37,575 bases of DNA, from positions 1 to 37,575 of the IMG/VR virus record IMGVR_UViG_3300028840_007509; one strand, given 5' to 3'. The first letter of the stretch is position 1; every line of letters starts with the position of its first letter. The position numbers and the translations under genes were made by a program. Shown here in pieces: positions 1-37,575 of the stretch. The notes below the pieces were generated by a model. It was given only the letters and a program-made list of their open reading frames with translations, ran no database searches and was not told the origin of the DNA. The stretch comes from a virus.

Positions 1-144
1 ACTTTTTTTGTCAACCAGCACCACAAGCTCTGCACCTGCTGGCATTTTCTTGTGCAGAGTAAAGTCAAGAGCTGAGTACATGGTGAGCTGAAAATCCTTG
101 TGCTGGTCACCTTTTGACCTTTTCCTGACAGAGCTCTTGATGTC
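1..144. repeat. Left copy of the 144-bp terminal direct repeat
   Basis: Positions 1-144 are base-for-base identical to 37432-37575 (offset 37431). The repeat lies inside a coding region (the PD-(D/E)XK gene), whose reading continues across the two ends. It is therefore most simply an assembly overlap of a circular or circularly permuted molecule, giving a unit genome of about 37,431 bp. A genuine short terminal redundancy cannot be excluded from sequence alone. Confidence 0.95.
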
Positions 145-608
145 ACCACAACTTGCCTTGTGTCTTTCAGGTCAAGAGTGCCATGCAGTTTGAATCCTTT
201 GCTTGGAAAGTCAGCCTCAATGGTCTGCTCAACAGATACAGGTTGGATGATTGGTGCAAAGTCCTCAGCCTGCAGCCTTGAGAGCCTGTCCACTCTGTCT
301 CTTTCTTCACCAACAATGATGCCTTGACCTCTGCTCTTTTCATCAGGTGACAGAGTCACACCTTCTGCTTTCACTCTGTCATCAAAGGCTGCCACAGAGA
401 TGTCAACAATGTCTTGAGCTTTCATGTCCTCATGGCTCTCAACTTTTTGCCTGAAGTTGCTCTTGGCACCAGCATGGACACCTGAGCCTCTGTGCAGCCT
501 CACACCAGGTGGTCTGATTTCATTCTCAATATACCTTCTTCTGTACCTTTCACCACACTTGACATAAGTGAGGATGCTGCTCTGTCTGTGCACAATCAAC
601 TCAGTCAA
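1..608 (-). CDS. PD-(D/E)XK superfamily Fe-S nuclease (Cas4/AddB-like), 5' part, crosses the contig ends, frameshifted
   Basis: Reading leftward from TTG at 608, which overlaps the upstream stop as TTGA and follows AAAGGTGGTGACAA, the frame gives a Cas4/RecB-like N-terminus. It has an early Cys in KCGERYRRRYI, then GSGVHAG with the conserved His, then HGTLDL with the motif II Asp. The frame then breaks at 144-146. The catalytic DIKSS (D-x-K) and the QLTMYSAL (Q-x3-Y) motifs continue in another frame and run on at 37431-37222, ending in three clustered Cys. Four Cys at the two ends are typical of Fe-S-bearing 5'-3' exonucleases of phage recombination modules. Removing two bases (AC at 145-146) or adding one restores the frame. 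This is either an assembly error at the contig edge, a polymorphism, or a real inactivating mutation. Confidence 0.8.
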   Translation of the reverse strand, partial: MTELIVHRQSSILTYVKCGERYRRRYIENEIRPPGVRLHRGSGVHAGAKSNFRQKVESHEDMKAQDIVDISVAAFDDRVKAEGVTLSPDEKSRGQGIIVGEERDRVDRLSRLQAEDFAPIIQPVSVEQTIEADFPSKGFKLHGTLDLKDTRQVVVTSRALSGKGQKVTSTRIFSSPCTQLLTLLCTRKCQQVQSLWCWLTKK

Positions 609-913
609 TTGTCACCACCTTTCTTGTATCCTGAGACCACATTCCAAACAAGCCCGACAGTATATGCAGGCATGACCTTCTGCCATTGTTTGTCAATGAC
701 AAGCTTTCCTGAGCTTGGAAACCAATCAAAGGTTGCCTCAGAAGTTTTGACAATCCAATGATGACCATCATTCTTGATGGCAAAGTCAAAACCATGAATC
801 AGGCACTGGTGCTCAAATTCCTCTTTGTGGCTGAGCACTGTTTCCATTCTCTTGGCTCTTTTTGCCTGCTTGTCTTTCCTCATGGCGTTGAAAACATCAC
901 CAAGCTCACTCAT
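605..913 (-). CDS. Small conserved-type phage protein of unknown function (102 aa)
   Basis: The start is ATG at 913, where ATGAGTGA overlaps the stop of the gene upstream. A longer reading to 1111 only re-reads that gene out of frame, so I reject it. The N-terminus is basic (MRKDKQAKRAKR). The C-terminal half (FAIKNDGHHWIV, then TFDWFPSSGKLVI) resembles small phage proteins with a 'NNGaHlIV...DFWPgTGkw' pattern that usually sit in replication/recombination clusters. Its biochemical role is not known. It is translationally coupled at its 3' end to the nuclease gene through a TTGA overlap. Confidence 0.8.
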   Translation of the reverse strand: MSELGDVFNAMRKDKQAKRAKRMETVLSHKEEFEHQCLIHGFDFAIKNDGHHWIVKTSEATFDWFPSSGKLVIDKQWQKVMPAYTVGLVWNVVSGYKKGGDN

Positions 914-1169
914 CCTTGTGCCCATCCCCTCTGCTCTCAGCCTTGTCCTTGAGCCTTTCAAGAATGAGAGCCTCATCTTCCTCTGCCTCAAAACCCACTT
1001 CACAATCTGAATGAAAACAATTGATGCATCCTCTGCTCTCAAAACCTTCAGGATAGTATTTGCAAGCCTCACAGAGTCTCTTTGCAATGGCTGTGTCAAT
1101 GGCATGGTCATCTGGTGTGCAACCTGGAATCTGAGACTCTGACAGACCTGGTGGCAGGTTACTGTACAA
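906..1169 (-). CDS. Cys-rich small protein, possible zinc-binding (87 aa)
   Basis: I chose TTG at 1169 because AGAGGAAGGTGCATC places a strong ribosome binding site 6 nt upstream; a longer TTG frame to 1199 has none. The gene overlaps the preceding stop by 11 nt. The protein opens with SNLPPGLSESQIPGCTP and carries CEAC near residue 33 and a C-x2-C-x4-C cluster near residue 47, a likely metal site. The tail is acidic then charged (GFEAEEDEALILERLKDKAESRG). The function is unknown. Its position among small early genes suggests a nucleic-acid-related or host-takeover role, which is inference. Confidence 0.75.
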   Translation of the reverse strand: MYSNLPPGLSESQIPGCTPDDHAIDTAIAKRLCEACKYYPEGFESRGCINCFHSDCEVGFEAEEDEALILERLKDKAESRGDGHKDE

Positions 1170-1641
1170 GATGCACCTTCCTCTCTTTGAGCTGCTCAAT
1201 GAGCTCAGCCTTGCAGCTCAAGCCAATTGACCAATCAACAAGAGCTGCAACCAGCAAAGGCAGGTCACCAGCATTGACAAGAGCAATGCCTCTTTCAGCA
1301 AGCTTGGTCAGGCACTGCTCAGCCAGAGTTGCCACCACCTGAGACTCAAGCTGCTGCTGCTCATAAAACTCAGCAAGGTCAACTGCCTGCTCAACCTCAG
1401 TGCTCATGGCAGCCAGCTTACCTTGCAGCTCAGTGACTCTGGCAATGAGGTCATCTCTGCTCTGCTTGAGGCTCTTGACTTTTGCTCTGAGCTGAGTGAG
1501 CTTGGCAGAGTATGCTTTCTTTGCAAATCCGGAAAGCTCACCTATGCCTTTGCAGGCTTTGCATGGCTCAGCAACCTTGCTCACACCTTCTTTCTCATGT
1601 GAAAGCACCACACCTTCACCACCACACTCAGGACATTTCAA
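1159..1641 (-). CDS. DnaJ-type zinc-finger plus coiled-coil protein (160 aa)
   Basis: TTG at 1641 follows AAAGGGGGTTGCC and starts directly with KCPECGGEG, so the longer frame to 1719 is not used. Two C-x2-C-G-x-G knuckles (CPECGGEG at residues 3-10 and CKACKGIG near residue 27) match the cysteine-rich repeats of DnaJ-like zinc domains. Residues of about 38-90 are heptad-rich and probably form a coiled coil. The rest is mostly helical. A small zinc-binding early protein is all that can be claimed; a chaperone function is not implied because the J-domain is absent. Confidence 0.75.
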   Translation of the reverse strand: MKCPECGGEGVVLSHEKEGVSKVAEPCKACKGIGELSGFAKKAYSAKLTQLRAKVKSLKQSRDDLIARVTELQGKLAAMSTEVEQAVDLAEFYEQQQLESQVVATLAEQCLTKLAERGIALVNAGDLPLLVAALVDWSIGLSCKAELIEQLKERKVHLVQ

Positions 1642-1654
1642 GGCAACCCCCTTT

Positions 1655-1975
1655 CTACATAATGCCCCACTCAGCAGGACACTGCCAAATGTGAAAACAG
1701 TTTTCATGCACATTGACATAATCTGCAGCCTTTGGCATCACCATCATGCAGTCAACATCAGCAGGAAAGAGTTGATTCCGGATGTCAATGAGCTCATCCC
1801 ATGTCGGATATTGGTCAGGCTTTGAGACACTGACATGCTTGAGAAAGCCAAACTTGGTGGGGTCAATTGAGCATATGACTTGAATGCCAGCAGCACCTTT
1901 GAAAAGCTGAATGTCTTTTGAGCCAGGAAGTGATGCTCTGAAAAACTCAGGCACCTGCACACTGTATAATTTCAT
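1655..1975 (-). CDS. DUF7694-like phage protein (106 aa)
   Basis: The start is ATG at 1975, preceded by GAGAAAGGTGGTGCAA. The central block (HVSVS, then YPTWDELIDIRNQLFP, then D-x-V-D-C-M-M-V-M-P and DYVNVHENCFHIWQ) follows the pattern of DUF7694-type proteins, in which a short beta/alpha domain ends with a 'yvNvHe..fHlWr' motif. These proteins are frequent in tailed phage early regions and have no known activity. The 120 bp upstream (1976-2095) holds no convincing gene. Confidence 0.7.
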   Translation of the reverse strand: MKLYSVQVPEFFRASLPGSKDIQLFKGAAGIQVICSIDPTKFGFLKHVSVSKPDQYPTWDELIDIRNQLFPADVDCMMVMPKAADYVNVHENCFHIWQCPAEWGIM

Positions 1976-2095
1976 TTGCACCACCTTTCTCAAAAAAGAC
2001 AGAGAGAGGATGCAACATGGCGCATGTCACATCCAACTCTCTGCTGCCACTGTGCTGACCACCAGACAGGGCGAATTTCTCAATTTGATGCTTTC

Positions 2096-2482
2096 TCAAA
2101 AGAGACCTTTCTGAATTGGTGTGCCATAATGTCTCTCTGAGACAGCATTGACAAGCTCAATTGTCCTCTTGAATCCTTGAATTCTGACTTGCATGGTCTG
2201 CACATATTCCTCAAGCTCTGTCCTGTCCTTGGCAATGAAAATGCCTTTGGCACAGGTTATGACAGGTCTGCCTTCTGCCAAGAGCTGCTTGGCTGCAGTC
2301 CGGATGTTCAAGTATGTCCTGTCAGTCCGGATGTTCAGCAGTGAGGCAATCTGCTTGCAGCTCAAAGCACCTGCTTTGCCTGGTTGCAGTAAATGCCTGA
2401 GCTGTCCTGCAATCCATTCAGGACTGTCATACTTGCCATTGTCCTTGACCTCACTTGGCACTGAGCTGTGCACTTCTGTCAT
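2096..2482 (-). CDS. Putative winged-helix DNA-binding protein (128 aa)
   Basis: ATG at 2482 follows GAAAGGGGGTATTGC. Residues of about 40-85 read as a winged helix: a helix-turn-helix (SCKQIASLLNI, then TYLNIRTAAKQLLAEG) followed by a wing (PVITCAKGIFIAKD). The last 40 residues form an amphipathic helix (TELEEYVQTMQVRIQGFKRTI) that may dimerise. Similar small proteins in phages are assumed to bind DNA. A repressor or replication role cannot be decided. The gene lies 15 nt downstream of the PP-loop gene in the same leftward operon. Confidence 0.65.
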   Translation of the reverse strand: MTEVHSSVPSEVKDNGKYDSPEWIAGQLRHLLQPGKAGALSCKQIASLLNIRTDRTYLNIRTAAKQLLAEGRPVITCAKGIFIAKDRTELEEYVQTMQVRIQGFKRTIELVNAVSERHYGTPIQKGLF

Positions 2483-2497
2483 GCAATACCCCCTTTC

Positions 2498-3448
2498 TCA
2501 ATGTGGCAGCCTCATAAAATTCAAAACCTCATCAAGTCCAAGCTTTGTCATGCAATACTTGTAAAGTCTTGGATGGCTCTTTCTCAACCTTTGAAATCTG
2601 TTTGGTTGGCTTTCCAGGTGCAGACCAAAGCAGCAAAAAATGCAGCCACTTCCTTGCAATCCTGTATTGTAATATTCTTGAGCCAGGTCTTGTCTTAACT
2701 GACCATATATTGATGGATACTCAAGTTGCCTGGTGGCAATATATTCAAGAACATCACGATGCAACCAAAAGCTCAGTGGTCTTGACCTGCTTTTGCCATG
2801 CTTGCCATAACTGTTGCATCCATATTTCATGTAAACCAGTTTTCTTTCTTGAGATTCAGAGGCTCTGGTGCCAAGAATTACAGAATTGCCAGTTTCTTTG
2901 GCATACTTGGCATAAGGTGCTTTTTTCATTATGTCACAGCATTGCTCTGAAATTCTGAAAGGTGCCTCAAGTAAAAATTTCCATTTCTCTGCAAGTTTCC
3001 ATTGATACCTATAAATACCTTTTTTGTTTTTGCCTGTAAGGTATCTGTGTCTTAAAGCAACGTTATTTGGCGTCGGATTTCTAAGTGTTCTGATTTGCTC
3101 TGAAACTCTTTTTGAAACAACCGGAAAGCCATAAGTCTCAAGGACTGTCTTAAAATTCATCTTTGGTCTGAGAATGATGACATTGTCTTGGCTTTTCACA
3201 AACCTGACCACTTCAGGATATTCAAGACCAGTGTTGACAAAGACTGCAACCAGGTTTGGAAAGAGCTCTCTTGCAATGTCAAGCAGCACAGTGCTGTCAA
3301 GTCCACCTGAAAAGCTGATGGCAACATCACCATTGAGCTGAGTGACAAAGCTGATGATTCTGCTCTTGGTCATATTCACTTTTGCCTCAAGAGGCAGACT
3401 CTGTCTTTGTTTCAATGTGGTGAGGTCAATTTTGAGTCCTGAGCTCAT
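2498..3448 (-). CDS. PP-loop / PAPS reductase-family enzyme (DndC-like), 316 aa
   Basis: The PP-loop SGGLDS (residues 47-52) follows a beta strand (DVAISF), and a DxxxE-like region (VNTGLEYPEVVRF) follows, as in phosphoadenosine-phosphosulfate reductases and DndC. The C-terminal GSGCIFCCFG (Cys269, 272, 273) is the usual cysteine cluster of phage and Dnd-type members. The family activates sulfate or adenylates a substrate with ATP. In phages it is suspected to act in DNA or nucleotide modification, but the substrate is unproven. Codons here look less CpG-free and more A/T-rich than the neighbours (for example near 3060-3130), hinting at more recent acquisition. The start is ATG at 3448 after GAGAAAG. 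Confidence 0.85.
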   Translation of the reverse strand: MSSGLKIDLTTLKQRQSLPLEAKVNMTKSRIISFVTQLNGDVAISFSGGLDSTVLLDIARELFPNLVAVFVNTGLEYPEVVRFVKSQDNVIILRPKMNFKTVLETYGFPVVSKRVSEQIRTLRNPTPNNVALRHRYLTGKNKKGIYRYQWKLAEKWKFLLEAPFRISEQCCDIMKKAPYAKYAKETGNSVILGTRASESQERKLVYMKYGCNSYGKHGKSRSRPLSFWLHRDVLEYIATRQLEYPSIYGQLRQDLAQEYYNTGLQGSGCIFCCFGLHLESQPNRFQRLRKSHPRLYKYCMTKLGLDEVLNFMRLPH

Positions 3449-3520
3449 ATCAACTTTCTCACAAGGTTGTCATCTCTGCCCTCTCAACAGAGAGAGCAGA
3501 GTGAGAATCTTGTGGTCAAA

Positions 3521-4621
3521 CTATGCAGCAGCAGTGCTGATGAGTTTCCAATCTTTCTGTGGCAACTCAATCACCTGACCACCAAACCTCTCAAGGTCAA
3601 CTGCTCTGTCATAGTCCTCATGGTCATTGGCAGTGGCAGTGATGGCATTGGCAAGACCATATTGACTGAGCTCACCACCTTGAATCAGGTGCTTGAGCAC
3701 AGAGCCTCTCTCAGTGTCAGTGAGCCTGAATTGCTGTTGAGTGACCTCAACCACTTTCTGCAGGTCTGCAGATTCAATCTGCCTGTCTGCAGCAGCTCTC
3801 ATGCTCTCAAGAATCTTGTCAAAGGTCACCTGCTCAAGAGCAGCTTTGACAAGGTCTTGCACCTTCATGTAAAAGGCTTTGTCATCCTGCTGCCTGGTCT
3901 CATCTCTGAAAAACTCAGCAGCACCATCAAGCTCAAAGCCTTTGTTGACTCTGCCAACATGGTATTTTCTCAGGCTGTGGTCAGCAGCAATCATGCCATT
4001 CATGCAGACAAGTCTCAGAATCAGAGGCTCAATTCTGACAGCACCTGCCCCAACCTCTGAGTTGCTGATGACCACACCTGCTCTGACCACATCACCTTTC
4101 TTGACCTCACCTTCAACCTTGAAACTGATTGCCTGGATGTACATTCTGACCTCAGTGAGCTCTGCTGTCTCAACTTTGCAATCAGCATCAATGAGCTTTT
4201 CAAAGACAGCATTGGAAAGGTCATAATTGTCCAGAGGTCTGTACCTTCTGGACAAGAATGCTCTGGCTTTGCCATCCAGAGTCCTCACCATCCTTTCTTC
4301 AGGTGTCTGCTGAAACCAGTGATTGACATTGGTTGCCAGCAATTGTGGTGACTCATTCCGCATCCTGTCATAATACTTCTTGGGGATGCCAAGCCTGTCA
4401 CCAATCTGCTGGTGGCAATGCTTGTTGATGGCAAAGTCACCAATGCCTGTCTGAGAGGATTCCTCAAAGGCTGCCTTGAGCTCACCATTGCCATGAATCA
4501 GCAAGGTACTGCCATCAGGCTGCATGGACAGTTTCTGAGTTGAGGCAACAAAGTCTCTCTTTGACTTTGCTTGCCTGTCCAGCTCTGCTGCCATTTCCTG
4601 CAGGCTCTTTCCTGCTCTCAT
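3521..4621 (-). CDS. DUF932 phage/plasmid protein (366 aa)
   Basis: ATG at 4621 follows AGAAAGGATGTGAGAC. The protein has the features of the DUF932 (phage/plasmid-like, TIGR03299) family: a central block with RTLDGKARAFLSRRYRPLDNYDL, then YIQAISF, then GDVVRAGVVISNSEVGAGAVRIEPLILRL split over several strands, then RLVCMNGMI and HVGR. Family members are widespread on phages and plasmids, usually near recombination genes. Their molecular function is not established. The C-terminal 120 residues are helical. Confidence 0.85.
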   Translation of the reverse strand: MRAGKSLQEMAAELDRQAKSKRDFVASTQKLSMQPDGSTLLIHGNGELKAAFEESSQTGIGDFAINKHCHQQIGDRLGIPKKYYDRMRNESPQLLATNVNHWFQQTPEERMVRTLDGKARAFLSRRYRPLDNYDLSNAVFEKLIDADCKVETAELTEVRMYIQAISFKVEGEVKKGDVVRAGVVISNSEVGAGAVRIEPLILRLVCMNGMIAADHSLRKYHVGRVNKGFELDGAAEFFRDETRQQDDKAFYMKVQDLVKAALEQVTFDKILESMRAAADRQIESADLQKVVEVTQQQFRLTDTERGSVLKHLIQGGELSQYGLANAITATANDHEDYDRAVDLERFGGQVIELPQKDWKLISTAAA

Positions 4622-4624
4622 GTC

Positions 4625-4729
4625 TCACATCCTTTCTGTCAACTGACCAAAGTGCTCATCCTTGACCATGTCTGACCTTGACCCCCACAAGGCGCAAGAG
4701 TGCAACTGTGGTTGCCTGGTGACCACCAC
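4625..4729 (-). CDS. Possible tiny ORF (34 aa), low support
   Basis: Between the DUF932 start and the next gene are 112 bp. One frame from GTG at 4729 gives 34 residues ending SDMVKDEHFGQLTERM, with its stop one base before the DUF932 ATG (TGAGACATG spacing). A competing frame from ATG at 4737, overlapping the upstream stop as ATGA, gives 32 residues that look less protein-like (WWWSPG). Either could serve as a coupling peptide; neither has a strong ribosome binding site. The stretch may simply be a leader for DUF932. Confidence 0.3.
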   Translation of the reverse strand: MVVTRQPQLHSCALWGSRSDMVKDEHFGQLTERM

Positions 4730-4733
4730 CAGG

Positions 4734-4925
4734 TCATTTCTTTTTGTCTCTGTTCTGAGCTCTTCTGATGCAGCTCAGGTTGACAAGAGCCTGCAGCATG
4801 TCAAGCACAGGAAACCTGCTCTGCATAATCCAGACTTCAACAAGCTTGCAGGCACCATGCTCACCATGACTGTCAAGCACTTGCTTGAGCTCATAATTCA
4901 TGGTGGCTCTTTCTTTCTTGGTCAT
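4734..4925 (-). CDS. Small helical protein (63 aa)
   Basis: ATG at 4925 is preceded by AGAAAGGATGAGC, the same signal used at several other early genes. The ORF extends further upstream without a better start. The protein is short and helical with a basic tail (RRAQNRDKKK), which could bind nucleic acid. No family is recognised. It is packed three bases from the gene upstream. Confidence 0.6.
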   Translation of the reverse strand: MTKKERATMNYELKQVLDSHGEHGACKLVEVWIMQSRFPVLDMLQALVNLSCIRRAQNRDKKK

Positions 4926-4927
4926 GC

Positions 4928-5131
4928 TCATCCTTTCTGCTGTGTCACAGCTTTGAAAATGCCAAATGTCTTGCCACATTCCTGCATGTACTGCTCAAGC
5001 CAATACAGAGCTGAGAGCCTCATGGCTCTCAACATCTCAGCTCTGCCTTTCTCTTTTTTTGGTCTGTGCCTGAGCCAGTTGTAAAGATGCAGCTCACCTT
5101 TTGCCATTCCTCTGAGAGTGAAAGGCATCAT
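4928..5131 (-). CDS. Small protein of unknown function (67 aa)
   Basis: ATG ATG at 5131/5128 follows AAAGGTGGTGA, and the start overlaps the stop of the upstream gene as ATGA. The protein is basic in its first half (WLRHRPKKEKGR) and probably one helix thereafter. I recognise no domain. Its place between other tiny genes in tight overlap supports expression. Confidence 0.6.
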   Translation of the reverse strand: MMPFTLRGMAKGELHLYNWLRHRPKKEKGRAEMLRAMRLSALYWLEQYMQECGKTFGIFKAVTQQKG

Positions 5132-5391
5132 TCACCACCTTTCTGGACTGCCTCAAACCAGGTGCACATGCCTTTGTGAGTGTACACAGTGCAGTCTCTG
5201 ACAATGCATCTGTGCCATTTCCAGCAGACCAGGCACAAGCCTTGCTCAACAGCAATATTGAATGCAGCCTTGTTGAGCTTGCCTTGCCTGTGACCTTTCT
5301 CACCAAGCAACCTGGTCAGTGCAGCCTCTCTGGTCAATCTGCCTTCTTTCCACAAGGCAATGACCTTTTGCAGTCTGCCATAACCATCCAT
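5128..5391 (-). CDS. Small Cys/Trp-containing protein (87 aa)
   Basis: I chose ATG at 5391 because AGAAAGGACTTGAGG precedes it; an in-frame ATG at 5412 overlaps the upstream stop but lacks a binding site. The first half has helices (LQKVIALWKEGRLTREAALT). The second half has four Cys (CLVC, then C-x5-C, then a last Cys in GMCTWF) in an order that could hold a metal. This resembles an HNH-like zinc knuckle only loosely, and no catalytic His-Asn-His is visible. The function is unknown. Confidence 0.65.
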   Translation of the reverse strand: MDGYGRLQKVIALWKEGRLTREAALTRLLGEKGHRQGKLNKAAFNIAVEQGLCLVCWKWHRCIVRDCTVYTHKGMCTWFEAVQKGGE

Positions 5392-5404
5392 CCTCAAGTC
5401 CTTT

Positions 5405-6409
5405 CTACTCATACAGCAGGTCACCAAAAGCCTTGTGAAATGCATCTGCTGCCTGCTGTGCCTGGTCTCTCAGTTTCTTGGTCTTGGAGTCCTGTGAAAG
5501 ATTCCTGAGAGAATCCCAGACTTCTTGCAGGTCATCCTTGTCCACTTTCTGGAAAGCTCTGAGAGCCTTCTTGTCCTCATCCTCTTGCTCAAGAGCCTGC
5601 TCATACTCATCGATGTCAATCCTGTCCAGAATTGCCTGCTCAACAAGCTTGTGCAGCACCTGTGGTGGCAGTGCATCCACTTCCCAAGATGTGTTGCCAT
5701 GCAGAGCAATGTACTCACCTGCTCTGGGGTCTGTAATCTTTGCCGGGTTTGGTGGTGGATTGTGCTCATCAATCTGTGCCTCAGTCAGTGCCACTGGCAC
5801 CACATCCACATTCAAGCCAAAGTCAATGAGCCTGTCATGGATGTCTCTGAGCATGTCCAGACCTGACGGGTCATGGTCACCAACATACAGAATCACAAGC
5901 TCTTTGCCTTCGGACTGAGCCAAGTCAAACCTCTCATATGCATCATGCATGGCTGTGGTTGAGCTGTATCCTCTGTTGACCATCATCCGGACATGATATT
6001 GAGAGGTCACTCTGTACAAGACCTGACTCAGAGCATCTTTCTCACACCACACTTCAACATACACAGACTGACCTGCCTGCCTGTCAAGCCTGTATGAGTT
6101 GGTGATGTCTCTGAGTGCATCAGCAATGTCCTCAGCATAGTAAGGCAGCTTTGGCACTCTGATTCTGTCCTCAATTGCACTCCAATCCACAACACCTGCC
6201 ATCCTGCCTTTGGTCAGCAAGGTGCTCAGCTTGTTGTATTCACTCTGCTTGTTTGGAATGACATCTCTGGACACAAGCTGATAATACAACTGTCTGAGTG
6301 TGAGCCTGTAACCTTGAGCTCTGTATTCCTCAATGATTGAGTTGATGAGCTCAAGCCTCTCTTGGTTTTTCCTGCTCATGTGCAGGTCATTGGTGAATGC
6401 CTCTTTCAT
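5405..6409 (-). CDS. TOPRIM-domain protein resembling Spo11/Topo VI subunit A (334 aa)
   Basis: ATG at 6409 follows AGAAAGGATGAGCA. The N-terminal 85 residues contain a winged-helix-like element (YRLTLRQLYYQLVSRDVI). The middle carries a TOPRIM signature: Glu123 after a hydrophobic strand (VYVEVWCEKDAL) and GDHDPSG with Asp178/Asp180. This order, winged helix then TOPRIM, is that of Topo VI A/Spo11 and of a group of phage and plasmid proteins. The Tyr in RQLYYQLV sits where the catalytic Tyr of Spo11 would be, but that is only suggestive. The C-terminal 80 residues are acidic and helical. The protein probably acts on DNA in an Mg-dependent way; no reaction is proven for phage members. Confidence 0.75.
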   Translation of the reverse strand: MKEAFTNDLHMSRKNQERLELINSIIEEYRAQGYRLTLRQLYYQLVSRDVIPNKQSEYNKLSTLLTKGRMAGVVDWSAIEDRIRVPKLPYYAEDIADALRDITNSYRLDRQAGQSVYVEVWCEKDALSQVLYRVTSQYHVRMMVNRGYSSTTAMHDAYERFDLAQSEGKELVILYVGDHDPSGLDMLRDIHDRLIDFGLNVDVVPVALTEAQIDEHNPPPNPAKITDPRAGEYIALHGNTSWEVDALPPQVLHKLVEQAILDRIDIDEYEQALEQEDEDKKALRAFQKVDKDDLQEVWDSLRNLSQDSKTKKLRDQAQQAADAFHKAFGDLLYE

Positions 6410-6435
6410 TGCTCATCCTTTCTGGTGGTCAGCTT

Positions 6436-6624
6436 TTACTTTGCGCCTTTGACCTCAACAGTGACATGCTCTTTGATGAGGTCTCTGATTTCATCCTCTG
6501 TGCACTCTCTGCCAATCGGCGGGATTATGGTGTTGACAGTCTTGGTGACTCTGTACCTGTGCCTGCCATCTTTGTTGAGAGGCAGCCTGCTCTGCTCAAC
6601 AACAACCTTTCTTGCTACTTTCAC
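6436..6624 (-). CDS. Small basic protein (62 aa)
   Basis: GTG at 6624 follows AGAAAGGATGTGAGAAA; the frame extends farther but contains no better start. The protein is basic in its first 30 residues and ends in an acidic helix plus strand (CTEDEIRDLIKEHVTVEV). The hydrophobic-basic pattern could be a small DNA-binding or regulatory protein, but no family is recognised. It lies 26 nt upstream of the TOPRIM gene. Confidence 0.55.
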   Translation of the reverse strand: MKVARKVVVEQSRLPLNKDGRHRYRVTKTVNTIIPPIGRECTEDEIRDLIKEHVTVEVKGAK

Positions 6625-6661
6625 TTTCTCACATCCTTTCTGGTGGTCAGTCTTGAGTGGA

Positions 6662-6925
6662 CTAAAACCAGAGACCAACTCTGCAATTTAGTCCACCTGT
6701 CTTGAGCTGGCTGCCATTCACCCCCGCTTTGCAGCCAGAGCCAGAGCCTTGTGAGCTGGAAATTACAACTGCCCCTTGACCTGGAGAAGTGCAGTCTGTG
6801 CTTGCTGAGACAGAGAGCACGGAAGAGACCAAGGGGCAGGTGTTGCGCTTGAGAAAAGCTGAGACAGAGTTGAAAACCAGAGACACCTTGCCTCTGTTGT
6901 GGCTTTTGGTTTCAGGGTTTTCCAT
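6662..6925 (-). CDS. Possible first gene of the leftward operon (87 aa), uncertain
   Basis: ATG at 6925 is preceded by GAGAGGATGAGCA, almost the exact signal used for the TOPRIM gene, and a leftward -10 element sits just upstream. The predicted protein is Ser/Gly-rich and of low complexity (for example SSSQGSGSGCKAG), with no recognisable domain, so it may be a rapidly evolving early protein or a transcribed leader with a chance frame. Confidence rests on the ribosome binding site and position rather than on protein content. Confidence 0.4.
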   Translation of the reverse strand: MENPETKSHNRGKVSLVFNSVSAFLKRNTCPLVSSVLSVSASTDCTSPGQGAVVISSSQGSGSGCKAGVNGSQLKTGGLNCRVGLWF

Positions 6926-6952
6926 TGCTCATCCTCTCTGTCTCAGCACCTG

Positions 6953-6981
6953 TATAATACCATCCATGATGAGGATTTCCA
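6953..6981. promoter_or_regulatory. Divergent promoter candidates between the two operons
   Basis: The plus strand has a perfect TATAAT at 6953-6958. The same bases read on the minus strand give TATTAT at 6959-6954 with TGGAAA (4 of 6 to TTGACA) at 6981-6976 and a 16-bp spacer, which would start leftward transcription near 6947, about 20 nt before the 6925 ATG. The rightward element lacks a clear -35. The location, exactly at the strand switch between the two operons, is the strongest support. Confidence 0.45.
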
Positions 6982-7226
6982 GAGAAAATGTGAAGAAAAG
7001 CAAAGTTTTTTTGACCACCATGCTGAGTGGCATTTTCGTGACTGCAGGAATATGGTCAATCCAGGCTCAGACCAGGCTTGCTCACAGAGCTCTGTCAGAG
7101 CAGCATCTTGCTCACAGGTGGTTTGCAGAGGTTCCAAGAGGTTTTTCTGAGTTTCTGGCAGTTTTGCAATCACAGGCATTTCAAGGACTTAGAGCAATTG
7201 GCTGCAGCATGACACTTGTGACATAA
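6966..7226 (+). CDS. Putative small membrane-anchored protein, first rightward gene (86 aa)
   Basis: Starting at ATG 6966 (or 6969), the frame gives a basic N-terminus (RENVKKSK) followed by a hydrophobic stretch (VFLTTMLSGIFVTAGIW), a plausible signal anchor, and then about 50 soluble residues. Arginine codons are AGA/AGG, as in the rest of the phage, and the opposite strand uses codons that the phage avoids, which favours this strand. No ribosome binding site is visible, but TATAAT at 6953-6958 would put transcription start almost on the ATG, so a leaderless message is possible. The function is unknown. Confidence 0.4.
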   Translation: MMRISRENVKKSKVFLTTMLSGIFVTAGIWSIQAQTRLAHRALSEQHLAHRWFAEVPRGFSEFLAVLQSQAFQGLRAIGCSMTLVT

Positions 7227-7260
7227 GATGAGATGAGATGAGATGAGACAAGATGAGAAA
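7226..7260 (+). repeat. AGATG pentanucleotide tandem repeat
   Basis: Four perfect AGATG units (7226-7245) are followed by AGACA, AGATG and AGAAA. Because the unit is 5 bp, each copy shifts frame. Three successive copies contain ATG AGA TGA, a two-codon reading frame whose stop overlaps the next ATG, and only the fourth ATG (7243) opens into a long frame. Changing the copy number would alter which ATG leads into the gene. Confidence 0.85.
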
Positions 7261-7458
7261 AGAGAAGATGAGAAGAGAGGCACAATTGCCGTTTTCAACC
7301 AGGCATTTTCAAGACCAAAGCCACTGGCAGAGAATGCCACTGGCAAGAAAGCTGTTGACAAGTCCTCAAAGCACAGTACACTTTTGCCTGAGAAGGTGAG
7401 ACAGGCAACAAGCTTTGCAGTGGAATCACTGAAAGCCTTGAGAGCTTGTTTCCAATGA
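7243..7458 (+). CDS. Small basic protein (71 aa), start inside the AGATG repeat
   Basis: The only long frame after the repeat begins at ATG 7243. Its TGA stop overlaps the next gene's ATG (ATGA at 7455-7458), which argues for real, coupled translation. The N-terminus is highly charged (RQDEKREDEKRG) and is encoded by the degenerate end of the repeat; the remainder is helical and basic. No domain is recognised. The 3' end leads directly into the packaging genes. Confidence 0.5.
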   Translation: MRQDEKREDEKRGTIAVFNQAFSRPKPLAENATGKKAVDKSSKHSTLLPEKVRQATSFAVESLKALRACFQ

Positions 7459-7922
7459 ATGAGAAAGAGGACAAAGAGCAGCAAGAGCCAACAGAGCCTG
7501 AGCATGATGAATTCAGGAATCCTGATGGCACTTTCAAGCCTGGTCATCCTTTCAGGTGGCAGCCTGGTGAATCCGGAAATCCGGAAGGTCACACCAAGGG
7601 TGTGCCTCATTTCAAAAAGCTGAATGACCTCATGGTGCATCTTGCTCAACAGCCATGCACCAGGAAAGGATACAAGAAACTGACCTGGGGTGAGGCTTTT
7701 GTCAAGAGGCTCTTTGAGTTTGCTCTTGAGAAAGGCAATCCTGCCATGTGCAAGGAAATCCTTGACAGGATTGATGGCACAGTCAAGCAAGTGCATGAGG
7801 TTGAGGCAAACAGCAAGACCATTCTGACCTTTGAAATTGCCAAGCCACCAAATCCAGAGCAGCACAAGCAGAATGGTGAGAATGGCAAGCTCAATGGCTT
7901 GACCAAGAAAGGTGAGAGTTGA
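7455..7922 (+). CDS. DUF5681-domain protein, packaging-associated (155 aa)
   Basis: ATG at 7455 overlaps the upstream stop. Residues of about 20-50 carry the DUF5681 pattern, FRNPDGTFKPGHP and PGESGNPEGHTKG, in which a Gly-Asn-Pro turn is conserved. In many phages proteins with this motif sit just upstream of the large terminase and may include the small terminase subunit. Here the next 100 residues are helical (LFEFALEKGNPAMCKEILDRIDG), consistent with a helical oligomer. I therefore infer a DNA-recognition or packaging role, not proven. Confidence 0.7.
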   Translation: MNEKEDKEQQEPTEPEHDEFRNPDGTFKPGHPFRWQPGESGNPEGHTKGVPHFKKLNDLMVHLAQQPCTRKGYKKLTWGEAFVKRLFEFALEKGNPAMCKEILDRIDGTVKQVHEVEANSKTILTFEIAKPPNPEQHKQNGENGKLNGLTKKGES

Positions 7923-8248
7923 TGGCAAAGATGCCAGAAAGACAGCCAGAGCTCAGTGGTGCAGAGAGACAGGCAGCAGACCTGGTTGCTCAGGCAATCA
8001 ATGCTGATGTCAGCAACACCATTGGACTAAAGGTCAAGCTCTTTCAAATGGACATTGAGCAGCACCTTGCCTTGTGCAGACAGGCAATTGAGAAAGCCAT
8101 TGTCAAGCACAACCTGCCTGTCAAGGTCAACATGCACATTGGTCTTGAGGTTGATGAGACAGGTATCCGGAAAGAGGTCACCAGGAAAGTCAAGCAGGCT
8201 TTCAAAGGTGAGCTCACTGAGCAAGCAGACAACATGACCTTGTACTGA
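7922..8248 (+). CDS. Unknown small protein beside the terminase (108 aa)
   Basis: ATG at 7922 shares its A with the preceding stop (TGATG); TTG at 7919 is an alternative, and AAAGGTGAGAG lies just upstream. The protein is helical at first, then has a strand pair (VKVNMHIGLEVDE) and a basic helix. No family is recognised. Coupling to the DUF5681 gene on one side and the terminase cluster on the other suggests a packaging or head role. Confidence 0.7.
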   Translation: MAKMPERQPELSGAERQAADLVAQAINADVSNTIGLKVKLFQMDIEQHLALCRQAIEKAIVKHNLPVKVNMHIGLEVDETGIRKEVTRKVKQAFKGELTEQADNMTLY

Positions 8249-8261
8249 GAAAGGGGACAAG

Positions 8262-8687
8262 ATGCACACTGCATCAGACAACATGCTAATTGACTTGGCT
8301 CTGGCAACTGTTGAGGCTTTCCCTCTCAGGTCAACCAAGTATTATGACATGAGACAGTTTGACCGCATCTTGTTTGTCATGCAATATGACCAGGCAAACG
8401 GGATGCAAGGTGATGTCTCAATCATCAATGACACAGATGGTCAGGACAGTGACCCCAAGGTGCTCAAGGTTTTTCCAGGTCAAGTCATTGCAGGTGTCAA
8501 AGAGGTCTGGTGTGTAGAAATAAAAGCTGAGGATTTGGACAAAGACCATCCTTTTGTCAGACTTGACATCACCACAGCACCTGCCTTGAATGGTGGTGAC
8601 CTGACAGTGATTGCAGCTCTTCATGCAGCACATTACAAGTACAGCAACAAGCTTGATGCTGATAGAGTCCTGAAATCTTGGGAATGA
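8262..8687 (+). CDS. Member A of a four-copy small virion-like family (141 aa)
   Basis: ATG at 8262 follows GAGAAAGGGGACAAG. The protein shares four landmarks with the products at 15246, 15746 and 16314: an N-terminal SDNM/L, a DMRQFDR-type motif near residue 28 followed by a hydrophobic strand, EIKAEDL near residue 88, and a C-terminal HAAHYKY block. Length and predicted beta content are like those of small capsid-surface (decoration) proteins encoded beside major capsid genes in other phages. This copy lies 6.5 kb away from the others, just before the terminase, and is closest to member D in its C-terminus. Confidence 0.75.
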   Translation: MHTASDNMLIDLALATVEAFPLRSTKYYDMRQFDRILFVMQYDQANGMQGDVSIINDTDGQDSDPKVLKVFPGQVIAGVKEVWCVEIKAEDLDKDHPFVRLDITTAPALNGGDLTVIAALHAAHYKYSNKLDADRVLKSWE

Positions 8688-8706
8688 GAAAGAGAGACTG
8701 ACTGAG

Positions 8707-10074
8707 TTGATTGGCACACTGCCAGAAAACCAGGTAAAGGTCAAGCTGCTGCCAAAGCAGCATGATTTCCTTTTCTGCCAAGCCAAAGAAAAGATGTATG
8801 ATGGTGCCTTTGGTGCTGGTAAGAGCAGAGTGCTTGCATACAATGCTGCCATGCAAGCTGCTCTGTATCCTGGCAACCTGGTTGGTCTTTTCCGGAAAAC
8901 TCTCACAAGCCTCAAAGCCACAACCTTGAGAGTCCTGCTTGAGAAAGATGGCAACCTGCCACCTGTCCTGCCTCTTGGCTCATACAAGCACAACAAGACA
9001 GACCATGTCATTCATGTGCATGGTGGTGGTGACATATTCTATGGTGGACTTGATGACCCTCTCAGGATTGCCTCTCTCAACCTTGGCTCTGCCTTTGTGG
9101 ATGAGAGCAGAGAGATGGATGAGGATGAGTACATCATGGTGCTTGGCAGGCTGAGAAATACTGCTGACCCTGTCAGACAGCTTGGTACTGCCACCAATCC
9201 GGATGCGCCATCTCATTTTCTGTACAAGAGGTTTTACTTGCAGAAAGACAGCAGCAGAGCTGTTTTCAAGTCCAGGTCAATTGACAATTTCTTTCTGCCT
9301 CAAGACTATCTTGAAAGCCTTGGCAGATTCACTGGTCAGTACAGAGACAGATTTGTGCTTGGCAAGTGGGTTGCTTTCGAAGGTCTCATATATGACAATT
9401 TCAGCAGAGATGTCCATGTGGTGCACAGAGACCTCTCTGAATTCCAGTGGTTTCTGCTCAGTGTGGATGAAGGATACAAAGACCCGGCAGTGATTGGACT
9501 GTGGGGCATTGATTCTGACAACCGGATGCACCTGCTCAAGATGTTTTACAGAAGGCAGGTGCTGCCAACTCAATTCATTCAAGTGCTCAAGTATTATGGC
9601 ATGAGCCTGTTGCTTGAGCTCAAGGCTCAGTCCAAGAATCCAGAGCTCTTTGAGCTGCCAATGAGAATCTTTGTCTTTGACCCCAGTGCTGCTGGCTTGA
9701 GAGCTGATGCTGAGAATGAAGGTCTGGACTGCAGAGACACCAGCAATGCAGTCTTTGATGGCATTCAAGAGGTCAGAGACAAGATGGCAATTGCTGGTGA
9801 TGGCAGACCTGGTCTCACAGTTGAGCCTGGTGGTGAAGGTGTTGATGATTGGCTGACAGAGGTTGAGTCATATCACCTGGACAAGAATGAGAAACCAGCA
9901 AAAGGGCTTGACCATGCAATGGACATGACCAGATATGCTGCCATGTTTCTCAAGCTTGGTGTTGCTCAACCAAGGCTGTTGAGAGTTTCAGGCATTGGCA
10001 GTGAGCAGAAAGAAGAGCTCTCCGATGAGGAAAGAGAGCAAAAGCTTTTTGAAAGAGAGGCAGCATGGGCATAA
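8707..10074 (+). CDS. terL: Large terminase subunit (TerL), 455 aa
   Basis: TerL is the ATP-driven motor and nuclease that packages DNA into the prohead. The ATPase half shows Walker A GAFGAGKS (residues 33-40), Walker B with the catalytic Asp-Glu in SAFVDES (Asp132-Glu133), and the coupling motif GTATNPD (160-166). The nuclease half has acidic residues at the expected sites: Asp254 (SVDEGYKDP), Asp325 (FVFDPS) and Asp402/406 (DHAMDMTRY). The length is usual for the family. The start is TTG at 8707; the binding site is weak (AAGAGAG), and the frame is open upstream, so the exact start is uncertain. The 3' end overlaps the portal gene by 10 nt. Confidence 0.95.
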   Translation: MIGTLPENQVKVKLLPKQHDFLFCQAKEKMYDGAFGAGKSRVLAYNAAMQAALYPGNLVGLFRKTLTSLKATTLRVLLEKDGNLPPVLPLGSYKHNKTDHVIHVHGGGDIFYGGLDDPLRIASLNLGSAFVDESREMDEDEYIMVLGRLRNTADPVRQLGTATNPDAPSHFLYKRFYLQKDSSRAVFKSRSIDNFFLPQDYLESLGRFTGQYRDRFVLGKWVAFEGLIYDNFSRDVHVVHRDLSEFQWFLLSVDEGYKDPAVIGLWGIDSDNRMHLLKMFYRRQVLPTQFIQVLKYYGMSLLLELKAQSKNPELFELPMRIFVFDPSAAGLRADAENEGLDCRDTSNAVFDGIQEVRDKMAIAGDGRPGLTVEPGGEGVDDWLTEVESYHLDKNEKPAKGLDHAMDMTRYAAMFLKLGVAQPRLLRVSGIGSEQKEELSDEEREQKLFEREAAWA

Positions 10075-12284
10075 TTGCAGCAGTCAAGAGGATGCTCAAG
10101 CCAGTGCAGGTGCTGGTCAAGCCTGTATTCAGAAGCATCTCATATGCAAGGCTGTTTGGTCAGTCTGAGAAAATGAAAGCCGCTCAGCAGCTTGAGCACT
10201 TCCGGCACTGGATTTACATCTGCTCAACCAAGAATGCTCAGTCAGTTGCTGCTGTGCCTTTGCACCTGTATGTCACAACCAACAGAGGACAGAAAGCATA
10301 CCCCAACCTGAGAAAAGGCATTGACACCAAGCCAGTTGAAAACAAGAGACTCAAAGAGCTGCACACCAGAAGGCATCTTGCTCAGAAACTCAACAAGGCT
10401 GTCATGGTTGAAGAGGTTATTGAGCATCCTTTCCTTGACCTCTGGCAGAAAGCCAACCAGAGAGAGGATGGCTTTGAGATGCTCAGCAAGCTGCAGCTCT
10501 TTCTTGAGCTCACAGGCAATGCATATATGTGGGTGCAGAAAGACTCACTTGGTGTGCCAATTGCTCTGTGGACTCTGCAGAGCCAGTTTGTCAAGATTGT
10601 GCCTGGTGAGAATGACTTTGTCATGGGGTACTTGTATGGCACAAGTCCGGACACTCAGGTTGCTCTGACTGCAGATGAGGTTGTGCATTTCAAATTCACC
10701 AATCCTCATGATGTATTCTATGGTTTCAGTCCAATCCAGGCAGCCTTTGCAGCCATCAAGCGCAAAGAGGATTATGATGCTTATGAGGATGCCTTGCTGA
10801 CCAACAATGCAAGACCTGACTTTGCACTCAAGCACAAAGGCAAGGTCAACTCAAAGACTCTCAAGGAAATCAGAGAGAGATGGTCTCAACTGTATGGCAA
10901 AGGCAAGACAGGCTCTGTGGCAGTCCTTGAAGGTGACCTGGACATTCAGCAAATCGGATTCTCACCAAGAGACATTGCCTTTCTGAAAGGTCAGAAATTC
11001 TCAAGAGAAGAAATCCTTGGTGTGTATGGTGTGCCACTCTCAAAGGTCACAACTCAAGATGTCAACCTTGCCAATGCTGAGGTTGGTGAGGTTCAATACC
11101 AGAGAGACACGGTTGTGCCAAGGCTGAATCTTGATGAGGACAAGCTCAACCAAGACCTGGTTGGCATGTTTGATGAGAGGCTCTTTGTTGCCTTTGACAA
11201 TCCTGTGCCAGAGGACAAGCAATTCAAGCTCAGCAAGTCAGACACATACATCAAGAATGGTGTGCTCACCATCAATGAGGTCAGAGAGCAGGAAGGTCTT
11301 GAGCCAGTTGCCTGGGGCAGAACACCTTGGATGCCAATGACCATGATTCCGGTTGGCAGCTCTGGTCAACCACCTGCTCTGCCTGAGCCTGAATCTGAGA
11401 AAACAAAACAGAAAGGGGGCAGTGGTGCTGCAGAGCTGCTGCCCCCGATGCATTTCCATGTCAACCTCTTTGACCAGGATGGCAGGCTGATGCATATGAC
11501 TCAGAATGAGGTCAAGCAATCCATTCTCTGGCAAGCTGTACCTGAGATGGCAAGGATAATGAGGCAGATTTTCAGAGAGTGGAAAGAGGACATGCTCAAG
11601 CAGCTTGAGAAAATGAAAGTGGCTGTGCCTGCTGCCATCAATGCCAAAGGTGAAGGTGTGCCTGAGTGGACACCTGAGATGCTTGAGAGAGAAAAGTGGG
11701 CTGCAGAAATCAACCGAAGGATGTCAGGCGCAATCAGAAAGCAGCTTGTGCATGGTGGTCAGAGAGGCTTGACAATGGTTGGCTCTGGCATCTCTTTCAA
11801 TGTCCTCAATCCGGAAATCCAGACTTGGCTTGAGACATACACATTCCACTTTGCAGACATTACAGCCACTCACACATCGGCAGAGTTTGCAGCTCAGATG
11901 CAGGCAGGTTTCACTGCTGGTGAGGATATTCCAGAGCTCAGGTCAAGGTTGCTTGACTTCTGGGAAAACAGAATGGAAAGGTGGAAAGCTGAGCAGATTG
12001 CCAGGACTGAAAGCACCAGAGCAGCTCACCAAGGAATGTTGAAAGGCTTTGAGCAATCAAAGGTGGTGAGAGCAGTTGTCTGGGATGCACAAGCGGATGC
12101 CTGTCCATTCTGCACTGAGCTGGATGGCAGAGTTGTTGGACTTGGCACAGCTTTCTTTGAGCAAGGTCAGTCAATGGATGTGCAGGATGCAGGCACACTC
12201 AAATTTGATTATGAGCCAGTGACCTCACCACCTTTACATCCAAATTGCAGGTGCACACTGAGAGCTGAATTGAAAGGGGAGTGA
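10065..12284 (+). CDS. Portal protein fused to a MuF/SPP1 gp7-type head morphogenesis domain (739 aa)
   Basis: The first 420 residues are an HK97-type portal: EHFRHWIYICSTKNAQSVAAVPL, here split for length, then a YGFSPIQAA block, then SREEILGVYGVPLSK. The portal forms the dodecameric ring through which DNA enters. After a Pro/Gly linker near residues 435-465 comes a second module with IARTESTRAAHQG (near 646), CPFC (680-683) and a final HPNCRC (725-730), the Cys/His signature of MuF (gp7) head morphogenesis proteins, which are normally separate. No stop or frameshift separates the two parts, so this is a true fusion. ATG at 10065 lies inside the terL end. Confidence 0.9.
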   Translation: MGIIAAVKRMLKPVQVLVKPVFRSISYARLFGQSEKMKAAQQLEHFRHWIYICSTKNAQSVAAVPLHLYVTTNRGQKAYPNLRKGIDTKPVENKRLKELHTRRHLAQKLNKAVMVEEVIEHPFLDLWQKANQREDGFEMLSKLQLFLELTGNAYMWVQKDSLGVPIALWTLQSQFVKIVPGENDFVMGYLYGTSPDTQVALTADEVVHFKFTNPHDVFYGFSPIQAAFAAIKRKEDYDAYEDALLTNNARPDFALKHKGKVNSKTLKEIRERWSQLYGKGKTGSVAVLEGDLDIQQIGFSPRDIAFLKGQKFSREEILGVYGVPLSKVTTQDVNLANAEVGEVQYQRDTVVPRLNLDEDKLNQDLVGMFDERLFVAFDNPVPEDKQFKLSKSDTYIKNGVLTINEVREQEGLEPVAWGRTPWMPMTMIPVGSSGQPPALPEPESEKTKQKGGSGAAELLPPMHFHVNLFDQDGRLMHMTQNEVKQSILWQAVPEMARIMRQIFREWKEDMLKQLEKMKVAVPAAINAKGEGVPEWTPEMLEREKWAAEINRRMSGAIRKQLVHGGQRGLTMVGSGISFNVLNPEIQTWLETYTFHFADITATHTSAEFAAQMQAGFTAGEDIPELRSRLLDFWENRMERWKAEQIARTESTRAAHQGMLKGFEQSKVVRAVVWDAQADACPFCTELDGRVVGLGTAFFEQGQSMDVQDAGTLKFDYEPVTSPPLHPNCRCTLRAELKGE

Positions 12285-12288
12285 GCTG

Positions 12289-13761
12289 ATGGTTGTCACT
12301 GAAATCCTCAAGAAGGATGAGTTGCCAGAAGAGCTCAAGCTCATCCTTGAGGCAAATGGTGCTGAGACTTTTGTGAGAAAGAATGTCACACTCACAAAAG
12401 AGCCTGACCTCAAAGAAGGTGAGAGAGCTGAAATCACCTATGTGTCCACAGTGGACAGAGACAGAGATGATGAGGTCTTGCTGCCATCAGGTTGTGACCT
12501 CAGAGAATTCAAGAAAGCACCACAGGTGCTGTGGGGGCATGATTACAGAATGCCACCAATTGGCTCTGACAAGTGGATTAAGACTGACAACAAAGGCATC
12601 ATTGCCAAGACCATATATGCTGAGACTCCAAGAGCTGAGGAAATATGGCAGCTTGTCAGACAAGGACATCTCAAGACATCCTCAGTTGGTTTCATTCCTG
12701 TCAAGTGGCTCAACAAGAATGATGATGGCTGGATGACTCTCATCAAGAGAGAGGCTCAGAAAGGCAACATCATTGATGCGGAAAAGACCAAGAGAATTTA
12801 CACCAAGTGGATTCTGCTTGAGCACAGCAAGGTCAGTGTGCCTGCCAACATCAATGCTCTCACAGTGGCTGTGGCAAAAGGCAGGCTGCAGCTCTCACCT
12901 GAGACTCTGGATGACCTTGGCATTCTCAGCCTGGAAACCAAAGGTGTCATTCCTTTCAGAGACTATGGCACAGAGCCTGAAGGCTCAGCATGGGATGGTG
13001 CAGCTCAGGTCAGAGCTGCTGACACTGAGACCTTGATGAAAATCTGTGCCTGGTATGACTCAGAGAATCCGGAAGTCAAGCAAGCATACAAGTTGCCACA
13101 TCACAAGGCTGATGGTCTCAAGTGCAACTGGAAAGGCACTGCTGCTGCAATGGCAGCTTTGCTTGGTGCCAGAGGCGGGGTCAACATTCCGGATGGTGAC
13201 AAGTCTGGTGTCCATTCTCACCTGTCCAGACATTACAAGCAGTTTGACAAAGAGCCACCTGAGCTCAGAGAATACAATGAGCTTGAGCTGAAAGGTCTCT
13301 TTGGCAATGACCTCATTGAAGAGCTGCAGTGGCAAGAGACTTGTGAGAAAGAAAACTGGGATGACCTTGGTGCAGCTCTCAAGCCATACCCCAATGAGCA
13401 CAGTTGCAGGCTGCAAGACCCGGACAAGTACAGCAGGTTTGCCAGAAACAACAACCGATTTGGAGATGGCATCCATGCCATCTTTGGCAGGCGCAAGACA
13501 GATGGCAAGTCAGAGCTGCAGGCAATCAGGTTTGACAAGACCAAATTCACTGTGGCTCAGGCAAAGAAATGGTGCAAAGACCATGACCATACCTGCAAGC
13601 CATTTGAGCCTGCAACTCAGACAGGCAAAGTCATCCAGGTGCTCAGTGTCTGTGATGTCAGACCTGAGAAGAAAGCAGTCATTCAGGTGTTGAAAACACC
13701 TGAGCAGGCAATTGCTGAGGAAACTGAAAGAACTCTCAACAGAGCTCTTGGCAAAGTGTGA
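12289..13761 (+). CDS. Prohead protease with two extra C-terminal domains (490 aa)
   Basis: ATG at 12289 follows AAAGGGGAGTGAGCTG. Residues 1-200 are an HK97-type (U35/S78) maturation protease: His84 in VLWGHDYRMPPIG, Ser131/132 in LKTSSVGF, and the acidic partner plus SVPANINA near residues 178-190. This enzyme trims the capsid and scaffold during head maturation. Residues of about 225-325 form a second domain ending in LLGARGGVNIPD and HLSRHY, and residues 365-445 a third (EHSCRLQDPDKYSRFARN, then IRFDKTKFTVAQAKKW). Both extra domains are seen fused to proteases in other phages; their job is not established. Confidence 0.9.
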   Translation: MVVTEILKKDELPEELKLILEANGAETFVRKNVTLTKEPDLKEGERAEITYVSTVDRDRDDEVLLPSGCDLREFKKAPQVLWGHDYRMPPIGSDKWIKTDNKGIIAKTIYAETPRAEEIWQLVRQGHLKTSSVGFIPVKWLNKNDDGWMTLIKREAQKGNIIDAEKTKRIYTKWILLEHSKVSVPANINALTVAVAKGRLQLSPETLDDLGILSLETKGVIPFRDYGTEPEGSAWDGAAQVRAADTETLMKICAWYDSENPEVKQAYKLPHHKADGLKCNWKGTAAAMAALLGARGGVNIPDGDKSGVHSHLSRHYKQFDKEPPELREYNELELKGLFGNDLIEELQWQETCEKENWDDLGAALKPYPNEHSCRLQDPDKYSRFARNNNRFGDGIHAIFGRRKTDGKSELQAIRFDKTKFTVAQAKKWCKDHDHTCKPFEPATQTGKVIQVLSVCDVRPEKKAVIQVLKTPEQAIAEETERTLNRALGKV

Positions 13762-13808
13762 TTGGTTTGTTTTGTCCGTTTTCAACAGTCTTTTGAAAGG
13801 GGAATGAG

Positions 13809-15158
13809 TTGAAAGTCAAGCTGTTGAAGGATGTTGTGCTGGAAGGCGATGAGTACAAAGCCAACACCATTGTTGGTGTTGATGAGGTCACAGCCTCAAA
13901 GCTCATTGCTGATGGTGATGGTGAAGAGGTCAAAGAGCTTGACCCAAGCACCACTGATGATGAGACCAAGGCTGCCAAGATTGCCAAGCTTGCTGTGGAT
14001 TCCTGCTTGGCAGAATTCAGGAAAACTCAAGAGGAATTCCTGAAGAGGCTGCCAAAGGTTGAGGTTGTTGAGAATCCTCATCCTTTCAAGAGCTTTGGTC
14101 ATTTCCTTTCATGTGTCAAGCAGGCTGCAGTGACAGGTCAGAGACCTGAGCCGCTGCAGAAATACCTGGATGGCATTGAAAAGAAAAACAAGGCTCTCAG
14201 AGATGCTGGCATTGGCAAAGCAGAAGGTGATGTCATGCTGGTTGGTGATGATGCTCAAGGTGGCTTTCTGGCACCTGGTGAGCACAGAGCTGAGCTGCTG
14301 ACAACTGCTCTTGAGCAGGCTTTCTTTTACCCCAGAGCCAGATTCATTCCAATGGCAATGAGCAAGATTGACTTTCCTGCAATCTTTGACGATGACCACA
14401 CTGAAGGCAAATTCTATGGTGGTGTGGAAATCATCAGAGTTGCAGAAGGTGCTCAGAAAACTGAGAGCAAGCCAAAGACAGGTCAGATTGAGCTCAATCT
14501 GTCTGAGGTTGCTGGTCTCTGTTATGTGACCAACAATCTGCTTGAGGATAGCATGGTGAGTGTTGAGGCAATGCTCATGTCTGTCTTTGGACAGGCAATT
14601 GCCTTTGTCATTGATGACGATTGCATCAATGGCAATGGTGCCGGACAGCCTCAAGGATTCCTGCAGGCACCTTGCCTGGTGACAATCGGCAGGACAGGTG
14701 CAGGCATTGCTGCTGATGATGTCCTCAACCTCTGGCAGTCAATGTTCCCGGCATCCAAGCAGAGAGCCATCTGGATTGCCAACCATGAGACCTTCACTCA
14801 GCTTGCCAAGATGGAAATCGGTGACAGCCCGGCATGGATGCCTGCCAATGGTCTCAGTGGCAAGCCTTATGACATGCTCATGGGCAAGCCAATTTTCTTC
14901 ACAGAGAAAGCACCTGCTCTCAATGCTGGTGGTGACCTCTCTGTGGTTGACCCGGGCATGTACCTGCTTGCTGGCAAGGCAGGTCTGAATGTCAAGACTG
15001 ACACCAGTATTCACATCAGGTTTGACAAAGACCAGACTGCCTTCAGATTCACAATCAGGTATGATGGCAAGGCATGGTGGAAATCCAGCCTCAAGCCAAA
15101 GAATGCCACTCAGGATTTCAGGCTCAGTCCCTTTGTGACTCTTGGAGCTCAGCAGTAA
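13809..15158 (+). CDS. Major capsid protein, HK97 fold (449 aa)
   Basis: TTG at 13809 follows AAAGGGGAATGAG, with the long frame beginning at KVKLLKDVVL. Residues 1-45 form a small domain resembling the stand-alone protein at 17087. Residues 55-110 are helical, as in the scaffolding delta domain removed by the protease. The rest has HK97 capsid features: DAQGGFLAPGEHRAELL, then PMAMSKIDFPAI, GQIELNLSEVAG with the following YVTNNLLEDS, NGNGAGQPQGFL, and a C-terminal FRFTIRYDGK. It is the shell subunit and the natural substrate of the upstream protease. Confidence 0.95.
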   Translation: MKVKLLKDVVLEGDEYKANTIVGVDEVTASKLIADGDGEEVKELDPSTTDDETKAAKIAKLAVDSCLAEFRKTQEEFLKRLPKVEVVENPHPFKSFGHFLSCVKQAAVTGQRPEPLQKYLDGIEKKNKALRDAGIGKAEGDVMLVGDDAQGGFLAPGEHRAELLTTALEQAFFYPRARFIPMAMSKIDFPAIFDDDHTEGKFYGGVEIIRVAEGAQKTESKPKTGQIELNLSEVAGLCYVTNNLLEDSMVSVEAMLMSVFGQAIAFVIDDDCINGNGAGQPQGFLQAPCLVTIGRTGAGIAADDVLNLWQSMFPASKQRAIWIANHETFTQLAKMEIGDSPAWMPANGLSGKPYDMLMGKPIFFTEKAPALNAGGDLSVVDPGMYLLAGKAGLNVKTDTSIHIRFDKDQTAFRFTIRYDGKAWWKSSLKPKNATQDFRLSPFVTLGAQQ

Positions 15159-15179
15159 AAGTTGACCTGCGGGTGATTT

Positions 15180-15211
15180 GGCAGCTCTGTGGTGAGAGCT
15201 GCAGAGCTGCC
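15180..15211 (+). promoter_or_regulatory. Perfect 10-bp hairpin after the capsid gene
   Basis: GGCAGCTCTG (15180-15189) pairs perfectly with CAGAGCTGCC (15202-15211) across a 12-nt loop. No T-run follows, so a simple intrinsic terminator is unlikely. A position between the major capsid gene and the next cistron suggests an mRNA-processing or stability element that keeps capsid message abundant, which is inference. Confidence 0.55.
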
Positions 15212-15245
15212 TCACTCATGGTCAAACTCAGAAAGGGGGATGAGT

Positions 15246-15728
15246 TTGAATAAATACTCAGACAACCTTCAGGTCAGAAACAGTGAAACAAAAGACATGA
15301 AGGTTGAGCAGCTCATTGATGGTGAGGTTGAGGATTTCAAGCAATCACAGAATTGCATGTTTTTGCTCAAGCTGAATTCCTCAACACCTGATTCAACCGT
15401 CACCCTCCGAATTATTGAGTCCAAGGATGAGAGAGGCACTGAAGAGCCAAGGACATTGCTTGAGTCAGAAACATTTGCAATACCTGGACAGATGCCAAGG
15501 TACTATGCTTTTGATGTGAAAGCAGAGGACTTGAGCCTTGATGATGGTTATGCATATGCCAGGTTGCAGGTTGAGACAGCAGGTGTCCTTGCTTTGCCTG
15601 TGCTTGCAACAATACTGAACATCTCAAATGCAAGACACAGGAAATCAGAAGGTGCTGGACTCTTGTATGATGGTGTTTTTGACAGGCTGCATCTGACTGC
15701 ACCTGAAGAGGCACCACCAATTGTCTGA
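15246..15728 (+). CDS. Member B of the four-copy small virion-like family (160 aa)
   Basis: I start at TTG 15246 (GAAAGGGGGATGAG upstream) because this aligns its NKYSDNL with the starts of the other three members; an ATG at 15240 in the same frame is possible. Landmarks are SDNL, VEDFKQS, FDVKAEDL and a C-terminal RHRKSEGAG followed by VFDRLHLT. The last block is shared with member C. It lies directly behind the major capsid gene, so a capsid-surface or auxiliary head protein is the best guess. Confidence 0.75.
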   Translation: MNKYSDNLQVRNSETKDMKVEQLIDGEVEDFKQSQNCMFLLKLNSSTPDSTVTLRIIESKDERGTEEPRTLLESETFAIPGQMPRYYAFDVKAEDLSLDDGYAYARLQVETAGVLALPVLATILNISNARHRKSEGAGLLYDGVFDRLHLTAPEEAPPIV

Positions 15729-15745
15729 TTGAAAGGGGGGTGAGT

Positions 15746-16234
15746 TTGAACAAGTACAGTGACCACCTGAGTGTGGATGTGCATCCCACCACTGACTTGT
15801 CACCACTTGCCGATTACAACACCAGAGAAGTTGACATGAGGCAGCATGACAAAGCTCTGCTGGTGGTGATGGTTGATGTCTGGGAGTGGGGCACAGTTGG
15901 TCTTGACCTTGCCATCATGGAAAGAAATGATGATATGCCACCAGACACAGGACTGTTGCTGTTTGGTGTGTCCAACATTCCTTTCAATGCACCTGGAATA
16001 TATCACATCTGTTTTGACCTCAAGGCAGAAGATATTTCCTTGAATGATGGCATGACCACAGTTTTTGCCAAGCTTGCCAAAAATGGCATAGTGGAATTTG
16101 AAAACCGGGTCACACCTGTCTGGATTCTGGATGATGACCATCACAAGTTTGAAGGCTCAGGGCCCTACTGTGAGGTTTTTGACAGGCTGCACTTGACACC
16201 TGAAGGCAACTGTGGTGGCGGGGGCCCGATATAG
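15746..16234 (+). CDS. Member C of the four-copy small virion-like family (162 aa)
   Basis: TTG at 15746 (GAAAGGGGGGTGAG upstream) gives the same NKYSD start as member B; the two upstream regions are nearly identical, showing a duplication that included the ribosome binding site. Landmarks are SDHL, VDMRQHDK, FDLKAEDI and HHKFEGSG then VFDRLHLT. It ends in a short Gly-rich tail (CGGGGPI). B and C are the most similar pair at both termini, while their centres have diverged strongly. Confidence 0.75.
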   Translation: MNKYSDHLSVDVHPTTDLSPLADYNTREVDMRQHDKALLVVMVDVWEWGTVGLDLAIMERNDDMPPDTGLLLFGVSNIPFNAPGIYHICFDLKAEDISLNDGMTTVFAKLAKNGIVEFENRVTPVWILDDDHHKFEGSGPYCEVFDRLHLTPEGNCGGGGPI

Positions 16235-16313
16235 TCAACTGAAACAAGGAAAGGATTGAGAAAGAAAGTTGAGCTGATTCCAATGTGTACTTTTACAGAA
16301 AGGGGATGTCAGG

Positions 16314-16745
16314 ATGCATAACATCTCTGACAACATGCTGGTTGATGTGGCAGCAGATACTGCTGTCCTCAATGGCGCAACTCAGAATGCTGCCTGGTTT
16401 GACATGAAAGAGTTTGACAGAGCTACTTTCGTAGTCAGGCTTGGCAGCAAGGTTGCCACACCTGATGTGGACATTGAGATGCTGGCTGCAGAGGATGACA
16501 TCGGCACCAATGATGAGACTCTCAAGACTGCAGTGCTTGGTGACCCTGATGCAGGCATTTATGCCTTTGAATTCAAGGCAGAGGATTTGCCGGAAGGCAA
16601 GCCTTATGTCAGCATCAGTGTCATTGAAAAGAGCATTCCCAATGGTGACAGCATCACATCAACTGTGATTGCTGCTCTGCATGGTGCTCACCACAAGTTT
16701 GAAAACAAGCTTGGTGCAGTGGCTGTGTACAAGACTTGGGAATAA
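16314..16745 (+). CDS. Member D of the four-copy small virion-like family (143 aa)
   Basis: ATG at 16314 follows AGAAAGGGGATGTCAGG. It is closest to member A: HNISDNMLVD against HTASDNMLID, FDMKEFDRATFVV, EFKAEDL, and AALHGAHHKFENKL against AALHAAHYKYSNKL, both ending in KTWE/KSWE. The pairs A/D and B/C therefore define two subgroups, suggesting one old and one or more recent duplications. A virion surface role is inferred from position only. Confidence 0.75.
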   Translation: MHNISDNMLVDVAADTAVLNGATQNAAWFDMKEFDRATFVVRLGSKVATPDVDIEMLAAEDDIGTNDETLKTAVLGDPDAGIYAFEFKAEDLPEGKPYVSISVIEKSIPNGDSITSTVIAALHGAHHKFENKLGAVAVYKTWE

Positions 16746-16796
16746 TCCAGGTCTTTTGAGTTGAGCTGAATGTGGCTTTGCTGCTTTCAGTGGTGG

Positions 16797-16822
16797 GGGC
16801 TGCAGAGCTCATCCTGCAGCCC
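16797..16822 (+). promoter_or_regulatory. Perfect 9-bp hairpin in a 115-bp intergenic gap
   Basis: GGGCTGCAG (16797-16805) pairs with CTGCAGCCC (16814-16822) around an 8-nt loop. No T-run follows. Like the hairpin after the capsid gene, it contains the CTGCAG core and sits between structural cistrons, so the two may be related processing or partial termination sites. Confidence 0.5.
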
Positions 16823-16860
16823 TACACCTGGATGAGCAATGATGAGTAGGGAGGATTCAC

Positions 16861-17073
16861 ATGACAAGACCAGCACAGAAAACAGTGCTCAACAAAAAGA
16901 CAGGTGTGAGAGTGACCACATCTGAGGAAAGAGCAAATGAGCTCTTGAAAAGCAAGGAATTCTCAGAGGCACCTGCCAACAAGATGGTTGGCAAAGCACC
17001 AAAGAAAAAAGCTGTCACCAAGAGCTCAAGCAAGAAGGCAGCCAAGAAAGGCAAGCGCAAAAAGAAATCCTGA
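16861..17073 (+). CDS. Small Lys-rich protein (70 aa)
   Basis: ATG at 16861 follows GGAGGATTCAC, one of the few sites with a full GGAGG. The first 40 residues (NKKTGVRVTTSEERANELLKS) fit the small beta-hairpin/helix module also seen at 17087 and at the capsid N-terminus. The last 30 residues are almost all Lys, Ala and Ser, so the protein probably binds DNA or another acidic surface. A virion-packaged, DNA-contacting protein is possible but unproven. Confidence 0.7.
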   Translation: MTRPAQKTVLNKKTGVRVTTSEERANELLKSKEFSEAPANKMVGKAPKKKAVTKSSSKKAAKKGKRKKKS

Positions 17074-17086
17074 AAGGTGGTGAGCC

Positions 17087-17296
17087 TTGAAACTGCTCAA
17101 GATGAGAAATGGTCAGTTTGTCAAGCTCTCAGAGGCTGATGCTGACAAGCTGATTGAGGAAGGCAAAGCTGCTGAGTATGACCTCAAGAAAGGCAGCCAT
17201 GCACCTTTCAAGCCTCTGGTGCTCAAGCCTGTGGCTCTCACCAAAGAGCAAGAGAAAGCCAAGAGAGTTGGCAAGGCAAAGACCAAGAGGAAATAA
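17087..17296 (+). CDS. Small head-region protein sharing a module with the capsid N-terminus (69 aa)
   Basis: TTG at 17087 follows AAAGGTGGTGAGCC. The protein reads KLLKMRNGQFVKLSEADADK, then LIEEGKAAEY, matching in order the capsid N-terminus (KLLKDVV, DEVTASK, LIADGDGEEV). The C-terminal 25 residues are basic. Such short 'KLL...A..Li..G.A' proteins are common next to capsid genes in tailed phages. The function is unknown. Confidence 0.7.
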   Translation: MKLLKMRNGQFVKLSEADADKLIEEGKAAEYDLKKGSHAPFKPLVLKPVALTKEQEKAKRVGKAKTKRK

Positions 17297-17305
17297 GGGG
17301 GCAGC

Positions 17306-18163
17306 ATGGCAACTGGTGACCTGACCTCTCTTGACCTGGTCAAGACTTACATGGGGCTCACTGGCACTGACAAAGATGACCTCATCAATCAGCTCATTCC
17401 TCAGCTCTCAGCCTCAATTGCAAGGTACTGTGACAGAGAGTTTTACCTGCATGATTATCGTGATTTCATATACACTGAAGGTGGATGCATCTTGTACCTG
17501 CCTCAGTATCCTGTCACAAAAGTCAAGAGGCTTGTGAGAGCTCTGATTGAAGTGGTCAAGGTCAAGACCACAAGAGCTGGCTGCAAAGGTGCCTCTGTCC
17601 AGGTCATCAATGGTGAGGTCTTGCTGCAGCAGTGGGGTGACAATGAGGACTCAGGCAGCATTGATTTGGCAACTGAGACCACTCTGGCTGCAGTGAAAGC
17701 TGCAATTGAGGCTCTTGTTGGTCAGGCTTGGCAGGCAACCATTGTATCAGGATATGAGAATCACCTGAGTGCTGACCTGGTTGAGATGCCTGGTCAGCCT
17801 GCTCTCAGTCCTGATTATGCAGAGCTGCTGATTCCGGACTATGACTCAACCATATATGACCACATCCTGGATGACTCCAATGGCAGAGTCAAGAGCAGGT
17901 CAGGCTTTCCGGATGGCAGAATCTTTGCAGAGTGGCAGGCAGGTTATGGTGACACAGTTGATGACATGCCTGCTGACCTGGTTGGTCTTGCCACTGCCAT
18001 TGTTGCTGATGCTGTCAGAGAATCCGCATCTGACAAAGGCATGAAATCTGAAAGGCTTGGTGATTATCAATACACCAAGTTTGACACTCAGGTGCAGGCT
18101 GATGAGTTTGTGGTTGAAAGATACTCAGAGCAGCTTGCAAGATTCAGGAGAGTGAGCCTGTAA
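17306..18163 (+). CDS. Head-tail connector (gp6-like adaptor), 285 aa
   Basis: ATG at 17306 follows AAGGGGGCAGC. The N-terminal half shows the connector pattern: LDLVKTYMGL, DDLINQLIPQLSASIARYCDR and LPQYPVTKVKRLV. Family members are all-helical rings that attach below the portal. A Gly-rich insertion (residues of about 90-190) makes this protein longer than the usual 100-200 residues, while the C-terminal helices (LVGLATAIVADAVRESASD, YSEQLARFRRV) return to the family pattern. Its stop overlaps the next ATG (TAATG). Confidence 0.8.
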   Translation: MATGDLTSLDLVKTYMGLTGTDKDDLINQLIPQLSASIARYCDREFYLHDYRDFIYTEGGCILYLPQYPVTKVKRLVRALIEVVKVKTTRAGCKGASVQVINGEVLLQQWGDNEDSGSIDLATETTLAAVKAAIEALVGQAWQATIVSGYENHLSADLVEMPGQPALSPDYAELLIPDYDSTIYDHILDDSNGRVKSRSGFPDGRIFAEWQAGYGDTVDDMPADLVGLATAIVADAVRESASDKGMKSERLGDYQYTKFDTQVQADEFVVERYSEQLARFRRVSL

Positions 18164-18489
18164 TGGCAATACAAGACCTATTTGAAACAACTGCAACCAT
18201 CCAGAGAGCCACTGAAGGTCAGGATGCAGCAGGTGGTGTCACAGAGGTCTGGGCTGACCTCATTGTTGATGTGCCTTGCAGCATTCAGGCACAATCAGCC
18301 TCAGAAAGAGCTGCATACAAAAAGCTTGAGGTTGTTGCAGGTTTCAATATGTTCATCTTGCCACAGACTGAGGATGTCACTGAGAAAGACAGAGTGGTGT
18401 GGAATGGCAGAACATTTGACATTATCTTTGTTGACAAGTGGCACCTGATTTCTCACCACTGGAAATTGGTGCTTGAAGAGAGAAAGTGA
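18163..18489 (+). CDS. Head closure / head-tail joining protein (108 aa)
   Basis: Size, order and content match the SPP1 gp16/HK97 gp7 joining family: a beta-rich protein with VTEVWADL, then VPCSIQAQSASER, then FNMFILPQTEDVTEKDRVVW and GRTFDIIFVD. It closes the connector after packaging. The start codon shares a base with the upstream stop, and the stop overlaps the next gene (TGATG). Confidence 0.8.
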   Translation: MAIQDLFETTATIQRATEGQDAAGGVTEVWADLIVDVPCSIQAQSASERAAYKKLEVVAGFNMFILPQTEDVTEKDRVVWNGRTFDIIFVDKWHLISHHWKLVLEERK

Positions 18490-18905
18490 TGGCAGGCAAG
18501 CTGAAATGGTTTGGCAGAGAGGTTGTGGCAAAGATTGATGCCAAGCAAGAGACTGCTTTGACCAAAGGCAGCATCATGATAATCAACAAGGCAAAAGAGT
18601 TGATGAGAGAGCCAAAGACAGGTGAGGATTACAGAGGCAAAGGCAAGAAAGGAAAGAAAAGCACAAGCCAATTCAAAACAAGAAGCTCTGCACCTGGTGA
18701 GGCACCTGCTGTGCAGACAGGCAGACTGAGAGCCTCTCTTGCATTTGAGCAACCAAAAAAACTCACCAGGCTGATTGGCAGTAACCTCAAGAAAGCTTTT
18801 TTCCTTGAGAAAGGCACTGCCAAAATGAAAGCAAGACCATTCTTGAGACCTGCATATAGACGGACAAGAGCAAGGATTGCAAGGCTCTTGAGGGGCGCAA
18901 TTTGA
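18489..18905 (+). CDS. HK97 gp10-like neck/tail completion protein (138 aa)
   Basis: ATG at 18489 overlaps the previous stop; an in-frame GTG is three bases upstream. The family features are a helical start (IMIINKAKELMRE), a central loop SSAPGEAPAVQTGRLRASL containing the usual PG-P-TG-LR-S pattern, and LEKGTAKMKARPFLRPAY, the conserved 'EfGT..m.aRPFlrPA' motif. It sits at the head-tail interface. A TTGA overlap joins it to the next gene. Confidence 0.88.
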   Translation: MAGKLKWFGREVVAKIDAKQETALTKGSIMIINKAKELMREPKTGEDYRGKGKKGKKSTSQFKTRSSAPGEAPAVQTGRLRASLAFEQPKKLTRLIGSNLKKAFFLEKGTAKMKARPFLRPAYRRTRARIARLLRGAI

Positions 18906-19312
18906 AAGCAATTGAAGAGGCTATTTTCACAAGATACAATCAACCAGCAGGTGCTGCATTCAAGGCTGTCACACCTGGTGGCTTGTACAATACAGAGGCA
19001 CCACAGAAAGCTCAGGACAATGGTGCATATGCAGTTTTCACTCTCATCGATGACAGTCCTGAGTACACTTTCACATCCGAAGGTGAGGATGTCCTGGTGC
19101 AATTCACACTGGTGAGTTATGACAGGTCTGTGATTGATGTGAATGATATGTTTGAGCAGCTCAAAGGCTTTCTGGACTTTGTCAAGCTCTCTGTGGCAGG
19201 ATATGACTCAATTGAGTGCAGAAGGCAACCAGGTGCCAACAAGGTCAGAGACCCAGAGGCAGATGCCTGGTTGTACATGGTTGATTATCGGATTCTTGTG
19301 CAGAAACAGTAA
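18902..19312 (+). CDS. Tail terminator protein (136 aa)
   Basis: TTG at 18902 overlaps the preceding stop as TTGA. The protein has the order and size of DUF3168-like tail terminators: an N-terminal helix (EEAIFTRYNQ), then YAVFTLIDDSPEYTF, a beta strand (VLVQFTLVSYDRS) and a helix after it, and a C-terminal strand pair (WLYMVDYRILVQ). It caps the tail tube and joins it to the neck. Confidence 0.75.
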   Translation: MKAIEEAIFTRYNQPAGAAFKAVTPGGLYNTEAPQKAQDNGAYAVFTLIDDSPEYTFTSEGEDVLVQFTLVSYDRSVIDVNDMFEQLKGFLDFVKLSVAGYDSIECRRQPGANKVRDPEADAWLYMVDYRILVQKQ

Positions 19313-19330
19313 TTGTGAAGGGGGTGCTGA

Positions 19331-19732
19331 ATGCACATCACTGGTGTTGAGGGAAAGGTGACCTCAGAAGCTCAGGAAATACTGGGCATTGACAACTGGT
19401 CTGCAGACCTCTCTGCAGATTCGATTGAGGTCACAGATTATCAGAGTGACGGGTGGAAAGAGAAAATTGCTGGCAACAAAGAGTGCACTGGCACCTTTGA
19501 AGGCAACTGGGAAACAGCTCAGGACATTTCCTCTGACCCACCAAACCTGAATGAAGGTGAAATCGTCACTCTTGAGCTCTTTGTTGAGGATACCACTGCA
19601 CCAATTCAAAAGCTCACTTTTGATGCTCTCATCACAAATGTGAATATCGCTGTGCCTCAGTCTGACAAAGTCAGGCTGACTGTGACCTTTGAGAGCACAG
19701 GTGTTGTGACCAAGGAATTCTCAACTCCGTAA
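19331..19732 (+). CDS. Major tail (tube) protein (133 aa)
   Basis: ATG at 19331 follows AAGGGGGTGCTGA. The protein is all-beta with ADSIEVTDYQSDGWKEKIAG, EGNWETAQ, EGEIVTLELFVE and VRLTVTFESTG, the strand order and length of small tail tube subunits that share the viral jelly/tube fold. Its place between the tail terminator and the chaperone genes is the standard siphovirus order. Confidence 0.85.
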   Translation: MHITGVEGKVTSEAQEILGIDNWSADLSADSIEVTDYQSDGWKEKIAGNKECTGTFEGNWETAQDISSDPPNLNEGEIVTLELFVEDTTAPIQKLTFDALITNVNIAVPQSDKVRLTVTFESTGVVTKEFSTP

Positions 19733-19778
19733 AACTTGCAGCTCAATGCTGTCAGGTTTCACAGAAAGGATGTGATTG

Positions 19779-20204
19779 ATGAGCACCTTGACAAAAATGG
19801 CTGCAGTTTTCAAAGAGCTGCAGATTGGTGAGACCAAGTACAAATTCTCACCATTGAGCCTTGGTGACTGGGCAGAAATCTATGCTCATGCTCAAGACCT
19901 CTTTTTTGATGACATGAGCAGAAGGCTGAGAGCTCTGCCACAGGATTCTCAGCAATTCAAAGAGCTGGCTGACAAGCTTGCAAACATGGACAGAGGCAAG
20001 CTTGCAGAGCTGGCAATGCCATACACCACAGGCTCTGAGGCTGCATCCTTGCAGATATGGCTGATGCTCAGGCACAACCATCCGGACATCAGCAAGCAAG
20101 AGGCAGCCAATCTGCTAACTTTTGATGAATTCCTTGAGGTCTCAGAAGAGCTGAATGCAAAGAAAGGTGGTGACAAAGACAGCCGCCCTTTGACAGAGAG
20201 CTGA
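19779..20204 (+). CDS. Tail assembly chaperone, zero-frame product (gpG-like), 141 aa
   Basis: ATG at 19779 follows AGAAAGGATGTGATTG; a TTG lies three bases before. The protein (FKELQIGETKYKFSPLSLGDW, then LMLRHNHPDISKQEAANLLTF) fits tape-measure chaperones that bind the tail tube and the tape measure during assembly. Its final 12 residues overlap the second reading frame, and the site CCCTTTG five codons before the stop allows ribosomes to shift by -1. Confidence 0.85.
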   Translation: MSTLTKMAAVFKELQIGETKYKFSPLSLGDWAEIYAHAQDLFFDDMSRRLRALPQDSQQFKELADKLANMDRGKLAELAMPYTTGSEAASLQIWLMLRHNHPDISKQEAANLLTFDEFLEVSEELNAKKGGDKDSRPLTES

Positions 20205-20437
20205 CCTGGTCATGTGTCTTTGCACTGCTGGCAAGGCAGTATGGTTGGACTGTGAGCCAGATTCTTGAGCTCACACCATACCAGGTCAGTGAGCTGATGA
20301 GGTTTGTCAGAGCTGAAAAGACTGAGCTTGAATATGTGCCATTGAGCAAAGAGCAAGAGGATGCTGTGAAAAAAACAATGGCAAAATTCCGGAAAGCATA
20401 TACTGACAGAGGCATGAGAGTGCCGGGAGAGTCTTGA
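19779..20437 (+). CDS. Tail assembly chaperone, -1 frameshift product (gpGT-like), about 219 aa
   Basis: After CCCTTTG at 20186-20192 the -1 frame is open from 20174 to the stop at 20435-20437 and continues as DRELTWSCVFALLARQYGW, then TVSQILELTPYQ, the conserved beginning of gpT-type domains, before a basic helical tail. No good start codon precedes this frame (a GTG at 20252 would delete the conserved block), so it is made only as a fusion. Phage tails need both forms in a fixed ratio. The stop overlaps the tape measure ATG. Confidence 0.85.
20186..20192 (+). promoter_or_regulatory. Programmed -1 frameshift slippery site CCCTTTG
   Basis: In the chaperone frame the codons are C CCT TTG, fitting X XXY YYZ exactly. 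The overlap window in which a -1 shift can work is only 20174-20204, and this is the only heptamer of that form in it. I see no strong hairpin immediately downstream, so the stimulating structure is unknown. Confidence 0.85.
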
Positions 20438-22200
20438 TGGCTGAGAAAGTTGGTGAGCTGTATCTTGAGCTTGTTGCCAGGAATGGCAAACTGCTCAGCT
20501 CATTGCAGCAGACTGAGAGAGCAGCTCAAGGCTTTACAGGCAGGCTTGGCTCAACTTTCAAGCAGCTTGGCAGCACAATGGTTGGCAGCATTGTTGGTGG
20601 TTTGACTGCATTCAGTATGCTGCAGAAAGCTGTTGATGCTGTCAAGTCAGGTATTGAGAGAGCCATGAAACTTGAGGCTCTCACAACTGCCTTTGAGAAT
20701 CTTGCAGGTGGTGCAGCCAATGCTGCTGCAATGGTTGAGAAAATGGATGCTGCTTTCAGAGGCACTGTGGACTCTGTCACCATGCTGCAGCAAGCCAACA
20801 CTGCCATGATTCTTGGTGTTGCCACCACTGCTGAGGAATTTGAATTTCTTGCAATGGCTGCCAGAAGGCTTGGCAAGGCTGTTGGCATTGACACTGCAAA
20901 GGCAATGGAATCATTGACTGTTGGAATTGGCAGGCAGTCAAAGCTCTGGCTTGACAACCTTGGCATCATTGTTGACACTGAGCAAGCATATCAAAACTAT
21001 GCCACAGAGCTTGGCAAAGCTGTCACTGAGCTCACTGATGCAGAAAAAAAGCAGGCTTTCCTTAATGCCACAATGTCAGCCACCAGGACAGCTCTTGGCA
21101 AGCTTGGTGCAGACATTGAGACTGCTGGTGAGAAATGGCAGGCATTCAAGGCAACCTGGACAGATGTATTCACTGGCATAGGCTCAGGCATCAAGGCAAT
21201 TGGTGAAGGCTTTTATGACTTTGTTGTGGATGCCACTCAAGGCATTCAGAGTCTCTTCACAGGTACAACTGCATACGAAATCAAAAAGATACAAGAAGAT
21301 ACTCTGAGAATGGAACAACAGAGAATTGAGAATGAGCAAGAGCTGGCTGAGCTGCTGGCTGAAAGGCGCAGAGAAGAACAGCGCATCAAAAAGCAGATTG
21401 AAGAACAGCTTGAGCTCAGCAAGAAAATCCACCAAGAGGAAATTGACAGGTGGCAAGACCAGGAAAAGACCAGGCAAAGACTGCACCTGGATGTACTCAG
21501 GATGACAGGTCAAGAAAGGAAAGCTGAAGAAGAGGCTGCCAAAGCCAGAGCTGAGGAAATGGAAAAGGCTGCAGTCAGTGTTGAGCAGCAATTGCAAGTG
21601 CATGAATGGCTCAGGACAAAGATGGCAGACATTGACAAAAGGTACAAAGAGAAAGCACTCCAAGAGGAAAAGAAACTTGCCGATGAGAGAAAACGCCTTG
21701 AGGAAAAAGGCTTGAGAGAAATGGAATGGTTTAGAGCTGAAGAGGCAAGAGTTGAAAGAGAGCAACAGAGACAGGAAAAGAATCACCAGGATTGGCTCAA
21801 GAGAAATGCTCAGCTCACCATTGATTGGATGAAAGAAATCGGACAGACCAGAGTTGCTGACAGGATTGCTCTTGAGCAATGGCGCAATGCTGAAATTGCT
21901 GCAGCAGAAGGTGGCATTGAGAGGCTGATGCTCATTGACAAGCTGTACAAGGCAAGGCTCAAGAATCTGCAAGAGACCAGGAAAGAGATGCACAAGCCTG
22001 CCTGGATGGGGGCTGAGCAGCTCTGGAAAAGAGCTGTTGTCATAACTAAGGCAGCAGAGCCTGCTGTCAAGAGACCTGCAATTGATGTCAAGCTTGACCC
22101 ATCAAAGGTGGACATGGACACCTTGATGGAAATCAGCAAGCAGACAACACTGCAAGAGCAAATCAGAGATGCAGTCAAAGGTCAAGCTGTGACTGAATGA
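20437..22200 (+). CDS. Tape measure protein (587 aa)
   Basis: ATG at 20437 overlaps the gpGT stop (TGATG). The N-terminal 260 residues have the tape-measure head: GELYLELVARNGKL, a hydrophobic segment (TMVGSIVGGLTAFSML), and AMESLTVGIGRQSKLWLDNLG. Residues of about 270-540 are a long charged coiled coil rich in Glu, Arg and Gln. By the rough rule of 0.15 nm per residue the tail would be about 90 nm, which is inference. No lysozyme or peptidase domain is embedded. It fixes tail length and enters the host first. Confidence 0.92.
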   Translation: MAEKVGELYLELVARNGKLLSSLQQTERAAQGFTGRLGSTFKQLGSTMVGSIVGGLTAFSMLQKAVDAVKSGIERAMKLEALTTAFENLAGGAANAAAMVEKMDAAFRGTVDSVTMLQQANTAMILGVATTAEEFEFLAMAARRLGKAVGIDTAKAMESLTVGIGRQSKLWLDNLGIIVDTEQAYQNYATELGKAVTELTDAEKKQAFLNATMSATRTALGKLGADIETAGEKWQAFKATWTDVFTGIGSGIKAIGEGFYDFVVDATQGIQSLFTGTTAYEIKKIQEDTLRMEQQRIENEQELAELLAERRREEQRIKKQIEEQLELSKKIHQEEIDRWQDQEKTRQRLHLDVLRMTGQERKAEEEAAKARAEEMEKAAVSVEQQLQVHEWLRTKMADIDKRYKEKALQEEKKLADERKRLEEKGLREMEWFRAEEARVEREQQRQEKNHQDWLKRNAQLTIDWMKEIGQTRVADRIALEQWRNAEIAAAEGGIERLMLIDKLYKARLKNLQETRKEMHKPAWMGAEQLWKRAVVITKAAEPAVKRPAIDVKLDPSKVDMDTLMEISKQTTLQEQIRDAVKGQAVTE

Positions 22201-22213
22201 GAAAGGTGAGCTG

Positions 22214-22987
22214 ATGGCAAGAAAAGAGCTGTACCTGACCAGAAAGACAACTTTCACTGCTGAAGGCATCACTGGTGAAAGGAAATTTTACTGCCTCTGG
22301 GATGAGAGACTTGCAGTCAAGCCAAACATTGGTGAGCCATATCCGGACTTTCCAGGTCTATACTGCTCATCGGTTGAAATTGAAGGCACAGGTCAGACAA
22401 CTGACACTGGTGGTCATACTCATGCATTCATCACTGCTCAGTACACAACACTTGACAGAGCCAAGCAGCAGCAGACAGGCGCAACTGTCAATAGGTCTCT
22501 GCAGTTTGGTGGTGAGATGCTCACCAGAGCAGGTGGCAAGTGGAAAGACTGCAAGCAGGACATTCCAGCAGATGGCATTGGTGGTCAATTCTTTCCAAGA
22601 GTTGAATACACACATGAGATGACAGTTTCCAGCATCACTGAATGGGTCAAAAAACTGCTCAAGGCAGTTGGCTCAGTCAACTCAAGCTCATGGCTTGGTG
22701 CAGAGCCAGGTACATGGCTTTTCCAAGGTGCCACAGCCAGAGACTTTGTGGATGACAATGGTGCAAAGAAATGGTCTCTGGATTTCAGCTTTGTGTATAA
22801 TCCGATTGGATGGCAAAAGCAGTGGCACAAGGAATGTCCAACAGACCAGAAAGGCAACATCAATTTCAGTGTCGCCAGAGGCAGGTGGGAAGAAGTCCTG
22901 TATGTGAAAGAGAATGGCATTCAGTACACAGAAAAGATGTATGCTGAATATGATTTCAACAAGATTGTGGACACAAGAAAAGCTTGA
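22214..22987 (+). CDS. Tail-tip protein of unknown function (257 aa)
   Basis: ATG at 22214 follows GAAAGGTGAGCTG. The protein is beta-rich with many aromatics (EGTGQTTDTGGHTHAFITAQY, split here for length, and FVYNPIGWQKQWHKE). By position, directly after the tape measure, it should be a distal tail or baseplate hub component, but I do not recognise a distal tail (Dit) signature. No enzyme motif is visible. Confidence 0.75.
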   Translation: MARKELYLTRKTTFTAEGITGERKFYCLWDERLAVKPNIGEPYPDFPGLYCSSVEIEGTGQTTDTGGHTHAFITAQYTTLDRAKQQQTGATVNRSLQFGGEMLTRAGGKWKDCKQDIPADGIGGQFFPRVEYTHEMTVSSITEWVKKLLKAVGSVNSSSWLGAEPGTWLFQGATARDFVDDNGAKKWSLDFSFVYNPIGWQKQWHKECPTDQKGNINFSVARGRWEEVLYVKENGIQYTEKMYAEYDFNKIVDTRKA

Positions 22988-23005
22988 TGACAAAAGGGGG
23001 CTCTG

Positions 23006-24139
23006 ATGGCTCTGTATCCGAATTATGACAGAGATGACATTTTCAAGCCAATTGGCAAGAGCATTGCAAGATTCAATGAGCTTGTCATTCAAGAGGCTGA
23101 CCAAGAGACCATTTTCAGTGAGCAAATCACAGAGTCCAATGAGTCAGTTGAGACAAGAAATTTCCTCAAAGACATCATGGATGAGAGAGCAAGGCTGAGA
23201 GACAAGTTTGAGACCATGAGGACTGAGGCTGTTGAGGCAGTCATCGGATACTTGACCACAGGTGTTGCTGAGATGCTTGATGTCATTCCTCTTGGTGTTG
23301 AGGACTTGCTTGCTGAGGTCTTGGATGCTCTTGAGGATGCCATGTACCTGAATGGTGACAAGGTTGATTGCCAGGTTGTCTTGCCACCTGAGTCACCACC
23401 ACCTGGTGCACCTGACACCAATGCTGACATTGACAATCAAGGTGTTGGCAGTATGATTGTCGCTGACACATATCCTCAGCAGGTACATGATGAGCTTGAT
23501 TGGGAAATTGAGTGTTTCAATGATGCAGTTGAAGGCTCTGAGCTCTGGACAGTCAAGAATGACAAAGAGGATGGACTTGGCACACTGACCACAGGTGTGC
23601 TTTTCTCAGATGCTGCTGAGAAATATGGTCACACCTTTCAGATTGATGACCTGGATGCAATTCAGGAAGGTCAAGACCCTCTTGCCTCTTTCAGCAACTT
23701 TGTCCTGAATGGTGCTGTCAAGAGACTGGGCAATGAGTACAGCACAGCAGCTCTCAACAGAAGTAACTCAGACTTTTATGGTGTGTATTATTACACACTG
23801 ACAGACATTGGTGGTGGCAACAGACAGGTTGATGTGTACCTGGATTCTGGTCATACCATCAAAGTGGCAACTGGCACAAGAGCAGGTGATGGCACAGTCA
23901 TTCTGGCTGCAGTTGGTGGCTCAGGTCTGACAGGCTCTGTTGACATTGTGTACTCTGCAGACACAAGCACCAGTGTCAAGTATCCTTTCAAATTCAAAGT
24001 TGGTGACAGGTACTATTTCAAGAGCTCTGTTGAGACTCCAAAGATTTGGCAGAAATTCTTTGTTGACCAGTTTGACAGAGCTTTGCCTTGTGGCACACCT
24101 GTGACAGTGCTTGAGTCATGGGCTCAGCCAGCACCATAA
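23006..24139 (+). CDS. Tail-tip protein of unknown function (377 aa)
   Basis: ATG at 23006 follows AAAAGGGGGCTCTG. The first 110 residues are helical (LRDKFETMRTEAVEAVIGYLTTG, in parts). A Pro-rich linker (PPESPPPGAPD near residue 127) leads to an all-beta C-terminal half with Gly-rich repeats (GGGNRQVDVYLDSGHTIKV in parts). This layout, helix then linker then beta, is common in baseplate or fibre-like proteins. The function is unknown. Confidence 0.7.
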   Translation: MALYPNYDRDDIFKPIGKSIARFNELVIQEADQETIFSEQITESNESVETRNFLKDIMDERARLRDKFETMRTEAVEAVIGYLTTGVAEMLDVIPLGVEDLLAEVLDALEDAMYLNGDKVDCQVVLPPESPPPGAPDTNADIDNQGVGSMIVADTYPQQVHDELDWEIECFNDAVEGSELWTVKNDKEDGLGTLTTGVLFSDAAEKYGHTFQIDDLDAIQEGQDPLASFSNFVLNGAVKRLGNEYSTAALNRSNSDFYGVYYYTLTDIGGGNRQVDVYLDSGHTIKVATGTRAGDGTVILAAVGGSGLTGSVDIVYSADTSTSVKYPFKFKVGDRYYFKSSVETPKIWQKFFVDQFDRALPCGTPVTVLESWAQPAP

Positions 24140-24154
24140 CATGAGGATGAGCAT

Positions 24155-25423
24155 TTGAATAGAAAGACAACACTGCCAACATTCAGACCAGGCATGAAGA
24201 AAATCAAAGCCTCTGACCTCAATGCCATTGTTGCTGAGGTTGAGAGGCTGAGAAACATCCAGGCAGACAAGCAGTCTGACATTGTGGTGACTGTCACCAA
24301 GAATGGTCTGCTCATTGGCAGAAGAAGAGCTGTGCTGCTGATTGATGACAAGTATCTGCTGGACAGTGCAGCCAACCAGAGTGACAGAGTCCGGAGAAAG
24401 TGTGACCTCAAAGAAGGTGACATTGCAGACCTCATCAGAATCAGAGCAGTACCTGGTGGCTCTGAGAGAAAGCAAGGCATTTCCAGGTATCTGCCAGGAT
24501 ACAAGGTCATGCTCTTTGTCAATCCGATTGATGAGCAAGGTGGTGAAGGTGGCTGGGTCACAGATGCTGGCAAAGGCTTTGACCATACTGAAAAGAAAGA
24601 CAGCCTTGCAATTGCACCACCAATCAGGAGAGTTGCTCAATGGGGCACTCTGATTCAACTCACAGATGACGATGTCTCAGTCCAGACTGAGGATGGTGAT
24701 GGTTTCACCATTGTCAATGTCAGAGATGATGCTCATTTCCACAAGGATGAAGAGCATGATGGCAGAGTGTTTTTCACACTCACACCACCTGGTGATGTGC
24801 CAACTGGGTACCCGATTTGCGGAGAGATGGTCAATGACCCAAGGCTGCAGGATTTTGACACAAGACTTGGCAGAGAATCAGGTGAGTGGAGACCTCAGCT
24901 TGTAATTCCAAACCTGGACATTCCTGGTGAAATATACACACCTTGGGACACAGCTCAATTCAGCTTTCCACCTGTGATGAGAATTCCAGGCTCATCAATC
25001 ATGGCATATGACTTTGGCAAGATTGGAAAAGAAGAGGCATGGTCTGCACATTATCAACCACAGCACTGGCTTGAGAGTTATGGTCTTGGATTCCTCATCA
25101 AGTATTCTGCAGAAAACACCACAGGCTCACCACAGAATGCATACTTTGACATGCTTTGGAAAGTTGCCAACAATGGTGGTGACATCAGCACTGCTGGTTT
25201 CAACACAGCAGCTTTCACTCTGCCTGTACCTGCAGGCTCAGCCACCACAACTCTCAGACATGCATATGTTGGCTTTGTCAATCCTCTGCAGTACATTGAC
25301 AAGAGCCTGGTTGTTTTGAGAAGGTTTGCAAGAAGAGCCACAAACATTCTGGACACACTCACTGGCTCATGTTATGTGATTGAAGTCAAGATGATATTCA
25401 TGGTTGTGGTGGTGCCACCGTAA
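24155..25423 (+). CDS. Putative tail/baseplate protein (422 aa)
   Basis: TTG at 24155 follows GAGGATGAGCA. The N-terminal RPGMKKIKASDLNAIVAEVERL (shown in parts: FRPGMK, then ASDLNAI) is a motif seen at the start of several phage tail proteins. The middle is beta-rich and includes GFTIVNVRDDAHFH. The C-terminal segment is hydrophobic (VIEVKMIFMVVVVPP). No enzyme signature is seen. The stop overlaps the next ATG (TAATG). Confidence 0.7.
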   Translation: MNRKTTLPTFRPGMKKIKASDLNAIVAEVERLRNIQADKQSDIVVTVTKNGLLIGRRRAVLLIDDKYLLDSAANQSDRVRRKCDLKEGDIADLIRIRAVPGGSERKQGISRYLPGYKVMLFVNPIDEQGGEGGWVTDAGKGFDHTEKKDSLAIAPPIRRVAQWGTLIQLTDDDVSVQTEDGDGFTIVNVRDDAHFHKDEEHDGRVFFTLTPPGDVPTGYPICGEMVNDPRLQDFDTRLGRESGEWRPQLVIPNLDIPGEIYTPWDTAQFSFPPVMRIPGSSIMAYDFGKIGKEEAWSAHYQPQHWLESYGLGFLIKYSAENTTGSPQNAYFDMLWKVANNGGDISTAGFNTAAFTLPVPAGSATTTLRHAYVGFVNPLQYIDKSLVVLRRFARRATNILDTLTGSCYVIEVKMIFMVVVVPP

Positions 25424-26121
25424 TGAGTGAAAGATTTGGACAGATTCCGGTTGGTGGTCTTGTCTCTGGCTTGAAACTTGAGCACTTGTCATCAAGTCAA
25501 GTGAAAGTGCATCCAGGTTTCTGTGCAATTGGAAATGCTCTTTTCATCAAGCTGACAGAGGCAATTACAGGTGACATCACTCAAGACCTTGACATTGGCA
25601 CAGAGGAAGCATCAACCTGGTATTTTGTGCATCTCTGTTTGAATCCTGAGACACTGGATGTCTTTCTCAAATTCAGCAAAGCTCTTGACAGACCTGCAGT
25701 GGCTGATGACATCATCACCAAGAGAATTGGTGCAGTCAGAAATGATGCCAATTCCAACCTGCTGAAATTCCACCAGGTTGGTGCAAGCAATGACAGAGAA
25801 TATCATTGGCTTGAGGACAGAGAGACTGTCTTGAAAGTCCTCAGTGATGGCACAAGCCAAACTTGGCAGCCAATTGACTGCAAGCCTCTTGTGCCTGAGA
25901 CTGCAGAGCTGACACTCATCACTCATTATGAGACAGGTCAAGCTGCTGCAGAAATCAGACCAAAAGATGAAACCATGAGCACCTATGTCTTGACATCTTA
26001 TGGTGGTGACTCAAGAGCAGATTACATCAAGCCAGGTACTGACAGACTGCTTGAGTATATTCACAATGCAACCAATGGACACTTGTATGTCTTTGTGCTT
26101 GGTTTCAGAGAAGAATTGTGA
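25423..26121 (+). CDS. Putative tail fibre/receptor-associated protein (232 aa)
   Basis: ATG at 25423 shares a base with the preceding stop. The first 100 residues follow a tail-fibre-type N-terminal pattern: VKVHPGFCAIGNALFIKLTEAI (in parts), then TWYFVHLCLNPET, an Ile/Thr-rich strand and KRIGAVRNDANSNLLKF. Such proteins attach fibres to the tail tip in many phages. No receptor-binding or enzymatic domain can be named. Confidence 0.65.
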   Translation: MSERFGQIPVGGLVSGLKLEHLSSSQVKVHPGFCAIGNALFIKLTEAITGDITQDLDIGTEEASTWYFVHLCLNPETLDVFLKFSKALDRPAVADDIITKRIGAVRNDANSNLLKFHQVGASNDREYHWLEDRETVLKVLSDGTSQTWQPIDCKPLVPETAELTLITHYETGQAAAEIRPKDETMSTYVLTSYGGDSRADYIKPGTDRLLEYIHNATNGHLYVFVLGFREEL

Positions 26122-26128
26122 GAATACC

Positions 26129-26455
26129 ATGCTTGAGAAAGAGGACTTGGACAGCATCAAAGACCTGATTGCCACTCCAATGACTGAGGCAATGAGAGCT
26201 CAGAAAGAGCTCTTTGATGAAAAGCTCACAAGTCTTGGCAGGTCAATTGATACAGTCCGGAAAGACCAGGAAACTCAAATCAAACATTGCCAGAAAACCA
26301 CAAGAGAGATGCTGGATTTCAAGACAGGTACATCTCTCAGAGTCCAGGCTCTTGAGAAAGATGCCACCAAGAAAGACAAGAGGACTTGGGCAGTCATTCT
26401 GGCAGTGGTGACTCTTGGAATGTCAGTCATTGTCAAGTGGGTTTTCAAGTTATGA
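26129..26455 (+). CDS. Coiled-coil protein with one C-terminal transmembrane segment, XhlA/holin-like (108 aa)
   Basis: ATG at 26129 is the first sensible start downstream of the fibre gene; the binding site is weak. The first 80 residues are a charged amphipathic helix, and the last 23 form a single hydrophobic segment (AVILAVVTLGMSVIVKWVF). This layout is that of XhlA-type proteins, which act with a holin in host lysis. The stop overlaps the next small gene (ATGA). Confidence 0.6.
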   Translation: MLEKEDLDSIKDLIATPMTEAMRAQKELFDEKLTSLGRSIDTVRKDQETQIKHCQKTTREMLDFKTGTSLRVQALEKDATKKDKRTWAVILAVVTLGMSVIVKWVFKL

Positions 26456-26556
26456 TGAGACACAGACCATTTCAGGATTGGACACCAAGCAAGTGCTTGA
26501 AGATGCTTTTCTGGCTTGCAGTCATCCTGTATTGCATAGGATGCTGCATTTATTGA
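26452..26556 (+). CDS. Tiny one-helix membrane protein (34 aa)
   Basis: ATG at 26452 (or 26455) overlaps the upstream stop as ATGA and opens into 34 codons. About 15 soluble residues (RHRPFQDWTPSK) are followed by one hydrophobic segment rich in Cys (MLFWLAVILYCIGCCIY). The stop is followed within 3 nt by the ribosome binding site of the next gene (GAAAGGGGGTGAG). Size, topology and location between two membrane-associated genes suggest a role in lysis. Confidence 0.6.
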   Translation: MMRHRPFQDWTPSKCLKMLFWLAVILYCIGCCIY

Positions 26557-26569
26557 AAGGGGGTGAGCT

Positions 26570-27172
26570 GTGAGGACAGCCACAATGCTTGTCATGGTGC
26601 TGGCATTCTGCCTGCTCATGGCAGGTTGCTTGGCTCTCACACCAGAGCAAGGTGAGAGACTTGAGAGCATGAATCAGAGGATGGCAGCCATCAACGATGA
26701 GATGGTGAAAGTCCAGAGCCAAATGGAAAGGCTCAAAGAGAGAAAGGCAGAGCTGCTTGAGAGGCTCAAGAATGGTGAGCTCTCTGCAGAGGATGCTGCT
26801 GAGTTGATTGCAACTGTCTCAACTGAATTTGAAGAGGCTGTGGCTCATTACAACAGACTTGTGAGTGAAGGCAAAGCACTGGCACAGGACATCAAAGCTT
26901 TAAGTGACTCAGGGCTGCCTTGGTGGTCAATTGCCATCAAGGTGGCACTTGCTGCTGCAGGCTTGTACCTTGGCAACAAAAATAAAGTGCTTGGTGCTGG
27001 CATACAGCTCTTGACCAAGGCGATTGAGACAGGCTCAATCAGAGACAAGAAAGAGGATGAGCTCAAAGACCTCTCACCTGGTGAAATTGCCTGCTTGATG
27101 AAAAAAGACATCAAGAAAAGAGTCAAGAATGGCAGCAATCCAGAGGTTGAAAAGGTTGTGCTGAAGATGTAA
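26570..27172 (+). CDS. Putative lipoprotein with coiled coil and a second membrane segment (200 aa)
   Basis: GTG at 26570 follows GAAAGGGGGTGAGCT. Residues 2-20 form a lipoprotein signal with the lipobox LMAGC, so the mature protein would be lipid-anchored at Cys20. Residues 27-110 are a heptad-rich coiled coil. A hydrophobic segment (WSIAIKVALAAAGLYLG) begins near residue 124, and the C-terminus is basic. It is the last gene of the late operon. The combination resembles no standard endolysin; a spanin-like or lysis-control role is inferred from position. Confidence 0.65.
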   Translation: MRTATMLVMVLAFCLLMAGCLALTPEQGERLESMNQRMAAINDEMVKVQSQMERLKERKAELLERLKNGELSAEDAAELIATVSTEFEEAVAHYNRLVSEGKALAQDIKALSDSGLPWWSIAIKVALAAAGLYLGNKNKVLGAGIQLLTKAIETGSIRDKKEDELKDLSPGEIACLMKKDIKKRVKNGSNPEVEKVVLKM

Positions 27173-27212
27173 ACTGGCAGCCTTGTTGCTGTACTCACTT
27201 TCTCAAAAGAGG

Positions 27213-27240
27213 ACTGCCTTGAGCTTGTGCTCAGGGCAGT
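27213..27240. terminator. Bidirectional terminator hairpin between convergent operons
   Basis: ACTGCCTTGAGC (27213-27224) pairs with GCTCAGGGCAGT (27229-27240) with one G-T wobble and a 4-nt loop. It is flanked by TTCTCT on the right and, read leftward, by CCTCTTTT, giving modest U-runs both ways. It overlaps the stop codon of the DUF7768 gene and lies 40 nt after the last late gene. Confidence 0.7.
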
Positions 27241-27599
27241 TTCTCTGTCTCTTGCCTGGTGAAAGAGCCATCCGGATTCTCAAGCACCAGGTAAATTGGA
27301 ATTCCAAAGGTCTTGGCAGCATCCTCAATTTCATCTTTCATGCCATCAGAGATGCCATGCTTGACACCAAACCAGAGCTGCCTGCAAAATGAGAGAAAGA
27401 CCTTGCCTGCTCTGAGTCCTTGACTTCTCTGGACAGCATCAACATCATCCAGAAACTGAGTGAAAAGCAAGTGTGGTGCAAAAGGCGCAAAGCCTTCATC
27501 CACGGCATACCTGCAGAGCCTTCTGGCATACCTGCAATGCAGCTCTCTCTGTTCTGGTGACTCTGCTGCATAAGGTGAGCAAATAAATACTGGTTTCAT
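27231..27599 (-). CDS. DUF7768 / nucleoside-deoxyribosyltransferase-like protein (122 aa)
   Basis: ATG at 27599 overlaps the upstream stop as ATGA and follows GAGAGGATGATG. The sequence KPVFICSPYAA, RYARRLCRYAVDEGF, then APHLLFTQFLDD is that of DUF7768/DUF4406 proteins, a Rossmann-like fold related to nucleoside 2-deoxyribosyltransferases. Later residues (GISDGMKDEIEDAA) match the family pattern. Members are thought to act on nucleotides in phages, with unproven activity. It is the last gene of the leftward operon. Confidence 0.8.
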   Translation of the reverse strand: MKPVFICSPYAAESPEQRELHCRYARRLCRYAVDEGFAPFAPHLLFTQFLDDVDAVQRSQGLRAGKVFLSFCRQLWFGVKHGISDGMKDEIEDAAKTFGIPIYLVLENPDGSFTRQETEKLP

Positions 27600-27832
27600 C
27601 TCATCATCCTCTCTGCCATGCTTGACAATTGACTGTAAATGTTCTGACCATGAATTTCAATCTGCTGGTGAGTTGGCAATGTTGCAACTTGCTCATTCAA
27701 AGCAATGAGCTGCTCTCTGATGTCAAGCAGCAGCTCTGTCTGCAGCTCTTTGACCATCCAGCACTTCTTGTCCTCATCCACAAAGTGCTCAGGTTTTTCA
27801 AGCATCCTCATTATCACATCTCTTGTTTTCAT
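27596..27832 (-). CDS. Small helical protein (78 aa)
   Basis: ATG at 27832 follows AAGAAAGGATGACAGA; the longer frame upstream only re-reads the methyltransferase. The protein is mostly helical (KCWMVKELQTELLLDIREQLIAL in parts) and has no recognised domain. It is in tight overlap with the DUF7768 gene, which supports expression in the same message. Confidence 0.6.
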   Translation of the reverse strand: MKTRDVIMRMLEKPEHFVDEDKKCWMVKELQTELLLDIREQLIALNEQVATLPTHQQIEIHGQNIYSQLSSMAERMMR

Positions 27833-27836
27833 TCTG

Positions 27837-28843
27837 TCATCCTTTCTTGAAAACCATGACAGGCTCTGTCTTGAATTTGTCCAGACCTGAGCCAAAGCCA
27901 CTGAATCTGATTTGCAGCATTTCCTTGAGCCAGAGACCTGCCTGCTGAGCAAGCTGCCTGGTCTCAGTCACAAGAGGAAAGTGCTGCTGACCAATCTTGA
28001 CATCCTGAATGTTGACAATGAAAAGACCACCAGACTCAAGGCAGTCAGCCACCTTCTCAATGGTGACCTGCCAGAATCCTCTGAGCCAGCTCTCAAAGTC
28101 CGGATACCTGTGACAGCTCTGAGTTGGCTCATCAGAGTATATTTCCTTTTTGAAATAAGGTGGTGATGTGAAAGCCAACTGAAAGGTGCCTGGAATCTGA
28201 GCATCCTCAAAAGGCTTGCAAATGAGCTTGACCTTGTGAGACTGTCCAAGGAAATCAGCCATGCTTGCATTGGCAAGACAAGTCTTGATGGCTTGATGGC
28301 AGGGTCAATGCCAACATACTCAGCCTCTCTGTCAAGAGCCAGAAAGCCAAGCAGTCTGCCACCATAACCTGTGGACGGGTCAAGCACTCTCTTGCCACTC
28401 AGATATTTCTCATATACAGCCTTGGCTGCAGCAGGTCTGAAATTTGAGCAGACTTGAGTGCCATTGACAATCTTGAGCTTGTTGAGCACACTGACATCTG
28501 TGATTTTGCCAGTGGTCTCAAGAGCCAACCTGATGGCTTTTCTCAAGGACTTGTCAATGAGAAATGACTCAACTGCTGACCTCATCCGGAAAGCATGAGA
28601 GCTGAAAATGTGAGAATGAAAGTGGTTGGCAATGGCTGTGCCTGTGCTCTCAATTTCAATTTCAGTGGTCTTGAGCTCAGTGAAAAGCACCTGCTGTGGC
28701 TCATTGATGTTGGCTCTGCTTTCCTGCAGCTTGTAAAACTCTGCCAGCAGCTCATGTGGTCTGAGCTTTGGAAATGGAAAGCCTGCTTTCCTGTAATAAG
28801 TGAATGCCTGGTCAATGAGTGCATCATGCTGGTCTTGTCTCAT
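27837..28843 (-). pseudogene. DNA methyltransferase (TSPPYF type) split by an 8-bp tandem duplication
   Basis: ATG at 28843 follows GAGAGGACAGA. The first part has an N-terminal helical region and motif I VLDPSTGYGGRLLG (residues 153-166), followed by YVGIDPAIK. The frame then breaks, and the catalytic motif TSPPYF plus a C-terminal half continue in another frame (27837-28262). The break coincides with the direct repeat CTTGATGG at 28284-28299. Deleting one copy restores a 332-residue protein that reads GIDPAIKTCLANASMADF, exactly the family pattern. Motif I before motif IV with TSPPY suggests amino-methylation of adenine or N4-cytosine. As written it cannot make a full enzyme; slippage in the repeat could restore it. 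Confidence 0.85.
28284..28299. repeat. 8-bp tandem direct repeat (CTTGATGG twice) causing the methyltransferase frameshift
   Basis: Two adjacent copies of CTTGATGG lie at 28284-28291 and 28292-28299. Eight bases add a frameshift of +2 to the coding strand. Removing a copy leaves 999 nt from start to stop, an exact number of codons. The repeat is therefore the whole cause of the break. Confidence 0.9.
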
Positions 28844-28852
28844 TCTGTCCTC

Positions 28853-30190
28853 TCAGAACAGAGTGTCTTGGACATATTCAGCCCACTTGCTGATTCTGGC
28901 TCTGGCAACCTCAGCATGACCTGGATTGAGCTCAAAGCAGAGACTGTCTCTCTGCAGCAGCACAGCAGCAACACCAGTGGTGCCTGAGCCAGCATAAGGG
29001 TCAACCACCAGGTCACCTTTCCTGCTGCCAAGCTCAATCAGGTATGACATGAGCTTGACAGGCTTGACTGTTGGATGTGGATTTCTCTGCTTGGCTTTGA
29101 TGCTGCCATACTTGCCGCAGACATCATCATCAGTGTTGTTGAGTCCACCACCACCTTTGGTCTGCTGCTCTGGCAAATAATCACAGCCTTTGTTTTTCTC
29201 AGCCTTGGATGGCTTTGGCACAATCAGACAAGGAAAACATCTCTGCACTGCATCAGGCATGGTCTTGAGTTTCTCAGCAAACCAGGCATCCAGGTCAAAG
29301 TATCTGCTGAAAGAACCTGAATCACCATACAAATCACGATGATGTTTGTTTGCATTACCAAATATGGTCTTGTCTTTGTCTTGACTTGTTTCTTTTTTAT
29401 TTCCTGCTGATTGAACAATCCGCCCATCATTCAATATATCATCTGAGCAGAGCAGGTTGGCAGGAAATCTTGACTCAGTCTCAACTGTCTCACCTTTTCT
29501 TGAGTGGTCAAACTTGCCAAGAGTATGACCTGAGCTGCTCATCCTGTCTGGGCCCTTGACAGTTTCATCAACCACAGGAATTCTGCAGTCATCAAGCCAT
29601 GTGATGCCTTTGCAATTCTTGAGAGCCTGAGCCACAAAGGTCTTTTCATCCATTGGTTTCATGGCAACCAGAATTGCCTCAAGAGCTGGCTTTGGCTGAA
29701 AGCCACCAAAGCTGCCTTGCAACCTCTGTGCATCCGGATGAGTAAAGCTGTCATATTTCTGATGGTGCTTGGTGACATTGTATCCTTTGTCAGAGGTCAT
29801 GCCACCAAGCCCTTTGACCTCTTCAATGCTGTCAGGCTCTCTGTGCCTTTTCTCAATGAATTTGGCAATGTTCTGAGCCTTTGGAAAGCCTGATGCATAA
29901 CACCACCATATTGGACTGAAATGAATCCAGAAACCTGCCTGCTCAAGCTTTGCTGCCATTCTGTACAATTGGTCAAGCCTCACACCTGACATGACAAAAG
30001 CAAAGGCACCAGGCTTGAGGACTCTGAGACATTCCTCAAAGACCTCAGTGCTTGGCAAGGCTTTGTCCCACCTTTTGCCCATGAATGAAATGCCATACGG
30101 CGGGTCAGTCACAATCAGGTCAACTGACTCAGGTGCCAGTGTTGCCAACAAGTCCAGGCAGTCACCTTGCTCAACTTGCCACATGCTCAT
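28853..30190 (-). CDS. DNA methyltransferase, N6-adenine beta-class type (445 aa)
   Basis: The order of motifs is catalytic TDPPYG (residues 28-33) near the N-terminus, then a long middle with the likely target-recognition region, then HPTVKPVKLM (motif X region) and VVDPYAGSGTTG (motif I, from residue 395), the order of beta-class amino-methyltransferases such as many N6-adenine enzymes. The target sequence cannot be read from the protein. It overlaps the ASCH gene by 20 nt; ATG at 30184 is an alternative start since no strong binding site is visible. Codon use in the middle (29300-29450) is more A/T-rich than the neighbourhood. Confidence 0.9.
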   Translation of the reverse strand: MSMWQVEQGDCLDLLATLAPESVDLIVTDPPYGISFMGKRWDKALPSTEVFEECLRVLKPGAFAFVMSGVRLDQLYRMAAKLEQAGFWIHFSPIWWCYASGFPKAQNIAKFIEKRHREPDSIEEVKGLGGMTSDKGYNVTKHHQKYDSFTHPDAQRLQGSFGGFQPKPALEAILVAMKPMDEKTFVAQALKNCKGITWLDDCRIPVVDETVKGPDRMSSSGHTLGKFDHSRKGETVETESRFPANLLCSDDILNDGRIVQSAGNKKETSQDKDKTIFGNANKHHRDLYGDSGSFSRYFDLDAWFAEKLKTMPDAVQRCFPCLIVPKPSKAEKNKGCDYLPEQQTKGGGGLNNTDDDVCGKYGSIKAKQRNPHPTVKPVKLMSYLIELGSRKGDLVVDPYAGSGTTGVAAVLLQRDSLCFELNPGHAEVARARISKWAEYVQDTLF

Positions 30191-30533
30191 ATTTCACAGC
30201 CACCAATTCAAACTCAATGACCCAGACTGATGCACCACAAGACCTGTCCTGCATGAGCTGCACAAACTCTCTCAGGTCTTTCCAATACATGGTGCCACCT
30301 TCGGCAATAAATTCTGCCTCAGTCATGTGACAAGGAAACTGCTTGAAAGGCTTTTTGGTCAGCCTGATGATGGCAATGAGCTTGCCACCTGCTCTTGGAT
30401 TCTTGTCATAGGCTTGCACCAGGTCACCTTTCTTGAATTGCTTGGCATATTTGTCTTGCCAGAGCCTTCTGGTCTGAGTTTTCTTGCCTTGCACCAAGGC
30501 ATCCACTGTCCATGCAAATGAGATGATTTTCAT
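30171..30533 (-). CDS. ASCH-domain-like protein (120 aa)
   Basis: ATG at 30533 overlaps the upstream stop as ATGA. The sequence KIISFAWTVDALVQGKKTQT, then RRLWQDKYAKQFKKGDLVQA, then YDKNPRAGGKLIAIIRLTKK follows the ASCH (PUA-like) pattern in which a barrel binds RNA or modified nucleotides. Phage members are often beside DNA-modification genes. The activity here is not shown. A 20-nt overlap joins it to the methyltransferase gene. Confidence 0.75.
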   Translation of the reverse strand: MKIISFAWTVDALVQGKKTQTRRLWQDKYAKQFKKGDLVQAYDKNPRAGGKLIAIIRLTKKPFKQFPCHMTEAEFIAEGGTMYWKDLREFVQLMQDRSCGASVWVIEFELVAVKYEHVAS

Positions 30534-31474
30534 GGTGTCCACTCCACATCTGGAAATTGTAAATATTGTTTGCCATGCCAATAAGGTGCCTTTTTGAGTT
30601 GACCAGGCACACCTATATCATTGCGCCATTGTTTCAAAAACAAAGGCACTTTAGCATCTTTGCAGTCAACCATGATTCCAGTGAGATGGCTATAATGTGG
30701 TGCTCTTGCTTTTCTGCCAGATTCACAACCAACAATGACCCAGTCAAGCTTTTTGTTGTGAATGCCAAGCTCAACTGCATTCAACCATTCACCTTCTGAT
30801 GCAATTGCCAAGTATTTCTTGAGTCTGAGCTCACCAAGCAAAGGCTCAAGACTGACAAAGTGCAGAGCTGCTGGCACTTGCAACAATGTCTTGACTCTGT
30901 CCATGTATTTTGGCAACTCAACAGTGGTGCCAATGCCAACATTTGGCAGAGGTCTTGATGTGAGCTTGTCACCAAGTATTTCAAGCTGCTGCTGAGATGC
31001 CAAAGAGCAGCTTGGTTTGTCCAGGTGCTCAAGCTCATGTGGCTCAATGAAACTGAGCCTCTTGCAGAAATTCAGAGCTCTGTCAATTCTCTTGGTCAGC
31101 ACAAGAAAGAAATGATGCTGGCAGGCTGCAAAGGTTGCAAAGGCATCATAAATGAAATGCTCAGGCACCAGAGGATGAAAGAGGTCATTCCAGACAGACC
31201 AGAGAGTTGGTTTCCGGACTTTGTGAGGCAGCAGGATATTGTCATCAAGCAGTCTGACCTTTCCATTCCACTTGCCATCAGAGGTTGTCAGACCACCATA
31301 CCTTGACCACATCTTGCTGTTTTTCTGATGCTGTCTCATATGGCACTGAGCTGCAGCCCAACACTTGTCACAAGCCTCAGAGACAGGTGTGCATCCTTCA
31401 ACCAGGCTCAGAGCTCTCTGCCACCAGAGACCTCTCTGGATTCTGGCATCTTGTACAAGCTCTTTCAGATTCAT
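30530..31474 (-). CDS. Phage Gp37/Gp68 (DUF5131) family protein (314 aa)
   Basis: ATG at 31474 overlaps the upstream stop as ATGA and follows GAAGGGGGCTGAA. The N-terminus carries SLVEGCTPVSEACDKCWA, the Cys-rich signature of DUF5131, with three Cys spaced as in related radical-type enzymes. Blocks near the middle and end (LVLTKRIDRALNF, GIGTTVE, FVSLEPLLGEL, WVIVGCESG) follow the same family. Members are widespread in phages, and their chemistry is unknown; the Cys cluster suggests an Fe-S or zinc site. Confidence 0.85.
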   Translation of the reverse strand: MNLKELVQDARIQRGLWWQRALSLVEGCTPVSEACDKCWAAAQCHMRQHQKNSKMWSRYGGLTTSDGKWNGKVRLLDDNILLPHKVRKPTLWSVWNDLFHPLVPEHFIYDAFATFAACQHHFFLVLTKRIDRALNFCKRLSFIEPHELEHLDKPSCSLASQQQLEILGDKLTSRPLPNVGIGTTVELPKYMDRVKTLLQVPAALHFVSLEPLLGELRLKKYLAIASEGEWLNAVELGIHNKKLDWVIVGCESGRKARAPHYSHLTGIMVDCKDAKVPLFLKQWRNDIGVPGQLKKAPYWHGKQYLQFPDVEWTP

Positions 31475-31743
31475 TTCAGCCCCCTTCTCTTTCGCCATAA
31501 ATTGACAACCTCAGCCATCTTTTCTCTTTCGACTGCCACAGCACCTGCTTTGATTGCCTTGACTCTCATTGATGGTCTGAGGTCAAAGTGTGGCATTGTG
31601 CAATTGAGCTCATATTGAAACCAGGACATCTTGAGACCAATTTTCAATGCCAAATCAAAGAGCTCTGTCAAGTAACCATCAGTGAAAAGATGGCACCACT
31701 GACCTGATGGATATTTCAGGATTCTGTCAACATATACAGTCAC
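31471..31743 (-). CDS. DUF4031 protein (90 aa)
   Basis: GTG at 31743 overlaps the upstream stop (GTGA) and follows AAGGAAAGACCAG. The protein opens TVYVDRILKYPSGQWCHLFTDG, shown in parts, and continues with ELFDLALKIGLKMSWFQ and MPHFDLRPSMRVKAIKAGA, which is the DUF4031 pattern nearly end to end. These small proteins accompany phage metabolic or modification genes. No activity is established. Confidence 0.85.
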   Translation of the reverse strand: MTVYVDRILKYPSGQWCHLFTDGYLTELFDLALKIGLKMSWFQYELNCTMPHFDLRPSMRVKAIKAGAVAVEREKMAEVVNLWRKRRGLK

Positions 31744-32252
31744 CTGGTCTTTCCTTTCTCTTGCCAGAGCTCATGGCTCTTGAAAAACCTGAGCTGCTCT
31801 GTTGGTGTCATTCTGGTGTCAAGCCATCTCTTTTCCGCATCACCAAGAGCAGCTCTCACTCTCATCATTCTGTCATAATCACCTTGCTCATACTTGAGAG
31901 GCATGACCATTTGCCTCTCTCTGCTGAGCAGGTCATCGGCAAGCTTCTTGAATTGCTCAGGTGCTTTCTCATCCCATGACATGAAAATGTCTCTGGCATT
32001 GAAAGGTCTGCTCAGCTTGCCTTGCTCATCCATGAAATAGAGCTCAATTTGGCTCTCTCTGTGAGCCTGGTCAATCTTGAATTTGTGCTTGCCAAAGGCT
32101 GCCTGATTGCTCTTGAGCATCTCAACCTTTTCCAAGACCTCTCTGACCACAAGAGCCTTGAGCACTTTCCACACCAGAGCTGATGGCTTTCTCACTGCAG
32201 GCTTTGGTGTTTCTTCAGGAATTCGGTTGACCACTTTTGGCTCATCTCCCAT
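31740..32252 (-). CDS. Unknown early protein (170 aa)
   Basis: ATG at 32252 lies inside the end of the upstream gene, a 61-nt overlap. The first 20 residues are Pro-rich (RIPEETPKPAVRKPSA), then the protein is helical and charged (VLEKVEMLKSNQAAFGKHKF, in parts). I recognise no domain. The long overlap with the possible replication initiator suggests the two work together, possibly as an initiator and helper pair, which is inference. Confidence 0.6.
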   Translation of the reverse strand: MGDEPKVVNRIPEETPKPAVRKPSALVWKVLKALVVREVLEKVEMLKSNQAAFGKHKFKIDQAHRESQIELYFMDEQGKLSRPFNARDIFMSWDEKAPEQFKKLADDLLSRERQMVMPLKYEQGDYDRMMRVRAALGDAEKRWLDTRMTPTEQLRFFKSHELWQEKGKTR

Positions 32253-32995
32253 GACTGTCCTCTCAGTCTTGAGCTGTATCCGGAAACTGACTTCAAGAAA
32301 TTGTCAAGTGTTGGTGGCTTGAGACTGCTGGTCTCTGCCTCTTCAAGTTTGGGGATGCCAATGTTTCTGTCTGACTGATGAAAGTGAAATGCATATGCAA
32401 TCATTCTGTGCAGGTTGTCAGGATTCAGAGTTGTCATCAGATTCTTTTCATCCCACTGGCTCTTGTCATACTGCCTGCCATAACTTTTGAAGTGCAATTC
32501 CTCCCATGCAAGCCAGAACACTCTGCAGGCTCTGTACATCCTGACTTTCTCAGAGGTTTCTGTTGGTGGTGCTGGCTTGCTTGGCTCATCATCATCCTGG
32601 TCTTTTGATGAGCTCTCTGAGGTTGCCACCAGCAATCTGACTCTGTCTGTGACCATGAGTCTCTTGAGTGGTGGCAGCAATTCCTCAATCTGTACCCACA
32701 AGTATCTTGCAAGCCTTGCCACAGTGAGAGGCTCACCACTGCCTGCCACAAGCCATCCTGGTTGTCTGCCTGCTGCTGAATGTCTGAGCATGTCAAAGAA
32801 TAGACCTCTCACATCCAGTTTTTCCTCATTCATGGTGTCTGTTGTACGTGCAGCCTGCAGCTTGACCCAGTCCTGCTTGGTTTCAATTGGTTTGCCATCT
32901 CTGTCTTTTTGATATTCAGTCCACTTGACAATCTGTATCTTGAATTCTGTCAGCATGGTCAGCTCTTCAGGTTGTATCCTTCTTGGTCTTGCCAT
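32192..32995 (-). CDS. Possible replication initiation/organiser protein (267 aa)
   Basis: ATG at 32995 follows GAGAGGAAAGGCAAAG. The middle (RGLFFDMLRHSAAGRQPGWL, then GEPLTVARLARYLWVQIEEL, then LPPLKRL) resembles the N-terminal winged-helix of phage replication initiators, where 'lL...s..g.....G.pl....la..l.......l..L' is typical. A Ser/Asp/Pro-rich linker (residues of about 125-150) joins a helical C-terminal half. No helicase or polymerase motif is present. The assignment is an inference from pattern; it could also be a different DNA-binding protein. Confidence 0.45.
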   Translation of the reverse strand: MARPRRIQPEELTMLTEFKIQIVKWTEYQKDRDGKPIETKQDWVKLQAARTTDTMNEEKLDVRGLFFDMLRHSAAGRQPGWLVAGSGEPLTVARLARYLWVQIEELLPPLKRLMVTDRVRLLVATSESSSKDQDDDEPSKPAPPTETSEKVRMYRACRVFWLAWEELHFKSYGRQYDKSQWDEKNLMTTLNPDNLHRMIAYAFHFHQSDRNIGIPKLEEAETSSLKPPTLDNFLKSVSGYSSRLRGQSWEMSQKWSTEFLKKHQSLQ

Positions 32996-33010
32996 GCTTT
33001 GCCTTTCCTC

Positions 33011-33634
33011 TCAATGCAAGGGGTCTCTGACCTCATATACTTTGACCAGAGACCCCTGCAGCTTTGAGCCTTTGACATACTCTCTGAAACTGAGATGCAC
33101 TTCAACCTGCCTGTCATCTTGCATGACTTTGCCTTTGGTCAGACCATCAAGGATGGCTTTCTCAAGGTTGTCAAGGTCAGCATAATTTCTCTTGGCATAA
33201 GTGAATTTCAGAAAGACTGCCACTCTGCCAATTGCTGGTGGCTCTTTGAAAAGCTGCTGTGCAGCAATTGCCACCTTGCCTTCAAAATCCTCAGTGTCCT
33301 TTGGAGTGAAACCGATGACCTTTGGTCTGCCATCAGGCAGATTCTCAATTGCCATGAGACATGGCAGATGCTCTCTGACTCTTTCCTTGAGCTCATCATC
33401 TGGCAGCTCTGGTGATGCCATGCTGAATTGCAGCAAGCCAAGAAACTGCTTGAGCTGTCCAAGCAGATTGTGAGGCTTGTATTTTCGCCACAGTCCTGCA
33501 AGCACATGCCTGAGCCTCTGTTTTGGCTGTGGTCTGCCTGGAATAAAAACAGTCACCAGATGCTTGAGCTCTCTTGGTTGTGGTGCCTCAAAGTCAGTAA
33601 GCTCAAGACTCAGATTCAAAGGAATGTATGTCAA
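33011..33634 (-). CDS. rusA: RusA-like Holliday junction resolvase (207 aa)
   Basis: RusA cuts Holliday junctions in phage recombination. Conserved features are PGRPQPKQRLRH (substrate strand), YADLDNLEKAILDGL with Asp153, Asp155 and Asp163, and DDRQVEVH with Asp173/174, the acidic active site of the family. At 207 residues it is longer than the usual 120-140; residues of about 45-110 are an insertion between the first strand and the catalytic core. TTG at 33634 is the start (GAGAGGGATTGCC upstream). It lies 11 nt behind the upstream gene. Confidence 0.85.
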   Translation of the reverse strand: MTYIPLNLSLELTDFEAPQPRELKHLVTVFIPGRPQPKQRLRHVLAGLWRKYKPHNLLGQLKQFLGLLQFSMASPELPDDELKERVREHLPCLMAIENLPDGRPKVIGFTPKDTEDFEGKVAIAAQQLFKEPPAIGRVAVFLKFTYAKRNYADLDNLEKAILDGLTKGKVMQDDRQVEVHLSFREYVKGSKLQGSLVKVYEVRDPLH

Positions 33635-33645
33635 GGCAATCCCTC

Positions 33646-33975
33646 TCAGTCCTCATCCTCATCTTCAGGTGAGAATTTCAGCTTGACCTTCTTGCCTGCT
33701 TTTGTCTTGTATTTCACAGGTTTGGATTCTTTCATCTCAACCTTGAAAGACATGACAAAGTCACCACACTTGAGCTGGCCAATGCTCTGGTCTTTCTTTC
33801 CAAGACCAAGCACCCAGCCTTGTATGACCTCTTTGACCTCACCTTGCAGCTTGTTGTGCAGTTTGGCACCTTCTCTGAGTTTCCAAATCTGCTCAAGCTT
33901 TTGAGCCACATCCTCATCCTTGAGCTCAGGTACATTCTCAGGAATGAGGTCTTTCTGTCCACCAAGCTTTCTCAT
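33646..33975 (-). CDS. Unknown small protein (109 aa)
   Basis: ATG at 33975 follows AGAAAGGAAACCGG; a longer frame to 34026 has no binding site. The first half is charged and helical (DVAQKLEQIWKLREGAKL); the second is beta-rich with basic residues (YKTKAGKKVKLKF), and it ends in an acidic tail (PEDEDED). An acidic C-terminal tail is typical of ssDNA-binding proteins, but no OB-fold signature is visible. It lies between the ATPase and RusA, so a recombination-linked role is plausible. Confidence 0.65.
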   Translation of the reverse strand: MRKLGGQKDLIPENVPELKDEDVAQKLEQIWKLREGAKLHNKLQGEVKEVIQGWVLGLGKKDQSIGQLKCGDFVMSFKVEMKESKPVKYKTKAGKKVKLKFSPEDEDED

Positions 33976-34034
33976 CCGGTTTCCTTTCTGTGAGGAATCT
34001 GCCTCACTCAGTGACCACAGCATCATCCTGACTG

Positions 34035-35333
34035 TCAGGATATATTCTTTTTTTCTTTTGCACGTAACTCTTGCAGTGTTGCCTCATCCATCAAGGTGCC
34101 TTCATCAATGACAACCATGCACTCTTCACCAATGCCAACTCTCTCAAGCCACACCTGGTGACCGGACTTGGCAGCCATCTGCCTGAGAGTTTCCAGGCTC
34201 TCATCATCAAGCAATGAGCCATCTCTGATGAGCATGATTCTGAGCTTTGGATTCATCTTGATGCCCATTGCGACTGAGAGCTTGAGCTGCTCAGCAGAGC
34301 TGCAGTTGTGGAAAGGCACATTATTGAAAAGCACACCATCCTCTGAGAAAGTCAAGCCTTCAATTGGCAGCTCTGTCTCAGAGAGCTTTTGCTGCTTTTC
34401 CTGGTCAAGCTCTTCAATTGCCTCAGTGAGACTTTCAGACTGCTTTTGCAGCTCACTGACCTGCTTGTTGACTTCCCGCCTTTGCTTGTTTTTGGCAATT
34501 CTGTCATTGGTCACCTGAGCCTCTTCAAGCTGCTTGTTGAGCTTTTCAGTGTCCACCTGCTTGAATGATTTGATTTTGCTGCCAAGAGTCATCTTTTCAG
34601 CAATCAACCTCTCAAGCTCAGCCTGCTGCTGCTCAATGTTTTTCTTGATGGTCTCAATGGTGGTTTCAAGATTGCCAAGAGCCTTGTTGAGTCTTAGGAC
34701 TTCATCATTGTGCTGTGCAGCTTTCTGCAGCTCAGCAGCAACCTCAGTGACTTTGATTGGCTCTGCAGGTGCCTGTGGAAAGAAAGGCATGGTCTCAAGC
34801 TGAGTTTCAGCTCTCTTGAGCTCTCTGTTGGTGTCAGTCCTGCTATCATACAGAGCTTGCCTCTTGTTGTCATGGTCTGTAAAGTCCAGACCAACCAGGT
34901 CTCTCACAATTGTTGCCTGCTGCCTTCTGCCTGCAGTTGTCTCTGAGAGTCTCTGGAAATGCAAAGGGTCAAATGTCAGACTGCCAGCAAGCTCATCAAG
35001 CAGTCTCTGTGGTGAGCTCAGCTTTCTGCCATCCTTTGCCTTGACCTCAAGTTTGGCACCTTTGCCAAGCACTCTGGTCACTTTGAGCTCACCAAGGTCA
35101 ACCTCAATCTGAGCTTTTTTCTGACCATGCTTGACAACATCATCAGGTATATTCTTGGTGCCTGCCAGAGCATACATGATTGAGTCAAGCACAGAGGTCT
35201 TGCCTTGTGCATTCTTGCCACCAACAACAACCACAGGCTCACCATCAGGTGGATGAATTTCAACTGCTGAGAGCCTCTTGACATTCTTTGCTTTGAGTGC
35301 AATGACCTTTGCACTCTCAATTTGCTCAGTCAT
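34035..35333 (-). CDS. RecF/SMC/Rad50-type ATPase (432 aa)
   Basis: Residues 39-47 are a Walker A (GKNAQGKTS) after a short strand, preceded by NVKRLSAVEIHPPDGEPVV (in parts), the RecF/SMC start. A central coiled coil spans about 190-310. The C-terminal ATPase half has a signature-like SSAEQLKLSVAMG and a Walker-B-like IMLIRDGSLLDDESL. The coiled coil is short compared with Rad50. Such proteins in phages work with nucleases and annealing proteins in DNA end processing. ATG at 35333 follows AGAAAGGAAATTTCCTG. Confidence 0.85.
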   Translation of the reverse strand: MTEQIESAKVIALKAKNVKRLSAVEIHPPDGEPVVVVGGKNAQGKTSVLDSIMYALAGTKNIPDDVVKHGQKKAQIEVDLGELKVTRVLGKGAKLEVKAKDGRKLSSPQRLLDELAGSLTFDPLHFQRLSETTAGRRQQATIVRDLVGLDFTDHDNKRQALYDSRTDTNRELKRAETQLETMPFFPQAPAEPIKVTEVAAELQKAAQHNDEVLRLNKALGNLETTIETIKKNIEQQQAELERLIAEKMTLGSKIKSFKQVDTEKLNKQLEEAQVTNDRIAKNKQRREVNKQVSELQKQSESLTEAIEELDQEKQQKLSETELPIEGLTFSEDGVLFNNVPFHNCSSAEQLKLSVAMGIKMNPKLRIMLIRDGSLLDDESLETLRQMAAKSGHQVWLERVGIGEECMVVIDEGTLMDEATLQELRAKEKKNIS

Positions 35334-35348
35334 CAGGAAATTTCCTTT

Positions 35349-35558
35349 CTATCTGCTTTGCATCAAACATCTCCACACAGTTTCACCATCCACATCATCT
35401 TCTTCAAAAAGATAGGTGAATGCCTCTTCTGTGCAGCAGTTATTTGCAAGCATCAGCCTTATTGGACAGGATTCATTTTCAAAGAAATGCTCACAGTCTT
35501 GGCAAGCATACATGATTTCTTCTTCCATGAATGCTGCCACATTGTCCAGAGGTTCCAT
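35349..35558 (-). CDS. Small Cys-rich acidic protein (69 aa)
   Basis: ATG at 35558 follows AGAAAGGAAAGCA. The protein is acidic and has five Cys in a CQDCEHFFENESC, then ANNCC order, a possible zinc site. No family is recognised. It lies between the large acidic protein and the ATPase in a recombination cluster and is separated from both by 11-16 nt. Confidence 0.7.
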   Translation of the reverse strand: MEPLDNVAAFMEEEIMYACQDCEHFFENESCPIRLMLANNCCTEEAFTYLFEEDDVDGETVWRCLMQSR

Positions 35559-35569
35559 TGCTTTCCTTT

Positions 35570-37207
35570 CTATCCTGCCATCATGCTCAGGATGTTTTTG
35601 ATTGACCTCAAGTGTTTCTTGTCCTCAATGAGCTCAGGATTGTCAGCCATGTCACTCACAGCCTGGTCTGAGAAATCTGAGCCACAGACCTCTGTGATGA
35701 TGGCAATCTTGTTTTCCACAGTTGAGCCATGATTCTTGATGAAATCAATGAGCTCTTGCCTCTCTTGGTCAGTCTTTCCGGAATCAGCCTTTGCAGGCTC
35801 TTGAGCTGCTGGCTCTGTCTCAGCAGGCTTTGACCCCTCAGAAGGTGCCTCTGAGCTCACTGCAGGCTCTGTGGCAGGCTCTGAGGTCTCTGAAGGTGTC
35901 TCAACACTCTGCTTGTCAGCCTGAGCAGGCTCTTGAGGACTCTTGAGAGCCTCACTGACAGCCTCAAGCTCTTTCTGAGTGATATTGTTGAGGAATGTCT
36001 GCCAATCCAGACCTTCCTGCTTTGTGCCACCAAGAGCTTGCTGACATGCCTTGTCAAAGGTGTCTGAGCTGCCTGTGGCAATCGGCAAGAGCATCTTGAT
36101 GAGTTTTTGCTTTGGAGTGAGCCTCTTGGTCTTTTCAGACTCTGGCTGTGCTGTGCTGTCAGAAGGTGTCTCTGAGCTCTCTGGTGAGCTCTCAGAGCTC
36201 TCTGGTGCCTGCTCTGGTGCCTTGGCAGGCTCTGCAGCCTCACCAGGCTCACCTTTCTCACTGGACTGAGCCTGAGCAGCTTTGAGAGCCTCTTCAGCAG
36301 AGACTTGCTGTGGCTCAGGAAATGCTGCTTGCTTGGTTTCAAGGACACTGTCAATGCTTGTCTCACCTGATTTGATGGCATTGTAAATGCCTCTGAGCCT
36401 GCCAAGCTCAAGCTCAGTGATGCCAAGATTGAGAGGTTTGCCAAGAATCTGACCAATCTGAGCCTCAGAAATCTTGAGCTCAGCAAAGCTCTCAACCAGT
36501 TTCTTTCTGTATAGTTTCTGCTGGTCTGGTGTGAGAGCTCTTGACCTGATTTCCAGAGCCTTCTTCTTGTATGCTTTCTTGAGTCCAGCAGGCAGAGACC
36601 TCAAAATGACCTCTCTGAGCTGCTTGCTCTGAGCAGCAGGCACCACAGTCTCATTGAATCTGTCCTCTCTGTGATATGCAATGCCACCACCTCTTGAGGC
36701 AGCTTTCTGGTATTTCCTTGAGACTCTGACAAGCCTTGCAGCTCTCACATTGGTCTCATAATCCAGAAAGACCACACCAAAGGTGAAAATCTCACCATCA
36801 TCCTCAATCGGCTCAGCACCCCAGGCACAGTTGCCCCATCTCTGAGCCAAAGACTCTGCAGCTCTGATGCTCAGGTCTGTATGATACTGCATGACACCAC
36901 CTGACTTGCCAACTGGCTTGTCATACAGAGCCTCTTCAGCTTGGTCAGGATACAGGTCAAGCTCAGCAAGGCATTTCTTGAGCACAAGCTCTTCATTCCT
37001 TGGCTTTTGAGCTGCAATGGTCATCTGAGTTGTATTCTCAAGCCTGACCAATGCCATACCTGCCTTGAGCAGCTCAGTTGGTGTCTCAGCATTCTGAATG
37101 CCTTGACCTCTGAGCACATCAAGGTCACTCACAACCTCAGCATCAACTTGCTGAGGTTTCTTTTTGTCCTCACCATCAGGTGGTGAGGTTGTCTTGGTCT
37201 CTGCCAT
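35570..37207 (-). CDS. Large acidic protein, candidate ssDNA-annealing/recombination protein (545 aa)
   Basis: ATG at 37207 follows GAAAGGGGTGTGCCTT; an upstream in-frame start is unused. Residues of about 45-210 form a conserved-looking core: TDLSIRAAESLAQRWGN, then EIFTFGVVFLDYETN and AQSKQLREVILRSLPAGL. Residues 215-290 resemble the C-terminal element often found in phage annealing proteins (ISEAQIGQILGKPL, LGRLRGIYNAIKSGE). The remainder holds two Ser/Glu/Pro/Ala-rich stretches around a helical domain. Directly upstream is a PD-(D/E)XK nuclease and downstream a RecF-like ATPase, the usual partners of RecT/ERF-type proteins. The function is inferred, not shown. Confidence 0.55.
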   Translation of the reverse strand: MAETKTTSPPDGEDKKKPQQVDAEVVSDLDVLRGQGIQNAETPTELLKAGMALVRLENTTQMTIAAQKPRNEELVLKKCLAELDLYPDQAEEALYDKPVGKSGGVMQYHTDLSIRAAESLAQRWGNCAWGAEPIEDDGEIFTFGVVFLDYETNVRAARLVRVSRKYQKAASRGGGIAYHREDRFNETVVPAAQSKQLREVILRSLPAGLKKAYKKKALEIRSRALTPDQQKLYRKKLVESFAELKISEAQIGQILGKPLNLGITELELGRLRGIYNAIKSGETSIDSVLETKQAAFPEPQQVSAEEALKAAQAQSSEKGEPGEAAEPAKAPEQAPESSESSPESSETPSDSTAQPESEKTKRLTPKQKLIKMLLPIATGSSDTFDKACQQALGGTKQEGLDWQTFLNNITQKELEAVSEALKSPQEPAQADKQSVETPSETSEPATEPAVSSEAPSEGSKPAETEPAAQEPAKADSGKTDQERQELIDFIKNHGSTVENKIAIITEVCGSDFSDQAVSDMADNPELIEDKKHLRSIKNILSMMAG

Positions 37208-37221
37208 AAGGCACACCCCTT

Positions 37222-37575
37222 TCAATTGATGACTCTGGCTCTTTCAGAGTCTGACCAATACGGACAATCAAACCAATAACCGCACCATTTTGGACTGCAC
37301 CACCAGTTGCTCTTGTCTGCTGGTGGAAAGACACCTTTCCGGATGCCATTATGTACAGTCTCAATATACCTAAACCATGCCTCAAAGTCCTGAGCTGTCC
37401 TGGTGGTTGGCAGCACCTGGACTTCTGCACCACTTTTTTTGTCAACCAGCACCACAAGCTCTGCACCTGCTGGCATTTTCTTGTGCAGAGTAAAGTCAAG
37501 AGCTGAGTACATGGTGAGCTGAAAATCCTTGTGCTGGTCACCTTTTGACCTTTTCCTGACAGAGCTCTTGATGTC
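37222..37575 (-). CDS. PD-(D/E)XK Fe-S nuclease, 3' part (continues from the left end of the window)
   Basis: Reading leftward from 37575, the frame opens directly with the catalytic DIKSS, then QLTMYSALDF, then ELVVLVDKKSGAEVQ, and ends WWCSPKWCGYWFDCPYW, supplying three Cys of the Fe-S cluster. The stop is at 37222-37224. The first Cys and motifs I-II are encoded at 145-608. The 37432-37575 part duplicates 1-144. Confidence 0.8.
   Translation of the reverse strand, partial: DIKSSVRKRSKGDQHKDFQLTMYSALDFTLHKKMPAGAELVVLVDKKSGAEVQVLPTTRTAQDFEAWFRYIETVHNGIRKGVFPPADKSNWWCSPKWCGYWFDCPYWSDSERARVIN
37432..37575. repeat. Right copy of the 144-bp terminal direct repeat
   Basis: This segment is identical to 1-144. 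It ends exactly at the position where the nuclease frame breaks in the left copy (144/145), so the contig ended at a sequence difference or assembly branch rather than at a random place. Confidence 0.95.

Follow-up and report, generated by a model that had tools for sequence, protein, structure and literature searches.

Four paralogous genes for putative capsid-surface proteins in an uncultured tailed phage

The stretch of DNA analysed here, referred to as the window, is an IMG/VR virus record of 37,575 nucleotides from an uncultured tailed phage. On its + strand the gene order is a DUF5681 terminase small-subunit-like gene, a gene at 7919, copy A of the family described here, the terminase large subunit (TerL), a portal-MuF fusion, the protease, the capsid gene and copies B, C and D. 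Downstream of D follow two small basic proteins and then the head-tail adaptor, closure, neck, terminator and tube genes. The features needed below are:

8262..8687, + strand: copy A, 141 aa, putative jelly-roll cement-like paralog (blastp to D 2e-24, tree, ribosome binding site GAAAGGGG)
8707..10074, + strand: terminase large subunit (PF04466, 6.8e-14), directly downstream of A
10065..12284, + strand: portal protein fused to a Mu F-like domain (PF04860, 4e-57; PF04233, 3.6e-9)
12289..13761, + strand: head maturation protease with a C-terminal extension (PF04586, 3.5e-7; phrog_80)
13809..15158, + strand: HK97-type major capsid protein (PF05065, E 5e-40; phrog_10, 2e-31), directly upstream of B, C and D
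15246..15728, + strand: copy B, 160 aa, TTG start, predicted jelly-roll paralog with a C-terminal extension (AlphaFold2 model, PDB neighbours, B/C clade 100/99)
15746..16234, + strand: copy C, 162 aa, TTG start, sister of B (blastp to B 9e-17, to D 2e-8)
16314..16745, + strand: copy D, 143 aa, of the four the nearest to the single-copy orthologs in related phages (AlphaFold2 model, PDB neighbours, tree)
17306..19732, + strand: head-tail adaptor, head closure, neck, tail terminator and tail tube genes

The first-pass annotation described four related small proteins, three encoded behind the capsid gene and one before the terminase, and the gene order agrees with this. Copy A is set apart from the capsid gene: it is flanked by the terminase small-subunit-like genes and by TerL.

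The four products are true paralogs and form one homologous family. In pairwise BLASTP, A and D are 36% identical (E 2e-24), B and C 34% (9e-17), C and D 30% (2e-8) and B and D 26% (3e-6). Smith-Waterman z-scores are 33 (AD), 26 (BC), 15 (CD), 12 (BD), 9.7 (AC) and 7.1 (AB), so that all six pairs lie 7 to 33 standard deviations above their shuffles; with 1000 shuffles per pair, none reached the observed score. The pairing of A with D and of B with C that had been proposed earlier stands. A search of the whole record gave no fifth copy, so the family has exactly four members in the window.

For B and C there are in-frame start candidates two codons further 5', ATG at 15240 and GTG at 15740, but these abut the Shine-Dalgarno run GAAAGGGG, while TTG at 15246 and 15746 has normal spacing. 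The TTG starts also align with the starts of A and D, and all four products then begin M-x-x-x-S-D-(N/H). We prefer the TTG starts because of this spacing and alignment. TTG starts are found in several window genes, including the capsid gene.

The ribosome binding site is not a special link between B and C, as had been suggested. The run GAAAGGGG occurs at 11 sites in the window against 0.35 expected, on both strands, and precedes all four copies, the protease, the capsid gene and other genes; it is a genome-wide feature and was discarded as evidence of B/C kinship. Further, promoter and terminator signals for a separate B-D transcription unit did not rise clearly above shuffles.

When the four copies are aligned, the invariant columns include M1, SD, D30, KAED, H126 and K128. 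The conserved blocks are the N-terminus, a DM(K/R)(E/Q)xD strand, a KAED strand and an HxKxEN segment, and they are the same in multi-copy and single-copy phages. That the centres have diverged almost completely, as first described, is therefore overstated: the DM(K/R)(E/Q)xD and KAED strands are central and among the best conserved parts, while the remainder is indeed variable. Synonymous sites between the copies are near saturation, and the conservation of the ends therefore points to selection at the protein level. Between D and orthologs from phages whose capsid proteins are 57-60% identical, identity is 42-44%; cement orthologs thus appear to evolve fast anyway.

The copies seem to be old, because in B/C and B/D the use of the same codon at identical residues is close to what codon usage predicts. 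Recent gene conversion of the B and C ends was considered and rejected on the same grounds (18 of 50 identical residues share a codon, 21.5 expected). For A/D there is a modest excess, 26 of 45 against 19.2 expected.

Relatives were reached only through an alignment of capsid proteins and through the terminase. Direct scans of IMG/VR with the four-row alignment or with D alone gave no match, a scan with the capsid protein alone gave no relatives, and tblastn searches of a phage collection with D and with the homologs from L032 and L035 gave no match. TerL led to four distinct close relatives at 65-71% identity, namely L052, L053 (nearly identical to L054), L055 and L056 (nearly identical to L057), and a broader scan with the terminase yielded no additional close relative.

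The search for the family in related phages, suggested by the first-pass annotation, gave homologs behind the capsid gene in these four and at ten further loci. In L052, L053, L055 and L056 no more than about 140 bases separate the end of the capsid-protein match from the start of a homolog, and the same spacing is seen in L026, L027, L028, L031, L032, L033, L034, L035, L036 and L121; among these, L026, L028, L031 and L032 are nearly identical to each other. L121, a Rhodobacteraceae MAG found by its capsid protein, holds a distant family member, and in L022 a member lies 1.1 kb downstream of the capsid gene. Adjacency to the major capsid gene is thus shared by B, C, D and the homologs, with copy A as the exception: a copy before TerL is unique to the window among the relatives found and is absent from the fragment records of the close ones. 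In a Planctomycetota MAG (L120, from 11167 on) a related capsid gene has no detected cement homolog behind it, from which the cement gene seems optional in the wider group.

At the far edge of the family, Streptomyces phage Dagobah encodes a protein of 156 aa behind its capsid gene (L005 7824-8294). The match is marginal (E 0.007-0.02) and confined to the part of the family from KAED to the C-terminus; this gene and L010 8876-9373 may be very distant members.

Copy number differs among the close relatives. One copy is found in L052, L053 and L056, and four in tandem, at 7841, 8353, 9115 and 9742, in L055; searches of the whole records agree, although these records are fragments and the genomes may hold further copies elsewhere. 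In the tree B and C form one clade (support 100/99), and D is placed next to the L052 and L055 copies. The L052 gene pairs with the L055 copy at 8353 (96/94), while the other three L055 copies form a clade of their own (97/93). Given the B/C clade, the clade of three L055 copies and the placement of D with single-copy genes, the simplest account would be at least two separate expansions, by which the window phage and L055 each reached four copies. The deeper forks have moderate support (82-92), and neither A nor B/C is firmly placed.

No match to the family was found in Pfam, NCBIfam or the annotated PHROG families, and a sequence search of the PDB gave nothing credible. The nearest family is phrog_28483, of unknown function, which 9 of the 14 aligned family members match (best 2.9e-46). 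Single matches include the L056 ortholog (7e-13) and L032 (6.7e-10), while A-D themselves have none in single-sequence scans.

In addition, the family profile was compared with twelve Bbp16-type cement proteins. The match is in register with P 2.5e-4, whereas seven control families gave P values of 0.04 or more; the hhalign probability is 43%, or 5.7% with the profile of the ten-phage core alone, and we regard this sequence match as suggestive only. Two family members match phrog_5707 (best 0.0034), which with phrog_427 makes up the Bbp16 families. Bbp16 of Bordetella phage BPP-1 (3j4u) and gp42 of Carin1 (8cjz) are jelly-roll proteins of about 130-140 aa encoded directly behind the capsid gene, and the annotation of the Carin1 gene gives it as a cement protein validated by structure. 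Hallmarks of this type are a jelly-roll of two four-stranded sheets and a dimer at the two-fold axes formed by F-strand pairing. However, both phages are podoviruses with one copy each, the BPP-1 capsid protein has a permuted topology, and neither cement protein has a significant direct sequence match to A-D.

The fold was predicted with AlphaFold2 for D (4 sequences, pLDDT 70, pTM 0.66) and B (14 sequences, pLDDT 74.5, pTM 0.70). In both models nine strands follow one another in the same order and form a jelly-roll-like beta-sandwich, with a C-terminal helix of low confidence. Structure prediction, which the first-pass annotation had proposed for all four, thus gives a common fold for these two copies.

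Four capsid-surface proteins of tailed viruses are among the structural neighbours (VIA-align). These are the BPP-1 cement protein (3j4u_H to B, Z 8.7, rmsd 3.0, 110 residues), the Carin1 capsid chain 8cjz_A (Z 8.1, rmsd 3.3, 116 residues), the cement protein of Helicobacter phage KHP40 (7dou_4 to D, Z 8.4, rmsd 3.4, 110 residues) and the HFTV1 turret (8qpg_TD to D, Z 8.2, rmsd 4.0, 106 residues). The KHP40 protein, which is trimeric, is a beta-sandwich of the size of D but only 6% identical in sequence. The HFTV1 chain has a fold like D and 14% identity over 106 residues; judging from its length it would be the turret base protein, which is located on hexamers and has a second turret protein attached to it (PMC12494034).

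It should be kept in mind that GOLD domains, IBDV VP2 and ephrin receptors rank equally high or higher among the neighbours of D and B. As the cement matches do not exceed those to unrelated jelly-rolls, the fold alone does not decide the function. Lambda gpD and YSD1_16 are decoration proteins with the capsid-surface role proposed here for A-D but with a different fold, the beta-tulip (PMC7385642); gpD/TW1-type proteins are absent among the fold matches listed.

Position and fold together make the capsid surface the best reading. We propose, with a probability of about 0.72, that A-D are cement or decoration proteins on an HK97-type capsid, with D as the basic protein and A, B and C added to it. 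The initial description as virion-like, capsid-surface proteins thus gains from the position behind the capsid gene and from the likeness to cement proteins, while presence in the virion and capsid binding are what we infer from these. The proteins would bind the outside of the capsid, as the BPP-1 and Carin1 cement proteins do, presumably by means of the N-terminus and the DMREF and KAED segments, which are conserved. The conserved blocks would then, by analogy, face the capsid or neighbouring subunits and the variable stretches would be exposed. The basic cement or decoration protein would be D or its single-copy ancestor. B/C and A would stem from old duplications and may now occupy other capsid positions, be mixed with D or form a second layer. 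That relatives have a single copy suggests that the extra copies are not essential, and there may be some division of labour between the copies.

How the labour would be divided can be seen in two ways within this capsid-surface reading, and the evidence does not decide whether the copies serve site specialisation or surface display. One, quite plausible though somewhat short of an even chance, is that the copies are specialised for position, forming mixed dimers or trimers or occupying non-equivalent two-fold, three-fold and hexamer-centre sites, with the capsid cemented by all of them together. Among the PDB neighbours, the BPP-1 protein is a two-fold dimer, the KHP40 protein a trimer and the HFTV1 protein a turret on hexamers, and known decoration proteins discriminate between such sites (PMC7602432). 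However, the one-copy relatives should build a very similar capsid: the L052 capsid protein is 57% identical, with one copy in the fragment.

The other, in our view improbable, is that the exposed faces have diversified to bind different glycans of hosts or the environment while capsid binding stayed constant. The conserved N-terminus, DMREF and KAED beside a variable remainder, the lectin and carbohydrate-binding folds among the neighbours, and the separate expansions in two phages would fit such alternative ligands. Yet the pattern of conserved and variable parts is identical in single-copy relatives, the lectin matches are generic jelly-roll matches, and the near-saturation of synonymous sites precludes a test for positive selection.

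It is still less probable that only D is structural and that A, B and C are non-virion proteins duplicated from it. Copy A does lie outside the capsid-connector block, and extra copies are missing in three of the four close relatives, but A, B and C retain the family-wide conserved segments and strong ribosome binding sites like those of the capsid and protease genes, and B and C have the capsid gene on one side and D on the other. A role as minor or connector proteins at the head-tail junction, which the location of B-D between capsid and adaptor genes might suggest, is very improbable, since the usual connector slots are all assigned to other genes (17306..19732) and the structural neighbours of D and B are not connectors.

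What makes the family interesting is that a gene for a putative capsid-surface protein was multiplied repeatedly; this points to gene duplication as a means by which some phages may diversify the head surface. In the open-access literature surveyed, each phage encodes its decoration proteins in a single gene or in a few unrelated ones, and we found no clear precedent there for paralogous ones, although absence from that literature is not proof. A bolder version, which we hold to be doubtful, is that this lineage repeatedly multiplies a jelly-roll surface protein and that one particle displays four different ones on a shared capsid-binding frame; if so, phages could arrive at a mosaic, multi-specific head surface by duplicating genes. 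Two related phages that reached four copies separately, together with others that have one, form a natural series for studying the role of extra copies in stability, site specialisation or surface display. In addition, the unannotated PHROG 28483 gains a hypothesis for its function.

Some observations concern the neighbouring genes. The portal and the Mu F-like head morphogenesis domain form one open reading frame (10065-12284), which aligns over its full length in the close relatives. The protease (12289-13761) has a long C-terminal extension with an RFDK...AKKWxKDH-type segment, and its middle is absent from the alignment in L052 and L055. Further, between TerL and the portal gene L056 (4141-7703) and L053 (7219-9168) carry 2 to 3.5 kb of extra DNA that is absent from the window.
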